From assembly GCF_001293685.1 (NCBI RefSeq), contig NZ_BCAG01000003.1:1922001-1986000 (forward strand): a DNA stretch of 64,000 nt, given 5' to 3'. The notes beneath the pieces were generated by a model. It did no database searches. It saw only the letters and a list, made by a program, of their open reading frames with translations, and had not been told where the DNA came from. The translations under genes were made by a program, and so were the position numbers. The stretch is from Desulfatitalea tepidiphila. GTDB lineage: Bacteria > Desulfobacterota > Desulfobacteria > Desulfobacterales > Desulfosarcinaceae. Of this stretch, positions 1-64,000 are shown piece by piece (the stretch's first letter is position 1; every line of letters starts with the position of its first letter).

Positions 1-1185
1 ATCGGAATTTCAAAGCTCTACTGCGGCACGGTAGAGCCCAGCGATGCGTTGCGCTACGGCCGCCACTCCTCGAAACTGCCCAGTCACCTGCTCCAATTTT
101 CTGAAGACAAACGCCCGGTGGTCGTTTGGAACGTCACCAAGGCGTGCAATCTCAGGTGCGTTCACTGTTATGCACATGCCACCGAACAAGGCACCTCGGA
201 CGAGCTGACCACCGAGGAGGGGTTTCGCCTGATTGATGATCTGGCGGCTTTCGGTGCGCCGGTGATGCTGTTCTCGGGCGGAGAGCCTCTGGTGCGCAAG
301 GATTTGCCGGACCTTGCCGCGTATGCGGTGGACAAGGGCATGCGGGCCGTGATCAGCACCAACGGCACGCTGATCGATGGCAAAACGGCCCGAACTCTAA
401 AGGAAATAGGACTATCCTACGTGGGCATCAGCCTCGACGGCCTGGAACCGGTCAACGATCATTTCCGGGGGGTCAAAGGGGCTTTCGCAAAAGCGCTCAA
501 AGGGATTCGCAACTGCCAGGCGGCCGGCATCAAGGTGGGCCTTCGCTTTACCATGAACAAACAGAATGTCCGGGAAATCCCTGGCATTTTCGACCTGTTG
601 GAAGAGATGGATATTCCACGCATCTGTTTTTACCATCTCGTTTATGCGGGTCGCGGTTCGGCCCTTCTGGCAGACGATCTTTCGCATGCGGAGACGCGCG
701 CGGCAGTGGATCTGATCATGGAGCGCACCCGGGAACTGCACGCCAAGGGCAAACCCAAAGAGGTGCTCACGGTAGACAATCATGCCGACGGCCCCTACCT
801 CTATTTGCGTATGAAGGAAAAAGATCCCGAGCGGGCCGCAGAGGTGCTCGAGCTGTTGAAGATGAACGAAGGCAACAGCTCGGGGCGCGGTATCGGCTGT
901 GTCAGCTGGGATGGAGAGGTCTATGCGGACCAGTTCTGGCGCCATCACAGTTTCGGCAACGTTCGGCAGAGGCCTTTTTCCAAGATCTGGACCGAGCCCG
1001 AAGATCCGCTGCTGCTGCACCTCAAGGATAAAAAGAAATATGTCCAGGGACGTTGCGCTTCGTGCCGCTGGCTGGACGTCTGCGGCGGCAATTTCCGGGT
1101 TAGGGCCGAGGCGGTCAGCGGCAATGTCTGGGCGGCGGATCCGGCATGCTATTTGACGGATGAGGAGATTGCGCAGACGGTTTAA
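1..1185 (+). CDS. ahbC: AhbC, radical SAM 12,18-didecarboxysiroheme deacetylase (5' end cut by one codon)
   Basis: Radical SAM enzyme of the alternative haem route that removes the acetate side chains of 12,18-didecarboxysiroheme to give Fe-coproporphyrin III. The CNLRCVHC motif (C-x3-C-x2-C) for the SAM-cleaving 4Fe-4S cluster is near residue 50. A C-terminal SPASM-like Cys set ([12 protein letters not shown], then a later Cys) suggests an auxiliary cluster. The frame is open to base 1 and begins [10 protein letters not shown], which I recall as the usual N-terminus of the family directly after Met. The true ATG is therefore probably just before the window, and the TTG at 49 is unlikely. NirJ of haem d1 synthesis is a close relative; hemB and ahbD downstream favour AhbC. 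Confidence 0.88.
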
Positions 1186-1252
1186 CGGTCGCCACTTGAA
1201 TTTCAATGTTTGCTTGAATCTTCAAAACCCTCTTAACGGAACGGAGTCGACG

Positions 1253-2227
1253 ATGCTTTTTCCCGATTATCGGCCGCGGCGCATGCGCCAGAGCGAGGCT
1301 TTCAGGCGAATGGTACGTGAGACCCATTTGCGGGTGGACGATCTCATCCTGCCATTGTTCGCCATTCACGGCAAGGATGTGAAAAATCCCATTCCCTCCA
1401 TGCCCGGTCATTTTCAGCTTTCGGTCAATCATGTGGTCAAGGCGGCCGAGGAGGCTTTCAAACTCGGCATCCCCGGCGTCATTCTCTTTGGCATTCCCCC
1501 CAAAAAGGATGCGTTGGGCACCCAGGCCTATGCCAAAGACGGCATCGTGCAAAAAGCGGTGCGCGCCATCAAGGATAAGCTGCCGGATCTGGCCGTCATC
1601 ACCGATGTGTGCTTGTGCGAATATACCGACCATGGCCATTGCGGCGTGGTCGAGGGGCACACCATTGACAACGACGCCACGCTGGACCTTTTGGCCAGGA
1701 CGGCGCTGTCCCACGTCAAGGCCGGCGCCGACATGGTGGCGCCGTCGGACATGATGGACGGCAGGGTGACGGAAATACGCAATGCCCTGGACGAGGCCGA
1801 CTTCAGTCACATTCCGATCATGTCCTACGCGGCCAAGTATTGTTCGGCATTTTACGGCCCATTCAGGGAAGCCGCCGATTCGGCGCCCAAATTCGGTGAT
1901 CGACGATCCTATCAGATGGATCCGGCCAACTCCCTGGAAGCGATCCGCGAAGTGGCCATGGATGTGGAGGAAGGGGCCGACATCATCATGGTGAAACCGG
2001 CCATGCCCTATCTGGATATCATCTGCCGGGTCAGGGAGGAATTCGATCTCCCTGTGGCCGCCTATAACGTGAGCGGGGAGTTTGCCATGGTCAAGGCCGC
2101 GGCGGAACGCGGGTGGCTGGACGAAAAGCGAACCATGATGGAGATGCTGACCGCCATTAAACGGGCCGGTGCGGATATCATCATCACCTACTTCGCCATG
2201 GATGCAGCAAAGGAGATAAAACCGTAA
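1253..2227 (+). CDS. hemB: HemB, porphobilinogen synthase (delta-aminolevulinate dehydratase)
   Basis: Condenses two 5-aminolevulinate molecules to porphobilinogen, feeding siroheme and haem. The 324 aa product has normal family length. Visible motifs are the Schiff-base lysine in [12 protein letters not shown], the second active-site lysine in [17 protein letters not shown], and the Cys-rich metal segment [14 protein letters not shown] typical of zinc-type enzymes. The start is the ATG at 1253 giving [10 protein letters not shown], preceded by an ACGGAG-like ribosome site. An in-frame extension to 1160 would overlap the preceding gene and has no family similarity. It lies between ahbC and ahbD in the same direction, as in other sulfate reducers using this route. 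Confidence 0.96.
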
Positions 2228-2301
2228 AAAGTGATCCAAAAACTTTAGATAATCCATAAAAACATTCTGTTTTTACAACTTAAATAGACAGGCAAAAGAT
2301 C

Positions 2302-3408
2302 ATGCAACATCCCCCACACCATCCCCATGCGGTTCGTGCCGATCATATGAAAACAGAACCTGGCGTACCGCCGTTGCGTCTGGTCGCATGGGAAACGACG
2401 CGCAATTGCAATCTGTCCTGCATCCATTGCCGGGCTTCAGCGACTTGCGGGCCCTATAGCGGCGAACTGGACACCCAGGCATCATTTCGATTGCTGGAAC
2501 AAATTGCCGAAGTCGCCAAACCGATCGTCATTCTCACCGGCGGGGAACCGCTGCTGAGGGAGGACATCTTCGATATCGCCAAGTATGGCGACACGCTGGG
2601 CTTGAAAATGGTCATGGCCCCCAACGGCACGTTGCTGACGGCCGATATTGCCGGGCGTCTTGCCGAATCGGGGATCCAGCGCATCAGCATCAGTCTCGAT
2701 GGGGCCGACGCCGAGAGCCACGATCGTTTCCGGGGGGTTCAAGGCGCCTTCGAAGGTGCGCTGCGGGGCATCGCCCATGCCAAATCAGCGGGCATCCAGT
2801 TCCAAATCAACACGACGGTCACCAAGACCAACCTCGATCAGATTCCGCTGATCCTGAAATTGGCGGAGCAACTCGGGGCCGTGGCCCACCATATTTTCCT
2901 ACTGGTGCCCACCGGCCGGGGCAAATACATCGTGGACCAGGAGATCGACGCCCGGGAATACGAGGAGACACTCAACTGGTTTTACGACCAACGCGATAAG
3001 ACCCAGCTTCAGCTGAAGGCCACCTGCGCCCCGCATTATCATCGTATTTTGCGCCAGCGGGCCAAGGCGGACGGACAAACGGTGACATTCGAGACCCATG
3101 GCCTCGATGCGGTCACGCGCGGCTGCCTGGCCGGCACCGGGTTTTGCTTCATCTCCCATCGGGGGATCGTTCAGCCCTGTGGATTCCTCGATCTGAAGTG
3201 CGGCGACGTCACCAAGGAGCCGTTCGGCCACATATGGATCCATTCGCCCCAATTCAAACAGCTGCGCGATGTCGATCAACTCCAGGGGAAATGCGGGATA
3301 TGTGAATATCGCAGGGTGTGCGGCGGTTGCCGCGCCCGGGCCTACGAGGCCACCGGCGACTTCATGGCTCAAGAGCCGCTGTGCCTGTATCAGCCGACAG
3401 ATAGATAG
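2302..3408 (+). CDS. ahbD: AhbD, radical SAM haem synthase (Fe-coproporphyrin III decarboxylase)
   Basis: Radical SAM enzyme catalysing the last step of the alternative route, oxidative decarboxylation of two propionates of Fe-coproporphyrin III to give haem b. The SAM-cluster motif CNLSCIHC follows WETTRN near residue 35. A C-terminal Cys-rich region (CGICEYRRVCGGC, then Cys near the end) fits an auxiliary 4Fe-4S cluster. The start at 2302 gives a short His-rich leader (MQHPPHHPHA); an ATG at 2347 is an alternative because the ribosome site is weak. It lies 74 bp after hemB, probably in one transcript with ahbC and hemB. NirJ/PqqE-type homologues are possible but fit the context less well. 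Confidence 0.87.
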   Translation: MQHPPHHPHAVRADHMKTEPGVPPLRLVAWETTRNCNLSCIHCRASATCGPYSGELDTQASFRLLEQIAEVAKPIVILTGGEPLLREDIFDIAKYGDTLGLKMVMAPNGTLLTADIAGRLAESGIQRISISLDGADAESHDRFRGVQGAFEGALRGIAHAKSAGIQFQINTTVTKTNLDQIPLILKLAEQLGAVAHHIFLLVPTGRGKYIVDQEIDAREYEETLNWFYDQRDKTQLQLKATCAPHYHRILRQRAKADGQTVTFETHGLDAVTRGCLAGTGFCFISHRGIVQPCGFLDLKCGDVTKEPFGHIWIHSPQFKQLRDVDQLQGKCGICEYRRVCGGCRARAYEATGDFMAQEPLCLYQPTDR

Positions 3409-3463
3409 TGCCCATAAATAGCTTTCCGTCACCGTCCAAGCCATCAACTCAGGTGGATGTTGC

Positions 3464-3484
3464 GGGCGGGCGTAGAGCCCGCCC
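3464..3484. repeat. GC-rich palindromic hairpin after ahbD
   Basis: Perfect 8-bp stem GGGCGGGC / GCCCGCCC with a 5-base GTAGA loop in the 192-bp spacer after ahbD. It has no T-run, so it is either a factor-assisted transcript end or a REP-like dispersed palindrome of the GGGCGGGC...GCCCGCCC type. Confidence 0.6.
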
Positions 3485-3600
3485 CTACGACGCTTTACCA
3501 GTTCCTCCCCTTCTCCGCCGCCCGGCAAAAAAGAGCTTGTTTGTTCTGTTTTTTCAGTGCTAAATAGTAATCGACGCACCCATTTAGAAAGGGCCGTTCG

Positions 3601-4206
3601 ATGAAAATCAGATCCCTTATGGTTCCCGATCCGATCACCGTCACTGCCAAAAAGACAGTCGGCGAGGCATTGGAAGTGATGAAACTCAATTCGATCCGGC
3701 ACCTGCCCGTAGTGGACGAAAAGATGAACCTGAAGGGACTTCTCACGCTGGCCGATCTCAAACAGGCGCTGATACCCTCCATGATCGGGGATTTCACCCT
3801 CTCGGACCTGATGATCAAGAACCCCATTACCATATCTCCGGAAAGCGATGTCGAAATCGCGGCCCAGCTGATTTACAAACACAAAATCGGTGGACTGCCC
3901 GTGACGCGCGGACAAAAACTCGTCGGCATCATCACGGAATCGGATTTATTGCGGACCTTCATCGATATGATGGGCATTTTGTCCAGCAGTGCCCGGATCG
4001 ATGTGACCACGGGAGAGGGACCGGGGGGGCTGAACAAAGCGATACAGATCATCCACAGCCTGGGCGGGGATATCATCAATGTCGGCATGACGGCTGAGCG
4101 AACGGCCAAACGCACCTATTATTTCAGATTGACACCATGTGACACCCAATCGATCAAGAAAGCATTGGAGGAGGATGGCTTCACCGTTCAGGCAGACATG
4201 GATTGA
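3601..4206 (+). CDS. CBS-domain pair with C-terminal ACT-like domain (AcuB-like)
   Basis: Small cytoplasmic regulatory protein of 201 aa. Two CBS domains occupy about residues 1-125 (MVPDPITVTAKKTVGEALEV; later LMIKNPITISPESDVEIAAQ), expected to bind adenosyl ligands. A C-terminal ACT-like fold covers about 135-200 (GGLNKAIQIIHSLGGDIINV). The order CBS-CBS-ACT matches proteins often called AcuB in Deltaproteobacteria. The actual target is unknown and the Bacillus acetoin role should not be assumed. It is monocistronic, with about 190 bp upstream and 225 bp downstream before the next gene. Confidence 0.8.
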   Translation: MKIRSLMVPDPITVTAKKTVGEALEVMKLNSIRHLPVVDEKMNLKGLLTLADLKQALIPSMIGDFTLSDLMIKNPITISPESDVEIAAQLIYKHKIGGLPVTRGQKLVGIITESDLLRTFIDMMGILSSSARIDVTTGEGPGGLNKAIQIIHSLGGDIINVGMTAERTAKRTYYFRLTPCDTQSIKKALEEDGFTVQADMD

Positions 4207-4317
4207 TCATCGCCCTGTTTTAAAAAACCCTCCCCAAAGTCAAACTGAAATACCCCTTATACGCACCATCTTATCGAGATTTAAAGAAATTCTTCCGATC
4301 TCATTCTCAACCGGCGC

Positions 4318-4345
4318 TTGACATTTCTCACCATTTATGGATAAT
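4318..4345 (+). promoter_or_regulatory. Sigma70-type promoter for the AMIN/PilZ/MinD operon
   Basis: TTGACA at 4318-4323, a 16-bp spacer, then GATAAT at 4340-4345 (5 of 6 to TATAAT). It lies about 85 bp upstream of the gene starting at 4432. The match is by eye only. Confidence 0.6.
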
Positions 4346-4431
4346 TTCGAAGCTTGCAGCATGATGTGCGCGTGCTTTGCCTGTCCGTCGTATCTTGATC
4401 ACAAAATGGGCTTGATCTTATCGACAATGAG

Positions 4432-5394
4432 ATGGTGGATGCATTGATTTCTATTCGTAGGGGTTGCGTTTACTGGGTCAGCATCGGCATCCTGTTGTTT
4501 GCAGCCCCCTGCCTGTCCTTCGCTGCACGACTCAAAGACATCCGCATTGGAGAATACGAAAAATTCACGCGAATTGTCTTTGAGTCGGACATCGAACCGG
4601 TAGACGCGCAAATCCGCGCTTTACCATCCGGACAACTCACGCTGGTCTTCAAGGAAACCCAGCCCGCCTTTATTCGAAAAATTCCCATCGACCGCGGCCA
4701 TTTTATCCAGGATCTTCAAGTTCTCGTCCAGAAGGGTCAACTGGCGATCGTACTGGATTTCAACCGGCCATACGAGCGATGGAAAACGTTCGAACTGGAC
4801 AGTCCCCCGCGCTTTGCGCTGGATATTTTCTGGCAGGCGGGGGCATCCATCCCGGAACCGGCCCGGGATTTACAGCCCCATCCCGAACCGCAGTCCATCG
4901 GCGACGGGCAAGCCAATCCAGCACCCGGATTTACCGAACCGCCTTTTGACAGCACAATTCCGGGAATCGACAGCGAGACCGCACCGCCCCCTGCATCCAC
5001 CGAAAACTTACACTCAGATGTTTTGGACAATGAAACCATCATTACCGCCCAAGACCGCAACGCTTCGGCCCCACCTGAAAATGAAATAACACACGAAAGC
5101 ACGGATCGCGCCCCGGCCAACGGCCAATCGGCGACACCCTCGGATGCCGAAAAGGGCATCGACAAATCGAGACCATCCGGGGTCGGACGCTTTCAATATT
5201 TTCTGATCCTCGCGTTGGTCGTTATCACGGTCGGTATTCTCTTTATCCTCATTTGGATGCTGGTGTCGAATCAGATATCGAGAAGAAAAGCAACGCCTCC
5301 AAAGATCGATGAGTCCCTGAAACACCAGGACGAGCGTATTGCCTCGATCAATGCACGCGTCCGGGAACAATTAAAGCGTTATGACGAGGTCTGA
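4432..5394 (+). CDS. Membrane-anchored AMIN-like domain protein with cytoplasmic coiled coil
   Basis: 320 aa. A signal peptide or N-terminal helix (about residues 12-30, ending LSFAA) is followed by an AMIN-like beta domain at about 32-135 (RIGEYEKFTRIVFESD; final strand PRFALDIFW). AMIN domains bind peptidoglycan or secretin partners in the periplasm. A Pro/acidic linker (140-255) leads to a strong transmembrane helix (about 260-285, FLILALVVITVGILFILIW) and a short charged tail that could be coiled coil inside the cell. The protein could link envelope and cytoplasm. The next gene overlaps its 3' end by 14 bp, so translation is probably coupled. The ATG at 4432 has only a weak ribosome site. 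No specific family name can be given. Confidence 0.75.
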   Translation: MVDALISIRRGCVYWVSIGILLFAAPCLSFAARLKDIRIGEYEKFTRIVFESDIEPVDAQIRALPSGQLTLVFKETQPAFIRKIPIDRGHFIQDLQVLVQKGQLAIVLDFNRPYERWKTFELDSPPRFALDIFWQAGASIPEPARDLQPHPEPQSIGDGQANPAPGFTEPPFDSTIPGIDSETAPPPASTENLHSDVLDNETIITAQDRNASAPPENEITHESTDRAPANGQSATPSDAEKGIDKSRPSGVGRFQYFLILALVVITVGILFILIWMLVSNQISRRKATPPKIDESLKHQDERIASINARVREQLKRYDEV

Positions 5395-5704
5395 TTCCGG
5401 AATGGGCGAACAAGACTTTGCATTGAACATGGGTCTCTCCGAAGAAGAACGGCGCGATCTTGAACGAATGATCGGGGAGTTCCGGCAGGCCCGCCCCTAT
5501 GTCGAGCCGGATATGGCCTCGGTTCAGAAACAGATCGACGCGATCAACAAACGGATGGCCCATCTCACCAACATGTTTTTGATCATCGACCGCCGTATGA
5601 AGCCTTTATATGAAATCATGCGGCTGACATTCGAGAAAAGTGAAATATTAAACGAGCGTATAGACACGATACTGGAAGCCCTACGCAAGGGAGAGCCACT
5701 GTGA
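5381..5704 (+). CDS. Small coiled-coil protein of unknown function
   Basis: 107 aa and rich in charged heptad-like stretches (LSEEERRDLERMIGEFRQA; VQKQIDAINKRMAHL; ILNERIDTILEAL), with no Cys and no transmembrane segment. It overlaps the AMIN gene by 14 bp, and its stop overlaps the GTG start of the next gene (GTGA), so the three are almost certainly translated together. This tight linkage between a membrane protein with a cytoplasmic tail and a PilZ/cNMP protein suggests a structural adaptor, which is inference. An internal ATG at 5402 is an alternative start. I do not recognise a named family. Confidence 0.7.
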   Translation: MTRSDSGMGEQDFALNMGLSEEERRDLERMIGEFRQARPYVEPDMASVQKQIDAINKRMAHLTNMFLIIDRRMKPLYEIMRLTFEKSEILNERIDTILEALRKGEPL

Positions 5705-6897
5705 CGTTGAAAATCCCTCTCGCACTTCCCACAGACCATCAATTCAGCATTATGCAGCGCATTCTCGACGGCACCCTGCCCATCGAGTCTCCTGAAGAGT
5801 TCGAAGAGATCCTCAAGATCTACACCGATGACCCGTTTTTATATCGAAGCTATGGGGATCTGCTCCAACGCCTTGGACGTGATGACGAAGCGGTTTCTAT
5901 GTACGAGGAGGCGGCCGTTTTTTTCATTGCGAGAGGGTTGAACCTCCAGGCAATCGTATCCAAAATACTCGAATGGAGCATCCAAAAGCCCACGCACGAA
6001 GAAGGCCGGGCCTTCCATGCCCTGCTGCATGAAACGGGCAGCAACGAAACGCCGCTGCAACGGTTCTGGGCGGGGATGAGCTATGCCGAGTTGGTGGCCG
6101 TGATGCGTCGGATGGTCAGGGTAAAGGAGCGATCAGGGAAAACGATGCTGCGGGTCGATCAACCCAACAATGAGATCTTCTTCGTCGTCTCGGGTTTCCT
6201 GGCGGAAATGCCCTCGCCGGAATGTGTGATCGAAGCCCGCATGGCGGGTATCGATTACGAGCCGAAGCTGTTGGGTCCCAACGATATTTTCGGTAACATC
6301 TTCCCGCTGGATCGCGACAGCACGTCGGATACCGAAATCCGATCCGTTACGGACGTCGAACTGGTCAAGGTCACCAGGGCCGTGCTTCGCAACGCCGCCC
6401 AAAAGTATCCGAACATCGAAAGGCGGCTTCGGGCCTTGTACAAGCCCGAGTCCCGGGGAGTTTGCGACCGGGCATGGCAGACCGTTCGGCGGGCGATGCG
6501 CTACGGACTTCCCACCAAGGTGGAACTGCGCTGCCCGACCATGGCCGCCGGCCAAAACGAGATCGAAGAAACCGGAATCGCCATAGATCTTTCTATAGGG
6601 GGCATCTGTGTCGACCTGGGGGAAAAAGCAATCGACACAGATACGCCTGTGTTGAAAGGCCGGCTGGTGAACATGACATTGGATTTGCTCAACAAGGAAG
6701 CCGTCCTGAATCTGACCGGCAAAATTGTCTGGCAAAGGCACCAACCGACTGCCCAGGGCACATCGATACTCATCGGTATACGGTTCGACACCCTTAATCC
6801 CGTGGACCAGGAGGTGCTGATCGAATACTGCTCGGGCAGTGTCGGCGAGCAGAACCTGCTGCTCAGTCTATGGGACACGATGGTCAAAAACGAATAA
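5701..6897 (+). CDS. TPR-like / cyclic-nucleotide-binding-like / PilZ domain protein
   Basis: 398 aa cytoplasmic signalling protein. Residues about 15-95 are helical and TPR-like (DPFLYRSYGDLLQRLGRDDEAVSMYEEA). About 125-240 resembles a cNMP-binding beta roll (VDQPNNEIFFVVSGFLAE; LLGPNDIFGNIFPLDRDS), lacking a clear phosphate-cassette Arg. About 260-390 is a PilZ domain with RRAMRYGL and DLSIGGICVDL, matching the RxxxR and (D/N)xSxxG c-di-GMP-binding motifs. The start is GTG at 5701, overlapping the previous stop (GTGA). It may read out c-di-GMP within the polarity/surface module. The domain calls come from motifs seen by eye. Confidence 0.8.
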   Translation: MTLKIPLALPTDHQFSIMQRILDGTLPIESPEEFEEILKIYTDDPFLYRSYGDLLQRLGRDDEAVSMYEEAAVFFIARGLNLQAIVSKILEWSIQKPTHEEGRAFHALLHETGSNETPLQRFWAGMSYAELVAVMRRMVRVKERSGKTMLRVDQPNNEIFFVVSGFLAEMPSPECVIEARMAGIDYEPKLLGPNDIFGNIFPLDRDSTSDTEIRSVTDVELVKVTRAVLRNAAQKYPNIERRLRALYKPESRGVCDRAWQTVRRAMRYGLPTKVELRCPTMAAGQNEIEETGIAIDLSIGGICVDLGEKAIDTDTPVLKGRLVNMTLDLLNKEAVLNLTGKIVWQRHQPTAQGTSILIGIRFDTLNPVDQEVLIEYCSGSVGEQNLLLSLWDTMVKNE

Positions 6898-6924
6898 GCC
6901 CCACACCGGAATGGAAGGACGCAC

Positions 6925-7860
6925 GTGACGACTCACACACAGCAGAAATCGAGGCGAAAGCCGACCATTTGGGCCATCGGCGGCGGCAAAGGCGGTGTCG
7001 GCAAAAGCGTGGTCAGCATTTTACTGGCAATGGGGATCGCCAATCAGCAGATGAAAACCGTGCTGGTGGACACCGACCTGGGCGGGGCGAATCTGCATAC
7101 CATGCTGGGGATCAAAACACCGGTACGGACGTTGAACGATTTCGTAACGCGCAAATACAATACCATCGAAGATATTTGCATCCCAACCCAGGTGCCTCAT
7201 CTCTCCCTGGTGTGCGGCGCCAGCGAAATTCTCTCCCTGGCCAATCCCCAATACGCCCAAAAGACCAAAATCATGCAGAGTATCGCCAGCCTGCCGGTCG
7301 ACCACGTCATTCTCGACCTGGGCGCCGGCAACTCGTACAATGTTTTGGACTTTTTTCTGATTGCCGACTATCCCATCGTCGTGCTGACCCCCCAACCCAT
7401 CTCGATACAGAATGCGTATGCCTTTATCCGCAACACCGTGTATCGCAAGCTCAGCCGGGAAACCAGCCAGCAAACGTCACTGCAACATATCATCAGAAGC
7501 GCCATGGATCCCAAAAACGAAAGCCACATGAGGACATTCCGGGATCTGTACCAAACGGTTCGCAAATCTCACGGCGTCAAGATCGCGAATCACCTGGCCG
7601 GGGCCATCGGCACCATCAAACCGATGTTGATCACCAATATGGCAAAGGATGAACGGGACGACAACGCCGCCAGGATCATCAAATTGGTTGCGGAAAAGTA
7701 TCTGACCGTTCAATCCACAGAGCTGGGCACGATTGAATACGACCTGCTCATCGACAAGATGATCTCCCAGATGACGCCGTTTTCCGAATTGTCACAAGGC
7801 AGCATCGCGCTTTCCAGTGTCGAACGAATTCTGTCTGAATTGAGGATTGTTTCTCATTAG
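6925..7860 (+). CDS. MinD/ParA-family P-loop ATPase (FlhG/FleN-like)
   Basis: 311 aa deviant-Walker ATPase: GGGKGGVGKS with the signature Lys at about residue 19, VDTDLGGANLHTMLG (the FlhG/FleN-type A' motif) and VILDLGAGNSYNVLDFFLIAD as Walker B. FlhG-type proteins place and count flagella or related polar machines. Here there is no flagellar gene nearby, and the partner genes are PilZ, MglA and Roadblock, so a polarity role for another surface machine is plausible. It lacks an obvious membrane-targeting helix at the C-terminus, unlike MinD. The start is GTG at 6925 with GGAAGG upstream; an ATG alternative is absent nearby. Its stop overlaps the end of a convergent PilZ gene by 4 bp. Confidence 0.85.
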   Translation: MTTHTQQKSRRKPTIWAIGGGKGGVGKSVVSILLAMGIANQQMKTVLVDTDLGGANLHTMLGIKTPVRTLNDFVTRKYNTIEDICIPTQVPHLSLVCGASEILSLANPQYAQKTKIMQSIASLPVDHVILDLGAGNSYNVLDFFLIADYPIVVLTPQPISIQNAYAFIRNTVYRKLSRETSQQTSLQHIIRSAMDPKNESHMRTFRDLYQTVRKSHGVKIANHLAGAIGTIKPMLITNMAKDERDDNAARIIKLVAEKYLTVQSTELGTIEYDLLIDKMISQMTPFSELSQGSIALSSVERILSELRIVSH

Positions 7861-8447
7861 ATTTTTTTGATCAGGGTGTCCAATATCTCACGCTGATAGT
7901 AAGTCGTCTGATCGTACTGGATCCCGATACCATCGGGATAGATCTGGGAGACATGCCCCTTCACCTTGAATGGCAAGGGTTCATTGGCATTTGAGAGGGT
8001 GAAACACAAAGAGACAACCTGCCCTTCCTGGAACTTTTCTGCGGTTTCGATGAAGACCCCGCTGGCACTGATGTCTCGAATATAGCTTCGATAGGCTCTT
8101 CCCTGGGAGGCAAAATCGACCAGCAGGTAACAGGCCATGCGCGGATATGCCCGCACCCAATTGAAAGCGGGATCTTTCAATGCCCTTAGTCGTTTTAACA
8201 GCGTTCCTGTATCGGATTGCTTGAGCAGAACGAAGATCCTGGCCAGCATCATTTGCCTTTGCATCGGATCGTCGGTTACCGATTGCGATCTCACAGGATG
8301 GCCGCCGGATGAGCCCGGAGTGTTGCCGCCGTCCGGGTCCAGCGTTTCGAGCAGTAGTTTGAGCTCGTCATCTTTCATTTTATAGATGGATACGGCCAAC
8401 CGCAAAAAGAGCGTGTGTTTTTCGACCTGGTCAGCTGAATCTGCCAT
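7857..8447 (-). CDS. PilZ domain protein
   Basis: 196 aa. The N-terminal ~95 residues are helical (KMKDDELKLLLETLD; LARIFVLLKQSDTGTLLKRL) and unassigned. The C-terminal ~100 form a PilZ-like barrel (RMACYLLVDF, then DISASGVFIETAEKF). The D-x-S-x-x-G motif is present; the upstream Arg pair is less clear, so c-di-GMP binding is not certain. It is convergent with the MinD-like gene and divergent from the Roadblock-MglA operon, whose start is 225 bp away. Confidence 0.82.
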   Translation of the reverse strand: MADSADQVEKHTLFLRLAVSIYKMKDDELKLLLETLDPDGGNTPGSSGGHPVRSQSVTDDPMQRQMMLARIFVLLKQSDTGTLLKRLRALKDPAFNWVRAYPRMACYLLVDFASQGRAYRSYIRDISASGVFIETAEKFQEGQVVSLCFTLSNANEPLPFKVKGHVSQIYPDGIGIQYDQTTYYQREILDTLIKKI

Positions 8448-8590
8448 GGCAGGGATCCCTTTCTACACCGTTACAAGGTTGCAGGGCGTTGCATATGTTT
8501 TCTCATATCGCACACTTGCGAGGAAAATCAAGCCCAACTGTTTGAAATCTCCCCAACCGTTCGCGCAAAACATCAAAAATCTGTTTTTGT

Positions 8591-8619
8591 TTGACACAAA
8601 TCTCTGAATTCCCTATACT
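8591..8619 (+). promoter_or_regulatory. Sigma70-type promoter for the Roadblock-MglA operon
   Basis: TTGACA at 8591-8596, exactly 17 bp, then TATACT at 8614-8619. The expected transcript start is near 8626, leaving a leader of about 45 bp that contains a strong ribosome site. It is the best promoter match in the window. Confidence 0.75.
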
Positions 8620-8672
8620 TCACTGAACTAAAAGGGGATTCTGCTCAACTTGGGAATAAAGGAGGAAGATCA

Positions 8673-9077
8673 TTGTCCTATATACTCGATCAAGAACAGC
8701 TGGATGGTATCGAAGAGGTCTTGCAGAAGGACTTGATGGACCTTGGTCTAAAGTGCGTCATTCTTATTGACATGGCCGGCAACATCATTGCCAACCTGGA
8801 CAATGGTCAGGTGGGTCATGACGTTTATTCCCTGGCGGCTCTGGCCGCTGGCAACTTCGGCGCGGTTTGCGCCATGGCTGCCATTATCGGCGAAGATGAC
8901 TTTTCACTTCTTTTCCACAAGGGGAAAAGCGAGAACATCCATTTCAGCAAGGTGATGGATGATTTCCTTTTGGTGACCATTTTTGGAAACGACGTCTCGT
9001 TGGGTTATCTGCGTTTAAAGGTCGATGAGTCCATCGGCAAAATCAGCAAGATATTCGAATCGACCAAAAAGATCTGA
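8673..9077 (+). CDS. Roadblock/LC7 domain protein (MglB-like)
   Basis: 134 aa single-domain Roadblock/LC7 protein (GLKCVILIDMAGNIIANLDNG; LAALAAGNFGAVCAMAAIIGE; LLVTIFGNDVSLGYLRLKV). In Myxococcus the homologue MglB is the GTPase-activating partner of MglA in cell polarity, and the next gene here encodes MglA. The start is TTG at 8673, supported by an excellent ribosome site AAAGGAGG about 7 bases upstream and by the absence of a nearby ATG. Assignment as the functional equivalent of MglB is by context. Confidence 0.85.
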   Translation: MSYILDQEQLDGIEEVLQKDLMDLGLKCVILIDMAGNIIANLDNGQVGHDVYSLAALAAGNFGAVCAMAAIIGEDDFSLLFHKGKSENIHFSKVMDDFLLVTIFGNDVSLGYLRLKVDESIGKISKIFESTKKI

Positions 9078-9141
9078 TTGCAGGCATATCCGTTGGTCTT
9101 CGAATAGACTCAGCAGCTAACCCAAAGGCGAGGATGCCCGC

Positions 9142-9750
9142 GTGGCAGTTATCAATATTCGCAAAAGCGAAGTCCAGATAAAGATCGTATACGTTGGACC
9201 GGGCCGTGGGGGTAAGACCAGTAATCTGGATTTTATCTTTGCAAGTATCCGGCATCGAATTCAGTCTGACATGGTCAGCATCAAGACGCATGGTGATCGA
9301 ACGCTGTTCTTCGATTTTCTTCCTTTTGAGCTCGGGCAAATCCAGGGATACAAAATCAAGACCCAGCTTTACACCGTGCCGGGACAAGTCAAATACAATG
9401 CGACCCGGAAACTGGTCCTCAAGGGAGTCGACGGGATCGTGTTCGTAGCAGATTCCATGCAGGTGATGCGCGAAAAAAATATCATGGCCATGGAAAACCT
9501 CAAAGAGAATCTGGCATTTTACGGCATCGATCTATACAACAAATTTCCGATTGTGCTTCAGTACAATAAACGTGATCTCGCCGACGAGGGAATCGCCCTG
9601 CTCGATATCGAGACGATGGAAAAGGACTTGAATTCGGTCTTGAAGGCGCCCTGCTTCGAGGCCAGCGCCATTAAAGGCCACAACGTGATCCCCACGGTGA
9701 AGAAGGCGATTTCTTTAACGATTGTATCTCTCCAGGAACATTTGAAATAG
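9142..9750 (+). CDS. mglA: MglA-family small Ras-like GTPase
   Basis: 202 aa. The P-loop GPGRGGKTSN starts near residue 19. The switch region carries TVPGQVKYNATRKLVLKGVDGIVFVADS, where TVPGQ replaces the Ras DTAGQ and is characteristic of MglA. G4 is LQYNKRDL and the G5-like segment is EASAIKG. In rod-shaped Deltaproteobacteria and relatives, MglA-GTP marks the leading pole and recruits motility machinery. The start is GTG at 9142, with GGCGAGGA upstream. It follows the Roadblock gene by 64 bp and precedes a coiled-coil gene by 10 bp, so an mglB-mglA-like operon is likely. Confidence 0.92.
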   Translation: MAVINIRKSEVQIKIVYVGPGRGGKTSNLDFIFASIRHRIQSDMVSIKTHGDRTLFFDFLPFELGQIQGYKIKTQLYTVPGQVKYNATRKLVLKGVDGIVFVADSMQVMREKNIMAMENLKENLAFYGIDLYNKFPIVLQYNKRDLADEGIALLDIETMEKDLNSVLKAPCFEASAIKGHNVIPTVKKAISLTIVSLQEHLK

Positions 9751-9760
9751 GAGGACGGTA

Positions 9761-10399
9761 TTGGAAAATTCTCAGAAATCAAAACTGGTGAACGACATCG
9801 AAAACAGCTTGGATGATTTCTTTGGCGAGAAAGACCAGACCGCGCCGGCAACTCCTCCCCATACCGGCAGTTCCCTGGAAAGACTCAAGTCCGCCGTGCT
9901 GTCCATCGACTGGGAGATCACGGACCAGTGCCTTTCCGATCTGATCGGCGAAACAGACGCCCTGCTGCCCACTTACCGGAAAGAGCCGGAAACCCACGCC
10001 CTCTTGCGAATGCTTCGCGCCTTGTCGCGATACATCCAGCAGCGAAAGGCTCAAGCCCACCAGGATGCCATAAAGCGGGTGATGTCTGTATTTGCCAGTA
10101 TCGAATCCCTGGTCAATGACAAACAGATGCACCAGACCAATAGAAAGCGTCTTGTGGCCAAAGAAATATCGGCATTCAAGAAACTCAAGGAACAGATCGA
10201 ATCCCAGCGAAAGTCCACGGTTCCCATCGGCGCAACCTCAGCCGCCGAAGCTGCTGCCGAGGCAGCCGGCACCATGGGAAATGGCGCTTTTCAAGCGGCG
10301 ATGGCCGAGTTGGAAGGGCGATTCAATGCCCGGATCGAAGAGATGAAAGGGCAGATCGAAAGCTTGCGAAAAGAGTTGGATCGTCTGCGCAAGGGTTGA
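9761..10399 (+). CDS. Coiled-coil protein of unknown function, third gene of the MglA operon
   Basis: 212 aa. An acidic N-terminus (LVNDIENSLDDFFGEK) is followed by a helical middle (about 45-145), a short Ala-rich hinge (AEAAAEAAG) and a C-terminal coiled coil (MAELEGRFNARIEEMKGQIESL). The start is TTG at 9761 behind AGGAGG, 10 bp after mglA, so it is co-translated. It could be an effector or scaffold of the GTPase. No named family is recognised. Confidence 0.75.
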   Translation: MENSQKSKLVNDIENSLDDFFGEKDQTAPATPPHTGSSLERLKSAVLSIDWEITDQCLSDLIGETDALLPTYRKEPETHALLRMLRALSRYIQQRKAQAHQDAIKRVMSVFASIESLVNDKQMHQTNRKRLVAKEISAFKKLKEQIESQRKSTVPIGATSAAEAAAEAAGTMGNGAFQAAMAELEGRFNARIEEMKGQIESLRKELDRLRKG

Positions 10400-10421
10400 T
10401 GCGCGTTGCGTGTGCGACCTT

Positions 10422-11468
10422 TTACGGCAACGATAAAATAGAATCAAAGCCTTGGATGTGGGTTAAATCCGCCTGTTTTGCAAATCGATCCACAACCAGA
10501 TCTCCGATGGCCTCTTTTTCTGCAAGTCCGCAGGTCACCATCATTTTTGCCAATTCTCGCAATTCGGTTTCACTGGGAACAAAGCGATCGTACACGATGC
10601 GATGATCGGGTGTGGTCAGCGCGTATTCAACCAAATCCACCGGCTGTCCCCAATATTTGGAAGCGATCCGTGCCGCCTGTGCGACGTTTTCCTGGGCCCA
10701 AATCCCTGAACGGGCGGCGCTTTCCACCAATGCTTGAACCCGATCCGGATGGGCATCGATATAGCTTTGTTTGACCAGAAGCAGATTGCAGATAAAACCG
10801 GGCCAGACGCTTTCCACGTAAAACAGGAGCTTGCCGGTGCCGTGTTTCAATGTCTGGGCAGCGAACGGCTCGCCGACAAAATAGGCATCCAATGATCCGG
10901 CCGCCAATGCAGACGCCATGTCGGGCGGATTCATCTCTACGATATGGATCTGATTTTCGATACCCGCTTCAGTGCTCAGTTTTCGGATGGCGATGTGATG
11001 TCCTGAATAGCGCATGGGTACGGCCACCGTCCTTCCCGACAAATCGGCAAACGAAGAAGCCGTCAAATCTTTACGGACGACCATGGTGCTTTCATGTCGA
11101 TTCCCGATATAGACGACCCGCACGTCTTCGCCTTGCTGATGCAAGACAACCGAAAGGGGCGCGATGATAAATGCCGCCTCGATCTCCCTGTTGCGCAACG
11201 CCTCCGCCATTTCCGCGAACGAGGCGAATTTGATGGCTTTAAATCGTAGTGTCGATGGAAACTCCAAGCTGGCCGCATCCAGGAGGGGGGCCGCCAGATT
11301 GGTGACGACGGGCATGTATCCCATTTTTATCAAGGGTCTGGCTTCACGCTCCGTGTTCAAGGTCAGATGCAACACCGCGATAACGATCAACCACGTGAAG
11401 GCCAGCGAAGCTATCCTGACCGGATAAGAGCGCCATGATGTCAAGAGCTCTGGGGCCTTAAACGGCAT
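10422..11468 (-). CDS. ABC transporter substrate-binding protein, NMT1/SsuA/TauA-like, membrane-anchored
   Basis: 348 aa. An N-terminal hydrophobic helix (about residues 17-36, IASLAFTWLIVIAVLHL) without a lipobox or clear cleavage site probably anchors it. The rest is a type 2 periplasmic binding fold of the nitrate/sulfonate/taurine/thiamine-precursor class (IKMGYMPVVTNLAAPLLDA; AALAAGSLDAYFVGEPFAAQTL; YIDAHPDRVQALV). The ligand cannot be told from sequence. The ATG at 11468 overlaps the end of the ATPase gene by 11 bp; a longer in-frame start at 11498 would lie deeper inside that gene. It is the last gene of the ATPase-permease-TauE run. Confidence 0.85.
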   Translation of the reverse strand: MPFKAPELLTSWRSYPVRIASLAFTWLIVIAVLHLTLNTEREARPLIKMGYMPVVTNLAAPLLDAASLEFPSTLRFKAIKFASFAEMAEALRNREIEAAFIIAPLSVVLHQQGEDVRVVYIGNRHESTMVVRKDLTASSFADLSGRTVAVPMRYSGHHIAIRKLSTEAGIENQIHIVEMNPPDMASALAAGSLDAYFVGEPFAAQTLKHGTGKLLFYVESVWPGFICNLLLVKQSYIDAHPDRVQALVESAARSGIWAQENVAQAARIASKYWGQPVDLVEYALTTPDHRIVYDRFVPSETELRELAKMMVTCGLAEKEAIGDLVVDRFAKQADLTHIQGFDSILSLP

Positions 11469-12255
11469 AAGGCACCCCCAGCATGAGAAAGATCTCACTC
11501 CTCAGCCGGCTCAGCTCCTGATCCCGCTCAAAATCCCGCGGCCGCGGGAAGTCTAGCTTATGGGCCAGTTTGATGACTGATGGCCTGCCGCTGAGAACGA
11601 CGATGCGATCCCCCATGATCAGCGCATCATCGATATCATGGGTGACCACCAGCGTCGTTTTGCGGATGAACTCGTGCATGTTGACCACTTCTTCACGCAT
11701 CTTCATATGCGTTAAAAAATCCAGGCCGCTGAAAGGCTCATCCATGATCAAAAGGTTTGGGTTGACGGCAATGGCACGCGCCAGTTCGGCTCGCCGCTGC
11801 ATGCCTCCGGACAGTTGGTGGGGATAATAGGCTTCGAACCCTTCCAACTCCACCATCTCGATATATTCTTGAATCTGATTTTTTTTCTCGCTCACATCGG
11901 CCACGCCTCTGAGTGCGAGCCCGACATTTTCGGCCACGGTCAGCCAGGGCAGAAGCCCGCTGTGCTGAAACACGAAAATCGAGTGGTCCGAAGGCCCCCT
12001 CACCCGTTCACTCGCCACCCTCACGGATCCGTAGGTCGGTTTTTCGAAGCCTGCGATGATGCGCAGCAGGGTCGACTTGCCGCATCCGGACGGGCCCAGG
12101 ACGCATACCATCTCTCCCTCTTCGAAAGACATACTGACGTTGTTCAACACCAGGATGTTGTCGCCCGATTGTTCCACAGGATCAGAGATACTGCGCGGCT
12201 TGCTGCGCCGGCCCATGTAAATCTTGGTGAGATTTTGAATCTGAATATAGCTCAT
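11458..12255 (-). CDS. ABC transporter ATP-binding protein, SsuB/TauB/NrtD-like
   Basis: 265 aa nucleotide-binding subunit with Walker A GPSGCGKST, Q-loop FVFQHSGLLPWLTV, signature LSGGMQRRAELARA, Walker B LLIMDEPFSGLD and the H-switch VVTHDIDDA. The start MSYIQIQNLTKIYM at 12255 lies 5 bp after the permease stop. The frame stays open upstream to 12462, but that segment overlaps the permease gene and looks non-coding. An extra insert between the first strand and Walker A (RRSKPRSISDPVEQSGDN) is somewhat unusual. Confidence 0.92.
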   Translation of the reverse strand: MSYIQIQNLTKIYMGRRSKPRSISDPVEQSGDNILVLNNVSMSFEEGEMVCVLGPSGCGKSTLLRIIAGFEKPTYGSVRVASERVRGPSDHSIFVFQHSGLLPWLTVAENVGLALRGVADVSEKKNQIQEYIEMVELEGFEAYYPHQLSGGMQRRAELARAIAVNPNLLIMDEPFSGLDFLTHMKMREEVVNMHEFIRKTTLVVTHDIDDALIMGDRIVVLSGRPSVIKLAHKLDFPRPRDFERDQELSRLRSEIFLMLGVPYAV

Positions 12256-12260
12256 GACCC

Positions 12261-13079
12261 TTATCTGCTTTTTATGCCCCAACTCGCCGATTCGATGTTT
12301 CCCAGCCGCCGCACCAGCCAATCCAGCACGATGCCGATCAATCCGATGACGATCATCCCGTCCATGACATAATCCATGCGCAATGCATTGCGCGCATCGA
12401 GGATCAGATAGCCCAAACCCGATTGTACCGCGATCATTTCGGCCGCCACGACGACCAGCCACGCGATGGTGATCGTCAATCTCAAGGCCGTGACCACTTC
12501 GGGAACGATCGCGGGGATGATCAGCATGGTCAACATTTCCCGGCGCGTGAATTTAAAATTGGCGGCGACCTGGAAATAGGTCGGGTTGATGCTTTGAACG
12601 GCGACGGTGGTGGAAACCACCATGGGGAAAAAACTCGAAAGAAAAATCAAAAAAATGGCCGGCGGATCGCCGATACCAAACCACAGCATGGCCAGGGGGA
12701 TCCATGCCAAAGGAGAAATGGGACGCAAGAACTGTATGACCGGATTCAGAAACGATCTGGCCATCCACATCCTGCCCAGAAGAATACCCAGAGGCACGCC
12801 CAGCAAAACAGCGAGATAAAAGCCGGCCGTGACGCGGAACAGGCTGGCCACGGTGTGGCGCAACAAGGTGCCGTCCCTCACCAACTGGCCCATGCTGATC
12901 ACCACGGTGAATGGATCGGGAAAAATCTGGGCGCTCCAACCGCTGAACCGCGCCAACACCTCCCAGGCCATGACGATTAGAAGAAATGTGAGCAACCCCA
13001 GCCATACCGGTCTTCTGCTGGGTGCCGGGGCCTGGTGTTCGAATGGGTGCTGCTCGCTTCGTTCGGATGTCATAGCCAT
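12261..13079 (-). CDS. ABC transporter permease, SsuC/TauC/NrtB-like
   Basis: 272 aa inner-membrane permease with about six helices and the EAA-like loop of this class (ARNALRMDYVMDGMIVIGLIG near the end; SPLAWIPLAMLWFGIGDPPAIFLIFLSSFFP in the middle). It partners the ATPase 5 bp downstream and the binding protein after that. Its ATG shares a base with the TGA stop of the TauE-like gene, so translation is coupled. The substrate is undetermined; sulfonate, nitrate, bicarbonate or pyrimidine-precursor uptake are family possibilities. Confidence 0.92.
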   Translation of the reverse strand: MAMTSERSEQHPFEHQAPAPSRRPVWLGLLTFLLIVMAWEVLARFSGWSAQIFPDPFTVVISMGQLVRDGTLLRHTVASLFRVTAGFYLAVLLGVPLGILLGRMWMARSFLNPVIQFLRPISPLAWIPLAMLWFGIGDPPAIFLIFLSSFFPMVVSTTVAVQSINPTYFQVAANFKFTRREMLTMLIIPAIVPEVVTALRLTITIAWLVVVAAEMIAVQSGLGYLILDARNALRMDYVMDGMIVIGLIGIVLDWLVRRLGNIESASWGIKSR

Positions 13080-13837
13080 CAGTAGGAATTATAAATAAGG
13101 TGAATACCAATCAGCGTCAAAAGAAAGATAAAGATCTCCTTCAACACGCGATCATTGATGCGTTCAGCCAATCGCGGGCCCAATTGCCCCCCTATCAAAA
13201 CGCCGGGGACGGCCCAGGCGACGATCGGCCAATCCGCTCGCGCACCACCCATGATGTGAAAAATGGTGGCAAGCAGACAGACGCCAAAGATCGTCGCGAT
13301 GCTTGTGGCGACGGCCACGCCCATGCGCAACGACATCTTGTTGCGCATCAGTGGCACCACCCACTCCCCGATACTCACGCTGAGCATGCCGCTGGCAACA
13401 GCCATCAGGCTGACCGCCCAACCATACCGTCGAGCCCTTCTCATATCGACCCGGGCGTCTCCGCTATCCCCATACTTCTGATTGGCGGAGACAAAAATCA
13501 GCGCAGTGAACAACGTCAAGAGACCTAATACCAGTTCGAGATTGGAAGGCGCCACCGATTGCGTCAACCAGGCGCCGAAAGCGATACCGGGCAGTGTCAA
13601 TAAGAGCAGGAAGGCGGCAAGGCGCTTGTCGATTTGGCGTTGGCGCCAGTAAGCCAAGGTGCCCGATCCCATGCCGACCGTTTGAATCATGAGACTGGTC
13701 AAAACCGCGGTACCGGGTCCCAGCCCGACGAAAATCAACAAAAAAGGCATCCACAGGATACCGCCGCCGATGCCTACGGTGGAAGAAATCATCGCGATGA
13801 GCACGCCGAATGGGAAGGACCACCAATTATCCATCAT
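13079..13837 (-). CDS. TauE/SafE-family membrane transporter
   Basis: 252 aa with about eight hydrophobic helices and the family repeats FGVLIAMISSTVGIGGGILWMPFL and MAVASGMLSVSIGEWVVPL. The family exports or imports small sulfur or organic anions (sulfite, sulfoacetate, taurine-related). The start is one of two adjacent ATGs at 13837/13834, which overlap the 3' end of the HAMP gene by up to 11 bp; a longer form from 13903 would be fully inside that gene. A pairing with a sulfonate/nitrate-type ABC system is consistent with sulfur-compound traffic, but this is only suggestive. Confidence 0.88.
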   Translation of the reverse strand: MMDNWWSFPFGVLIAMISSTVGIGGGILWMPFLLIFVGLGPGTAVLTSLMIQTVGMGSGTLAYWRQRQIDKRLAAFLLLLTLPGIAFGAWLTQSVAPSNLELVLGLLTLFTALIFVSANQKYGDSGDARVDMRRARRYGWAVSLMAVASGMLSVSIGEWVVPLMRNKMSLRMGVAVATSIATIFGVCLLATIFHIMGGARADWPIVAWAVPGVLIGGQLGPRLAERINDRVLKEIFIFLLTLIGIHLIYNSY

Positions 13838-14459
13838 GATGTCGTTTATCCACCGAGTAGAAGTTGAAACAGGAGATGACCTCTTCCAAGGCGACCAATT
13901 CATTTTTGATTCTCAGGACCAACGATTCCATCCGGGGAAGATGATCGTCGGAAAAGGGCCTTTGGTTCAGCAGTCCGATGGCCTCCTCCACGTATTGCTT
14001 TCCGCCCTCGGACATGCGTTGCGAAAGAAGGATAATTTCCTGGAGGTTCGTGGCCATCTCGTTGATCACGTTTCCCAATTCCGCCAGCTCGTTATTGGCT
14101 TCGATTCGGACGCTCTGACTAAGATCGCCGGCCGAAATCTTTTCGGACACTTTGATCATGTGCTGCAATGGTTCAGTGATATTCTTGATGAACATGGTCA
14201 GTACGATGAGCATCACCGCCAATATGATGGCCACCATCAGCATGGCTTTGCTTCTCATCCGATCGATAGGCGCAAAAATCTCTTTCTGGTGGTGATCCGA
14301 ATTTCCAAACCGCTGCAGGTTGTCCCATATCTCGGATTTAAGGCTGCCACTGTGGAAATCCGCCATGAACTCGACACTGACCAGAACGGAAGCGAATCCG
14401 ATGAGCAGAAAGTAGATGATCATGGTTCGCTGCAGACTATATCTCGATTTGGCGCCCAT
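13827..14459 (-). CDS. Two-helix membrane protein with HAMP domain and no output kinase domain
   Basis: 210 aa: a transmembrane helix (about 12-30), a short periplasmic region (about 31-70), a second helix (about 72-92, AMLMVAIILAVMLIVLTMFI), then a HAMP domain (KNITEPLQHMIKVSEKISAGDLSQSV) and a helical tail (LGNVINEMATNLQEIILLSQRM). It has neither a kinase nor a methyl-accepting hairpin domain. It is the only receptor-like membrane protein near the chemosensory genes, and the tail is too short to be an MCP. It could be a truncated receptor or an adaptor. Its 3' end overlaps the TauE-like gene. Confidence 0.8.
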   Translation of the reverse strand: MGAKSRYSLQRTMIIYFLLIGFASVLVSVEFMADFHSGSLKSEIWDNLQRFGNSDHHQKEIFAPIDRMRSKAMLMVAIILAVMLIVLTMFIKNITEPLQHMIKVSEKISAGDLSQSVRIEANNELAELGNVINEMATNLQEIILLSQRMSEGGKQYVEEAIGLLNQRPFSDDHLPRMESLVLRIKNELVALEEVISCFNFYSVDKRHHDG

Positions 14460-14578
14460 AACGAGTTGCTACCATAGCATTTGCTGAGATTTAAAGAACT
14501 TACGCAACTTCTTGGAAATCATAGAGGTGGGGATTCGGCCCGCCATCACAGACCGATCGTCAAATCTCGAGGTCACCG

Positions 14579-15520
14579 CTACTGATTTCCAGACAGCTGG
14601 GCGATGATATCCCTGGCCACTTCGGCGTACTGCATCCCAGCCACACTCTCCTTGTTGTATTCCAATACCGGCAGACTCAATATCTGTGCTTCACGCACAC
14701 GAGCATCCAACTCGATCATGGTGTCGAAGGTGAGGCCGGCGTAAAGCCGCTTGAGCTTGTTGCATATCATCTTCGATGCCGTGCTCTGCTTATCGAACAT
14801 CGTGATCAGCACCCGCGGCTTGATGGATGGGTTGGTTTTGGCCTTGATCAGCTGTATGAGCTTGAGAATCTGGTCGATCCCATGGGTCGACAGATAGTCG
14901 CACTGACTGGGAATCACGATAAGGTGCGATGCGGTCAGGGCATTTAAAGTAAAGAATTCTATCGATGGGGGTGTATCGATGAGGATGAAGTCGAAACGAT
15001 CTTTGATGGGCAACAGGCGATCTTTTAAAAGAAATTCGAAATTGCGCGCTCCGAAATACTTTTTATTGAGCAATACCATATTCTTGTTGGAGGGAAGGAG
15101 AAACAGATGGTTGTATTTCGTTTGAATAATCAGCTTTTCCAAGCTATTCGGGCCACCGTTCAAAGCTTCGTAAAAGGAGGTGGTTTCTTTGTACCCAAGC
15201 GATATGGTCAAGTTGGCCTGGACATCGAAGTCGATAAGCAGCACCCGCTTGTTTTGTTGCGCAAGAGACAGCCCCAGGTTCAAGCATGTCGAGGTTTTCG
15301 CCACGCCGCCTTTCTGGTTGCTGATCGCCACGATGTTCCCATGGTCGTTTCTTTTTTTCGCCGCTGCCAGATCAATAAACGATATCTCTTCAACCCGGAC
15401 AGGCCGGTAGGCTGTGAATATATGCTGGCACCTTGAACAGCGTGCGATGAAGTTCGGCTCTTCGACGACCTGGTCGTTCAAATCATACTGGGTCTGGCAG
15501 TTCGGGCAGACGACAATCAT
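14579..15520 (-). CDS. ParA-family ATPase with N-terminal zinc-ribbon
   Basis: 313 aa. An MJ0042-type ribbon (CPNCQTQYDL ... CSRCQHIF) covers residues 1-40. A ParA/Soj ATPase follows: NQKGGVAKTSTCLNLG as Walker A, LLIDFDVQANLTISLG and LIDTPPSIEFFT as Walker B. ParA-like proteins in chemotaxis clusters position cytoplasmic arrays at poles or mid-cell, so this may place the CheA cluster. The ATG at 15520 is chosen because GGGGGA lies about 8 bases upstream; an ATG at 15535 has no ribosome site. It is 26 bp downstream of the first CheB-like gene. Confidence 0.87.
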   Translation of the reverse strand: MIVVCPNCQTQYDLNDQVVEEPNFIARCSRCQHIFTAYRPVRVEEISFIDLAAAKKRNDHGNIVAISNQKGGVAKTSTCLNLGLSLAQQNKRVLLIDFDVQANLTISLGYKETTSFYEALNGGPNSLEKLIIQTKYNHLFLLPSNKNMVLLNKKYFGARNFEFLLKDRLLPIKDRFDFILIDTPPSIEFFTLNALTASHLIVIPSQCDYLSTHGIDQILKLIQLIKAKTNPSIKPRVLITMFDKQSTASKMICNKLKRLYAGLTFDTMIELDARVREAQILSLPVLEYNKESVAGMQYAEVARDIIAQLSGNQ

Positions 15521-15546
15521 GGAAGTTTCCCCCATTCATAAAACGA

Positions 15547-16584
15547 CTAAGCGATAGATGCGACGATGGCATCCGGCAACTGCGTCTCATCGACGATTTT
15601 ACTCACGGTTCCTCTTTCAATCGCATGCTGTGTCAGATTGGGATACACGCAGCATTGCGAGTCTTGTGCAATGGTGCTGCCTCCCAGTTCCCTGATTCGT
15701 GCAAATCCATCCGCGCCATCATCGCCCACACCCGTGAGCAGCACGCCGACGGTGTTGTTGTTGAAGACCTCCGCAGCGGAGCGAAACAATGCATTTAAGG
15801 GTTGGTCCGCCGCATCTTCCAAGCGGATGCAGGGCTGGTCGTTCTCATTCCGATCGATGGACATGGTTTTTTCATTGGAACAGACGTAGCAAACCCCTTG
15901 TTCCAAAATCCGACCGTCCTCTGCGACCTCGATCGTCCAGGGCACATGTTCGTTAAATTTTTTGACAAATGCCGGAAGAATCTGGGGGGCGATCTCCTGA
16001 ACCACAACCATGGCGGCCGGCAAGGTCGGCGATAATCGCGTGAGCAGCCGTATAACGGTGTTCGGGCCACTCAAGCTGGTACCCAGGGCGACCAGATACT
16101 CCAGCGGATGAAAGCCGGTGCGAACCGACAAATTTTCATCCGTAACGCCTTCATTCATCCGCACGCGGCGAATATTGTCGAAATTGACACTGCTGGCGAT
16201 TTTGACACGATCGATGATTTTGCGTCTGGATTGATCCATGTCCTCGGAGATACCGCCGGAAGGTTTGGGCACGAAATCGACAACGCCCAACCGCAAAGCC
16301 TCGAATGTGACGGCGCCATCGCTGAACAGGGAGCTGAGCACCACTACCGGAACAGGTGACTCGATCATGATATGGCGGATGGCAGCCAGGCCATCCATTC
16401 GCGGCATGTCGATATCGAGTGTCACAACGTGCGGCCGGAGGGCCTTTATCTTTTCCAACCCATCCAATCCGTCCCTGGCTGTACCCACCACATTCAGGGA
16501 ACGATCCGTCTGAAGAATTTCCGTAATGGCCTTACGCATAAACAGCGCATCATCGACAATGAGCACTTTAATCGGTTCATCCAT
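15547..16584 (-). CDS. cheB: CheB-like response regulator/methylesterase, catalytic His replaced
   Basis: 345 aa. Receiver domain at about 1-125 (VLIVDDALFMRK; phospho-Asp in VVTLDIDMPRMDG; FVPKPSG). CheB_methylest-like domain at about 160-345. Against the E. coli triad (Ser164, His190, Asp286), the nucleophile Ser is kept (GTSLSGP) and the Asp is kept (TGVGDDGADG). The His position reads VVQEIAPQIL where active enzymes have QHMP, so His is Glu. Demethylase activity is therefore doubtful. It is one of three such genes in the cluster, without any CheR or receptor in the window. It may serve as a phosphate sink or output regulator. Confidence 0.88.
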   Translation of the reverse strand: MDEPIKVLIVDDALFMRKAITEILQTDRSLNVVGTARDGLDGLEKIKALRPHVVTLDIDMPRMDGLAAIRHIMIESPVPVVVLSSLFSDGAVTFEALRLGVVDFVPKPSGGISEDMDQSRRKIIDRVKIASSVNFDNIRRVRMNEGVTDENLSVRTGFHPLEYLVALGTSLSGPNTVIRLLTRLSPTLPAAMVVVQEIAPQILPAFVKKFNEHVPWTIEVAEDGRILEQGVCYVCSNEKTMSIDRNENDQPCIRLEDAADQPLNALFRSAAEVFNNNTVGVLLTGVGDDGADGFARIRELGGSTIAQDSQCCVYPNLTQHAIERGTVSKIVDETQLPDAIVASIA

Positions 16585-16634
16585 GGAATATTCCCATTCC
16601 TTTCACCCGGTATCGATGTTTGCTTTCTCTTACT

Positions 16635-18068
16635 TCAGGAACAATAACGCGTTAACATCTGCCCGATCTCTTTGGGGCTGAATATCTCCGTAACCAAACC
16701 CTTCTCCACTACAGGTGTGATGGTGGTCGGCAAGATGCATTTTTCCAATTGGGGTGCGACGATTTGACCACCGTTCTCCTTAACTTTTTCCAAACCCTGC
16801 ATGGTGCCTATCTCGCATCCGGAAAGCAACACGATCACGACACGATCCAAATAGAGTTCTGAAACAGCACCCAGCAATCGATCGAAATTGGTGGATCCAT
16901 CGGCATGTGGGGTTGGATCGGCGTCTTTAAAAACCCAAACGGCTTCATCCAGGTCGATATCGATGGCCCGCTCGCTGGTACCGATGTAACAGCGCCCCGC
17001 GCATAAACGGGCACCCGCCTGAAAAGGCATGACGTCGAACCGGCTGCGAACATTTAAATATTCAGACAAGGTTGGCGCGAAAGGGGGCGGTATGGATTGC
17101 AATGACAACAGGCATGCCGAAGGCTTGCTGGGCAAGGAAGTAATCAGGTTGACCATTTCCAAGTGCCCCCCGACGCCGGAAATGGCAATCATTAATTTCT
17201 CGCAAGGCTTCTTTTCGTTGACCTTGATGTAGTCATCCGCTGTCAGTTTTGGAGGCCGTACGCGCTGAAAACGCTTGATGTTTGCCGTGACCGCCAGTTG
17301 GACCCGATCGACCATTCGTTGTTGTTGCTGGACGATGTTGCGGTTTTTCACGGGCTTGCTCATGAAATCGACCGCGCCGAGGTTCAAAAACGATAGAATC
17401 GTTGCATAAGAAGAAGGGCCTAAATTGCTCATGATCAGCACCGGGCAGGGGCTTTCGATCATAATGTGTTTCAAGGCGGTACTGCCGTCCATGACCGGCA
17501 TATTGACATCCATGGTGATCAAATCAGGAGAGAGCTCTTTCATTTTAGACAATGCTTCCTCTCCATTTTTGGCACTTCCGATCACTTCGATGCCAGGGTC
17601 GGCCGACAACATGCTGTTCAGAATCTTGGACATGATGGCGCTGTCGTCGACGATCAGCACGCGCAATTTCCGACTGGCTTCCGCCTCAGGCGCTGCGGGT
17701 GCTTCACGCCTGGTCTGGGCCTGTTCATCGGCCATGCGGGCCGCTTCCATGAGCAGGAACTGGTAAGGCTCCTTTATCGTTCGCGGCGAAGATGCAGAGG
17801 CATCCAGGGTTTCAAACTGCCCACTGGGCCAGCCTAGAATTGTAAGAAATGCTTTTGTACCCGATATCGCCCCGCATTGGGCATGAACGATGTCACCGTC
17901 CTGGATGTATATATTGCCCTGATTTTGGTCCTGCCGCACACGGACACAAATACTGGTGCCCGCCAGACAACACATTTGAATAATATCTGTGAGTTGAATG
18001 TTGCGCAGGGTCCCAGCGAATCCACCACCGCCTTGATCCTGGTTAGGGCTTTTCAAATGGTCGGTCAT
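16635..18068 (-). CDS. DUF4388-REC-CheB-like protein, whole catalytic triad lost
   Basis: 477 aa. An N-terminal DUF4388-type domain (about 15-110: FAGTLRNIQLTDIIQMCCLAG; IYIQDGDIVHAQ) is followed by a receiver (about 133-255: VLIVDDSAIMSK; phospho-Asp in LITMDVNMPVMDG; DFMSKPV) and a CheB_methylest-like domain (about 290-477). All three catalytic positions are gone: GASTGG is ISGVGGH, QHMP is LQSIP, and GMGNDG is SGCEIG. The fold appears kept but it cannot be an active methylesterase by the known mechanism. It lies between CheA (17 bp upstream) and the first CheB-like gene, so it is an integral part of the pathway. Confidence 0.87.
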   Translation of the reverse strand: MTDHLKSPNQDQGGGGFAGTLRNIQLTDIIQMCCLAGTSICVRVRQDQNQGNIYIQDGDIVHAQCGAISGTKAFLTILGWPSGQFETLDASASSPRTIKEPYQFLLMEAARMADEQAQTRREAPAAPEAEASRKLRVLIVDDSAIMSKILNSMLSADPGIEVIGSAKNGEEALSKMKELSPDLITMDVNMPVMDGSTALKHIMIESPCPVLIMSNLGPSSYATILSFLNLGAVDFMSKPVKNRNIVQQQQRMVDRVQLAVTANIKRFQRVRPPKLTADDYIKVNEKKPCEKLMIAISGVGGHLEMVNLITSLPSKPSACLLSLQSIPPPFAPTLSEYLNVRSRFDVMPFQAGARLCAGRCYIGTSERAIDIDLDEAVWVFKDADPTPHADGSTNFDRLLGAVSELYLDRVVIVLLSGCEIGTMQGLEKVKENGGQIVAPQLEKCILPTTITPVVEKGLVTEIFSPKEIGQMLTRYCS

Positions 18069-18085
18069 AGTTGATCTTTTCTTCG

Positions 18086-21000
18086 CTATATCGCAGCGGC
18101 TTTCACGCGTTTGGCATGTTGATCGATAGCCATGTAGACCAGGTCGGATACATCCAATATCAAAGAAATGCTGCCGTCTCCTAAAATGGTTGCGCCGGAG
18201 AATCCGCTTTTTTCCTGCAGATAATCTTCCAGAGGTTTGATGACGACTTCTTCGCGTCCTTTGAGCTGATCCACGACGAGTCCCACTTGACGCGCGCCGG
18301 TATTGACCACGACCACGAACAGCTCTTCGGCGACAGTCTCGCTAAGCTGCATTTTAAACAACTGCGCCAGGCGAATTAACGGAAGTGTCGTCTCCCTTAA
18401 AGAGTAAATTTCCAATCCTTCTATGGTGGATATGTCGCTCTTGCGGATGCGGATGGTCTCGTCCACGGCAGACAGTGGAATTGTGAAAAGTTCATTGCCG
18501 ATCCGGACCATAAGCGCCTGAATAATGGCAAGGGTCAGCGGAATCTTGATTCTGAACAGCGCCCCCCGGCCGGGCCGGCCCTCGATTTCAAGCGTACCGT
18601 TGAGTTTTTCGATGTTGTCTTTGACAACATCCATTCCCACGCCGCGCCCCGACGTATGGGTGACCTCATCGGCTGTCGAAAAGCCGGGTCTGGTGATCAG
18701 TGCCACCCAGTCATCGTCATCCATGCGCTCGGCGGTTTCAGGGTCGACGATTCCCTGGTTCAAGGCTTTGGCCTTTATCTTTGCGGCGTCGATACCCCGG
18801 CCGTCGTCGCTGACCTCGATGACCACATAGTTGCCCTCGTGATAGGCTTCGAGACGCAGAACGCCCGTTTCGTTTTTGCCTTTCCGCTGTCTTTCCTCTT
18901 TGGGTTCGATGCCGTGGTCCACGGCATTTCGGATGATATGAAGCAGAGGATCGGAAATTTGCTCGATGACCATTCGATCCAATTCGGTCTCTTCACCCTT
19001 GATATCCAGTTCTACCTTTTTGTTCGTATTTCGCACCAGGTCATAGACCACACGCGGATAGCGACTGAAAAGTTGTGCGATGGGAAGCATCCGGACCTTC
19101 ATGACGTTTTCCTGGAGCTCGGAAGTGACCCGGCCTAAAGATACGGTTGCCTCGTTGATGCGATTGGTCAAATCCTTGATCAACTGATTTTCGCGGCTAT
19201 CCAGCTTTTGGGCCTGTTTAAAAATGAGCTGCAACTCTCGCATCTCAAGAAAAAGCTGGTTGAAACCCGCGCGGGTAACGACCAACTCGCCGACCTGATT
19301 CATCAGGGTGTCAATTTTGCCGGCGTCCACCCGAATGCTCTGTTTAAAGTGCCGTTCTCGAAATTTGTCTGTCTGGCGCCTTCCCATGATCGAAGGGGAA
19401 CGGTGATCTTCTGACTCGGCAACCGTTTCCAATCGTTGTTCGGCCGGCGAAACCTTCGAGGCCAGAGGCAAGGGCGGCGAGGGAGAACGGGACGGCTGAA
19501 GTGTTGAGGTATCGGAGAACAGGAACGCTTCTACGGTATCTGTGCCGACTCCTCCGGCCGTTTCCGGTGACGCATGGACATCTTTCGAACCTATTGGATG
19601 GATGGCCGAGGATTCGCTTTCCGGAGTTTCATCGGAAAACAGCTCTTTAACTACGTCGAGCTGCGAATCAACAGTAAAATCCGTATTCACGTGCTCTTCA
19701 AACCGGGCGTCAAAGGCACTTTCCAACCGGGCCAAAAGACTTTGATCCTCGATGATGTCGTTTTCATAGGTTTCCAGTAGAACGGATGCGCCGTTGTCCT
19801 GGATATCACTTTCAGCATCTATCTCAATGGGCGTGGCGAGATCATCCACCGGGACCAATGGGTCCTCGATGGGAATTGATCCGACGGACGCGTTCGTTTC
19901 CAGATCGGACAGGGATTGTTCGGGCGCTACCGAGACAGCCCCCTCGGAGACGTCGCTCACAATAGGTTCTTCGGGAAGATCGAACAATTGTCTGACCCGA
20001 ATGGCATTACCGGCCATGACAATTCGGCACCAAGCGTCAATATCTTCGTCCGTTCCCGCTTCAATACCGTTTCGCAGCGCATCCACTGCGGCAATCCATT
20101 GATCGAAAATTGCCTTGAGTTCGTCATACTCCATGTAATTGGCGGAGGATTTGAGACGCGACAGCCACTCTTTGCCTCGTGCCAGCGCCCCATTGATGTC
20201 TGCTCCACGCTTCAGGCGTTCAGTCACCTGAACCAACTCTTTCAGACCTTCTTTGAGTTGGGATACGAAAATGGCGAACAGTTCTTTATCGTAGGACTCT
20301 TCATAGTAGGTCGGGGTGGCGACATTTTCGAACGCGTCCGCTTTGGATGGTTCATCGAATCGTTCCTCGATCGGTTTTGGCGTCACCAACGCTTCGATAC
20401 GCGCAGCCAGATCCCCTATTGTCGATTGTTCCTTCTGTGTATCGGATATCTCTTTGACCAATTGCGCAATGCGGTCATGGCCCTTTATCAGGGTGTCGAT
20501 GATCTCAAGGTCTGCGTTGAGTTTTTGCTGCCGGAGTAAATCCAACAAACTTTCCAGCTTGTGGGACAGTTCGGCGATACGCAACAATCCCAGATATTCC
20601 GCGGAACCTTTAATCGTATGCACCGAGCGAAACAAATCGTTAAGCACCTCGACGCTGTCGGGCTGCCTTTCCAGCAAGAGAAGATTGTGTTCGATCTCAT
20701 CGAGGTGTTCGCCGGCTTCTTCAATAAAATCTCCCAAAAGGCCATCGTCGGTTACTTCCGGAAAGACGACCTGTTCATCCGGTTCAACCGCCACATCCGG
20801 CGGTTGGACGGGGGCTTGGTCTTCGACTTCGACGGCATCGGTGCGCGCCTCCGGCGGTGTTTCCAGGACCATATTCTGGACGGCCGGGACCTTGGCGAAA
20901 AACTTTTTCACCCGCTCGATATTGGCCGACGTCACCTCCTTGGCGAATGCGTTCCAATCCCGAAGCTGGTCTGAAGGCATCCCCACATCCCACTCGGCAA

Positions 21001-21661
21001 CCACCTGCGACCACTTGGCATATATCTGCTTGAGCTTGTCGTACCCCATATAGTTGGCCGAAGAACTCAGCGTGTTGAGCCGATCCGCATACCGCCCCAG
21101 CACCGCATCGGCCGATTCCCCGGACAGCAGCTTGCCGGTCTCGTTCAACAACACCTGCAGACCATCGCGAAGTTGATCGACAAAGATACCGAACAACTCC
21201 TCGTCGTATTCATCTTCAAACGCCTCGCTCTCCCCTTCTGCCCCTGCATCGCCCTCGACCGTCTCCACCGACACCGGCGCAACGTGACCCAACCGACCCT
21301 CGATCCGAGATACCAGATCGTCTATCTCGACACGCTCGGTCTGATGCTTGGATAAATCATCCACCAATTGGCCAATCCGATCGTTGGCGGCAATCAATAT
21401 GTCGATTACCCCGGCGTCCACCTTGCGCTCGCCGCGACGCAACAAATCCAACAGGCTCTCAAGTTTGTGGGACAGCTCCGCTACACGCTCCAGCCCCAAA
21501 TACTCCGATGAACCCTTTATCGTATGAATCGAACGAAATATCTCGTTGAGCACATCCCCATCGTCGGGCTGCTGCTCCAATCGCAGCAAATTGCGCTCGG
21601 TCTCCTCTAAATGCTCTCCCGTCTCGATGATGAAATCCTGTAACAAGGAGTTGTCGATCAT
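18086..21661 (-). CDS. cheA: CheA histidine kinase with duplicated N-terminal Hpt modules
   Basis: 1191 aa, much longer than classic CheA (~650). The N-terminal ~570 residues consist of two similar halves. Each has an Hpt domain with the phosphorylatable His (His46 in RSIHTIKGSSEYLGL; second near 355 in RSVHTIKGSAEYLGL). Each is followed by an Hpt-like module in which the His position is not His (NTLSSSANYMGYDKL; SRLKSSANYMEYDEL). A low-complexity acidic linker (about 570-750) follows, then the P3 dimerisation helix pair (IDTLMNQVGELVVTRAG), the ATPase with N-box HIIRNAVDHGIEP, VSDDGRGID and GRGVGMDVV, and a C-terminal CheW-like P5 domain. There is no separate CheY-binding P2. Start ATG behind AGGAGA. 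Confidence 0.96.
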   Translation of the reverse strand: MIDNSLLQDFIIETGEHLEETERNLLRLEQQPDDGDVLNEIFRSIHTIKGSSEYLGLERVAELSHKLESLLDLLRRGERKVDAGVIDILIAANDRIGQLVDDLSKHQTERVEIDDLVSRIEGRLGHVAPVSVETVEGDAGAEGESEAFEDEYDEELFGIFVDQLRDGLQVLLNETGKLLSGESADAVLGRYADRLNTLSSSANYMGYDKLKQIYAKWSQVVAEWDVGMPSDQLRDWNAFAKEVTSANIERVKKFFAKVPAVQNMVLETPPEARTDAVEVEDQAPVQPPDVAVEPDEQVVFPEVTDDGLLGDFIEEAGEHLDEIEHNLLLLERQPDSVEVLNDLFRSVHTIKGSAEYLGLLRIAELSHKLESLLDLLRQQKLNADLEIIDTLIKGHDRIAQLVKEISDTQKEQSTIGDLAARIEALVTPKPIEERFDEPSKADAFENVATPTYYEESYDKELFAIFVSQLKEGLKELVQVTERLKRGADINGALARGKEWLSRLKSSANYMEYDELKAIFDQWIAAVDALRNGIEAGTDEDIDAWCRIVMAGNAIRVRQLFDLPEEPIVSDVSEGAVSVAPEQSLSDLETNASVGSIPIEDPLVPVDDLATPIEIDAESDIQDNGASVLLETYENDIIEDQSLLARLESAFDARFEEHVNTDFTVDSQLDVVKELFSDETPESESSAIHPIGSKDVHASPETAGGVGTDTVEAFLFSDTSTLQPSRSPSPPLPLASKVSPAEQRLETVAESEDHRSPSIMGRRQTDKFRERHFKQSIRVDAGKIDTLMNQVGELVVTRAGFNQLFLEMRELQLIFKQAQKLDSRENQLIKDLTNRINEATVSLGRVTSELQENVMKVRMLPIAQLFSRYPRVVYDLVRNTNKKVELDIKGEETELDRMVIEQISDPLLHIIRNAVDHGIEPKEERQRKGKNETGVLRLEAYHEGNYVVIEVSDDGRGIDAAKIKAKALNQGIVDPETAERMDDDDWVALITRPGFSTADEVTHTSGRGVGMDVVKDNIEKLNGTLEIEGRPGRGALFRIKIPLTLAIIQALMVRIGNELFTIPLSAVDETIRIRKSDISTIEGLEIYSLRETTLPLIRLAQLFKMQLSETVAEELFVVVVNTGARQVGLVVDQLKGREEVVIKPLEDYLQEKSGFSGATILGDGSISLILDVSDLVYMAIDQHAKRVKAAAI

Positions 21662-21819
21662 ACGTGTCTCCTATTCGTGGTCACCCGCCACAATAAGTCA
21701 ATCCAACGGTGCATCTCCGGTTTCTCAGATCGCCCCACACTGCATTAGCGCCCAGTGGGTTTCATTCAATCCGCTGCCGTGCCATGTGATGCTGTTCCCG
21801 GCGGGCGATCGGGAACACT

Positions 21820-22173
21820 TTAAAGGCTATTGATCAATTCCACGATGGCCTTGGCGTTGTGTTTGTTAACATAACCAACGGCGCCTAGACGCTTTGCGTC
21901 CTCGCTATACTTATCCTCGTCGAGATTGGACAAAAAAATAATTCTCGCCTCGGGATCCACAGCCAATATCTCCTTGGCCGCCTCAAACCCGTCCATTTCC
22001 CTCATGGTGATGTCCATGGTGACGATGTCGGGCCTTAAGGATTTGTACATTTCTACAGCATCCCTGCCATTTTTAGCTTCCCCGGCGACCATGTGCTGCT
22101 GGTCTTGAAGCGTCTGTTTGATCATTTTGCGCATGATCGAGGAATCATCGACAATCAATATCTTCTTGCCCAT
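21820..22173 (-). CDS. cheY: CheY-like single-domain response regulator
   Basis: 117 aa receiver with acidic pair ILIVDDSS, phospho-Asp in IVTMDITMREMDG, Ser in IIFLSNLDED and Lys in GYVNKHNA. There is no output domain. It lies between cheA and cheW, 158 bp upstream of cheA and 27 bp after cheW. It is probably the diffusible output, or a competitor for phosphate with the three CheB-like receivers. Confidence 0.93.
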   Translation of the reverse strand: MGKKILIVDDSSIMRKMIKQTLQDQQHMVAGEAKNGRDAVEMYKSLRPDIVTMDITMREMDGFEAAKEILAVDPEARIIFLSNLDEDKYSEDAKRLGAVGYVNKHNAKAIVELINSL

Positions 22174-22200
22174 GGATGTACACCCTGCAAATTGACCGGA

Positions 22201-22716
22201 TTATTTCACTTGCTGACGTTTTAATGCAGCAATCTTTTTAAATTCATCCACCACAAGGATACGGTTAAAATCCAGGATGGCCATCAGCTTTTGATCGAGT
22301 TTGCACACGCCGCTGATATACTGGCTTTTTAATGCACTGATGACCATTTCCGGCGGGGGTTGAACGGCACCTTGAGGAATTTTCAGCACGCGGGTCACCT
22401 GATCGACGATCACCCCCGTGACCCGTCCACCGATGTTGAGAATAATCGTCCAGGTCCCCGATCGATCGTCTTTATCGGATGGCATCAAGTTCAATCGTTT
22501 GCGCAAGTCAATGATGGGGATGATGTTACCCCGTAGATTGATGACGCCTTCGATGAAATCTGGTGAATCGGGTATCCCGGTAATCGGTATTTCCTTCAGG
22601 ATCTCCTGGACCATCAAGATGTCGACGCCGAAAAGCTCACCGGCCAGAACAAAGCCGACCATCTGGACTACATCTTCTGCTTCAGATTGCTTATCTATGG
22701 CGAGGCTCTCATTCAT
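22201..22716 (-). CDS. cheW: CheW-like scaffold protein
   Basis: 171 aa CheW domain (MVGFVLAGELFGVDILMVQEIL; GVINLRGNIIPIIDLRKRL), coupling CheA to receptors. The ATG at 22716 is chosen because AAGGAG lies 8 bases upstream and the ATGA overlaps the stop of the preceding CheB-like gene. An upstream GTG at 22722 would be only 2 bases from the ribosome site. No methyl-accepting receptor is encoded in the window, so the upstream partner is unknown. Confidence 0.95.
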   Translation of the reverse strand: MNESLAIDKQSEAEDVVQMVGFVLAGELFGVDILMVQEILKEIPITGIPDSPDFIEGVINLRGNIIPIIDLRKRLNLMPSDKDDRSGTWTIILNIGGRVTGVIVDQVTRVLKIPQGAVQPPPEMVISALKSQYISGVCKLDQKLMAILDFNRILVVDEFKKIAALKRQQVK

Positions 22717-23981
22717 ACGCACATCTCCTTGATTGACTTGTTTTGAGCCATTAGAAAAGCGTTGATAGCTCCGGCCATCTGTTTATCGCTGATCAGATTC
22801 GAAACATGATAGGTATCGATCGCCCTGACAGGCGTCTCTTTAAAAAGGCAGCTTCTCGGATCCTGCACGAATACCGTCCCTCCATTTCCCATGATGGCCC
22901 CGAGCCCGTCGATCCCGTCCACACCCGTTCCCGTCAGGATGACGCCGGCGGCATCTTCCTGCATGACTGTCGCTGCGGACCTCATCATGTGATCGATGGC
23001 ACCACCTTCGGAGGCACCGGCCGATGGAGCCAGTTGCAACCGGATCTGACCGTCCGCTTTGGTGACCTGGAAACGCTCGCAATCGGCCGACAAATAGCAA
23101 TTGCCGCCCTTCATGACCAGGCCGTCAGAAGCGCGGCCCACGGCCAACTGGCTGCATTGGTCCAGATATCGGACGAATCCATCTACATGATGAGGCGCTT
23201 GATGCATGATCGCGACATAGGCGGCCGGTATGTCAGCTTTAAGCCTCGGGATCACATTCAACAGCGCCCCGTATCCCCCCTCGGCCACGCCGAGAACCAC
23301 AACGCACTGACATGGTAGTTGGACGTCGGATTCTTTTGCGTTGTCCTTTGCAGGCCGCCTCAAATAGCGGATGGATTCGACCTGTACGCCTGACACCAAT
23401 CCAATTTTACGAAGGATTTCCTCCCGCTGGATGTTCAGATCGGCGCCTTTCACCTGGGAAGGCTTGGGCAAAAAGTCGATAGCCCCATATTTGAGGGAAT
23501 CGAATGTTTCCGTCGCCCCTTCCTTGGTCAAGGCGCTGATCATCACCGTGGGAATGGGATGGCTGATCATGATGTGTTTGAGTGTGGTCAAGCCATCCAT
23601 TACCGGCATATTAATGTCCAGCGTAATCACATCCGGACGCTCGGCTGCGATCATATCCAGGGCCATTTTTCCGTTCTCGGCCTCGCCGATGACTTTATTT
23701 TTACCGCTCGACTCGATAATGCCGCGCAACACTTTGCGAATCATCCTGGAATCATCGACGACGAGCACCTTGACTATTCTATCAGGTGCGGGGGCACCAC
23801 CAGATCGCGCATCGCCGTCGTCATGCAGGGCGGCTTGAGCGTTTTTCATGTATTGTCGGTTATTCAGAGTCACACATAGCATTTCATGACAGACGGAACA
23901 GGAGAACTTGTAGTCGCCCACCTTGATCAGGTTCTCATCGATATCATGCCGCGTGCCGCATTCTTCGCAGAACAGTATCAT
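22713..23981 (-). CDS. Zinc-ribbon/REC/CheB-like protein, nucleophile Ser replaced
   Basis: 422 aa. An N-terminal Cys4 ribbon (CEECGTRHDI ... CSVCHEML) at residues 1-40 is followed by a receiver at about 68-190 (VLVVDDSRMIRK; VITLDINMPVMDG; DFLPKPS) and a CheB_methylest-like domain at about 220-415. The catalytic His (IMHQAPHH) and Asp (TGTGVDGIDG) look kept, but the nucleophile site GASTGG reads GVAEGG, so Ser is Ala. It is probably not an active methylesterase. A similar ribbon starts the ParA protein of this cluster. The stop overlaps the cheW start (ATGA). Confidence 0.87.
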   Translation of the reverse strand: MILFCEECGTRHDIDENLIKVGDYKFSCSVCHEMLCVTLNNRQYMKNAQAALHDDGDARSGGAPAPDRIVKVLVVDDSRMIRKVLRGIIESSGKNKVIGEAENGKMALDMIAAERPDVITLDINMPVMDGLTTLKHIMISHPIPTVMISALTKEGATETFDSLKYGAIDFLPKPSQVKGADLNIQREEILRKIGLVSGVQVESIRYLRRPAKDNAKESDVQLPCQCVVVLGVAEGGYGALLNVIPRLKADIPAAYVAIMHQAPHHVDGFVRYLDQCSQLAVGRASDGLVMKGGNCYLSADCERFQVTKADGQIRLQLAPSAGASEGGAIDHMMRSAATVMQEDAAGVILTGTGVDGIDGLGAIMGNGGTVFVQDPRSCLFKETPVRAIDTYHVSNLISDKQMAGAINAFLMAQNKSIKEMCV

Positions 23982-24133
23982 TTAACTCGCCCTTATCATT
24001 ACAAATATGACATACTTGTCGGCCACAAAAAACCGGTTTCAGCAACGCGCCGATGTGCTCTTTTTAGGTATCGGTAATTTGGTCGGAATTCTTTAATGTG
24101 CAGGTGATAATTGATGGGATTGACACAGGACAA

Positions 24134-25222
24134 CTACACTTCGACGCGCTCATCCACCCTTCGCAAGCCTTCCATCAGCAATTCCATAAACATGCCGAGC
24201 TCCGGCATGGCCAACTCCTGCTCCGGCAATCCGGGTTCAAAATGAAAACGTCCTGTCTTCTCGGACAGAATGGCAAAAAAAGCCGATTTCCCCCTTTTGC
24301 GACCATATTTGGCCTGAACGACCGCGCCGCCGCGGAACATCACACTCGCCGGACCTTTCGATAGATTTAACCGTAAAGTGCCTGTTTTCAGGTTATAATT
24401 CAGCGTTTGAAACAACTCCACCGGCGGCATTTGGGCCAGCGTTCCGGTCATTCCGGATGAAAATTCTTTTGATATCAGAATGTTCGATTTTGCCAAGCGA
24501 CGTGAAAGCAATTTCGCGAAATACATCTGCAGAGGGGGGAAACGATTGAGCACCTTGAGGAAATCCTGCCCCCTGATAAATAGCACCGTGGTGGGCTCGA
24601 CGACCTTGATGGTGGCACCGACCGGATCGCCGCTGATCAGGCTCATTTCGCCAAAGACCTCACCATTGCGCAATTTTGTAATGCTGATACCATCCTCGTC
24701 GACGACGTTCACCAGACCGGAGAGGATTATGTATAAGTTCCTGCCGGGCTCCCCTTTTGAGATGATGCATTCATTACGAGTGTATTTTCTAAGGCGAAGG
24801 AGAGAAACGAAGTCCCGCAAGCTGACCTCATCGAGGGTCCTGAATATCGAAAAGTTGCTCAATAAGCTGGCAATGGTGGTCACATCGGTGCTGTGCTGCT
24901 TGATATCTTCAACAAGTGCGATGGAAGCACCCTTCTTGTGCTCCAGTCGTATCTCACTGTGGCACTCCCCGCATGAGATGATGCGATCTGGAATACGATC
25001 CACCCTTTCGTGTTCGACCAGGATCTTTGTCAGTTCCGCGATAAGTATCCTGCACTCTCTCCGGTTTGAGGGCAAATCGATGATCGCGGTCGAGATAAAC
25101 TTGCTTCCCTTGTTGTGTTCCAGGAGCAATGCATTGCCAGAAATTTTAAACTCGTCCCTCTTCTTGTAATAGGGGCACCCAAAAACATCTACAACTTTGA
25201 ATATGGCTTCACTGAAACTCAT
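24134..25222 (-). CDS. Cyclic-nucleotide-binding-like protein with Cys-rich N-terminus and C-terminal DUF4388
   Basis: 362 aa. An unassigned N-terminal region (1-115) carries single and paired Cys (FGCPYYKKRDEF; IISCGECHSEI). A cNMP-binding fold covers about 125-240 (IISKGEPGRNLYIILSGLVNVV; LRNGEVFGEMSLISGDPVGATIKV). The phosphate cassette reads GEMSLISGDPVGAT, close to the canonical GE(L/M)AL...RAA but without the Arg. A DUF4388 domain follows at about 265-350 (LFQTLNYNLKTGTLRLNL; VMFRGGAVVQAKYG). There is no HTH, so it is not a CRP-type regulator. Start ATG at 25222 with GGAAGG upstream; a TTG at 25234 is less likely. Probably first gene of the chemosensory run, 152 bp before the next gene. 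Confidence 0.8.
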   Translation of the reverse strand: MSFSEAIFKVVDVFGCPYYKKRDEFKISGNALLLEHNKGSKFISTAIIDLPSNRRECRILIAELTKILVEHERVDRIPDRIISCGECHSEIRLEHKKGASIALVEDIKQHSTDVTTIASLLSNFSIFRTLDEVSLRDFVSLLRLRKYTRNECIISKGEPGRNLYIILSGLVNVVDEDGISITKLRNGEVFGEMSLISGDPVGATIKVVEPTTVLFIRGQDFLKVLNRFPPLQMYFAKLLSRRLAKSNILISKEFSSGMTGTLAQMPPVELFQTLNYNLKTGTLRLNLSKGPASVMFRGGAVVQAKYGRKRGKSAFFAILSEKTGRFHFEPGLPEQELAMPELGMFMELLMEGLRRVDERVEV

Positions 25223-25307
25223 CTGGCCTTCCAAGAGCTGTTTGGATTTGAAATCAAAGCATGCATAACAACTTCCATCGGCTGTTGCAATGCAACACTA
25301 AAGCCTT

Positions 25308-25365
25308 TAACTGAATGATATTCATTAAACCCGACGTGGATGGGGCAGGTGACCGATGCCAAACG
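25308..25365 (+). repeat. 58-bp dispersed repeat, copy 1
   Basis: It aligns without gaps to 31367-31424, 51 of 58 positions identical by hand count, sharing the core TATTCATTAAACCCG. Both copies lie 90-140 bp upstream of minus-strand gene starts, in the same orientation. Confidence 0.75.
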
Positions 25366-25479
25366 ATTTTTTTATCAAACAACTTCTGACGGCGCCGTCC
25401 GGCAACCAATTTTTACGAGTCCATCAGCTTCTGGGGGGTATGACAACAATCGAAAAACACGGAGGGTCAAAAAAGAAAA

Positions 25480-25570
25480 GCCTGTGGGTGGGATTCCAGC
25501 ATTTTTAAAGCGCACCCTTACTTCACACCCATCCATACTTACAAAGCAACTGAAAGCCACACCCACAGGC
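25480..25570. repeat. Inverted repeat, 11-bp arms
   Basis: GCCTGTGGGTG at 25480-25490 and its exact complement CACCCACAGGC at 25560-25570, with a 69-bp interior. It may be a small palindromic element or a decayed terminal repeat. Confidence 0.5.
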
Positions 25571-25810
25571 CAAAACGGGTAATTTCTCGATTCAATTCGA
25601 TGCTGATGCAAATTTGAGTCAAACGAACCTATTTGTGCAAGGTATGGATTAGCGCACAATCAGTAAAAAAGCATGATTTATGCCAGCATTAAAATCCGAT
25701 TCCGGCTTAGCCAATTACATGATTATTTTACAATTCTGCAGTCCCGCAAAAGCTCCGGAATTGCCTCTTCCCATCATCCGGGGTAATCAGAATTCCAGTA
25801 TTTTCTATAG

Positions 25811-25826
25811 GTTCGGCATGCCGAAC
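25811..25826. repeat. Perfect 16-bp palindrome
   Basis: GTTCGGCATGCCGAAC reads the same on both strands. It is a possible dimeric-regulator site in the spacer between the two signalling blocks. Confidence 0.5.
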
Positions 25827-25926
25827 GTCGCCAGCAGGACCTTTCCAGGAATGCTTACGGCGTCATCAAATGTTCGAGCCGGAATCGATCAACAGGAAAT
25901 GTAAAAAGCGTTGGAGGCAACACCTT

Positions 25927-25945
25927 CCATGTCATTTTGACATGG
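25927..25945. promoter_or_regulatory. TGTCA-TTT-TGACA hairpin/operator
   Basis: CCATGTCA / TGACATGG, 8-bp arms around TTT, 59 bp past the stop of the sigma54 regulator gene. It could be a transcript-end hairpin (no T-run) or an operator. Confidence 0.4.
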
Positions 25946-26003
25946 TGGAAATGGCCGAACTTCCTTTGTTTGTAGGATCGGATGCATGTCAGCAGGTGCG
26001 CCA

Positions 26004-27416
26004 TTATGGCGTGCCCCTATGACTTTTTGCCGCACCTCCATCTTGAATATCGGTGGATTTGAGCTTTCGCTGCAATGTCCGCAGTCCAATACCCAGAAGC
26101 TTGGCGGCATGCGTGCGGTTGTCCCCGGTGAGTTTCAATGCCTGACGGATATGATTCATCTGCACTTCCGCCAATGTGGGAAACCCCTCTTTCGCAGAAA
26201 CTTGATTTCCGCTGAAGGAGATCAAGCTGCTGGCCGAGGCCAAGGAAAGTTCACGTTCTGTCTCGATCAGGACCGCGGAAGAGATAATATTTTCGAGTTC
26301 GCGAACGTTTCCGGGGAAGGTGTAACTCTGCAACACGTCCAGCAGTTTCGGTGACACCCGGACGATATCTTTTCCATTCTTTTTTGCATGGAACTTCAGA
26401 AAATGGTTTGCCAGCGCACGGATATCTTTTGGCCGTCTCCTCAAAGGGGGTATATGGATGTGATATTCGTTTAGACGATAGTAGACATCTCTTCGGAAAT
26501 GGCCGGATGCCATCGCCTCCTCGATGTTTCTGTTCGAAGCAGATAAAATTCGTAAATCCACGTTGGTCAGATCGGTGCTGCCCAGACGATAAAACTCCTT
26601 TTCTTCAATCACCCGGAGCAGTTTCCCCTGCATAACTGTATCCAACTCACTGATTTCATCCAGAAAAAGGGTCCCCCCCTGGGCAGCTTCGAAAAACCCG
26701 CGCTTATCGGACACGGCCCCTGTATAGGCACCGCGAACATGCCCGAAGACATCGTCTTCGAATAGGGTCCGGCTGAAAGCAGACATATTCACCGCAACGA
26801 ACGGCCCGTTTCGGCGTGCGCTCAGACGGTGGACGATCCTGGCCAACTTGCCTTTCCCGACACCGGTCTCTCCTGTGATCATGACGTTATAATCACTCAT
26901 GGCGCAGGTTTCCGCCTGGCGGAATACCAGCGCCATCGCTTCATCCTCCGCGACCATGTCGTCAAAGACTTCCGGGTGACGAAGATCCTCGAAACTTTGA
27001 GGACGCTCGAAAAGTGCGATTCCCCGTTTGAGTTGAAAACGTTCGAGTGCGTGGTCGATGGCGATGGTGGTACGTTCCAGATTCAAAGGCTTGACGAGGT
27101 AGTCGTAGGCGCCGTAACGCATGGCCGATACCGCCATTTCCACATCGTCTATGGCGGTGATGATAATGCATTCCGTATCCGGGGCTCTGAGTTTGATCTG
27201 TTTGAGAACCTCCATGCCACCCAAATGCGGCATCATCAAATCCAATAGAACCAGTTGAAAATTTTTGGCGACGACAAGTTCGACGGCCCTGCGACTGTCC
27301 GATAGCAATGCGGGATCCGGCAGGCCGCCGCTCAGCAGGGCCGTGCGAATCGAGAACAGCAGGCCTTCATCATCGTCAACAATCAATATTGGGGAATGCT
27401 CAGGCAGATATTCCAT
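26004..27416 (-). CDS. Sigma54-dependent response regulator (NtrC family)
   Basis: 470 aa. Receiver at about 8-125 (PILIVDDDEGLLFS; phospho-Asp in LVLLDLMMPHLGG; YLVKPLN). AAA+ sigma54-activation domain at about 140-380 (Walker A GETGVGKGKLAR; GAYTGA in place of the usual GAFTGA; GGTLFLDEISELD; RRDVYYRLN). Fis-type HTH at the C-terminus (DNRTHAAKLLGIGLRTLQRKL). The start MEYLPEHSP at 27416 overlaps the 3' end of the hybrid kinase gene by 17 bp; a longer frame to 27506 lies inside that gene. Tyr for Phe in the GAFTGA loop occurs in some active members. The kinase next door is the likely partner. Confidence 0.93.
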   Translation of the reverse strand: MEYLPEHSPILIVDDDEGLLFSIRTALLSGGLPDPALLSDSRRAVELVVAKNFQLVLLDLMMPHLGGMEVLKQIKLRAPDTECIIITAIDDVEMAVSAMRYGAYDYLVKPLNLERTTIAIDHALERFQLKRGIALFERPQSFEDLRHPEVFDDMVAEDEAMALVFRQAETCAMSDYNVMITGETGVGKGKLARIVHRLSARRNGPFVAVNMSAFSRTLFEDDVFGHVRGAYTGAVSDKRGFFEAAQGGTLFLDEISELDTVMQGKLLRVIEEKEFYRLGSTDLTNVDLRILSASNRNIEEAMASGHFRRDVYYRLNEYHIHIPPLRRRPKDIRALANHFLKFHAKKNGKDIVRVSPKLLDVLQSYTFPGNVRELENIISSAVLIETERELSLASASSLISFSGNQVSAKEGFPTLAEVQMNHIRQALKLTGDNRTHAAKLLGIGLRTLQRKLKSTDIQDGGAAKSHRGTP

Positions 27417-29073
27417 CGAGCTCGTTTCTGGCGATCTGAATAAACCGAGGCATGTCAAGGGGCTTGGTGACCACCTGACGAAACCCCATCCGGACGGCCT
27501 CACCAATGTTGGGATGCTCCGGAAACCCGGTGACGATGATCACCTTTATCCGCTCGAGGCCCAGTTCGTTTTTAATGGCACGACAAACCCCCAGGCCATC
27601 GATCTCGGGCATGAACATATCCAGCACCAACAAGTCGGGCGGATCGCTGCCCAGACGAATCAACGCCTCGGTGCCATTGGCGAATCCCTCCACCAAACCG
27701 GCCGTTTGCCTGGTGAGGACCTGAACCAGCAACGCGCGAAAGCTTGCATCATCGTCCACCACCATGATTCTCGAAGTCTTGTGCCGTCTGGAAACCGGAA
27801 ATGAGACGACGAACTCGCTGCCCTCGTCGGGTATCGAACGAAACGCGATGTCGCCATTGTGGGCCTTGACCAGGTTATAGGTCACCGATAGGCCTAATCC
27901 CGTGCCACCCTCGGCCTGTCTGTCGGTGACGAAAGGATCGAAGATCCTGTCGGCGACGAGGGGGCTGATCCCTCGCCCGTTATCCGAGACAAGGATTTGA
28001 ATGGCCTGTTCCTTTTCTTGCCACTTGGTCTCCACCCGCACCCACCCTTTATCGTGGCGAATCGATTCGTGTGCGTTGATGATCAAATTCAGCACAATCT
28101 GCTCGAGATGCTGCAGATTGGCGCGCAACAACGGCAAGTCGGGACACAGCGTGATCTGAAGCTCCGCTTTGGATTTGGAAAATGTGGAGGACGCCAGGCG
28201 GGCCGCATTTTCAACGGCGACATTGACCTGGATGTCGGATTTTTCGGCCGGGTTGTTTTTCCGCGAAAAGGCCTTGAGTCCTTTCACGATTCGGGCGACG
28301 CGATTGGCCGCCATTTCCATATCGGTAATCAGACGAAGGGCATTCTGCTTGATGAAATCCAGTGTGAGCCCCCCGAATTTCGTATGCGTCGATTCGGAGG
28401 GCGTGTGGCCTTCGATGATGGGAAGCAAATCTGTCCACATCTTTTTAAAGAGTGGCAGATTGAGCAGCATCAGATTGATCGGATTGTTTATCTCGTGGGC
28501 GACGCCGGCCACCAGCGTGCCCAGGGATTCCATCTTTTGGGCTTGGAAGAGTCTATTCTCGATTTTTCGCTGGGCCGACATGTCACGACAAATGCCGCCC
28601 ACCGCCCAGATGGATTCTTCTTTGAAAAGCGGATAGAGCATCACCAGATCGTACCTGGCGCCCTGGCCCGTCGACACTTCGTGCCAGAAAGAGACCGCCT
28701 GGCCGGTTTCATAGACCGCGGCAAGTTTCTCACGGTACAAGGACGATGCATCGAAGGGATAGACCTCCTGCAACCGGCGGCCGGTCAATTCGCCACCCTT
28801 GCTCAAGCCGAACGACGACACGTTGTCATTGCTGAACAGGTAGGTCCCCTTGCGGTCCAGCATAAATAGATGATCACCCGAGAACTGTGCCAATGCCTTG
28901 AACTGCAGGGCCTCGTTTTGCAGTTCGGCGTTGGCTTGTTTCAAGGCGGCCAAAGCGTCTCTTAAACTTTGGTTTTCCTGCAGTAGATGGGCCGCTGGGG
29001 CCGATTCTGTTTGCATTTGTTTCTTCGGGGACCTTGCCTGTCCCGCCGGGCTCGGGCGAAAAAAACGACTCAA
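27400..29073 (-). CDS. PAS hybrid histidine kinase with C-terminal receiver
   Basis: 557 aa and soluble, without transmembrane helices. A coiled-coil lead (about 25-60) is followed by a PAS domain (about 60-170, FMLDRKGTYLFSNDNVSSFG), HisKA with the phospho-His in VAGVAHEINNPINLML (about 190), HATPase_c (LNLIINAHESI; VSDNGRGISP; GGTGLGLSV) and a receiver (about 430-550, IMVVDDDASFRA; LLVLDMFMPEIDG; VVTKPLD). The start is uncertain: TTG at 29073 or ATG at 29016 (MQTESAP). The 3' end overlaps the sigma54 regulator, so a phosphorelay pair is likely. Confidence 0.9.
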   Translation of the reverse strand: MSRFFRPSPAGQARSPKKQMQTESAPAAHLLQENQSLRDALAALKQANAELQNEALQFKALAQFSGDHLFMLDRKGTYLFSNDNVSSFGLSKGGELTGRRLQEVYPFDASSLYREKLAAVYETGQAVSFWHEVSTGQGARYDLVMLYPLFKEESIWAVGGICRDMSAQRKIENRLFQAQKMESLGTLVAGVAHEINNPINLMLLNLPLFKKMWTDLLPIIEGHTPSESTHTKFGGLTLDFIKQNALRLITDMEMAANRVARIVKGLKAFSRKNNPAEKSDIQVNVAVENAARLASSTFSKSKAELQITLCPDLPLLRANLQHLEQIVLNLIINAHESIRHDKGWVRVETKWQEKEQAIQILVSDNGRGISPLVADRIFDPFVTDRQAEGGTGLGLSVTYNLVKAHNGDIAFRSIPDEGSEFVVSFPVSRRHKTSRIMVVDDDASFRALLVQVLTRQTAGLVEGFANGTEALIRLGSDPPDLLVLDMFMPEIDGLGVCRAIKNELGLERIKVIIVTGFPEHPNIGEAVRMGFRQVVTKPLDMPRFIQIARNELDGISA

Positions 29074-29133
29074 TTCGCCTGATTCTGGATAAGCATGCGT
29101 TCGGATCTTGATCTGAATCCGCTCAATTCGTTA

Positions 29134-31227
29134 TCACTTCGTAATAGCATTGATCAGCAGTGTGATCGGCCGGTCCTCTTCATATTCGCCTTCCAGCGAG
29201 ATAGGCCCCGGACGCCGGTACTGGTCATCACCCGGCAACGCCGCGAGCCATTTCTCCCGAAGGGCCTCCACGACTCTAAAGGCCTGTGAATTGACATCCA
29301 CCAGGCTCTTTTCCAATACCAGGGTCAAGCGCCCCTTTCTCTCCTCCAGGCGCATCAACGGTGCAATGGGAATCCCCACAGGCTCCCATTTTTCAAACCC
29401 GTGTTCGAGATTGCGTATGGCCGCCATCTGCCCGGTGGCCCCGCCGGCAATCAGACTGAAAACCGTCAGGCCGAGGTTATAGGCGTAGGTGCAATCGAAC
29501 ATCGTGGGATCCGTGCCACGTCCATCGTAACCGTAAAAATGGGACTGTGTCTTGAACTTGGGAACCGACAGCCCATAAATCTTCTCAACCGCCGGCGGTA
29601 TGGCGCCATCTGCCGTGATGGCACCGGCCTGCACCAGCGCGCTCCTCAATGTCCGGAGGGATATGATGTTGCTTTTGACGAGAAGGTACCTGTCCGTGCC
29701 GTAGTTTTTAAAAAGCATCGGCCCGTAAAAATCGGGCTCCAGGCCCGCCTTTTTCATTGATTTGACATAGTATCCGCTCTCGATCCCGATTTTGTATTTT
29801 CCCTGATCGCGCAAAATCTTCAGATAATCCTTCACCAGTTCGAGCAGGACTTTTTCAGTGGGCACCTGGGAAAATTGAAAATTCCCATGACTGTCCCGCT
29901 CGGTGAGCAGGCCATCCTGGAAAAAGGCGGGCAGATCGTTGAAAAGCTCGTCGTCCCTGGCGTTCCAGATATTGGGGGCCAAACCCGGAGGTGCGTCGCG
30001 AACCAGGTTTCTGAGATAATCCAGCTTTTGTTCGAGCAGGGGGAAGCTGGTGTGGAAATCCCCATCGTGGGTTGAATTGTACTCGGCGATAATCGTGTTG
30101 AGCTTGATGATAAACAGCTCGATTTCATTGATAAATTCCAATATTCCTTCAGGGATGACGGCGATGCCGTAATTTTTTCCCACCGCCGCGCGTCTTACGA
30201 TTGCGTCACATATCACGCGGGACAGGTGCCGTAACGTCATGCCGTAGGCCGTATAGTCTGTAGTCCCTTCGGCCCTGGCTTTCTCGAGCCTTTGCGTGTC
30301 GACATAATCCGCCAGATCTTCACCGATAAGGGTGATATTGGCGTGGGTCTGCAAAGCGACCTCCAGCGCCAGATGGCTGGCCACACGGCCCATCACCCGG
30401 CACACATGCCAATATTTGATGTCCGAGCTGCTGTCATTGCTCAAGTTGCTGATTGCTTCGGCAAAAGCGCGCGCAGCCGAGTGAAATCCGAATGAGACGG
30501 CGCAAAGAGCATGATTGTCCGCATCGCGCACCTGAATATCCCCATCGATGGTTTTGGGAACCCCGATGACCTGAACGTGTTCCTTGAAAAGCTCCTGGGC
30601 GAGAAACGCGGCGTTGGTGTTCGAGTCATCCCCCCCGACCACCACTAGTGCATCCAAGCCCAGCGCCAGAATGTTCTCTTTTGCCATGGCCATCTTCTTG
30701 GTGGTATCGATTTTGGTGCGGCCGGTTTTGATCATCGTGAAACCGCCCAGGTTGCGATACGCATCGACAAGAGCGTCGTTCAATTCGACATATTCATTCT
30801 CGATAATGCCGTCGGGGCCGACCAGAAAACCGAACACCCGGGACTCTCGATTGGCTCGTTTGGCTGCGTCATAAAGGCCGGCAATGACATTATGACCTCC
30901 AGGGGCGGGACCTCCCGAAAAAACGATACCGATTTTTCGAGGCCTCTCAAAGGAATCGTCGACAGAGGCTGCGCCAGCCTCCGCCATTGTGACGACTTGC
31001 ACCTTATTATTTATGATGTCCGGCAGTTGCCGTCCTGCTTCCGGATCGATATCGAATCGATACGCATCGGTTTTCGAAACCTGCGTCGCCTCCCCCTCGA
31101 AGGCTTTGCAGACGGCGGGGCGAAAAGCCCTGCGCGCCTTCACCGAGGCGCTGTCCGGCGATGTGACGCGCTGGATCTCTGGACGGTCGAAAAGCGGATG
31201 AATATCGTCATAGGATGTATTGGACAC
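29134..31227 (-). CDS. Pyrophosphate-dependent phosphofructokinase (PFP family, long form)
   Basis: 697 aa. Interconverts fructose 6-phosphate and fructose 1,6-bisphosphate, probably with PPi as phosphoryl donor. The phosphate-binding segment FSGGPAPGGHNVIAG near residue 105 is followed by VVGGDDSNTNAAFLA (Asp after GGD is the PPi-type residue) and PKTIDGDIQ (catalytic TIDGD). It resembles long PFP proteins rather than ~320 aa ATP enzymes. The first ~95 residues have no clear assignment. The start is GTG at 31227 behind GGGAGG. PPi-linked glycolysis/gluconeogenesis suits an energy-limited anaerobe. Sixty bp separate it from the hybrid kinase downstream. Confidence 0.9.
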   Translation of the reverse strand: MSNTSYDDIHPLFDRPEIQRVTSPDSASVKARRAFRPAVCKAFEGEATQVSKTDAYRFDIDPEAGRQLPDIINNKVQVVTMAEAGAASVDDSFERPRKIGIVFSGGPAPGGHNVIAGLYDAAKRANRESRVFGFLVGPDGIIENEYVELNDALVDAYRNLGGFTMIKTGRTKIDTTKKMAMAKENILALGLDALVVVGGDDSNTNAAFLAQELFKEHVQVIGVPKTIDGDIQVRDADNHALCAVSFGFHSAARAFAEAISNLSNDSSSDIKYWHVCRVMGRVASHLALEVALQTHANITLIGEDLADYVDTQRLEKARAEGTTDYTAYGMTLRHLSRVICDAIVRRAAVGKNYGIAVIPEGILEFINEIELFIIKLNTIIAEYNSTHDGDFHTSFPLLEQKLDYLRNLVRDAPPGLAPNIWNARDDELFNDLPAFFQDGLLTERDSHGNFQFSQVPTEKVLLELVKDYLKILRDQGKYKIGIESGYYVKSMKKAGLEPDFYGPMLFKNYGTDRYLLVKSNIISLRTLRSALVQAGAITADGAIPPAVEKIYGLSVPKFKTQSHFYGYDGRGTDPTMFDCTYAYNLGLTVFSLIAGGATGQMAAIRNLEHGFEKWEPVGIPIAPLMRLEERKGRLTLVLEKSLVDVNSQAFRVVEALREKWLAALPGDDQYRRPGPISLEGEYEEDRPITLLINAITK

Positions 31228-31624
31228 GATAACCTCCCTGGCTCATGCAATAAGCGGTGAAAGGTTGGATGGAGATGGCCCGATATGGCCGGCACACCGA
31301 ATATCTGTATTTAATACCGGCCGTTGCGTCGGTAAGTCAAGCTATTTGCTTATGACTCAGTAATTCTAACTGAACGCTATTCATTAAACCCGGCGTGGAT
31401 GGAACAGGTGGCCGATGCCACACGCCAAGCGGTCAAGTGCCAGTAAAATGCAACTTCAATTGAATGGCGGCGACAACCACCAGATATAGTATGCCATATT
31501 CTCATTCAGCACCCTCCGTTGGGCTTTTCGCTTTACAAGAAAGGGCTGAATTGATATGAGACACCCATTACATCAGCCTGCCAGGCGGACCGAATAAATT
31601 CGCCCCTTATCGGAGATCCACTCC
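31228..31624. other. 397-bp divergent intergenic region between PFP and smc
   Basis: It should hold divergent promoters for the phosphofructokinase (-) and smc (+), but no box pair is convincing by eye. It contains the second copy of the 58-bp dispersed repeat and no plausible ORF. Confidence 0.5.
31367..31424 (+). repeat. 58-bp dispersed repeat, copy 2
   Basis: Partner of 25308-25365, same orientation and length, 7 mismatches and no gaps. It lies between the phosphofructokinase and smc starts. Confidence 0.75.
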
Positions 31625-34600
31625 ATGAAGATCAAAAAACTGGATATTGTCGGTTTCAAATCGTTTCAGGACAAGGCCAGTATTGCTTTTCCCCCCGGCA
31701 TTACCGCCATCGTGGGGCCGAACGGGTGCGGCAAAAGCAACGTCATCGATGCCTTTCGCTGGGTCATGGGCGAACAAAGCGTCAAACAGCTGCGCGGCAA
31801 AAGCATGGAGGATATCATATTTTCAGGTGCCAACGGCAAACCGCCATTGAACATGGCGGAAGTGACGATGACCCTGACCAACGACAACGGCAACGCCCCT
31901 GAGGAATTCCGCGATTATGCCGAAATCAGCGTGACCCGACGGCTTTTCCGCTCCGGAGAAAGCGCCTACCTGATCAACAAACAGCCGTGCCGATTGAAAG
32001 ACATCTATAACCTCTTTATGGGCAGCGGCGTGGGGACACGAACCTTTGCCATCATCCAGCAAGGCAATATCGGCGCGATCATAGACGCCGGTCCGGACGA
32101 AAGGCGTCTTTTTATCGAAGAGGCAGCCGGGGTGACGCGGTATAAATTCCGCAAAAACGAGGCGTTGAGAAAGGTTAAGGCCACAGAACAAAACCTGCTG
32201 CGGCTCAACGATATTATCTCAGAGGTCAATCGCCAAATGGCCGGGTTGCGTCGTCAGGCCAAAAAGGCGGAACGCTACAAACAGTATCAGGACCGGATTA
32301 AAGCCGTCGATACCCGATTGCTGCTTCACTATTTCGACGATTTCAACCAAAAGATTAACGAGGCCGAATCCTTTATCAAAGCACTGAAGGATGAAGACCT
32401 GGCACATGTTACGCAGTTGAAAAAAATCGATGCCGCCGTCGAGGACATCAAGCTCAAACGATGGCAGAAAAACCAGGAAATCTCCACCCAGAAAGCCAAT
32501 CGGTTCGAAAGTCAGCGCAATATCGATCGCCTCGAGGCAGAAAGAGAGCATCTCAAAAACGAAGCCAATCGACTGATCGGTGAAATTGAGGCCATGGAGC
32601 AGGCCAGACAGGATCTGATGGCCAGATCGACCACCATTGGGACCGAAATCGGGCAGGTCGAAACGCAAAACCAGCGTTTGCAGGCCACTATCAGCGACAT
32701 CAAGTCCAAGATAGACTCCGAGCGCACTGGTGCGCAACATCTTCAAGCGGAATTGAGCCGTCTGAACCAGATCGCGGAAGAGCACAAAAACAGCCTCATG
32801 AATCTGGTTGCCGAAGAAGCCCGCTATAAAAACATCTATCAAACCGTCACCAGCAACAAGGAAAACCTGAAGCGGCGCCTCAAGCGAATCGACGAGGAGG
32901 TGGCGCTGGCCGCTAAAAAAGTCGGCGCGACAGAAAGAGAGCAGGACGAAGCCCGAGCCCAGTTGGACGAAACCAAGGCGGTGATCGCCGACTATGAGGC
33001 CCAAATTACCAATTTGAAAGAGCAGCTCTCTGCCCATGCGGCGCAATTGGGCAACCAGGTGAAAAAGACCCAATCCCTTGAGCTGGAAAAAAATAAAACC
33101 CGAACGCAGTTGGCCGCCCTCAAGAAAATGGCCGCCAATTTCGAGTGGTACCGGGACGGCGTTAAAGCAGTCATGCAGGCACGACGATCCGAAAATGCTG
33201 AAAGCGGTCATGCAGCGGCTGCAGGTCAACAGCTCGAAGGCATCGTCGGCCTGATGGCCGACATTCTGGATCCGGCGCCTGGATACGAAACGGCGGTGGA
33301 AGCCGTATTGGGAGAAGCGCTGCAATATATTCTGGTGGAAAACCAGGAAGCGGGAACGGCGGCGATCGAGTACCTGCAACATAGCGCTGCCGGCCGCAGC
33401 GGCTTTATCCCCGTGTCGCGGATCAAGTCCGTGTCGTCCGATGGCGGGACAACGATCCCGACCGAACAGAGACTGCTCCATCACGTCACCGTCTCCAAAG
33501 AACACCGTCCCATCGCCGAAGCATTGCTGGGCCATGTGGCTGTCGCGCCCTCTCTGGCCGAGGCCCTGGCGCTGTTCAACCGCAACGGACGCGTGCAGAG
33601 TATCGTCACCCTGGACGGCAATGTCGTCTCACATCAAGGCATTCTCGTCGGCGGAAGCCAGGAGCAGTTGGCCGGTATTTTGTCCAAAAAGCAGGAGTTG
33701 AAGGAGTTGACCCGTCACGCCGAGCAGCTCGACCGGGAGCTTGCCGTCTGTCAGGACGATCTGCGTGAAATGGAAGCCAAGGTCAGGTCTCTTGAGTCCG
33801 ATCTCCAACAGGCCATCGCAAATAAAAGCATTGCCGCCGAAGATGCCATGGCAGCGGAAAAACAGCTCTACCGCATCGGAGAAGATCTGAAAAATGCAAG
33901 GCGGCACCAGGAAATCGTTCTGCTGGAACAGGAGCAGCTGCTTGGCGAAGAAAGCGATCTGGACGAGGAGATCGGAAAATACAACCAAGCCCTTGCCAAA
34001 ATCGAGGGGCAAGTCAAAGAAATAAACGACCGGACCGCTGAAAACACCCGCCAGATCAGCACGGTGGCCAGTCGCCTCGAATCCTTCAACCAAAAGGTCG
34101 TGGACTTCAAGCTGGAGCTCACCGCCTTGCAGGCAAAATACGAAAACGGCGCCCACACATTGCAGCGCCTGAGAGAGTTCGAACAGGACAGCAAGACCCG
34201 ACTCGAGCAGCTGAACGTCGATATCTCTCAAAAGAGGGAGAAATACCAGGGGGCGCTCTCCAGGGAAGCATCTCATGAATCGACACTGAAAAGGCTGTAT
34301 GGTGAGTTGAGGCAACTCGAAGAGGTGATGGCGACCAACGAGACCGAATACCACAGCATCGATGCAGCCCTCCAGGAAAGCGATGAAAAGCAGGCGGTGA
34401 TTCAATCGGAACGTGAAAAAATATTAGGGAAGATGCGGCTTCTGGAGCTCGATTTGTCCGAAAAAAGGGTCATGCGGGACAACATTGGTGCCAAAGCGAA
34501 CGAACGATATCATATGAGCATCGGGGAACTTCGCGTTCAAGTGGCACAACTGGCGGAAGTGCACATGACGCTCTCCGAAATGGAGCAGGAGGTGGAGCGG

Positions 34601-35227
34601 TTGCGCAGCCAGGTGGCCGGCATCGGCGATGTCAATCTGGGGGCGATCAAAGAGTATGAAGAGCTGACGCAGCGTTTCGATTTTCTCAGCACCCAGCGCG
34701 ACGATCTGGTCAAGGCCATCGAGGACCTGCATAGGGTGATCCGCAAAATCAACCGCATCACCCAGGAACGTTTCATGGAGACCTATGAGCAGGTCAATGC
34801 CAAACTCAAAGAGGTTTTCCCGAGGCTTTTCGAGGGTGGTTCGGCCAGCCTGGAGCTGACAGATCCGGACAAGCCCCTGGAAACCGGTGTGGAGTACATG
34901 GTTCACCCGCCGGGGAAAAAACTGACACGGATGAGCCTGCTCTCCGGCGGTGAAAAGGCGCTATCCGCCATTGCCTTCATTTTTGCCATCTTTTTGATCC
35001 GCCCGACTTCTTTTTGTCTGCTGGATGAAATCGATGCACCTCTGGACGAAGCCAATGTCGTTCGCTTCAACAACCTGATGCGGGTGATCGGGCAGAAGTC
35101 ACAAATCATCATGATCACCCACAATAAAAAGAGCATGGAATTCGCGGAGATGCTGTTCGGGGTCACCATGGAACAGAAAGGCATATCCAAGGTCGTATCC
35201 GTCAACTTGCAAGGCAAAGCGGCCTGA
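31625..35227 (+). CDS. smc: SMC chromosome-condensation ATPase
   Basis: 1200 aa, full length for bacterial SMC. N-terminal Walker A (GPNGCGKSNVID near residue 33), a long coiled-coil arm, a hinge at about 530-680 (LEGIVGLMADILDPAPGYETAVEAVLGEA), a returning coil, then the signature LLSGGEKALSAIAF and Walker B CLLDEIDAPLDEAN with D-loop. It works with ScpA/ScpB, not seen here, to organise and segregate chromosomes. ATG at 31625 with a GGAGA ribosome site. ftsY follows 43 bp later in the same direction, an arrangement common in Proteobacteria. Confidence 0.98.
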   Translation: MKIKKLDIVGFKSFQDKASIAFPPGITAIVGPNGCGKSNVIDAFRWVMGEQSVKQLRGKSMEDIIFSGANGKPPLNMAEVTMTLTNDNGNAPEEFRDYAEISVTRRLFRSGESAYLINKQPCRLKDIYNLFMGSGVGTRTFAIIQQGNIGAIIDAGPDERRLFIEEAAGVTRYKFRKNEALRKVKATEQNLLRLNDIISEVNRQMAGLRRQAKKAERYKQYQDRIKAVDTRLLLHYFDDFNQKINEAESFIKALKDEDLAHVTQLKKIDAAVEDIKLKRWQKNQEISTQKANRFESQRNIDRLEAEREHLKNEANRLIGEIEAMEQARQDLMARSTTIGTEIGQVETQNQRLQATISDIKSKIDSERTGAQHLQAELSRLNQIAEEHKNSLMNLVAEEARYKNIYQTVTSNKENLKRRLKRIDEEVALAAKKVGATEREQDEARAQLDETKAVIADYEAQITNLKEQLSAHAAQLGNQVKKTQSLELEKNKTRTQLAALKKMAANFEWYRDGVKAVMQARRSENAESGHAAAAGQQLEGIVGLMADILDPAPGYETAVEAVLGEALQYILVENQEAGTAAIEYLQHSAAGRSGFIPVSRIKSVSSDGGTTIPTEQRLLHHVTVSKEHRPIAEALLGHVAVAPSLAEALALFNRNGRVQSIVTLDGNVVSHQGILVGGSQEQLAGILSKKQELKELTRHAEQLDRELAVCQDDLREMEAKVRSLESDLQQAIANKSIAAEDAMAAEKQLYRIGEDLKNARRHQEIVLLEQEQLLGEESDLDEEIGKYNQALAKIEGQVKEINDRTAENTRQISTVASRLESFNQKVVDFKLELTALQAKYENGAHTLQRLREFEQDSKTRLEQLNVDISQKREKYQGALSREASHESTLKRLYGELRQLEEVMATNETEYHSIDAALQESDEKQAVIQSEREKILGKMRLLELDLSEKRVMRDNIGAKANERYHMSIGELRVQVAQLAEVHMTLSEMEQEVERLRSQVAGIGDVNLGAIKEYEELTQRFDFLSTQRDDLVKAIEDLHRVIRKINRITQERFMETYEQVNAKLKEVFPRLFEGGSASLELTDPDKPLETGVEYMVHPPGKKLTRMSLLSGGEKALSAIAFIFAIFLIRPTSFCLLDEIDAPLDEANVVRFNNLMRVIGQKSQIIMITHNKKSMEFAEMLFGVTMEQKGISKVVSVNLQGKAA

Positions 35228-35270
35228 GGCTTCGCCCAAGGCTTCACCCAAATCTTCTATAGGTCAACCC

Positions 35271-36395
35271 ATGGCATTCTGGTTTAAAAAGAAGAACAAA
35301 CCCGACGCACCCGCCAAGGCGGAGTCGACTTCCGCCGACAAAGACGGCACTGCCCATGATTCCGGAATTGGACCCCCTGATGACACCGATGAAAGCGAGC
35401 CGCTCGATCCAAGCGCCCGGGCGATGGACGATGGTCGAAAGAAGCTGGAGAAATCGGCCCCGTCGTCAGAACGAACGACAGAAGAAAAATCAGGCTTTTT
35501 TTTACGCCTGAAAAGGGGCCTGACCAAAACCAGAGAAATTCTGACGACCGACATACAGGATATTTTCGCTGGGAAAAGGCAGATCGACGAGGAGATGCTC
35601 GAGGAGATCGAAGAACTCCTGATTACATCGGACATCGGCGTCCAGACCACCATGGCGCTGATGAACGACATTTCGCGCAAAGCCCACAAAATCGCAACGC
35701 CCGGCCAATTGAAAGAGACGATCAAGCAATCGATCCTTTCCCTGATGGAAAGCGCCGTGCCCCAGGCTTCCCGCGAACACCACGCCAAACCCCATGTCAT
35801 CATGGTGGTGGGTGTCAATGGCGTGGGCAAAACCACCACCATCGGCAAATTGGCGTCGCGCGAGATACGCAAGGGTCAAAAGGTTCTCATCGCTGCCGCA
35901 GATACCTTCCGGGCGGCTGCGGTCGAACAGCTGGCGATATGGGCGGAACGCGCAGGGGCGGACTTCGTCAGGCATAAAGACAACGCCGATCCTGCCGCTG
36001 TCGCCTACGACGGCATAGAAGCCGCCCTGGCCCGCGGCATCGATACCGTCTTTGTCGATACGGCCGGAAGGCTTCATACCAAGATCAATCTGATGGAAGA
36101 ACTGAAGAAAATCCAACGTACCATTTCAAAGAAAATACCCGATGCGCCCCATGAGATCCTTCTGGTCCTGGACGCCACAACCGGCCAGAACGCACTTTCC
36201 CAGGCCAAGCTGTTCCATGAATCCATGGGGATTACCGGATTGGCGCTGACCAAACTGGACGGTACCGCAAAGGGCGGTATCGTCATCAGCATTTGTCAGC
36301 AGCTCAAACTTCCCCTGCTTTATGTAGGGGTTGGAGAAGGCATCGACGACCTGCAGCCTTTCGATGCGAAACAGTTCGTCGATGCGCTTTTTTGA
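35271..36395 (+). CDS. ftsY: FtsY, signal recognition particle receptor GTPase
   Basis: 374 aa. A Lys-rich start and acidic A-domain (about 1-75) for membrane binding is followed by the N domain (LKRGLTKTREILTTDI; MLEEIEELLITSDIG) and the SRP-type G domain: G1 GVNGVGKTTTIGKLA, ADTFRAAAVEQL, DTAGR, TKLDGTAKGG and the closing GVGEGIDDLQPF. It docks ribosome-SRP complexes at the inner membrane for co-translational insertion. Probably co-transcribed with smc. Confidence 0.98.
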   Translation: MAFWFKKKNKPDAPAKAESTSADKDGTAHDSGIGPPDDTDESEPLDPSARAMDDGRKKLEKSAPSSERTTEEKSGFFLRLKRGLTKTREILTTDIQDIFAGKRQIDEEMLEEIEELLITSDIGVQTTMALMNDISRKAHKIATPGQLKETIKQSILSLMESAVPQASREHHAKPHVIMVVGVNGVGKTTTIGKLASREIRKGQKVLIAAADTFRAAAVEQLAIWAERAGADFVRHKDNADPAAVAYDGIEAALARGIDTVFVDTAGRLHTKINLMEELKKIQRTISKKIPDAPHEILLVLDATTGQNALSQAKLFHESMGITGLALTKLDGTAKGGIVISICQQLKLPLLYVGVGEGIDDLQPFDAKQFVDALF

Positions 36396-36523
36396 CGATC
36401 GCTGGGTCCGTTCCATCCTTTCCCCGGACGGGTTGGACCGCCGCTACCTTTGCCCGAGGCAGGTGATATGGCCCTCCCCGAGGGTATCATCAAAAAATCC
36501 TATGCAGCGTAAGGCTTTTTGTG

Positions 36524-36550
36524 TTGACACGGTATACGCGCTACTATAAG
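36524..36550 (+). promoter_or_regulatory. Sigma70-type promoter for the HU gene
   Basis: TTGACA at 36524-36529 and TATAAG at 36545-36550, spacer 15 bp (shorter than the ideal 17), ending 55 bp before the HU start. Confidence 0.5.
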
Positions 36551-36605
36551 AGGATCGAAAAATGGCAAGTTTGGCGTAAAAACTCAAAAAAGGGGGAACC
36601 GCGTC

Positions 36606-36878
36606 ATGACCAAAGCAGAAATCGTTGAACAGATGGCCAAGGATGCAACTATTTCAAAAACCGCAGCTGCGGCAGCACTTGATTCCTTCATCGACGCCGT
36701 AGCCAAAGCACTGAAGAAGAAAGACGGCAAAGTGACACTCGTTGGATTCGGCACTTTTGCCAAGGTACGACGGAAAGCGAGAAAAGGTCGTAATCCGCAA
36801 ACCGGCGAAGAGATCAAGATCAAGGCCGGCAACGTGGTGAAGTTTCGGGCAGGTAAAAAACTCAAGGAAGCAATCTGA
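36606..36878 (+). CDS. HU-family DNA-binding protein
   Basis: 90 aa histone-like protein: helical N-half (TKAEIVEQMAKDATISKTAAAAALD), conserved LVGFGTFAKVRRKARKGRNPQTGEEI including the DNA-binding arm with RNPQTGE, and FRAGKKLKEAI. It forms dimers that bend DNA. A strong ribosome site AGGGGGAA precedes the ATG. It has its own promoter candidate and a terminator hairpin just downstream. A second HU/IHF paralogue lies at 51883. Confidence 0.95.
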   Translation: MTKAEIVEQMAKDATISKTAAAAALDSFIDAVAKALKKKDGKVTLVGFGTFAKVRRKARKGRNPQTGEEIKIKAGNVVKFRAGKKLKEAI

Positions 36879-36918
36879 TTTTTTTCTTTTGGGTCTTGAA
36901 ATCTATTCAGCGAGTAAG

Positions 36919-36952
36919 GGCGGCGTGGCGTTCGGGTGCCCAGCCGCCTTTT
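36919..36952 (+). terminator. Rho-independent terminator after the HU gene
   Basis: GGCGGCGTGG pairs with CCAGCCGCC (one bulge) around an ~11-base loop, followed by TTTT. It ends 4 bp before the stop of the convergent acylphosphatase gene. Confidence 0.7.
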
Positions 36953-36955
36953 CAT

Positions 36956-37237
36956 TCATCGACGTATCGTAAAATCATTCATGTCTCCAACGTACGCCTG
37001 TTTCTCCACCTGCACGTCAGCCACCCGGGAGTGTGGAGAGCCTTGGTGACACCATTGGATCATGGCATCCACGGCCGCGGCCTGACCTTCAAAAAGGGCT
37101 TCAACCGTACCGTCCGGCAGATTGCGAACCCATCCGGCCACACCGTTCTTCTCAGCGGCGCGCCGCGTCTCATCTCTGAAAAAAACGCCTTGCACCCGCC
37201 CCGAAACGATCACGTGCGCTCTTGCGTTTGCTTCCAT
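36956..37237 (-). CDS. acyP: Acylphosphatase
   Basis: 93 aa, normal size. It hydrolyses acyl phosphates such as carbamoyl or acetyl phosphate. The signature VSGRVQGVFFRDETRR holds the catalytic Arg, and GWVRNLPDGTVEALFEG holds the catalytic Asn. The ATG at 37237 is set by AAGGAGGGGGG upstream; an in-frame start at 37264 is unnecessary. It lies 79 bp downstream of the ligase gene. Confidence 0.93.
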   Translation of the reverse strand: MEANARAHVIVSGRVQGVFFRDETRRAAEKNGVAGWVRNLPDGTVEALFEGQAAAVDAMIQWCHQGSPHSRVADVQVEKQAYVGDMNDFTIRR

Positions 37238-37316
37238 TCTTAATCCCCCCTCCTTCCGGTCCAAGAAATGCGATGCCCGGACAACCCGGCATGTCTACGT
37301 CCAGTCAAGCGATGTT

Positions 37317-39158
37317 TCATTCGTGCACATCTTGGCCGATGAGCCGAAAATAGTCCTTCTCGGATAGGCGATCGACACCCAGTGCGATGGCTTTATCCAA
37401 TTTGGTTTGTCCCACTTTGTCTCCACAAACCAGAAGGTCGGTGCTCTTGTTGACCGCGGTCTGAACCTGTGCGCCGAGACGTTGCGCATCGGCTTCCATC
37501 TTTTCGCGGTTGCCGAATTGCATTTTCCCGGTAAAGACAATTCTTTTGCCGGCAATCGGGCTTTTCACGGCGCTCTCCTCTGACGCCAGCGGCGTGCGCT
37601 GCAGATTGAATCCCAGGGAAAGCAGATGCAGCAGGGTATCGCGCACCTCATCGACGCCTTGGGCGATGGCCTTGCCGGTGATCTGCCCGAACCCATTGAT
37701 TTGGGAAATCCGGTCGGCGGTGACGCCGATCAGCGAATCGAGGCCGATGTAACGAAGCAGCTTGCGGCTGTCCCCAGTCCCCAGATCCGATATTCCCAAG
37801 GCGGCTAGAAAACGCCAATCTTCCACCGGCTTGGTCCTGCTCGTTTCAAGTGCTGCCGCGAGATTCCGGGACTGCACCGGGCCGAATCCCAGGCCAACGA
37901 AATCGGACTCGGCCATGGCATAAATCTTTTCGAGTGAATCGTACCCGGCAGCCACCAGTTTTTCGATGGTCTTAATACCGAACCAGTCGGCGGTACCCAA
38001 TGTTTTAAACCAATGGCTGATGCGTTGAATGGTCTGGGCCGGGCAATGCATATGGGTGCAGCGCAGAAAATCACCCTTCCAGGTCAGCCCCAATCCGCAG
38101 GCCGGACAAACCTCCGGCAAGTGAACTTCATCGACCGGTTTCAGAACACGTTCTAGCTTGGGAATCACCTCCCCGCTGCGGATGATTTCGATTTGTGCCC
38201 CCGGGCCGATGTTGTGCTTGGCCACCATGCCGGCGTGGTGCGCGGTCACCCGTCTGATGGTCGCCCCGGAGAGAGGAACAGGCTCGACTTCCAGAACAGG
38301 AGTTATATTGCCGGTGCGGCCGACTTGCCACTGGATGCCGATGACCGTGGTGACTGCGGTTTCGCCCCTGGTTTTTACGGCGATCTGCCATCGATAGTGA
38401 TGGCTGGTGGCTCCCATGCGGGCCTTGAGGGTTGGATCGCACACCTCGACGACCATGCCATCCATGGGATAATCCACATCCGCGGCCACCTCCTGGGAGA
38501 TCTGATCCCACCTCTCCAGCAACTGTTTCCCATCTCCCCGCCAGGCGCGCATTTGGCTGTAGGGGACGAATCTCACCCGCCCATCGGAGAGGGCCTGCTG
38601 CGCATCCGCATTCAATGTATCCGATGAGACGATGCCCACCACCATGTTGCGCGGGTGCTCGAACTTGGTCGCCATATTTTCGTCGAAGTAGGATTTGACG
38701 ACCACGACTTCACCCAGTCCCTGGCCTCGACCACCAACGGGAATAACGCCCTTATCAAAGGCACTGGTGATGTCATAGCCCACCATCCCGTTGCCACGAC
38801 TGGCCAGGATCACACCATCATCGCGGCCGGCCAGGCCATCGAGTTTCGGCGTCACCTGGAAGATGACCTCTTCGAGGCCGATGCTTTTGGCTTCTTTTAA
38901 AACCCGTTGGACAAAGCGCTCGAGCTGGCTGCGGTCATAGGCTTTCTCGGTAGAGAGCATGGGATCGGGATGGCGAACTTCTCGACGACCGGGAAGCCTT
39001 TCCGGCTCGACGTGCTGCAAAAAGGGGTGGTGCGGGTCGATCTCACGAAGCTGCTCCACCAACCGATCATAGGTGGCGTCATCGACAATCGGGCGACCAC
39101 TGCGGTAGGCATCGTTGTACTCTTGCAGTTGAGCGACGAGCTCTTCGATTTGCGGCAT
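37317..39158 (-). CDS. ligA: Divergent NAD+-dependent DNA ligase (LigA family)
   Basis: 613 aa (LigA is usually ~670). Domain order is that of LigA: Ia (Y-x-x-D-A-Y, IVDDATYDRLVEQL), adenylation domain with the AMP-accepting Lys105 in KLDG, OB fold, Cys4 zinc finger (CPACGLGLTWKGDFLRC...C), HhH region, and a C-terminal BRCT (RIVFTGKMQFGNREKMEADAQRLGA). Several near-invariant neighbours differ: ExKxDG reads TPKLDG, the TRGDG..GEDVT motif reads SRGNGMVGYDIT, and MLSL reads MLSTEKAY. It may be a slower or specialised ligase; whether a second standard ligA exists elsewhere is unknown. Confidence 0.85.
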   Translation of the reverse strand: MPQIEELVAQLQEYNDAYRSGRPIVDDATYDRLVEQLREIDPHHPFLQHVEPERLPGRREVRHPDPMLSTEKAYDRSQLERFVQRVLKEAKSIGLEEVIFQVTPKLDGLAGRDDGVILASRGNGMVGYDITSAFDKGVIPVGGRGQGLGEVVVVKSYFDENMATKFEHPRNMVVGIVSSDTLNADAQQALSDGRVRFVPYSQMRAWRGDGKQLLERWDQISQEVAADVDYPMDGMVVEVCDPTLKARMGATSHHYRWQIAVKTRGETAVTTVIGIQWQVGRTGNITPVLEVEPVPLSGATIRRVTAHHAGMVAKHNIGPGAQIEIIRSGEVIPKLERVLKPVDEVHLPEVCPACGLGLTWKGDFLRCTHMHCPAQTIQRISHWFKTLGTADWFGIKTIEKLVAAGYDSLEKIYAMAESDFVGLGFGPVQSRNLAAALETSRTKPVEDWRFLAALGISDLGTGDSRKLLRYIGLDSLIGVTADRISQINGFGQITGKAIAQGVDEVRDTLLHLLSLGFNLQRTPLASEESAVKSPIAGKRIVFTGKMQFGNREKMEADAQRLGAQVQTAVNKSTDLLVCGDKVGQTKLDKAIALGVDRLSEKDYFRLIGQDVHE

Positions 39159-39162
39159 CGGA

Positions 39163-39417
39163 TTAACCCGGACCGACCCGTTTGGTCATCTCCTCTTTGA
39201 TCTCATCGATAATATCATACAGGAACATCAGGTCTTCGATGGTTAACCGTCCCGCCTTGGCCGGCGCACGTTCGCTGCCGTCCTTCTTGCGCAGGATGCG
39301 CGGCCCGATCTGAACCTTGGCCTCGCCGCCATCGTAACGCTGTATGGAAATCAACAGCCCCGTCTCATCACAACGCCACTGTTTGATCACTTCATCCTTA
39401 TTTGCATCATAAGGCAT
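39163..39417 (-). CDS. Small conserved-looking hypothetical protein upstream of ligase
   Basis: 84 aa. An N-terminal beta-rich part (WRCDETGLLISIQRYDGGEAKVQIGPRIL) and an acidic helix (LTIEDLMFLYDIIDEIKEEM). The ATG at 39417 is supported by GGGAGG; the stop is 4 bp from the ligase ATG, so the two are co-translated. No family recognised. Its position suggests a ligase partner or simple operon neighbour. Confidence 0.7.
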   Translation of the reverse strand: MPYDANKDEVIKQWRCDETGLLISIQRYDGGEAKVQIGPRILRKKDGSERAPAKAGRLTIEDLMFLYDIIDEIKEEMTKRVGPG

Positions 39418-39549
39418 AAGTAAACCTCCCGTGAATCGTTCGTGCCCCTCCACAAATGCCCAATTGGCCTATTTGTGGACGGACATTCGTTTGGAACCAT
39501 TGCACCCGTAAGACTCGCATGCTGCGCCAAGCGCTGCCGGCAATGGAGA

Positions 39550-41616
39550 TTATGTCGCAATTTTGGAAAAATCCGCAATCTGGTTAAATAGACCTGCGAT
39601 GGCTTTCAGCAGCGCCAGGCGATTGTGGCGGGTCTCTTTCTCTTCTGCCATCACCATGACATCCTCAAAAAAGTGATCCACCGGAGCCCTCAAGGTGGCA
39701 ATGCGTTTCAACACGGAGTGAACGTCTCCGGAAACGAGGCTGGACTGGACTTCCTCCCTGACCTTGAGGAAAGCGCGGTACAACTCCTCTTCAGCAGCCT
39801 CCCTCAAAAGCGCCGCGTCCGGAACCTCTGGGATGGTTTCCTCTGTTTTGCGCAAAATATTGACCGCCCGCTTAAAGGCCACGGCCAATGGTTCAAAGCC
39901 CGGCTCTCCTTTGAGGCTTTGCAGCGCCGCGACACGCTGCCGAACATTGGGGATATGATCGACCGAGACGCTGATCACTGATGCCACCACGTCTTTGGCA
40001 AAGCCCTCTTCGGTCAGCATATGGCTGATGCGTTGTTGTATGAAGCCGTAGACCGCTGATCGCGTGTCGTCCAGATCGGCCGGCGAATAGGGCTTCAAGG
40101 CTTCTTCAATGGCCGCTTGCAACGAAAAGCCAAGCTGGAAGGTTGACATGATTTGAACGATGCCGATGCCTTGTCTCCGCAGTGCATATGGATCGGAGGC
40201 GCCCGTGGGAATGAGCCCCACCGAAAAGCAGCCACAGATGGTATCGAGCTTGTCGGCAATGGCCACCAGCGCACCGGTCATGTTGTCCGGCAACGGCCCG
40301 CCCGAATATGTCGGCCGGTAGTGTGCTTCAATGGCGGCCGCCACAACCTCGGGCTCTCCGGCCGCTGCGGCATAAACGCGCCCCATCCTGCCCTGCAACT
40401 CGGGAAATTCGCCCACGACCTGAGAAACGAGATCGACCTTGCACAGATGGGCGGCCCGTGAAACCGACGCCAGGGTCTCGGGTGCGGCCACGCCGGCCAG
40501 GTATTCGGCCATCTTCTGCACGCGATCGGACTTGGCGCGCATGGTCCCCAGTTTGGCCTGGAAAAGCACGCCCTCGAGGTGCGTGTACCATGTCTCCAGG
40601 CTTTGCTTCAAATCGGCTCTGAAAAAAAACTGGGCGTCGGACAGGCGTGCGCGCAGCACCCGCTCGTGTCCCTTGGCCACCAGGGCCATGTCTTTTGTGC
40701 GCGTATTGTTAACGGCCACGAAGCATGGCAGCAGATGCCCGTCGGCATCCTTGACGGCGAAGTATTTCTGATGTTCGCGCATGGAGGTGATCAAAATCTC
40801 ACGCGGCAATTCCAAAAAAACGTCGTCGAAACGGCCGGCCGAGGCGATGGGAATCTCGACCAGATGGGTCACCGTATCGATCAGGGCTTCGTCTTCCACG
40901 ATCGTGCCACCCAACTTCTTAGCCGCGGCGTCGACCTCATCGCGCACCATCTGTCTGCGTCTCTCAATGTCGACGATGACGTTCTCTTTGCGAAGTTCAT
41001 CCACATAGGAACCGGCGTCGCCGATCCGCACCCGCCTGCGGTTCATGAACATGTGCCCCCAGGTCATGCGGCCGCTTTTGAGGTGGCCACCCAAAGTAAA
41101 GGAGATGACCGAAGATCCCAACAACGCCACAAGTGTCTGGATCGGTCGGGCAAAGGAGATCGTCAAATCCGACCATCGCATGGTTTTGGGAAAAGGGATG
41201 CCCAGTATGATATCGGGCAGCTTTTGTTTCAAAAAGCTCTTTGTGGTCGTGCCCTTGTCGGTCATGGCGGCGCACAGGTAACGCCCCTTGTCCGTTTCGA
41301 CCACCTCGAGGCGTTCGGCCGGCAGACCGACTTTTTCGGCAAACTTCAGGGCCGGTACCGTATAGCGGCCTTGTTCATCTATTCCAATTCTTTCAGGCGG
41401 TCCCATCACCTGTTCGGTGTGGGGCTTTTGGCGCAGGGCCACATCATCGACCAGGGCTACCAGTCGGCGCGGCGTGCCATACGACCGCACGGTGCCGTGA
41501 TCGATGCGGGCATCTGTCAATACCCTGGACAGATTCGCGGACAAGGCGTCCAGTGCGGGTTGAATGTAGCCGGCCGGAATCTCTTCGGTGCCAATTTCAA
41601 GTAGTAAGCGTTCCAT
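39550..41616 (-). CDS. glyS: Glycyl-tRNA synthetase beta subunit
   Basis: 688 aa beta subunit of the alpha2beta2 bacterial enzyme, responsible for tRNA binding (LLLEIGTEEIPAGYIQPAL at the start; FVAVNNTRTKD; REHQKYFAVKD; HD-like and DALR-type C-terminal helices). The start at 41616 gives MERLLLEIGTEE behind GAGGA; an extension to 41670 has no family support. It follows glyQ with a 78-bp gap. Confidence 0.97.
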   Translation of the reverse strand: MERLLLEIGTEEIPAGYIQPALDALSANLSRVLTDARIDHGTVRSYGTPRRLVALVDDVALRQKPHTEQVMGPPERIGIDEQGRYTVPALKFAEKVGLPAERLEVVETDKGRYLCAAMTDKGTTTKSFLKQKLPDIILGIPFPKTMRWSDLTISFARPIQTLVALLGSSVISFTLGGHLKSGRMTWGHMFMNRRRVRIGDAGSYVDELRKENVIVDIERRRQMVRDEVDAAAKKLGGTIVEDEALIDTVTHLVEIPIASAGRFDDVFLELPREILITSMREHQKYFAVKDADGHLLPCFVAVNNTRTKDMALVAKGHERVLRARLSDAQFFFRADLKQSLETWYTHLEGVLFQAKLGTMRAKSDRVQKMAEYLAGVAAPETLASVSRAAHLCKVDLVSQVVGEFPELQGRMGRVYAAAAGEPEVVAAAIEAHYRPTYSGGPLPDNMTGALVAIADKLDTICGCFSVGLIPTGASDPYALRRQGIGIVQIMSTFQLGFSLQAAIEEALKPYSPADLDDTRSAVYGFIQQRISHMLTEEGFAKDVVASVISVSVDHIPNVRQRVAALQSLKGEPGFEPLAVAFKRAVNILRKTEETIPEVPDAALLREAAEEELYRAFLKVREEVQSSLVSGDVHSVLKRIATLRAPVDHFFEDVMVMAEEKETRHNRLALLKAIAGLFNQIADFSKIAT

Positions 41617-41694
41617 ATCGTCCTCAATCCATGGTAAAACGGCCCATCGACACGCACCGAACATCTCCACGGCACGCCGACAGAGGATGCGATG

Positions 41695-42564
41695 TTAGCG
41701 TTCGAGCAGCGGGAACCCCAGTTCCTCGCGCTGTTTGAGATAGGCTTCCGCCGATGCCCGGGCCAGATTTCTGATGCGCCCGATATACCCGGTGCGCTCG
41801 GTGACGCTGATGGCGCCGCGCGCGTCCAGCAGGTTGAAGGCATGGGAGCATTTCAAACAATATTCATATGCCGGCAGGACCATTCCAGCCTCGGCGACGC
41901 GCTGCGATTCGGCCTCGTAAAGGTTGAACAGGGACAGCAGCATGTTGACATCGGCCAATTCAAAATTATAGGTCGACTGCTCGACCTCCTGCTGGTGATG
42001 TACATGACCGTAAGTCGTTCCTTCATTCCACTTCAGGTCGTAGACATTGTCCACGCCCTGCAGGTACATGGTGATGCGTTCCAGGCCATAGGTCAATTCA
42101 ACTGAGACGGGTGAAAGCTCGATGCTGCCGGCCTGTTGAAAGTAGGTGAACTGAGTGATCTCCATACCATCCAGCCAAACTTCCCAACCCAGACCCGAAG
42201 CGCCCAGGGTGGGTGATTCCCAATCGTCTTCCACGAAGCGGATGTCGTGCTCCAGGGGGTCGATGCCCAGCACTTTCATGCTGTCCAGGTAAATCTTCTG
42301 GACATCCTGAGGGGAGGGTTTCAAAATGACTTGATACTGATAGTAATGCTGAAGCCTGTTGGGATTTTCACCATAACGTCCGTCGGTGGGGCGCCTGGAG
42401 GGTTGGACATAGGCCACATTCCATGGTTCGGGTCCCAAGGCGCGCAAAAGGGTGGTGGGATGAAACGTGCCGGCACCGACTTCCATATCGTAGGGTTGCA
42501 CCAGCAGACACCCCTTGCGGGCCCAAAATTTGTGCAAAGCCAAAATCACATCCTGAAAATACAT
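41695..42564 (-). CDS. glyQ: Glycyl-tRNA synthetase alpha subunit
   Basis: 289 aa catalytic alpha subunit of the class II enzyme, charging tRNA-Gly. Family segments [60 protein letters not shown], and [19 protein letters not shown] (motif 3 region) are all present. It lies 71 bp after the GHMP kinase gene and upstream of glyS. Confidence 0.98.
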
Positions 42565-42635
42565 CGCATTGCCTCACGCGGGTAAAGTGGTTTCATATGC
42601 CAATGGTCGGCCTGTTTACCATCAATCCTCGGGAA

Positions 42636-43682
42636 TCACAAGATGCCGTTGGGGTCGAGGGACACATCCAAGAGGGCGGCTTCGGGCCGGGTTGCGAGTA
42701 TGGCCTGCCAGTCCGAACGCAACGATGCGATGTCGGACGGCGCCCCCATTGCCCATATGCAGCCACCCCCGCCTGCGCCGGTAAACCGGGCGCCGCACTG
42801 CTGCCGCCGGGCGGCGGCCACGAGTCGGCTACCCATTGCGTCCAACACCTCTGGCGTCATCTCGACCCTTAAATCGGTTTCCGCGTTCATCGCCGTTACG
42901 GCGCCCTGATCGTCGCCACCGGCCAAAGACGCGATGAACGCCTGACTGTGATGGATAATTCGTTCCCACTCGTCCCGGTGGCGCCCGGCTAAAAATTCCC
43001 GCACCCAGGTGCCGTTGATGTCCTTGGATACATGGGGCACACCGCAATAGGCCACCAGAAGACGTTGCTCAAAATCCGAATAGCCGTCTGCCAGGATAAT
43101 TGCTTTTCGCACATAACCGGGGTCATCGACATGACCGGTCCAATACCAGCCATTGACACCTCCGTACACGGCCGCCAGATGATCCTGGAGTCCGCACGGC
43201 ACACCGGCGATGCTTTGCTCGATGGCATGCGCCAAGGCGGCCACGGCATCCGGGCTCGGCATGGCCCGCCCCTGGTGCGCCAGCACTTTACCGATCGCCC
43301 AAACGAGCGCGGCGGCCGCCACCGAGGACCCACCGAGTGCGCTGCGCGGCGGTGAGGTGGAATCGATGTGGATATGCACACCGTCGATGTTGAAATAAGA
43401 TGCCACGGCCAGCATCAGACCCACCGGCGAAGTAAAAGGGGCCGACCTGCTCTCCACGTCGACAGGCTCGAAACCGCGTGAACTGACCTTGATTCTTCCA
43501 TCGCGGTGAGGAAGCAACCGGACGCGGGTCCGCATGTTCAAGGCGGCATTGAAGGTGCAAGGCGCCAAGTGGTGCAGCGGCAGATAAAAGGTGCTCAGAT
43601 CCAGTGTCCCGCCCATGTCGATACGGCAAGGCGCCGAAGCCTCGATCGGTGTCCTTTCAAGAAATTCACGGATGGAAGGCAT
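42636..43682 (-). CDS. GHMP-family sugar kinase (galactokinase/heptose-kinase-like)
   Basis: 348 aa. N-terminal APCRIDMGGTLDLSTF, GHMP motif 2 SPPRSALGGSSVAAAALVWAI near residue 112, and C-terminal motif 3 GARFTGAGGGGCIWAMG. It phosphorylates a small molecule with ATP. The pattern is nearest to sugar kinases such as D-glycero-D-manno-heptose 7-phosphate kinase or fucokinase/galactokinase, not mevalonate or homoserine kinase. The exact substrate cannot be read. It is 15 bp downstream of recO and 71 bp upstream of glyQ in one run of genes. Confidence 0.87.
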   Translation of the reverse strand: MPSIREFLERTPIEASAPCRIDMGGTLDLSTFYLPLHHLAPCTFNAALNMRTRVRLLPHRDGRIKVSSRGFEPVDVESRSAPFTSPVGLMLAVASYFNIDGVHIHIDSTSPPRSALGGSSVAAAALVWAIGKVLAHQGRAMPSPDAVAALAHAIEQSIAGVPCGLQDHLAAVYGGVNGWYWTGHVDDPGYVRKAIILADGYSDFEQRLLVAYCGVPHVSKDINGTWVREFLAGRHRDEWERIIHHSQAFIASLAGGDDQGAVTAMNAETDLRVEMTPEVLDAMGSRLVAAARRQQCGARFTGAGGGGCIWAMGAPSDIASLRSDWQAILATRPEAALLDVSLDPNGIL

Positions 43683-43697
43683 ATCTGTCCTACCCTT

Positions 43698-44480
43698 TCA
43701 TGAGTCGTCATTGGAAGTCATGCGAATTTGACGCAAGAAGGCAAGGCTTTTGGGCACGCGACCGATATGATAGGGAACGAAAGCCTCCAAAAAGGCGGTC
43801 GCCTCGGCCATGGAATGGGGTGCAAACCTTACCCGCAGTGCCTTACCCAGGTCCTCTCTGGCCATCCAGATCAATTGCTTGAGCGTCCCTTTGCCGATAG
43901 CGACATGATGGTTGTCCGGACCCGGGCACTGATTGCAGACGATGCCTCCCTGGCGCAAATCAATGCAGAATTCATTCTGAGCCAGTTGCTCGATCTCTTT
44001 TTGGCAGCAGGTGCATCGCTCCAGCACCGGTCGAAGGCCTTCGTATCCGATAAAACGCATCTGGAACAGCAGGCTCAAGATAGCGGGTGGGACTTTTCCG
44101 CAGGATAGTGCTTCGAGCACAAATGCCAACAGGTCATAAATGTCCTGGCGCGGCTCATCGGCTTCCAGCCACAAGACGACCAGTTCCGACCAATAGCTGG
44201 CGTATGCGGTTTTCAACACATCGGATCGGACAACCCCGAAATTTCTCTCCAGGGTGGCTTCTTCGAGGATCGGCAGACCTTTGCCGCGCGATTGACGATA
44301 CACGATGCCGAGTCCGTCGAAGTGCTCGAGAATGCCGCCAAAACGTTTGGTGCTCTTTTTGGCGGCCTTGGCAATCATCGTACTGACCCCATGATCTTTG
44401 GTAAGAACCGTAAGGATCAGGTCAAAATCGCCATAGGCCCGCCGGCGCAGTACGATCGCAGATGTGGACAAATGGCTCAT
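43698..44480 (-). CDS. recO: RecO, recombinational repair protein
   Basis: 260 aa. OB-fold N-domain (STSAIVLRRRAYGDFDLILTVLTKDHG), helical middle, and a Cys4 zinc site (CTCCQKEIE ... GIVCNQC). It loads RecA on SSB-coated DNA with RecR. Normal length. It is embedded between rodZ and the GHMP kinase gene in the long minus-strand run. Confidence 0.94.
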   Translation of the reverse strand: MSHLSTSAIVLRRRAYGDFDLILTVLTKDHGVSTMIAKAAKKSTKRFGGILEHFDGLGIVYRQSRGKGLPILEEATLERNFGVVRSDVLKTAYASYWSELVVLWLEADEPRQDIYDLLAFVLEALSCGKVPPAILSLLFQMRFIGYEGLRPVLERCTCCQKEIEQLAQNEFCIDLRQGGIVCNQCPGPDNHHVAIGKGTLKQLIWMAREDLGKALRVRFAPHSMAEATAFLEAFVPYHIGRVPKSLAFLRQIRMTSNDDS

Positions 44481-44567
44481 TTCAGCGGCACCGGACTTGA
44501 CGTCTCAACCGGATGCGACGCGTCGTCATTTCGCCGAAGGATCGGAGCGTTTCCCATAGTCTCCGGA

Positions 44568-45509
44568 TTAAGGAAGCCTCATGGTGACCACCTGCCCGCT
44601 CTTGCCTGGAACGGGCACCGGACGGCCGTTTAGTTGCAGGTCAACGCCTCCGGCATTGCCGATGATCAGATCGAATTGCTCCCTGGCCGTAAACACGACG
44701 CGATCATTCGGTTCGATGGTCACCTCTCTGACTTCATTTTTGTCGATTTGAACCTTGAACCATGTCAACTCTGAGGCCTCAACCTCCAGAACCAACGCTT
44801 CGGCTGCATCGGAGACTTCTGCTTCCGGCGCCTGTGAAGATGCGGCTTCCGGAGCGACGGCATTGACGGCGCTTTCTGGAGACGGCTGCGGTGTTGACGA
44901 CATTTCTTTAACTTCATCCTGAGGATCCAAAGGAACGGTCTCCTTTTGAACCGATTCATCTTGAGTCGATTCACCAGGAGCTGGACCTGACGCCGCGCCT
45001 TGCTGCGGCGGCTCTTCGGATGGCGCTTCTATAGATGGATCGGATTTGGGCGCATCTGCCGGACCAGCGGTCGCTCCCTTTTGGGTGGACGTCTCTCCAA
45101 CTCTCGGTGGTGTCGACGCCGTTCGGTTAAAATAGGCTGTTAAGGAAAAAATCACGCCCAACAAAAGCACAAGCCCCAATCCCAAAAACACAAATCGGCG
45201 CCAGGGATATGCCGCAGTGGCGGGCGGCACGATCTCCGCTTCCGAGTGTTTGGATTGCATGGCGAGCATGTCTTCATATCGTTTGATGGCTTCCTGTACG
45301 TCCACCCCGACAACCTGTCCATACCCGCGGATGAAGCCTTTTACGAAAGCCGGGGCCGGCAAAGCCTCGAAGTTATCGTTTTCCAAATGCCGCAACATCG
45401 CTACATTGATTTTCGTTCTTTGGGACACCTCTTCTATGGAAATCCCTTTTGAACGGCGGTGTGTTCTCAGATATCGACCGAATTCCGGATTTTTTTCATC
45501 AGGTTCCAT
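44568..45509 (-). CDS. rodZ: RodZ-like HTH / transmembrane / DUF4115 protein
   Basis: 313 aa. Cytoplasmic Xre-type HTH (about 10-75: GRYLRTHRRSKGISIEEVSQRTKI; FVKGFIRGYGQ), a transmembrane helix near 108-128 (FVFLGLGLVLLLGVIFSLTAYF), a Pro/Glu/Ser-rich linker, and a C-terminal DUF4115 domain (ELTWFKVQIDKNEVREVTIEPNDRV; LQLNGRPVPVPGKSGQV). RodZ links MreB to the cell wall machinery for rod shape. Length and order match the family. Confidence 0.92.
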   Translation of the reverse strand: MEPDEKNPEFGRYLRTHRRSKGISIEEVSQRTKINVAMLRHLENDNFEALPAPAFVKGFIRGYGQVVGVDVQEAIKRYEDMLAMQSKHSEAEIVPPATAAYPWRRFVFLGLGLVLLLGVIFSLTAYFNRTASTPPRVGETSTQKGATAGPADAPKSDPSIEAPSEEPPQQGAASGPAPGESTQDESVQKETVPLDPQDEVKEMSSTPQPSPESAVNAVAPEAASSQAPEAEVSDAAEALVLEVEASELTWFKVQIDKNEVREVTIEPNDRVVFTAREQFDLIIGNAGGVDLQLNGRPVPVPGKSGQVVTMRLP

Positions 45510-45527
45510 AGGTTTTTCCCAACCGCA

Positions 45528-46154
45528 TCAGTTCAGAATTTCTATATGAGCACGTTGGCGAAGCTCTTCCAGCCATGCCTGAAACCTTTTCTCCCTGGCT
45601 TCGGCGAGCAACTTTTCTTCGATCTCCTGGGATGCCTGCTCGAGACTTCTTCCCGTGCTGGAAATCTCTTCAACGTAAAATATCTGATATCCCTGCTCGG
45701 TTTCCACGATCGAGGTGAACTGTCCTGCCTTCAGAACACTGAGAGCCTCACGGATGGGTGCCGCCAACAACCGCGCTTCGAAAAACCCCAGGTCGCCGCC
45801 ATCGTCGGCAGTGGCAGCCTGCGAATGTGCCTTTGCCAGCTCGACGAAGGAAGCACCGTTTTTCAGTTGCTTTTCAATTGTCTCCATCTGCCGGCGAACG
45901 CGCTCGCGTTCGGCGTCCAGAGGCGAATCGACCCGAAGCAGGAGCTGACGCAGATGGTACTTCGTCTGCCCTGCATACTGTGCATGGTTGGCATCATAAT
46001 AGGCCTGGATGTCTTGATCGGTGACCACGATTTTTGATTTGACTTCGATGTTGATCAGCCTGGACTGCAGCATCTGGGTCTTGATTTGCTTGCGGTAGGC
46101 GTCGTAGCTCAACCCCTCCATCTCCAATACCCGTTTCAGATCGGCGTCGGTCAT
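45528..46154 (-). CDS. surA: SurA-like peptidyl-prolyl isomerase, C-terminal part (frameshifted gene)
   Basis: 208 aa from the first in-frame ATG, but coding similarity extends upstream to about 46226. It contains the end of the SurA N-terminal chaperone domain (SRLINIEVKSKIVVTDQDIQAYYDANH) and one parvulin domain (YHLRQLLLRVDSPLDAERERV; GASFVELAKAHSQAATADDGGDLGFFE; SIVETEQGYQIFYVEEI). The N-terminal part is the next entry; the two are separated by a one-base shift at the A6 tract (46221-46226). SurA is a periplasmic chaperone for outer-membrane proteins. Without the upstream signal peptide this piece alone would not reach the periplasm. Confidence 0.82.
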   Translation of the reverse strand: MTDADLKRVLEMEGLSYDAYRKQIKTQMLQSRLINIEVKSKIVVTDQDIQAYYDANHAQYAGQTKYHLRQLLLRVDSPLDAERERVRRQMETIEKQLKNGASFVELAKAHSQAATADDGGDLGFFEARLLAAPIREALSVLKAGQFTSIVETEQGYQIFYVEEISSTGRSLEQASQEIEEKLLAEAREKRFQAWLEELRQRAHIEILN

Positions 46155-46204
46155 GTTGTTGACCGCTTTGATACGTTCAATGCTGTTGTCGACCTGTTCA
46201 TCAC

Positions 46205-46531
46205 TTACCGAAATGCCGTATTTTTTATTTGCTGATCGGTGAGTTTTTGGTCGATCAGGCCCTTGATCGCGATCTTCTTTTGATTCTCCAGGATGATATT
46301 CCGCTCGACCTCCGGATATCCCGCCTTTTCAAGTTGCATGCGCACGGGGGCCAAGGCCTGATCGAGTTCCGAAAGCAGGATGATATCGTCATTGACAACA
46401 GCGGCAATACGATCGATCAGTTCGGCGGCACACATCCTCGGCGCAACGGCGATGCCGATGATCACAGCCAGCGCACCGACCATCCATGCGGCCCATCGGT
46501 TCTTCAAGGCTCCCAACCGTGGACAGGTCAT
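46205..46531 (-). CDS. surA: SurA-like protein, N-terminal part with signal peptide (frameshifted gene)
   Basis: A signal peptide (ALAVIIGIAVAPRMCAA) followed by the SurA N-terminal segment (LIDRIAAVVNDDIILLSELDQAL; LENQKKIAIKGLIDQKLTDQQI). It runs off-frame after QQIK and stops within a few codons. On the minus strand the sequence reads ATA then a run of six A, then TACGGC. One extra A restores the continuous reading KYGISVSDEQVDNSIERI leading into the downstream ORF. The start is taken as ATG at 46531; a TTG at 46540 is also possible. Either a true mutation, an assembly error, or slippage at the A-run. Confidence 0.8.
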   Translation of the reverse strand: MTCPRLGALKNRWAAWMVGALAVIIGIAVAPRMCAAELIDRIAAVVNDDIILLSELDQALAPVRMQLEKAGYPEVERNIILENQKKIAIKGLIDQKLTDQQIKNTAFR

Positions 46532-46645
46532 CGTTTTCAACGCTCCTTTTCTCCCCTTGCTCGTCTCAGCGCAGGTTACGATCTGTGGCGCCGATATGAA
46601 CGGCGCCTCATGCCAACCCGCAACCCGGCCATATATGAGTAGGGA

Positions 46646-47344
46646 CTAACGACGATTTTTCGTCACGTTTTCCCAAAGCTTCTGGTTGATGTCAACGGGG
46701 TAGGTTCGGCGTAATGTTTCGATCCACTCTTTATAGCCGATTTCGGCTTTCTGCTGTCGAAGATGCCTCACGATTTTTTTATTGATGGCATCTGAATCCT
46801 CATCGGCGGCAACCCCATCCGGATACTGGGTCTTGTAATAGTCGGCCACATCATCCGTCGTGATCTGAACTTTCTCGACAAGCTCCCTATCGATGACTTT
46901 ATTGATCAGCAACCGGTTCGCCAGTTTTTCCTTCCAATAGTCAAAAGAGACAGCATTCTCCAGCAGTGTTTCTTCGAAAGTATTATCCGGGTAATCGGCC
47001 TTGATCTCTTCGACCGCCGTCTCCAGTTCCGTTTCCGAAACCATAATGCCATTGGCCTTTGCAAAAGCGATGATCATCATTTCCTCGCTCAATTGATTCA
47101 ACACCCTGATGCGCAAATCATTGAGCGCTTCGATATCGATCTCACGTTCGCCCGGAAAGGCCTCCTCGTGCGCCGCTTCCACAGCTTGCTCATACTCGGC
47201 CAGGGATAGCGATATATCCTGGACACGAATCAAGTAGTCGTTCCCCGGATTGTCGCGTGAACATCCGCCGGCGGTCACCATCCCGATAAACACGACGAGT
47301 ACGGCGAGAATCAAAACCTTCCGATCCTTCTGAATTACGGCCAT
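46646..47344 (-). CDS. SurA-N-like periplasmic lipoprotein
   Basis: 232 aa. A signal helix ends in a lipobox (VTAGGC, Cys near residue 28), so it should be lipid-anchored. The body resembles the SurA N-terminal chaperone domain (LSLAEYEQAVEAAHEEAF; LNQLSEEMMIIAFAKANGIMVSETELETAV) without any visible parvulin domain. It is probably a periplasmic folding factor acting with the SurA gene downstream. ATG at 47344; a TTG at 47365 lies closer to mfd. It sits 42 bp after mfd. Confidence 0.8.
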   Translation of the reverse strand: MAVIQKDRKVLILAVLVVFIGMVTAGGCSRDNPGNDYLIRVQDISLSLAEYEQAVEAAHEEAFPGEREIDIEALNDLRIRVLNQLSEEMMIIAFAKANGIMVSETELETAVEEIKADYPDNTFEETLLENAVSFDYWKEKLANRLLINKVIDRELVEKVQITTDDVADYYKTQYPDGVAADEDSDAINKKIVRHLRQQKAEIGYKEWIETLRRTYPVDINQKLWENVTKNRR

Positions 47345-47386
47345 CAACCTGCCACCTTCCCTCAAGCCATCTATTTTGTTAGAAAT

Positions 47387-50300
47387 TTATTGGTTAACAT
47401 GCCGATTTATTTCTATCAAGATGTTTTTGGCCTGGGCAATCAGGGCATTGGGCGTCCCGCCGGTCAGGGTGGCCTTGAAAACACCATCCGGGGAAAAACG
47501 ATATTTGCCGTCGGCAGCGGCAACCATGTCAACGATACCGAACGGACGCTTCTGGTACGTCTCTGAAAAAAGCAGCTGCAGCTGATTGTCGGTCAAATCC
47601 AATCGAACACAACCGGCACGCGTGGCAAGGACCTTGAGCATGATTTTCAATAGAAGATTCGAGGCCTCATCGGGGAGCTGGCCGAAGCGGTCTTCCAACT
47701 CGGTTTTCAGTGCGCCGATCTCTTTGATGTCTCCCATGCGCGCCAATCTGCGGTAAATGGAAAGCCGTTGATCGATATCTACGATGTACTGTTCCGGGAG
47801 AAAGGCGGATACCTGAAGATTGATCTCCGGCTCCAGCACCTCTTGTTGGGGTTCGCCCTTGAGCTCCGAAATGGAGTTCTCCATGAGCCTCAGAAACATG
47901 TCGTAACCGACCGCTGCGATATGTCCGGACTGGGAGGCGCCCAGAATCGTGCCGCCACCCCGTATTTTCAAATCGCTCATGGCGATCTGGAAACCGGATC
48001 CCAGGTCGCTGTACTCCATGAGCACTTTGAGCCTTTTTTGGGCCGTCTTGGTCAAGACCGTCTCGTTGGGAATCACCAGGTAGGCATACGCCTGTTCCTC
48101 TGCCCGCCCTACCCGGCCGCGCAACTGATAAATCTGGGCCAGGCCGAAATGGTCGGCCCGGTTGATAATGATGGTATTGGCCGATGCGACATCGAGGCCG
48201 GACTCCACGATCGTTGTGCAAACCAGCATGTCGACGCGCTGTTGCATGAAATCGAGCATGGCCTTTTCAAGTCGATCTTCGGACATCTGGCCATGCGCCA
48301 CCACGAGCCGGACTTCGGGAACAAGTTTTTTGAGATGTCCGGCGATGCGCTCGAGACTTTGCACCTTGTTGTGCACGAAAAAAATCTGTCCTTTGCGCGA
48401 CAGTTCCTTGCGGATGGCTTCGGTGATCATGATATCGTCCCATTCGGTGATGTAGGTGGCGATGGGACGCCGCTGCTCCGGCGGCGTGGAGATAAGACTG
48501 ATATCCCTGATGCCCAACAGCGACAGATGAAGTGTCCTGGGGATCGGTGTCGCGGTGAGCGTCAATACATCCACCGTCTCCCTGAGCCGTTTGATCTTCT
48601 CCTTGTGCTTGACGCCGAAGCGTTGCTCCTCATCGAGGATCAGCAGACCGAGGTCCTTGAACTTGACATCTTTTTGAAGCAGGCGATGCGTGCCGATCAC
48701 GATGTCCACGCGCCCCTCTTTGAGATCGGCCACGATGCGGCTCTGTTCCTTGGCGTTTCGAAATCGATTGAGCGATTCGACCTGGACCGGGAATCGTTTG
48801 AACCGCTCGCAGAAAGTGGCGTAATGCTGCTCGGCGAGCACCGTGGTGGGCACCAGCACGGCCACCTGCTTGGCCTCGCTGACCGCCAGAAAAGCCGCCC
48901 GAAGAGCGACTTCGGTTTTGCCATATCCCACATCGCCACAAACCAGACGATCCATGGGAGCCTGCCTGCGCATGTCATCGAGCACTTCTTCGATGGCCCT
49001 GCGCTGGTCGGGCGTCTCTTCATAGGGAAAACCATCCTCGAAATCCCTGAAGTAAGTGTCCATTGCGCCGAAGGCATGGCCCTTTTGAACCCTGCGGGCG
49101 GCATAGAGCTGCAACAACTCGCCGGCAATCTTTTCGGCCGAACGTTTGACCTTCCCCCTGACCTTTTCCCAGGTGACGCCCCCCATCTTATCAAGCACCG
49201 GCGCGACGCCGTCCACACCCATGTATCTATGCACCAGGTTCATTCGTTCCACGGGAAGATACAACTTGTCGTCGTCACGATAGACGATCAGCAGGTAATC
49301 GTTGAACGAGCGGTCCACCCCCAGTTTGACGAGCCCTTCGTAACGGCCGATCCCGTGTTCATCATGCACTACCGCATCCCCGATTTTCAGGTCCTCGATG
49401 CTCAGCAGCTCCGCGACCTTTGCCCGGGCAGGCGCTTTGCGAGTACGATAGCCGGTGCCAAAAATCTCCTCATCGCCGATCATGGCGATGGCGGCGTCAG
49501 GCCAGGCAAATCCAGCTGCGATGCCACCCGCGGCCAGACCGACGCGATCCGTATGCGCGGACATATGCCAAGGGGCGTCGAGCTTGACCGCACGAACGCC
49601 ATAACCGGCCAACAACCCTTCCAGGCGGCCGATGTGAGAAGGGCGCCGGCAGAGGATCAACGTGCGTGTTCCTTTCTGCTGCTGGGACGATAACCAATCG
49701 GCCAGGGGTTGAAGCGGCCGGTCGGAGGGTCGGGCCGTGTTCAAGGAGAGTTGAACCTCCTCGATGCCCGACATCCCGGTGCGGCACACCTGCTGCGCCG
49801 ATTCTTGTCCATCCGCCTGATCGACTTCCAGCGGTTTGACATTGATCCTGTCGTAAACCGACAATCGTTGTCGGATTTGCGTCCATTTAAGGTAAAGACT
49901 CTCCGGGGGCACCACTAGACGCTGATTTGAAATGGCGCTATTGTAGTTCTGTTCGGTCTGGGACTGGTATTCCACCGCAGCTTGTCGCAGTGCTGTGGGC
50001 TCGATGAGGACCGGTACTGTATGTCGCGGCAGATAATCGAACAGGGTATCGGTCTGATCGAAAATGAGGGGCAACAGGCTCTCCATGCCAGGGAAGATGC
50101 CTTCCGCTTTGATGCGTTGGACGATCTCCCTGACTTTGGTGACCGCAAGACCTTGTTCGGCCGCCTGAATCCGGATGCGCCCCAACACATCATTCAATTT
50201 GGACGGCTGCAGGATGGCCTCGCGAGCCGGCAGCAGCACGATTTCATCTAGATTTTTAATGGTTCGCTGGGTGTCCACCGAAAAAAGGCGTATCGATTCG

Positions 50301-50899
50301 ACCAGGTCCCCGTAAAACTCGATACGCAAGGGATCGGAATAGGACGGGGCGTAGACGTCGAGTATGCCGCCGCGCACCGAGAAATCACCCAACTCCTCCA
50401 CCATCGCCACGCGGCTGTACCCACCGGCCACAAGTTTTGCAATCAGATCGTCTCGATGAACCTCCTCCTCGCAAACTAAAAGCTCGGCGTATCGCATGAG
50501 TTCAGCCTTGGGCAGCAAGCGCTGCATCACACCGCTCAAGGAGGTCACCACTACAGGGGACGATTGACTCTCTACCAATTCATAGAGCGCCTGAATCCGT
50601 CTTGCGGCCGTTTCGTTGTGATAGGCCATGAACTTGAAAGGCATCAAATTGTAGGGCGGGAAAAACAGGATCGGCGTTGAATCAGCGTCTAAAAAAAGGC
50701 GCATTTCAGCGTAAAAATGTTCCGCTGCTTTTAGAGACGGCAGAATGGCCAATATAGGAGACCGGCAGGCACGATAGACCTGTGCCAGCGCATAGGCGCT
50801 AGCCGTCGAATTGAGACCGATAACATCGACCGCCCCCCGGATCTCGGGAAGCTGTGCCAGAAGCTGTTGCCAGGAAATTTCCTCTTGATTTTGTCGCAT
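47387..50899 (-). CDS. mfd: Mfd, transcription-repair coupling factor
   Basis: 1170 aa, normal size. UvrB-like N-terminal module ([27 protein letters not shown]), RNA-polymerase interaction domain ([23 protein letters not shown]), and superfamily 2 DNA translocase with Walker [40 protein letters not shown], and the TRCF C-terminal domain ([14 protein letters not shown]). It removes stalled RNA polymerase and recruits UvrA. First gene of the long minus-strand run; divergent from the tRNA-Thr gene 28 bp away. Confidence 0.98.
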
Positions 50900-50927
50900 A
50901 AAAACAGTAGTTGAATTCTTTTTATTG

Positions 50928-51003
50928 GCCGGCGTAGCTCAGCTGGTAGAGCAGCTGATTCGTAATCAGCAGGTCCGCGGTTCAAGTCCGCGCGCCGGCT
51001 CCA
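50928..51003 (+). tRNA. tRNA-Thr (anticodon CGT)
   Basis: A 76-base cloverleaf with encoded CCA. Acceptor arms GCCGGCG / CGCCGGC, D-arm GCTC...GAGC, anticodon stem GCTGA / TCAGC around TTCGTAA (anticodon CGT, reading ACG), and T-arm CGCGG TTCAAGT CCGCG. All stems pair fully. No T-run terminator is obvious directly after it. Confidence 0.97.
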
Positions 51004-51094
51004 TTCTTCAACGCAAAGGATTCAGGGATTTCAATTCCTCGAGCCCAAGCCGCCTTTGCAAAAGCATCATCTTTCCCCTGGTCCATTTGTTGAC

Positions 51095-51123
51095 TTGACA
51101 CTTCCAAACAGCCCGTATATTCT
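51095..51123 (+). promoter_or_regulatory. Sigma70-type promoter for the 51242 gene group
   Basis: TTGACA at 51095-51100, 17-bp spacer, TATTCT at 51118-51123 (4 of 6). It lies about 120 bp upstream of the hypothetical gene at 51242. Confidence 0.5.
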
Positions 51124-51241
51124 TCCATCCATATGAATTTATTCCCAAACAAAAGAGTTATGGGCTGCGTCCGGCACGGTCACCTGTTTATGCCCATCCG
51201 GATAAACCAAACACATATAGCCATTTTATAACGAGGTTTCA

Positions 51242-51583
51242 ATGAAATGCATCGATGTCATCGAAGGCGCCGTAAAAAGCATTCTCACCCAGGTGCATGC
51301 GGCGATCATCGAAGACCGGCTCGATGACACAGATTATGTTCGTATGACCCGATCCATCATCGATGGGACGGAACAATTCGTGAGCAAGAACCCTGAATTG
51401 GTCGACGATCCGCAACTGCTGAAGCAGGTCCTTTACGATTTTGCCCGTAATCTGTGGCTGATGAATCAAAAATCCGAAGTGGAAGCGGCGGGTGGCCAGT
51501 CGGTGCCCGACTCACCCGAAAACGACGAGTATCAAACCTATTATTACGATTATCTTTATCATCGGGGCCTTTATCCGCGATAG
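51242..51583 (+). CDS. Hypothetical protein, 113 aa
   Basis: Mostly helical N-terminal ~75 residues (VIEGAVKSILTQVHAAII; LLKQVLYDFARNLWLMNQ) and a Tyr-rich C-terminus (YQTYYYDYLYHRGLYPR). No signal peptide and no Cys motif. A promoter candidate and a GAGG ribosome site support it as real. Small genes and an IHF-like gene follow in the same direction. Function unknown. Confidence 0.65.
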   Translation: MKCIDVIEGAVKSILTQVHAAIIEDRLDDTDYVRMTRSIIDGTEQFVSKNPELVDDPQLLKQVLYDFARNLWLMNQKSEVEAAGGQSVPDSPENDEYQTYYYDYLYHRGLYPR

Positions 51584-51668
51584 GCGATAAACCCCATACG
51601 CCCATAGGTCGATGATGGCACATCAGCCACATGATCGTTCAAAGGCTAAAAAATAAGGAACACTCCAG

Positions 51669-51800
51669 ATGAAAGAGATTGATGACCAGGATCTGAAAAA
51701 CGAAATCGATCAGATTTCCAAGCGCATCGATGCCATTGTACAACAGGTGGAAAAACTCGATCCCGCCAAAAAAGAGGAGGCCGGTACGGATCGAGAGTAA
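51669..51800 (+). CDS. Small acidic coiled-coil protein, 43 aa
   Basis: ATG at 51669 to TAA at 51800. The product is almost entirely heptad-like and charged (MKEIDDQDLKNEIDQISKRI, then DAIVQQVEKLDPAKKEE). An AAGGA ribosome-like site is about 12 bases upstream. It fits between two same-strand genes with no overlap. Short length limits confidence. Confidence 0.5.
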   Translation: MKEIDDQDLKNEIDQISKRIDAIVQQVEKLDPAKKEEAGTDRE

Positions 51801-51882
51801 TTTCTCGCGCAGCCCAGAGCCAGAACCACAATGCTCCGCATTACCCAGGCAGGGGCACATATTTTACTGTCGAGGAGGCGCC

Positions 51883-52158
51883 ATGGCACTCACGAAAAAT
51901 GATATTGTCACACGTGTCAATGACTTGGGCTTTACCCAGAAAAAGTCCGCGGAGGTCGTCGAATCATTGCTTGAAATCATCAAGCGTTGTCTGGCGGAGG
52001 GCGAAGACCTCCTTGTGTCGGGTTTTGGAAAATTTTGCGTTAAGACCAAAAGGCCCCGGCGTGGACGCAACCCGGCGACCGGCGAAGACCTGATTTTGGA
52101 CCAGCGTCGGGTCGTGACCTTTAAGTGTTCGGGTAAATTGAGAGACAAAATCAATTAG
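51883..52158 (+). CDS. IHF/HU-family DNA-binding protein (IhfA-like)
   Basis: 91 aa. ALTKNDIVTRVNDLGFTQKKSAEVVESLLEII and GEDLLVSGFGKFCVKTKRPRRGRNPATGEDL match the family, with the RNPATGE arm motif of IHF alpha. It is more IhfA-like than the HU gene at 36606. The start at 51883 is set by GAGGAGG; a longer in-frame reading from 51730 crosses the small upstream gene. It bends DNA and assists sigma54 promoters and recombination. Confidence 0.9.
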   Translation: MALTKNDIVTRVNDLGFTQKKSAEVVESLLEIIKRCLAEGEDLLVSGFGKFCVKTKRPRRGRNPATGEDLILDQRRVVTFKCSGKLRDKIN

Positions 52159-52285
52159 GGACGGCGCCGTAAAAAGCCCAATATCCGCGTTGCGCTCATT
52201 TCGTAATCCTTGCGGCGTACGACAAGTACGCCTCAGGATACGGAATTTCGCGCGCCTTGATCTTGAACTTCTTACGGCGCCGTCC
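52159..52285. repeat. 127-bp element with perfect 14-bp terminal inverted repeats
   Basis: GGACGGCGCCGTAA (52159-52172) and its exact complement (52272-52285) enclose an inner hairpin of GGCGTAC / GTACGCC with TCCT/AGGA flanks. The left end reappears, inverted, at 54854-54873, and a related palindrome occurs near 25387. It is a non-coding, MITE/REP-like repeat between the IHF gene and the GH13 gene. Confidence 0.7.
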
Positions 52286-52388
52286 ATCAAAGACTTCTAA
52301 TGAACTCATTGATCAAAAATACTTGCAACTTCCTTTTTTAAAAGCCTTTCCTTTGTATTTAGCGAATAACCAATTTGACCGGGAATGA

Positions 52389-54098
52389 TCAGCGCTGATT
52401 CGACGTCAGGTCAAGCCAAACCGTCTGGTAGGGCGCCAGCTCGATGGCATCTGCAGGGCAGGCGCGCCCGGTCAGCAAATCTATCAATGCATCTTGAGCC
52501 ACATATCCTGCCAAAGATACGGTTTGCCCATGCTCGCTGACAGAGGTGAGCGCATAGATGGTCTGGGCTTCGCAGCTTCGGCGCACACCAAAAAGGCCGG
52601 GGCCTATATCGAGCATCTCGAAAACTGCATTGGGATGAAACGCCGGTTGTTTTCGCCGCATCCGCAACAAGGCCCTGTAAGCCCTGAACACCAGGGAGCG
52701 GAAACTGCGGCTGTCATCGAGTTCCCGTTGCAACTGGTCGATATTCAGGGGTTGGCGATTGATTGTCCGAAGACGCCCGGTTTGAAGGACGCCCTCATTC
52801 CAATTTCGAGATCCCAGCAGGCTGTGTACATACACCGCCGGAACCCCGGGCAAGGATAATGCGATGGCTTGCGAGGCTAAAAATCTTTTGGCATGAGTTC
52901 GGGTTCCCCCCTGCCCTTCCTGCGCCATCATATCCACATAGGTGATATTCAGCTCATAGGGACTGCTGCTGCCATCTGCATTTCGCTTGCTCGAAACGTC
53001 ACCGCCGCATCGTCGCGCATGCTGGATCAGGTCCTGGATCTGCGCTTCGCTGAGAATCCCCTCCAATGGTCTGATGCCGATGCCGTCATGGGATGCCGTA
53101 AAATTCAGAAAGGTGGTCTCGCTGGTTGGTGTTGCGAGCTGACTTGCCCAGCGGCAGAGATATTCGGTGTCGGACGTCAGGAAGGTGTGCGCCAATAACG
53201 GCGGCAACGAAAAATTATAGACCATCTGCGCCTCATCGAATCCATTGCCGAAATAACGAATGTTTTCATCGTGGGGTACATTGGTTTCGGTAATAATGAC
53301 CACATCGGGCGCCACCATATCCAAGACGGCTCGAAACAACTTCACCAAGGCATGCGCCTGGGGGCGGTGGATGCAATCGGTCCCCACCTCTTTCCAAACG
53401 TAGGCCACCGCATCCATGCGAACGAAACGCGCGCCCTTTTCGACGTAAAACAGGAGTACTTCCACCATTCGACATAACACATCGATACTCTTGTAATTCA
53501 AATCGATCTGGTCGGCACTGAAGGTGGTCCATAGAAATACCTTTCGGTCCGTGAATTTGGTAAACGGCGTCAACAAAGGGTGGGTGCGCGGCCTGACGAC
53601 TGCAGACAGATCGATGTGCGGATCGACTTCGATCGCCAGTTCGCGATACCCATCCAAGCCTTTCAAGTACTTGTAGAACCATGGGCTTTGAGCGGAAATA
53701 TGGTTCAGTACGAAATCGACCATCAGGTCAAAAGCCCCTCCCAATCGCGATATGTCCTCCCATGTCCCGATCGATGGGTCGACCCGCTCATAGTCGATGA
53801 CAGAGAAGCCGTCATCCGACGAAAAGGGGAAAAAAGGCAAAAGGTGGATCGTTGAAATTGCCTGCTCGAGATTGGCGGCACAAAACCGGTGCAAGGTTTG
53901 CAGAGGACGTTCACCGGAGCCGCGCAGCGTGTCGCCGTAAGTGATCAAGACCACGTCTTTTTCGGAAAAGCGCTCGAACCTCGAACCGGCTTCCGCTTGG
54001 AAACGCGACAATAGCGCCATGAGCCGTTCGAACGCCGACGCGCTGTGATCACCATATATATGGTTCAACTGCCGCGCTATGCTCAGTTCAGGTGACAT
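52389..54098 (-). CDS. GH13_18 sugar phosphorylase (glucosylglycerate/sucrose phosphorylase-like)
   Basis: 569 aa alpha-amylase-fold phosphorylase. Motifs: LLPFFPFSSDDGFSVIDY near residue 85, DFVLNHIS, the catalytic nucleophile Asp in FVRMDAVAYVWKEVGT, the acid/base Glu in IITETNVPHDENI, and NFTASHDGIGIRP. The wording VWKEVGTDCIHRPQ resembles YcjM-type glucosylglycerate phosphorylases more than classic sucrose phosphorylase. It probably recycles a glucosylated compatible solute to glucose 1-phosphate; the acceptor is not provable here. The downstream 181 aa gene runs the same way. Confidence 0.85.
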   Translation of the reverse strand: MSPELSIARQLNHIYGDHSASAFERLMALLSRFQAEAGSRFERFSEKDVVLITYGDTLRGSGERPLQTLHRFCAANLEQAISTIHLLPFFPFSSDDGFSVIDYERVDPSIGTWEDISRLGGAFDLMVDFVLNHISAQSPWFYKYLKGLDGYRELAIEVDPHIDLSAVVRPRTHPLLTPFTKFTDRKVFLWTTFSADQIDLNYKSIDVLCRMVEVLLFYVEKGARFVRMDAVAYVWKEVGTDCIHRPQAHALVKLFRAVLDMVAPDVVIITETNVPHDENIRYFGNGFDEAQMVYNFSLPPLLAHTFLTSDTEYLCRWASQLATPTSETTFLNFTASHDGIGIRPLEGILSEAQIQDLIQHARRCGGDVSSKRNADGSSSPYELNITYVDMMAQEGQGGTRTHAKRFLASQAIALSLPGVPAVYVHSLLGSRNWNEGVLQTGRLRTINRQPLNIDQLQRELDDSRSFRSLVFRAYRALLRMRRKQPAFHPNAVFEMLDIGPGLFGVRRSCEAQTIYALTSVSEHGQTVSLAGYVAQDALIDLLTGRACPADAIELAPYQTVWLDLTSNQR

Positions 54099-54155
54099 GG
54101 GGAAGCCCCCTTCATTTTTGCCTGGGTGGATACCAGCTAGCCTTCTCAGACGGAT

Positions 54156-54701
54156 TCAGGGCTGATCAGGAAGCCCCTCTTTTTTAAAGGCCTCCAATGC
54201 AGACGGCAGCATGCGCCGGATAAACACCTGCCGATCTCTGGCGGTCAAAGATTGGTATTCGGCGTAACCCGAATGGTGCTCGGACAACGCTGGCGGATCT
54301 TGCTGGCAGAGGGTTCGGATTTGATCGAATTGGCGAATCAATTCAAAGAGCGCATATCGGGTCGCACAAAACCGTGACAGCCATCCCAAGCGACGCATAA
54401 TTTCGAAACGGATCTGATCGGTCAAAAACAGATGAACGTCGACAATCCTGATCTGGATGCGCCTGTCGACCGTGTAAAAGGACGCCTGGTGGCCGTATCC
54501 CCAAAAGGCAAGAATCAGGTTGTACAGAAACTGATTGTTGGCCTCCGAAGGATCGGCCAACCGGCACAGGACCTGGGCATCGAGTTGATCCAGGCGCGTA
54601 GTTGGCCCGATCATCACCTTGAAACGCCGGCGCCAAAGCGTCAACCCCTCTTTGAAGGCGATTTTTTCACGATACTCCGATAAACGAACAATCTCACCCA
54701 T
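54156..54701 (-). CDS. Hypothetical protein, 181 aa
   Basis: Soluble, helical and Arg-rich (LSEYREKIAFKEGLTLWRRRF; LYNLILAFWGYGHQASFYTV; TARDRQVFIRRMLPSALEAF). No recognisable domain, signal peptide or metal motif. It lies 57 bp upstream of the GH13_18 gene on the same strand. Function unknown. Confidence 0.65.
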   Translation of the reverse strand: MGEIVRLSEYREKIAFKEGLTLWRRRFKVMIGPTTRLDQLDAQVLCRLADPSEANNQFLYNLILAFWGYGHQASFYTVDRRIQIRIVDVHLFLTDQIRFEIMRRLGWLSRFCATRYALFELIRQFDQIRTLCQQDPPALSEHHSGYAEYQSLTARDRQVFIRRMLPSALEAFKKEGLPDQP

Positions 54702-54767
54702 GGCAGTACCGGCAGCGGCTTTTTATGATTCGATTACATTCGATAAAACCGTAAACAGTTGCAGAGG

Positions 54768-54838
54768 CGTCATGCCGGCGAACGCCGGCATCCAGAACGT
54801 ATTGAAAATACGGGATCCTGGCTTCCGCCGGGATGACG
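54768..54838. repeat. REP/BIME-like palindromic element
   Basis: Bounded by CGTCAT ... ATGACG, with a strong inner hairpin TGCCGGCG-AA-CGCCGGCA. It has the form of the very common CGTCATGCCGGCG-type intergenic repeat of Proteobacteria. Non-coding. Confidence 0.7.
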
Positions 54839-54853
54839 GGAAAAGCAAATTCC

Positions 54854-54873
54854 GGGCTTTTTACGGTGCCGTC
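54854..54873 (-). repeat. Fragment of the 52159 repeat family
   Basis: Its complement matches 52160-52179 at 19 of 20 bases (GACGGC-A/G-CCGTAAAAAGCCC). Confidence 0.6.
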
Positions 54874-55011
54874 AAATTTAATGCACAATATATCATAATG
54901 AATTCGTAATGTTAAACAACTTCTTGAAATTATGGCGCTGTTGGTTTATCGTCTTTAAATTGGCGCTGATTGTGCAGTGGGCAAATTTGTTAAGGAACGG
55001 ACCGCCGGACG

Positions 55012-56703
55012 ATGCCGCAAACAGATGACCATCCTAAAGAACTTCTCCTACAAACGGCGAGACAGATACTGTTTGCTTTAAGTGGTGCCTATAAAAAACT
55101 CAATCTATATTCCGAAACTCATAACGTTTACAAGGAGGCCTTGCGACATCTCCAGACCCTTGTTGCGCCATTTGTCCAAGAGTTCGACCGTCTGCGGCTG
55201 CACATTGAAAGAGACCGGATTACTTTTAACGGTGAATCGGTTTACGAAGGCACTTTGGAGCCAACGGACTTTGTATCCGTGCTTCATCGTGACGGTTTTC
55301 TGTGGGTCGAATTCAAAGAGGGAATTGAATCCTGGGAAATCGATACGTTTCTCAAGGCCATGCGCGACCATAGCGTTCTTGGCGAAGATGCCGAAGACGA
55401 TATCGTAACGGCCCTATGGGAATTTGACCTGCCGTCGATCGCCTATGAGGCGGACGAACTGGTTCTGGGGCTGAACGACGATCTTGTGATAGAAGAATTA
55501 CCCTGCCACCCTCCTGAAGGTGACGATGCACCTGCCCATGATGATGAATACCAGTCTAAAGGCCGGTCCGCTCCGGCGGGGAACTTGTCTGAAGAGGCGG
55601 CGGCATCTTTGAAGGCGCCTGCTCAGCTTTATCGTCTAAACCAGGAGGAACGTGAACAACTTGCAAAAATGATAGCCGCCGAAGAGCGGATGGATGGGTC
55701 CGACCACGTCGTCGATGTATTGCTTTACATCATTGGAAATCACTGTCTGCCCGAAGATGTGGATGAGCTGTTGACCTATATGGGGCATGAACTGCGAGAG
55801 GCCCTGTTGCAGGGACGTTTTTTATATTTGCATACGGTCCTGATCAAATTCAGGAAACAGCTCAAATCATATCAATCGAGGTCGCATTGGGCCGCCCCCT
55901 ATCTCGAGCGTTTCATTTTGAAACTTTCGAATGTCTCTTTTCTAGAAAACTTGCTGGAGATTTCCACGCTGATCGATGAAAGCGAGCCCCAGGGGCTCAT
56001 TGATTTGAAGGCGTTCTTATCCTTGTTGGATCCAGAGGCCATTTCATCGCTTGCACCCATCATGTTGAAAGTTCGCTCGGCGAAGCTGCAACGCATCTTG
56101 ATCAATGCGATTGCGACCCTGTCGAAACGCGATATTCGACCATTGGAAAAGCTGTTGCTCGCATCGGACAAGATCCTGGCGGGTCGCCTGGTCTTTATTC
56201 TGAAATTCTTCAACGAGGCTCATTCCCGCAAGCTCTTATCCAGGCTCCTGTGCGATGAATCGGCCGCCATTCGTCTTCAGGCGTTAAAAGCGGTTCTTGC
56301 CGCAAAAGAGCAATCCATTGACCCCGAGGAAGCAGCGACACTCCTTGGTGATCCGGATGAGGAGGTCCGCAAATTACTGCTCCAATCTCTGGCAGGTGAA
56401 AAAAGCGTGCAATCGGAAAAACTTCTGCTGGATCATCTCAAATCATTGACACCAGAGCAGGAGGACCCGGACTATTACCTGAGCGTATGCCGGTCGCTGG
56501 GTAAATGCGGCTCGTACCGCTGTGTCCCTTTTTTGAGATCATTGCTTTTCAAATGGCCTCAATTCGGTATCTTAAGACCGAGCAACAGCATACAGCGACG
56601 CGGGGCCATCCTGGCACTTGAGTCACTGGGAACAACAGAGGCTGCCGACTTGATCAAAAAAGTGGAACGGGGCTTTTTGGGTAACTTTCTTCGCGCGGAG
56701 TAA
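55012..56703 (+). CDS. HEAT-repeat-like signalling protein
   Basis: 563 aa. An N-terminal module (about 8-120: YKKLNLYSETHNVYKEALRHL; LHIERDRITFNGESVYEG; LWVEFKEGI) is followed by an acidic linker. The C-terminal ~330 residues are helical HEAT-like repeats (LLSRLLCDESAAIRLQALKAVLAAK; AATLLGDPDEEVRKLLLQSL; FLRSLLF). The N-terminal module resembles that of the HD-GYP protein 33 bp downstream, suggesting that both sense or dock the same thing. The ATG at 55012 has no close ribosome site. No known name. Confidence 0.75.
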   Translation: MPQTDDHPKELLLQTARQILFALSGAYKKLNLYSETHNVYKEALRHLQTLVAPFVQEFDRLRLHIERDRITFNGESVYEGTLEPTDFVSVLHRDGFLWVEFKEGIESWEIDTFLKAMRDHSVLGEDAEDDIVTALWEFDLPSIAYEADELVLGLNDDLVIEELPCHPPEGDDAPAHDDEYQSKGRSAPAGNLSEEAAASLKAPAQLYRLNQEEREQLAKMIAAEERMDGSDHVVDVLLYIIGNHCLPEDVDELLTYMGHELREALLQGRFLYLHTVLIKFRKQLKSYQSRSHWAAPYLERFILKLSNVSFLENLLEISTLIDESEPQGLIDLKAFLSLLDPEAISSLAPIMLKVRSAKLQRILINAIATLSKRDIRPLEKLLLASDKILAGRLVFILKFFNEAHSRKLLSRLLCDESAAIRLQALKAVLAAKEQSIDPEEAATLLGDPDEEVRKLLLQSLAGEKSVQSEKLLLDHLKSLTPEQEDPDYYLSVCRSLGKCGSYRCVPFLRSLLFKWPQFGILRPSNSIQRRGAILALESLGTTEAADLIKKVERGFLGNFLRAE

Positions 56704-56736
56704 TCTTTTGCAGCTGAAAACAGAGGGGAAAAATCA

Positions 56737-58185
56737 ATGACCGCCAACTATCAGCAATGGATTAACCGCTCAGGTGAATCCTTTCTTAAGGCGATCAACG
56801 GCTTGACCCAAATTGCCAAAATTCATGCCGACAACAACGACATATTGGCCGATTCGATTCAGAAATTCGTTCGGTTGTTAAAAAAGCTGGGACAAGACGA
56901 CAGCGAGGTTGCGATCCATCTTTCCGAAGGACGGTTTTACTTTCAGGGAGAAAAACTCTATCTGCGGCCTGCCAATGCGGCCTTGTTCAATCGGATGGTC
57001 AGATACATGGAAGAACGCGGCCTCTATGGGTTGCAGATAGACGCCGACCTGCAAGGTGTAGCTCCTCAACACATTGTTGCATTCTTCCGGCAGCTCGATC
57101 AGTGCGTCAAACAAGACGATCCCTCTACCTGGCTCACAGATCAAATCGTGAGGCGCCATATGCAGTGGGTATCTGTGGCCCAGACACCTTATCGTCCAAA
57201 CACGGACGACGACGCTCCATTGGACGACCTTACCCAGAAGAAGGCAGCAGTGCGGAAAACCTATGCCGGCACCCTGAGCTCCATAAAAGAGATTGCAGGC
57301 AAGCTTGCGACCAATCAACGCGTGGGCATGCGGAATTCAGTTCGTCTTGTTCAAAAAATGGTCGATATCATCACCGAGGATGAAACTCTTTTTCTCGGAA
57401 TCAGCACGATTCGCATCTATGATGATTATACCTATACGCATTCACTGAATGTGGCCATTTTGGCCATGTGTCTTGGCAAGCACATCGGCTTGAACCGGCT
57501 CATGCTCGAGAGACTTGGATTGTGCGGCTTGTTTCACGATCTGGGGAAAGTGGCCATTCCAAGAGAATTGCTAAACAAACAAGGTTCATTGAACGAAGAT
57601 GAATATGCCGTTCTCAAAACCCACTCCATGCACAGTGCCAGGCTGATCCTCAGGCTGAAGTCCAAGGATGATCGCAAAAGCAAGATCCTCGTGCCTCCGT
57701 TCGAACACCATATGGGATACGACCACTCAGGCTACCCGAAAGTCCTCACCGGTCCCAAAATCAGTCTGTTTGGGCGAATTCTCACCATCGTGGATGTTTA
57801 TGACGCCATCACTTCGCCGCGCATTTACCGGAAGAATGCATTGAGTCCCGATAAAGCCATCGCACAGATGGCGACCCAATCCGGCACCCATTTTGACCCC
57901 ATTTTGTTTAAAGTCTTTGTTGGCATGATGGGCGTCTATCCGGTGGGCACATTGGTCAAGCTGGATAGCGGCGAGCTTGGGATCGTCAAGCAGTCCTCCA
58001 AGAGAACCGGCCGCAGCCGCCCGATTGTTCAATGCATCATCCGCGACGACGATCAATCCTATAGCAAAGGCGCCGTGGTCGATCTTGCCGATCGCGATGA
58101 TGCCACTGGAGAATATTTCCATAACATCATCGCTACCATGCACCCTTCCACCATTGGCGTTCAGGCCGCTGCCTTTTTACTTTAG
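56737..58185 (+). CDS. HD-GYP-type phosphodiesterase-like protein
   Basis: 482 aa. An N-terminal module (about 1-125: HLSEGRFYFQGEKLYLRPA; RGLYGLQIDADLQGVAPQHI) precedes an HD-GYP domain: YTHSLNVAILAMCLGKHIGL, the HD pair in GLFHDLGKVAIP, LKTHSMHSARLIL, EHHMGYDHSGYP and IVDVYDAITSPR. HD-GYP enzymes hydrolyse c-di-GMP. The usual HHExxDGxGYP motif here reads HHMGYDHSGYP, losing the metal-side Glu and the DG. The HD metal ligands are intact, so activity is uncertain. Paired with the HEAT-like gene. Confidence 0.85.
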   Translation: MTANYQQWINRSGESFLKAINGLTQIAKIHADNNDILADSIQKFVRLLKKLGQDDSEVAIHLSEGRFYFQGEKLYLRPANAALFNRMVRYMEERGLYGLQIDADLQGVAPQHIVAFFRQLDQCVKQDDPSTWLTDQIVRRHMQWVSVAQTPYRPNTDDDAPLDDLTQKKAAVRKTYAGTLSSIKEIAGKLATNQRVGMRNSVRLVQKMVDIITEDETLFLGISTIRIYDDYTYTHSLNVAILAMCLGKHIGLNRLMLERLGLCGLFHDLGKVAIPRELLNKQGSLNEDEYAVLKTHSMHSARLILRLKSKDDRKSKILVPPFEHHMGYDHSGYPKVLTGPKISLFGRILTIVDVYDAITSPRIYRKNALSPDKAIAQMATQSGTHFDPILFKVFVGMMGVYPVGTLVKLDSGELGIVKQSSKRTGRSRPIVQCIIRDDDQSYSKGAVVDLADRDDATGEYFHNIIATMHPSTIGVQAAAFLL

Positions 58186-58239
58186 CGCCATCTGCAAAAT
58201 CCCAACTTTGCCAATAATGGCCGTTTACGTCGGCGCCTC

Positions 58240-58713
58240 TCAGGCAAGTTGCTCGCCCGCCTCGGCGTCCCTGACTTTGCCCAACTGATCTTTCAGCTGT
58301 GTCAGTGCGAGCATTAGGTTATCGTGGTCTATGGCCGGGCACCAGCGGTTGCAAAAACGGTCCGAACCCGAGACCATCAATCGGTGTAAAACAGTGAGAA
58401 AAACGGTACGTTCAACATCAAATTCAAACAGACGACCTTCCAGCGGCCGTTTGATGGCGGCCTGGATGCGGGTTTCTTTCTAAAGCCGTTCAAAGATCAG
58501 CACCGGACCTATGTTTTGGGCGTCAGCGGCGATATCGCTTTGGCCCGAGATAATCAGCAAGGCCTGTTCAGAGAATTTGGACAACCAGCGGATCAGTGTT
58601 TCGATGCACCCCTTTGGCTGCAGCTGGTCCATGCGACCCACAGTTGCATTAACACGCTGCTTGACCTTGCCCTTTTCTTTGTTGTTTTCGACAATCTGCA
58701 GGTACTGGTATTT
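58240..58713 (-). pseudogene. IS1634-like transposase N-terminal remnant
   Basis: The minus-strand reading KYQYLQIVENNKEKGKVKQR, then NATVGRMDQL ... LIRWLSKFSEQALLI, is interrupted by one TAG (at about 58481) and then continues KETRIQAAIKRPLEGRLFEF DVERTVFLTVLHRLM... to a stop at 58240. The pattern is that of IS1634-family DDE transposases near their start. There is no ATG, an internal stop, and no catalytic DDE region. The rest of the 740-bp gap between the HD-GYP and thioesterase genes shows nothing else coding. Confidence 0.65.
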
Positions 58714-58924
58714 GCTGGATGATTAGTTGGTGCAGATTCCATTTTAGAATCAACTCGTAGAGGGTCCGATAACCGGCAAAAACCGGAAAATGGATTTAAT
58801 CGCAGAATACTTTGACAATAAAGTGGAAGATAGGGGATAAGTTTATTTTTAACGGATGTAACCCGGAAAGTATTCGATAACATAAAATTCCCCTTGTGGC
58901 GGATATAGAATATGGAGGATGCAC

Positions 58925-59347
58925 ATGATCGAATCTGCGAAACACGACGAGGAGTTCACCAAAATGGCCCACAGCCTGATGCCCTTTACCAGGGAGCTGG
59001 GCTTCGAGGTTGTAGAAGCAAAAGCGGAAAAAGTTTCAGCTCGCGCCCAGTGGGCTGCTGATCGCTGCACCTCGGGGGGTATGCTCCACGGCGGATATCT
59101 GATGGCCGTGGCCGACGCGGCGGGTGCGGGATGCGCCGGCCTCAATCTGCCCCAGGGGTCCTGGATGACCACCATGGAATCGAAAACCAATTTTTTCCGA
59201 GGGGTGTCGGAGGGCGTTATTGAAATCGTGGCCGTCCCCGTCAACATCGGCCGGACGACGATTACGGTCCAGACGGATATTTTCAACGACAAGGGGAAGC
59301 TTGTCAGCCGGACGACGCAGACCCAATATATTATCCCTCCTCGATGA
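58925..59347 (+). CDS. Hotdog-fold PaaI-family thioesterase
   Basis: 140 aa. Family features: SGGMLHGGYLMAVADAAGAGCAGL with the active-site region, TTMESKTNFFRGVSEGVIEIVA, and TTITVQTDIFNDKGKLVSRTTQTQYI. Likely hydrolyses acyl-CoA esters. The ATG at 58925 lies 6 bases after GGAGG; the ATG at 58919 directly abuts that site and is less likely. It stands alone between mobile-element remnants. Confidence 0.85.
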   Translation: MIESAKHDEEFTKMAHSLMPFTRELGFEVVEAKAEKVSARAQWAADRCTSGGMLHGGYLMAVADAAGAGCAGLNLPQGSWMTTMESKTNFFRGVSEGVIEIVAVPVNIGRTTITVQTDIFNDKGKLVSRTTQTQYIIPPR

Positions 59348-59711
59348 CGAACCGACAACAGGGGAGGTTTTATGGAAGAAAGGGGACAGACTTAGTTTTT
59401 TTAAAGAAGAGCGATCTTTGCCGCAGAATTGTTCAGCGCCCTGGCCTTTGGTTGGCGCAGCGCCGTGATCGACTGGCGGTCGCCGCTCCAGGATGACGAT
59501 TACGTGGAATACTTCGACCAGGCGTTTCTTGACCGCCTGGGTGCAGGCGAACTGACCATGCCGCTTGATGAGTTTTGGCCCAGGAGCGGGCCGCGCTGGG
59601 ACGGCCTGGCCCGCACAATGGACGGCAAACTGATCCTGGTCGAAGCCAAGGCCCATATTGACGAGGCCGTCGATTACCGGAGCAAGTCTTCACCCGGAGC
59701 ACGCCAGGAAT

Positions 59712-59790
59712 GGACGCCCTTCACATTTATACATTACACCAGCGATATCGCAGAAGATGGATTGCAAATTTACAAATGTGAAGGGCGTCC
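59712..59790. repeat. 79-bp element with perfect 17-bp inverted repeats
   Basis: GGACGCCCTTCACATTT at 59712-59728 and its exact complement at 59774-59790, separated by 45 bp. It sits where the nuclease-like reading frame loses its family character, so it may be a small inserted palindromic element. Confidence 0.7.
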
Positions 59791-59824
59791 CCCATCCACC
59801 GCCAGGGCGTCCCCCATCCACCGC
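59782..59824 (+). repeat. Tandem duplication, 22-bp period
   Basis: AGGGCGTCCCCCATCCACCG plus C at 59782-59802 is repeated exactly at 59804-59824 with one base between. It overlaps the right arm of the 17-bp inverted repeat. Confidence 0.75.
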
Positions 59825-59955
59825 TACGATTATCTGGTCGGCGTCGGCCACATCGCCGTATCTCAGCCTCCGCCCGAGGGCCGGCAGCCCGACGACGAGC
59901 AGGTGGCCGTCCGGTCCCAGCTACCTGACGGGGGACCGCCGAGACTTATCTCTAC

Positions 59956-60138
59956 GTGCAGACCGGGGCCAGCCGCATGAAGTGCAGCGACAAGACCGTC
60001 TACCGCCTCATCCAGGAAGTCAAGCTGCCCGCCGTTGGCATCGGCGGACGGGCCCTGCGCATCCCGGCATCCACCTTCAACGATTACCTTAAAAGCCGGG
60101 TGGTGGATCCCGATGAGTCAATCATAATGGATCGATGA
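59956..60138 (+). CDS. Excisionase-like (MerR-type HTH_17) DNA-binding protein, probably 5'-truncated
   Basis: 60 aa from GTG 59956; the frame opens at 59929, and the extra residues ETYLY fit the usual start of the family (ETYLTVQEVA). The core SRMKCSDKTVYRLIQEVKLP and GGRALRIPASTFNDYLKSR is a winged-helix excisionase-type domain. No ATG or ribosome site is seen, so the 5' end was probably lost or recombined. Its last 48 bp recur at 62893-62940. Confidence 0.6.
   Translation: MQTGASRMKCSDKTVYRLIQEVKLPAVGIGGRALRIPASTFNDYLKSRVVDPDESIIMDR
60091..60138 (+). repeat. 48-bp direct repeat, left copy (excisionase 3' end)
   Basis: The first 23 bp are identical to 62893-62915 and the last 10 bp to 62931-62940; 39 of 48 match in total. 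Both copies read KSRVVDPDE then a short tail and DR before stop TGA. The copies bracket hicAB and the PAS kinase gene. Confidence 0.75.
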
Positions 60139-60222
60139 AGAGGCGCGATGGAAAATCGGCGCAACCCAATCCAGAAATCCAGCCTGCTATTCGCAGGTTC
60201 CGCCGCAGTCTATCGCTGCCGG

Positions 60223-60244
60223 AGGTCGGCAGAACTGCCGACCT
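60223..60244. terminator. Strong hairpin upstream of hicAB
   Basis: AGGTCGGCA / TGCCGACCT, perfect 9-bp stem with GAAC loop. There is no T-run, so a repeat or factor-dependent end is as likely as a terminator. The 200-bp spacer 60139-60339 otherwise holds only the hicA promoter candidate. Confidence 0.45.
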
Positions 60245-60305
60245 TGCCCCGTGCCATTTAAAAATTCCGGCATCAGGATGCCATCTTTCAGTATTGCTTT
60301 TGGCC

Positions 60306-60333
60306 TTGACAACAGTACTATTATTGATACTAT
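60306..60333 (+). promoter_or_regulatory. Promoter of hicAB, with an imperfect dyad in the spacer
   Basis: TTGACA (60306-60311), 16-bp spacer, TACTAT (60328-60333). Expected transcript start is near 60340, the A of the hicA ATG, so the mRNA could be leaderless. The spacer and -10 contain an AGTA ... TACT dyad that could be a HicB operator. Confidence 0.55.
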
Positions 60334-60339
60334 TCATGC

Positions 60340-60600
60340 ATGCTGAAAATCGATAACCTGTTATCGAAATTGCAACAAGACCCTAAAAATGTTCGGTTTT
60401 TGGATTTGTGCAGGATATGCGATCACTATTTCGGCGAACCCCACCAGCAGAAAAGCAGCCACCGCATCTTTAAAACACCCTGGCAAGGGGACCCGAGGGT
60501 AAATATTCAAAACGACCAGGGAAAGGCCAAAGCCTATCAAGTAAAACAGGTGCTTTTGGCGACAGAGAAATTGGAGGTTGGCCATGGCCCAAAAAAATGA
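60340..60600 (+). CDS. hicA: HicA-like mRNA interferase toxin
   Basis: 86 aa. The YcfA/HicA dsRBD-like segment SSHRIFKTPW carries the catalytic His, followed by PRVNIQNDQGKAKAYQVKQVL. HicA cleaves mRNA until bound by HicB. The N-terminus is slightly longer than typical HicA. No ribosome site precedes the ATG (see promoter). The 3' end overlaps hicB by 17 bp, the standard toxin-then-antitoxin order of this family. Confidence 0.82.
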   Translation: MLKIDNLLSKLQQDPKNVRFLDLCRICDHYFGEPHQQKSSHRIFKTPWQGDPRVNIQNDQGKAKAYQVKQVLLATEKLEVGHGPKK

Positions 60601-60913
60601 CAAATATACGTACCGGGTAACCTGGTCCGAAGATGACAACGAGTATGTCGGCCTGTGCGCCGAGTTTCCCAGCCTGAGCTGGCTGGCCGATACACCGGAA
60701 AAGGCCTTGAAAGGCATCCGCAAACTCGTAGCCGACGTGTTGCTTGACATGGCGCAAAATAATGAGCCCATTCCCGAAGCCATCGCAAGCAAACACTTCA
60801 GCGGAAAGTTCGTGGTCCGGGTCCCGCCTGAAGTTCACAGAAGACTGGCCCTGCAGGCAGCTGAATCCGGCGTGAGCCTCAACCGCCTTGCCAGCTCCAA
60901 ATTGAGCCAATAA
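60584..60913 (+). CDS. hicB: HicB-like antitoxin
   Basis: 109 aa. A degenerate RNase H-like HicB fold (YRVTWSEDDNEYVGLCAEFP; SWLADTPEKALKGIRKLVADVL) and a C-terminal ribbon-helix-helix (FVVRVPPEVHRRLALQAAES, then GVSLNRLASSKL) for DNA binding and autoregulation. ATG at 60584 is 6 bases after GGAGG; TTG at 60578 would be too close. Overlaps hicA. Confidence 0.85.
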   Translation: MAQKNDKYTYRVTWSEDDNEYVGLCAEFPSLSWLADTPEKALKGIRKLVADVLLDMAQNNEPIPEAIASKHFSGKFVVRVPPEVHRRLALQAAESGVSLNRLASSKLSQ

Positions 60914-60987
60914 ACAATCCGGACAACAGACGACGGCGCACTGCGCCCATATGAAATGTACCAGTTAAAACTAAAGAAATTGATCAT

Positions 60988-62892
60988 ATGGAAGAATATT
61001 TAAAAGAAATCCAGACGATCATCGAAACCAACCGGAAACCGTTTGTCATATTGGATCCGGACCTTCGGATCATTATGGCGAACCACCGATTTTACAAAAC
61101 ATTCGATGTTAGTCCCGATCAGGTGTTGGAGAAAATCCTCTATTCCATCGATAACGATGATTGGGATATCGATGCCCTGCACGCTCTGCTTGAAACCGAC
61201 CTGCCCAAAGGCAAGGTGATGGATGATATCGAAATCGACCACACCTATTCACGCCTGGGCAGGAGGATCCTGCGGATAAACGCGCAATCCTATTGCCATG
61301 AAAAAATCGGTAAAACGCTGATCCTGCTCTCCATCGAAGATTTTACAAAACGAAAGCTGCTGGAAGAACAATTGAAGGAATCGGAAGAGCGCTTTCGGCG
61401 CATGTTCGAAACCTCCAGGGACGGCCTGATGTTGATCAACAAGGTCAACGGCGCCGTCAAGCATATCAACCACGCTATCACCGACCTTTTGGGCATCGAG
61501 CCATACGAAATCATTGAAAAATCATTCTTGGATACCGGAATTTTGGGAAAAGAGGTTAATTTCCAGGGAGTTTTGGAACATCTTGAAGTCGATGGGTTTT
61601 TTACGCGAGAGACAACGCTGCTGAACAGACGGTCGAAGGCCGAATTTCATGCCGAAATCTTTCTTGTGAACAGGGCCTCCCTGATTCAGTGCAATGTTCG
61701 CGATATCACAGAACGTAGAAGGATAGAGGATGAGCGCCAAAGACTTCACGATCAATTATTGCAGGCTCAAAGATTGGAATCCGTGGGGCGGTTGGCCGGC
61801 GGTATCGCGCACGATTTCAACAATATTCTATCGGTCATCGTGGGATACAGCCAACTGATGCTGGAAAATCTGGCGGCGGACCACCCCCATCATGAAGCAC
61901 TTGAGGAAGTTTTAAAGGCAGCTTTCCGCGCAAGTGCTCTGACCAGACAGATGCTGGCATTCGGCCGCAAGCAAGTACTCGAAATAAACAAGGAGGATCT
62001 CAATGGCATCATAAAGGGTTTTAAAAAACTGATACGGAGGGTGATCGGCGAGGATCTCGAACTTCAATTATCTCTGACACCCCAGAAGCTTCTAGTCGAA
62101 GTGGACGTTACCCAAATTGAACAGGTGTTGATGAATCTGGCGGTCAATGCCAGGGATGCCATGCCGAACGGTGGCGTCTTGAAATTCGAAACGGCCGTCG
62201 TTGAACTGGATTCCAGTTATGCTAAAGGACGTCCGGGTGTGACCCCTGGCACATATGCCATGTTTGCTATCACCGATACAGGCATGGGCATGGACAAAGA
62301 GACCTTGGCCCAAATATTCGATCCATTTTTCACGACAAAGGGAAAGGACAAAGGGACAGGCCTGGGCCTGGCGACGTGCTACGGTATCGTCAAGCAACAC
62401 GGCGGCAATATCTGGGTGTACAGTGAGCCCGGGCATGGCACCACTTTCAAAATCTATCTTCCGATCGCCACCGGATCGCCGAAACCATCAAGACGAAAGT
62501 CTTCGTTGGAAGAATCGCCCGGAGGGGGCGAAACAGTGATGGTGATAGAGGATGATGAGTCTGTTCGCACATTGACTTGCGCAATACTGACGCGGTGCGG
62601 ATATCGCGTGATTGAATCGAAAAGCGCCATGGAAGCTATCGCACAATCCAATCAGACGGAAGGGCTCATAGATCTGGTCCTCACGGATGTGATCATGCCC
62701 GACATGAAGGGGCCGGAAGCTTTTCATCGTATCCGGGAGCGCCACCCCAAAGCCAAAGTCTTATACATGTCCGGATACACGGACGAGGTGATCGTGCACA
62801 AAGGGATTTTAAATCAAGAGGTGCAATTCATACAAAAACCGTTCAGCCTCCAATCGCTCTCAAACAAGGTAAAAGAGGCGCTGCGGAACTAA
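60988..62892 (+). CDS. PAS-PAS hybrid histidine kinase with receiver domain
   Basis: 634 aa and soluble. PAS 1 (about 10-120, PFVILDPDLRIIMANHRFYKTF), PAS 2 (about 135-250, MFETSRDGLMLINKVNGAVKHI), HisKA with phospho-His in LAGGIAHDFNNILSVIVGYS, HATPase_c (LMNLAVNARDAMPNGG; ITDTGMGMD; GTGLGLATCYGIV) and a C-terminal receiver (VMVIEDDESVRTL; phospho-Asp in LVLTDVIMPDMKG; FIQKPFS). No DNA-binding output is seen and no partner gene is adjacent. It lies between hicB and the second copy of the excisionase-end repeat. Confidence 0.93.
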   Translation: MEEYLKEIQTIIETNRKPFVILDPDLRIIMANHRFYKTFDVSPDQVLEKILYSIDNDDWDIDALHALLETDLPKGKVMDDIEIDHTYSRLGRRILRINAQSYCHEKIGKTLILLSIEDFTKRKLLEEQLKESEERFRRMFETSRDGLMLINKVNGAVKHINHAITDLLGIEPYEIIEKSFLDTGILGKEVNFQGVLEHLEVDGFFTRETTLLNRRSKAEFHAEIFLVNRASLIQCNVRDITERRRIEDERQRLHDQLLQAQRLESVGRLAGGIAHDFNNILSVIVGYSQLMLENLAADHPHHEALEEVLKAAFRASALTRQMLAFGRKQVLEINKEDLNGIIKGFKKLIRRVIGEDLELQLSLTPQKLLVEVDVTQIEQVLMNLAVNARDAMPNGGVLKFETAVVELDSSYAKGRPGVTPGTYAMFAITDTGMGMDKETLAQIFDPFFTTKGKDKGTGLGLATCYGIVKQHGGNIWVYSEPGHGTTFKIYLPIATGSPKPSRRKSSLEESPGGGETVMVIEDDESVRTLTCAILTRCGYRVIESKSAMEAIAQSNQTEGLIDLVLTDVIMPDMKGPEAFHRIRERHPKAKVLYMSGYTDEVIVHKGILNQEVQFIQKPFSLQSLSNKVKEALRN

Positions 62893-62940
62893 AAAAGCCG
62901 GGTGGTGGATCCCGACGAAGAGATCCTGGAGGATCGATGA
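62893..62940 (+). repeat. 48-bp direct repeat, right copy
   Basis: Duplicate of 60091-60138. The kinase stop (TAA at 62890) lies immediately before it. The following 115 bp to 63055 carry no intact ORF and look like remnant sequence. Confidence 0.75.
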
Positions 62941-63055
62941 TGTATTGCCAGCGCTACCGCTGAAAAATATCCGCGACCGCCTGCGCCATTCGCCAATCCA
63001 ACGCACAGATCAGCTGCGGCCGAAGGCCGTCGGCTGGATTTTCTTGTTCGGGTTT

Positions 63056-63604
63056 TTACTCTTTTAATAAACCAGCTTCTATCATAGCTTTCTTAGCGCA
63101 CTCTGGACAATAGCTGTGAGAAAATTGCGTGTTTGAATGTTCACTAATGTATTTTTCCAATTGTTGCCAGTTCCCTCTTTCATCTCGGATCTTTTTGCAT
63201 TGGCTGCATATGGGAATAAATGCCTCAAGAATCTTAACCTCAGAAAGGGATACTTGTAATTGTTCAGACAACTTTCGTTGATGATCAAGCAACTGCTGTA
63301 TATGGGATAACACCCACCCGATAAAAATGAAAGAAGAAAGGCGGATCAGAGTGTTCCAGACTGCATAGAAGTGCAAAGAATGAGTGTGTCCTGAAAATAC
63401 ATCTGCCACTAACCATACGATGGCAGAAAGAACAGACAATCCAATAGAGGCTCCAAGTCCAATAAACCAAGCTGCAAGTGATACTGGTAAAAAGTAGAAC
63501 AAGAAGAAATTCAACTCGTACCCTGTTATCAGGTCGATAAATCCAATAATTATTATGTTTGATACAGTGATTAGTCCCCATAACCATTTTGGGATCTTCT
63601 TCAT
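63056..63604 (-). CDS. Four-helix membrane protein with C-terminal Cys-rich tail domain
   Basis: 182 aa. About four transmembrane helices in the first 105 residues (LWGLITVSNIIIIGFIDLI; FFLFYFLPVSLAAWFIGLGA), a coiled-coil stretch, and a tail with CSQCKKIRDERGNWQQLEKY and, further on, YCPECAKK. This Cys-pair tail is usually found at the ends of PAS or receiver-type proteins. The gene is clearly more AT-rich than its neighbours, suggesting acquisition. The start ATG has no strong ribosome site. Function unknown, perhaps redox or metal signalling. Confidence 0.7.
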   Translation of the reverse strand: MKKIPKWLWGLITVSNIIIIGFIDLITGYELNFFLFYFLPVSLAAWFIGLGASIGLSVLSAIVWLVADVFSGHTHSLHFYAVWNTLIRLSSFIFIGWVLSHIQQLLDHQRKLSEQLQVSLSEVKILEAFIPICSQCKKIRDERGNWQQLEKYISEHSNTQFSHSYCPECAKKAMIEAGLLKE

Positions 63605-63692
63605 GATATGTTCTCTCTACCAAAATCGAACATATTGCTCACCGGAGAAGGCCTCTTTTTGACCCGAATCCGGTGTAGCAAATGGTTGGCAA

Positions 63693-63998
63693 TCAAGAGT
63701 TAGCTTGGACTGCTTCAGCGCGCAATCTTAGACCCAGGGCACCGATTACTTTGAGTATTGTATCAAAACCAGGCGTTCGTTCTCCCGAAAGAGCCTTATA
63801 GAGACTTTCGCGGGATAAGCCAGCCTCACGTGCGACTTGTGTCATGCCTTTTGCCCGAGCAATATCCCCAAGAGCTTTTGCTATAAATGCTGCATCACCA
63901 TTCGCCTCCTCAAGGCAGGCCTCGAGATAAGCAGCCATTTCCTCGGGGGTGCGAAGGTGTTCTGCGACATCGAATTTTGAAGTGCTGGTCTTTTCCAT
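63693..63998 (-). CDS. HigA/HI1420-type addiction-module antitoxin
   Basis: 101 aa. Residues about 1-45 (FDVAEHLRTPEEMAAYLEAC) and an Xre-type HTH (IARAKGMTQVAREAGLSRES, then LYKALSGERTPGFDTILKVI) match the antidote family paired with RelE/Gp49-type toxins. The toxin is normally encoded just upstream, here beyond the right edge (>64000). Complete ORF from ATG 63998. Confidence 0.87.
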   Translation of the reverse strand: MEKTSTSKFDVAEHLRTPEEMAAYLEACLEEANGDAAFIAKALGDIARAKGMTQVAREAGLSRESLYKALSGERTPGFDTILKVIGALGLRLRAEAVQANS

Positions 63999-64000
63999 GA

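Follow-up and report, generated by a model that had tools for sequence, protein, structure and literature searches.

The window analysed here, a stretch of 64,000 nt of contig NZ_BCAG01000003.1 from Desulfatitalea tepidiphila, contains a chemosensory gene cluster in which a single CheA is flanked by three CheB-like regulators. All genes named for the window lie on the minus strand. CheB1 (15547..16584, 345 amino acids) and CheB3 (22713..23981, 422 amino acids) each combine a receiver (REC) with a CheB domain, and the N-terminus of CheB3 is zinc-ribbon-like, at a score under the Pfam cut-off. CheB2 (16635..18068, 477 amino acids) carries a DUF4388 domain in addition to REC and the CheB domain. 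The coordinates and reading frames assigned to these three genes in an earlier, sequence-only reading of the window are correct. CheA (18086..21661) comprises two Hpt domains, H-kinase_dim, HATPase_c and CheW domains; both Hpt domains contain HTIKG and retain the phosphorylatable His46 and His348, and Pfam found no receiver domain on the protein. The genome encodes three CheA in total, including this one. CheY (21820..22173) is a single receiver domain with phospho-acceptor Asp54, and CheW (22201..22722) completes the core. Domains were assigned with Pfam, with codon checks for CheA, CheY and the CheBs, alignments for all three CheBs and an AlphaFold model for CheB2.

Directly downstream of CheB1 lies a gene for a ParA-like ATPase with an N-terminal zinc ribbon (14579..15535), followed by one for a short membrane protein with a HAMP domain (13827..14459), in which Pfam detected no MCP signalling domain and which is a probable accessory part of the module. 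The gene for a TauE/SafE permease (13079..13903) overlaps the HAMP gene, and an ABC transporter with an NMT1-like binding protein, an ATPase and a permease occupies 10422..13079; both are linked to the module by association only. At the upstream edge, a cNMP-binding and DUF4388 protein (24134..25234) is associated with the cluster in near relatives only.

Demethylation of receptors by CheB depends on a Ser-His-Asp triad. We read the triad positions from alignments to the solved CheBs 1a2o and 6ymz and to the three other CheBs of the genome, and took the S164/H190/D286 numbering from the sequence-only reading. The homologous triad of 6ymz is S165-H191-D287, according to the accessible text of PMC7698151. 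All three window proteins match Response_reg and CheB_methylest (Pfam E: CheB1 2.9e-42, CheB2 1.4e-17, CheB3 1.5e-34). They share the REC plus CheB-domain architecture and the receiver residues with CheB methylesterases (PF01339; 1a2o, 6ymz), but the Ser-His-Asp triad is incomplete in each of them (alignments and codons).

In CheB1, the replacement of His by Glu that had been noticed before is borne out: Glu197 (codon 15994..15996) occupies the His190 position, with Ser170 and Asp289 kept, and the Thr165 column is altered as well (Leu171). CheB2 has indeed lost the whole triad, with Gly298, Ser325 and Gly421 in place of Ser, His and Asp. CheB3 has the expected Ala for Ser (Ala233) and keeps Asp355; a second change, Glu234 at the Thr165 column, had been missed. 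Its His column holds His260, where pairwise alignments are ambiguous by one residue. The claim that all three receivers keep the phospho-acceptor Asp stands (Asp57 in CheB1, Asp187 in CheB2, Asp122 in CheB3), and the acidic pair and Lys are likewise retained. Structure prediction, suggested earlier as a check, agrees with a CheB fold: the AlphaFold model matches the 6ymz CheB with a TM-score of 0.84 by target length (Foldseek, CheB2 model only). In an NCBIfam scan without an intact-CheB control, the three proteins fall under the cut-offs of both CheB models, scoring 277.6, 199.3 and 249.8 bits against the PRK00742 cut-off of 293. The three domains are CheB folds without an intact catalytic triad, and we propose that they no longer act as esterases.

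Of 146 genomes of the order, 25 encode CheB1, the D. tepidiphila genome counted. We compared 34 relative loci in two sets (13 and 21), many of which are truncated where a contig ends; the isolate Desulfatitalea alkaliphila M08but (L019) is one of those that carry the cluster. A search for the same three genes in related genomes, as had been recommended, found all three families together in 17 of the 34 loci; the remaining 17 are contig-cut or lack one CheB family. At the His column, 35 of 36 CheB1 sequences have Glu and one has Asp; the Ser column of CheB2 is Gly in 28 of 28, and all 26 CheB3 sequences carry Glu at the Thr165 column. The 19 other CheBs of the order that were aligned in the same way all keep S-H-D. 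We rejected misalignment and sequencing error as causes of the lesions, since independent genomes share the replacements, whereas those 19 proteins and the three other CheBs of the D. tepidiphila genome show S-H-D. Judged from these alignments, the lesions are ancient and specific.

Every family member whose sequence covers the receiver Asp column has the Asp (36/36 in CheB1, 27/28 in CheB2 and 25/26 in CheB3, the other two being gaps). The family alignment of CheB3 has His at the His column in 11 of 26 members and Tyr in 15; S-H-D is present in two (L128 and L129), which still carry Glu at the Thr165 column. One CheB2 relative (L151) has the catalytic His in a QHMP motif; we rejected it as a restored triad, because its Ser is replaced by Gly. 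A quick unrooted tree of 90/91 proteins, built from a subset of each family and subject to a long-branch attraction warning, places CheB1 (support 90) and CheB3 (support 99) in groups of their own, apart from canonical CheBs, and scatters CheB2 without a single group. A single dead CheB ancestor, later triplicated, was considered as a possible origin.

The sequence-only reading had noted neither CheR nor MCP in the window. Genome-wide searches (E 0.001) agree for the window itself, with all four CheR of the genome and all 14 MCP matches located elsewhere; for the pathway as a whole, the lack of an MCP does not hold. An MCP gene lies in the cluster, beside CheW, in 11 of the 34 relative loci, and the closest counterpart of this cluster MCP in D. 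tepidiphila is found ~117 kb away (C3:2063084-2065522), where it adjoins a CheW and a HAMP protein similar to the product of 13827..14459. With an MCP of the pathway type outside the window, we rejected a receptor-less pathway; it is very probable that a receptor belongs to it.

We hypothesize that the cluster encodes CheA-phosphorylated, non-enzymatic regulators of CheB shape in a chemosensory module without receptor methylation, a reading that we favour with moderate confidence. A receptor, probably the one encoded ~117 kb away next to a CheW and a HAMP protein of its own, would control CheA, and phosphate from CheA would be transferred to CheY and to the three CheB-shaped response regulators. 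In each CheB domain, the old active site survives in an altered, family-specific form. Phosphorylation of the receiver may open the CheB protein and free the altered pocket surface to engage a partner within the signalling complex; such binding may exert feedback or allosteric control instead of demethylation, with a corresponding effect on the output of the cell. That the same altered form is kept in related species suggests switchable binding parts rather than enzymes. Reuse of the CheB folds, as put forward in the sequence-only reading, is supported by their retention across families and by family f86, in which two dead CheBs adjoin CheR and an intact CheB and are therefore not merely broken copies.

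The same reading had left binding modules and phosphate sinks side by side. As sinks, the three receivers would merely drain phosphate from CheA, with passive CheB domains. The phospho-Asp is retained in all three receivers, and in each family conservation is higher in the receiver than in the CheB domain (mean top-letter frequency 0.80 vs 0.67 in CheB1, 0.74 vs 0.48 in CheB2 and 0.73 vs 0.59 in CheB3), the CheB domain of CheB2 being the least conserved domain measured. However, a lone receiver would suffice as a sink, and in CheB1 and CheB2 the segments around the former active site are conserved and specific to each family. When compared with 5000 random placements, conservation was as high in 131 (CheB1), 51 (CheB2) and 596 (CheB3), which is above random in CheB1 and CheB2 and not above chance in CheB3. 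We consider passive draining unlikely; the conservation leans towards binding for CheB1 and CheB2, not for CheB3.

Alternatively, the altered pockets, with Ser/Thr/Asn-Glu-Asp in CheB1 and Ala/Ser-Tyr/His-Asp in CheB3, might catalyse another reaction. Such altered enzymes would fit the Asp286 column, which keeps its Asp in all 26 CheB3 and in 35 of 36 CheB1, the last being a gap, and the nearly invariant Glu at the His site of CheB1. The nucleophile position argues against them, since it varies in CheB1 (Ser in 16, Thr in 13, Asn in 7), is Ala in 17 of 26 CheB3 and is Gly in every CheB2, and we regard a new catalytic activity as quite improbable.

A further possibility, to which we attach little weight, is that CheR and CheB of other chemosensory clusters, or an orphan CheR, service the pathway receptor. 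With four CheR and three other CheBs bearing S-H-D in the genome, CheR of the other clusters could act in trans on this receptor, and the f86 cluster encodes both enzymes in cis. No CheR was found in the 34 relative loci from the order, many of them truncated at the end of a contig; among 10 outer loci, three have CheR, and these three belong to family f86. We scored MCPs with a motif that we take to be the methylation consensus. The pathway-type MCP has no match to it, against one to four matches in each of the other 11 MCPs of the genome. Eight cluster MCPs have 0, 0, 1, 0, 1, 0, 0 and 0 matches, near the shuffled means of 0.26-0.39. Of 23 cluster-type MCPs in relatives, 5 have one match, with patterns that missed most D. 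tepidiphila MCPs. The f86 receptor also lacks consensus sites despite CheR and an intact CheB in its cluster, and the motif test thus leaves methylation at unusual sites possible. The absence of CheR from the 34 loci and of consensus matches from the pathway-type receptor supports the methylation-independent pathway that the sequence-only reading had envisaged. More tentatively, a lineage of Desulfobacterota may have dropped receptor methylation altogether and adapt through phosphorylation-switched pseudo-methylesterases with their own rebuilt pockets and a receptor without methylation sites, an extension that we hold to be possible, though doubtful.

The ParA ATPase follows CheB1 in 13 of 13 loci of the first set and is present in 12 of 21 of the second, as would suit a role of the CheB folds, together with ParA, as spatial scaffolds that hold the array, or some other machine, at one site in the cell. 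The other 9 second-set loci, which include L129 and L148 on multi-megabase contigs, yielded no ParA, and such candidate scaffolds appear very unlikely. Counting against the favoured module, CheB1 and CheB3 in L148 (8 Mb contig) occur without CheA within the 20 kb examined.

The trio is incomplete in several genomes, which slightly weakens the favoured reading. CheB2 is missing from 8 of the 34 loci, and a genome-wide search (E 1e-80) found no CheB2 anywhere in 5 of those 8 genomes; in another case (G117), a frame break divides CheB1 and a stop codon interrupts CheB2, through decay or sequencing error. These interruptions and losses, and the fast-evolving CheB domain of CheB2, would fit decaying copies left from a lost methylation system, but the long open frames across many families of the order, the fixed replacements, the mean column identity of 73% in CheB1 (14 sequences) and the dead copies beside an intact CheB make relics extremely unlikely.

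CheB is a response regulator whose output is an enzymatic reaction. A conserved pathway with CheB folds, but without an esterase, a CheR in its cluster or methylation sites on its receptor, would demonstrate that pseudoenzymes are enough for a chemosensory array to operate and, perhaps, to adapt. The module would then offer a natural setting in which to study adaptation without methylation in relatives of sulfate reducers, and a CheB annotation should not be taken as proof of receptor methylation. A parallel is CheV, a CheW-REC coupling protein that acts in phosphorylation-dependent adaptation; the window CheBs would share with it a phosphorylation-controlled, non-enzymatic feedback, but, unlike CheV, none of them has a CheW domain recognized by Pfam. 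Our literature search, with most subscription papers outside its scope, found no published description of the arrangement, which does not imply that it is unpublished.

The CheA3 operon of Desulfovibrio vulgaris, a sulfate reducer, is a chemosensory operon with a parA homolog, and is reported to be conserved in Desulfovibrio and a few other organisms; a cheA3 mutant no longer moves toward sulfate (main text of PMC3944678). The parA homolog is common to that operon and the D. tepidiphila cluster, likened here by description; in contrast, cheA3 is the terminal gene of its operon, and the main text does not mention cheB (PMC3944678). About 93% of multi-Hpt CheA fall in classes ACF and Tfp, and more than 90% carry a receiver domain (accessible text of PMC10782961); the cluster CheA likewise has more than one Hpt domain but differs in having no receiver domain that Pfam could find.

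The flanking genes accompany the cluster to different extents. The HAMP protein is present in 9 of 13 first-set and 6 of 21 second-set loci, the ABC permease in 12 of 13 and 14 of 21, and the cNMP-binding and DUF4388 protein in 4 of 13 and 0 of 21. The TauE/SafE permease occurs in 9 of 13 and 2 of 21, and also in loci of families f114 and f86.

The chemosensory cluster is encoded on the minus strand of the window (C3:1922001-1986000) in the 5.6 Mb, seven-contig genome of Desulfatitalea tepidiphila. In transcription order it begins with a cNMP-DUF4388 protein (24134-25234), followed by CheB3 (start 22713), CheW (start 22201), CheY (start 21820), a CheA with two Hpt domains (start 18086), CheB2, which carries DUF4388 at its N-terminus (16635-18068), CheB1 (start 15547), a ParA-like ATPase (start 14579), a short HAMP membrane protein (start 13827), a TauE permease (start 13079) and, last, an ABC transporter whose binding protein is NMT1-like (10422-13079). 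DUF4388, present in two of the cluster proteins, occurs at four more places in the genome.

CheB1, CheB2 and CheB3 each contain the Pfam domains Response_reg and CheB_methylest. Catalytic sites were assigned from pairwise alignments with the solved CheBs 1a2o and 6ymz and from family alignments with the genome's other CheBs, and codons were checked. At the positions of Ser164, Thr165, His190 and Asp286 of E. coli CheB, CheB1 has Ser170, Leu171, Glu197 and Asp289, CheB2 has Gly298, Val299, Ser325 and Gly421, and CheB3 has Ala233, Glu234, His260 and Asp355. Alignments and codons thus agree with the sequence-only reading that CheB1 has Glu in place of His, that CheB2 has lost all three triad residues and that CheB3 has Ala in place of Ser. 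CheB2 is the most diverged of the three; its AlphaFold model (mean pLDDT 80.7) matches full-length CheB 6ymz in a structure search run for this protein only (E 1.4e-27; TM 0.84 by target length); the CheB1 model has a pLDDT of 84.8. Three further CheB domains elsewhere in the genome have Ser, His and Asp all in place. Judged by these residues, the CheB domains of the trio cannot act by the known mechanism.

Across the window and the relative loci, where counts do not represent independent events because some loci are near relatives and G038 and G093 each contribute CheB1 and CheB2 twice, the His site of CheB1 (n = 36) is Glu in 35 proteins and Asp in one. Its Thr165 site is Leu (34), Ile (1) or Val (1), its Ser site is Ser (16), Thr (13) or Asn (7), and its Asp site is Asp in 35, with one gap. 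CheB2 (n = 28) has Gly at the Ser site in every case, His at the His site in 1/28 and Asp at the Asp site in 3/28. In CheB3 (n = 26) the Thr165 site is Glu and the Asp site Asp throughout; the Ser site is Ala (17), Ser (8) or Cys (1), and the His site Tyr (15) or His (11). Two CheB3 proteins (L128, L129) have the intact triad, yet both carry Glu at the Thr165 site. At ten outer loci the CheB1-like protein carries Glu in seven cases and Asp in three where the catalytic His would be. The triad is intact in 19/19 control CheBs, a non-random choice of 20 lower-scoring CheB1-profile matches from which L173, which turned out to be a CheB3, was dropped.

When named genome contigs were scanned with CheB2, 80 loci were returned, the top matches being in Desulfatitalea and other Desulfobacteraceae; 13 of the loci (L013-L025) are orthologous clusters, and all 13 contain CheB2, CheB1, CheA and ParA together. 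Among the 146 genomes searched in the order, 25 reach at least 383 bits with the CheB1 profile (next match 279 bits), and in a phylum sample of 297 genomes 11 pass 1e-85, D. tepidiphila being counted in both; the phylum-sample matches include four from family f114 (506-529 bits) and six from three further families (309-360 bits). With 21 further loci, the 13 named clusters make up 34 relative loci, many cut by contig ends, with CheB1 in 34, CheB2 in 26, CheB3 in 25, CheA in 26 and ParA in 25. The search for the same three genes in related genomes, proposed earlier, returned the full trio in 17 of the 34 loci; the remaining ones are cut by contig ends or lack a family. CheB2 is absent from eight loci; five of these genomes have no match anywhere at E 1e-80, and three have one elsewhere. 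On the 8 Mb contig of L148, CheB1 and CheB3 occur together, and CheA was not found in the 20 kb examined. In the single-contig genome G117 (L129), CheB1 is split over two frames and a nearby CheB2 has an internal stop, reflecting either decay or sequencing error. The cluster thus occurs widely, though its gene content varies. At L138, one contig carries the CheB2, CheB1 and ParA genes in two copies on opposite strands.

Genome-wide there are four CheR, three CheA, one FliM (a flagellar switch gene) and 12 MCP genes over the cut-off, from 14 MCP rows of which two are parts of one gene and one falls under the cut-off. One CheR gene lies at C6:203183-203737; the searches detected no CheB on that contig. 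With the four CheR proteins as queries, no CheR was found in the 34 relative loci, many of them contig-cut; the same queries do detect the CheR of family f86 (27-29% identity).

A Cache-HAMP-MCP gene stands between CheB3 and CheW in L024, L140, L141, L143, L146, L147, L149 and L150 and adjoins CheW in L129, L139 and L151; L025 has an MCP gene on the opposite strand, and none is present at that place in the window, L013, L016, L017, L019, L020 or L023. A profile built from eight cluster MCPs (cut-off E 1e-60) has a single, full-length match in the genome, at C3:2063084-2065522, about 117 kb from the cluster and located with CheW and a HAMP protein. It scores 763.7 bits, where the same profile gives 1474-1501 for MCPs inside the clusters of three genomes, and it carries a different type of Cache sensor; we therefore regard this protein as the closest counterpart of the cluster MCPs and not as a proven ortholog. 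G126, G029 and G089, too, encode a cluster-type MCP outside the cluster, grouped with a HAMP protein and, in G126 and G089, also with CheW. The receptor module has probably moved out of the cluster in the window's family. In D. tepidiphila the pathway-type MCP forms a satellite trio with its CheW and HAMP-only neighbours (L202:3704-7580, near 2,063,000 on C3); a 504-aa protein without a Pfam match comes after it.

The MCP methylation consensus consists of two small residues, two of any kind, two Glu/Gln, two of any kind and two small residues. Using this consensus, and counting overlapping matches separately, we scanned the last 350 residues of MCPs (460 for the pathway-type MCP, 450 for the relatives' cluster MCPs). 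Eleven of the genome's 12 MCPs have one to four matches (shuffled means 0.13-0.27), and the pathway-type MCP has none. Eight cluster MCPs of relatives have 0, 0, 1, 0, 1, 0, 0 and 0 (shuffled means 0.26-0.39); in a wider set, counted round the hairpin tip, 5/23 cluster-type MCPs have one match.

A fuller form occurs in family f86 (L191 with L194), where the cluster encodes a CheR (E 3.7e-54 to PF01739), a CheB1-like protein that is dead, with Asp in place of the catalytic His, a REC-DUF4388-REC-CheB protein in which Ala replaces the Ser and Tyr the His, an MCP, CheA, two HAMP-TauE pairs and an additional CheB with an intact triad adjoining ParA. A second f86 genome (L189 with L195) has matching content by tblastn, intact CheB included; in a third (L188) the locus is interrupted by a contig end. 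The intact f86 CheBs cluster with canonical CheBs in a quick, unrooted tree. Judging from this gene content, dead CheBs can therefore coexist with a CheR and an intact CheB that look functional. No such pair was found in the cluster within the window's order; it may have been lost there or gained in f86.

As the sequence-only reading held, the receivers of the three CheB proteins retain the phospho-acceptor Asp, as does CheY (four of four), and CheA retains both Hpt histidines; we therefore infer that phosphotransfer from CheA to the four receivers is likely. That reading took the CheB folds for binding modules or phosphate sinks. Random segments are as highly conserved as the former active-site segments in 131 of 5000 placements for CheB1 and 51 of 5000 for CheB2, which favours a putative rebuilt binding pocket over a pure sink in these two; for CheB3 (596 of 5000) the segments are not clearly above random. 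We hypothesize that receiver phosphorylation would control binding by the CheB domains within the signalling complex, and that this would act as a feedback replacing methylation.

We read the cluster as a CheA pathway with pseudoenzyme CheB members; within the partial literature covered by the searches, no description of a comparable set was found. In D. vulgaris, a parA-containing cheA3 operon is reported to be required for movement toward sulfate (PMC3944678); the likeness, parA in a chemosensory operon, is at the level of features and does not imply orthology.

The NMT1-type ABC transporter (10422-13079) is a recurrent neighbour, its permease being present in 26 of the 34 loci. We speculate that the TauE and ABC neighbours point to a ligand of the sulfur or small-anion type. 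The HAMP membrane protein, which has no MCP domain, and the TauE/SafE permease form a gene pair accompanying the cluster (13079-14459); the pair is absent from L013-L016 and also found in L017-L025, L138, L185, L186, L189 and L191. The binding protein of the ABC transporter has, as judged by eye, a membrane segment at its start.
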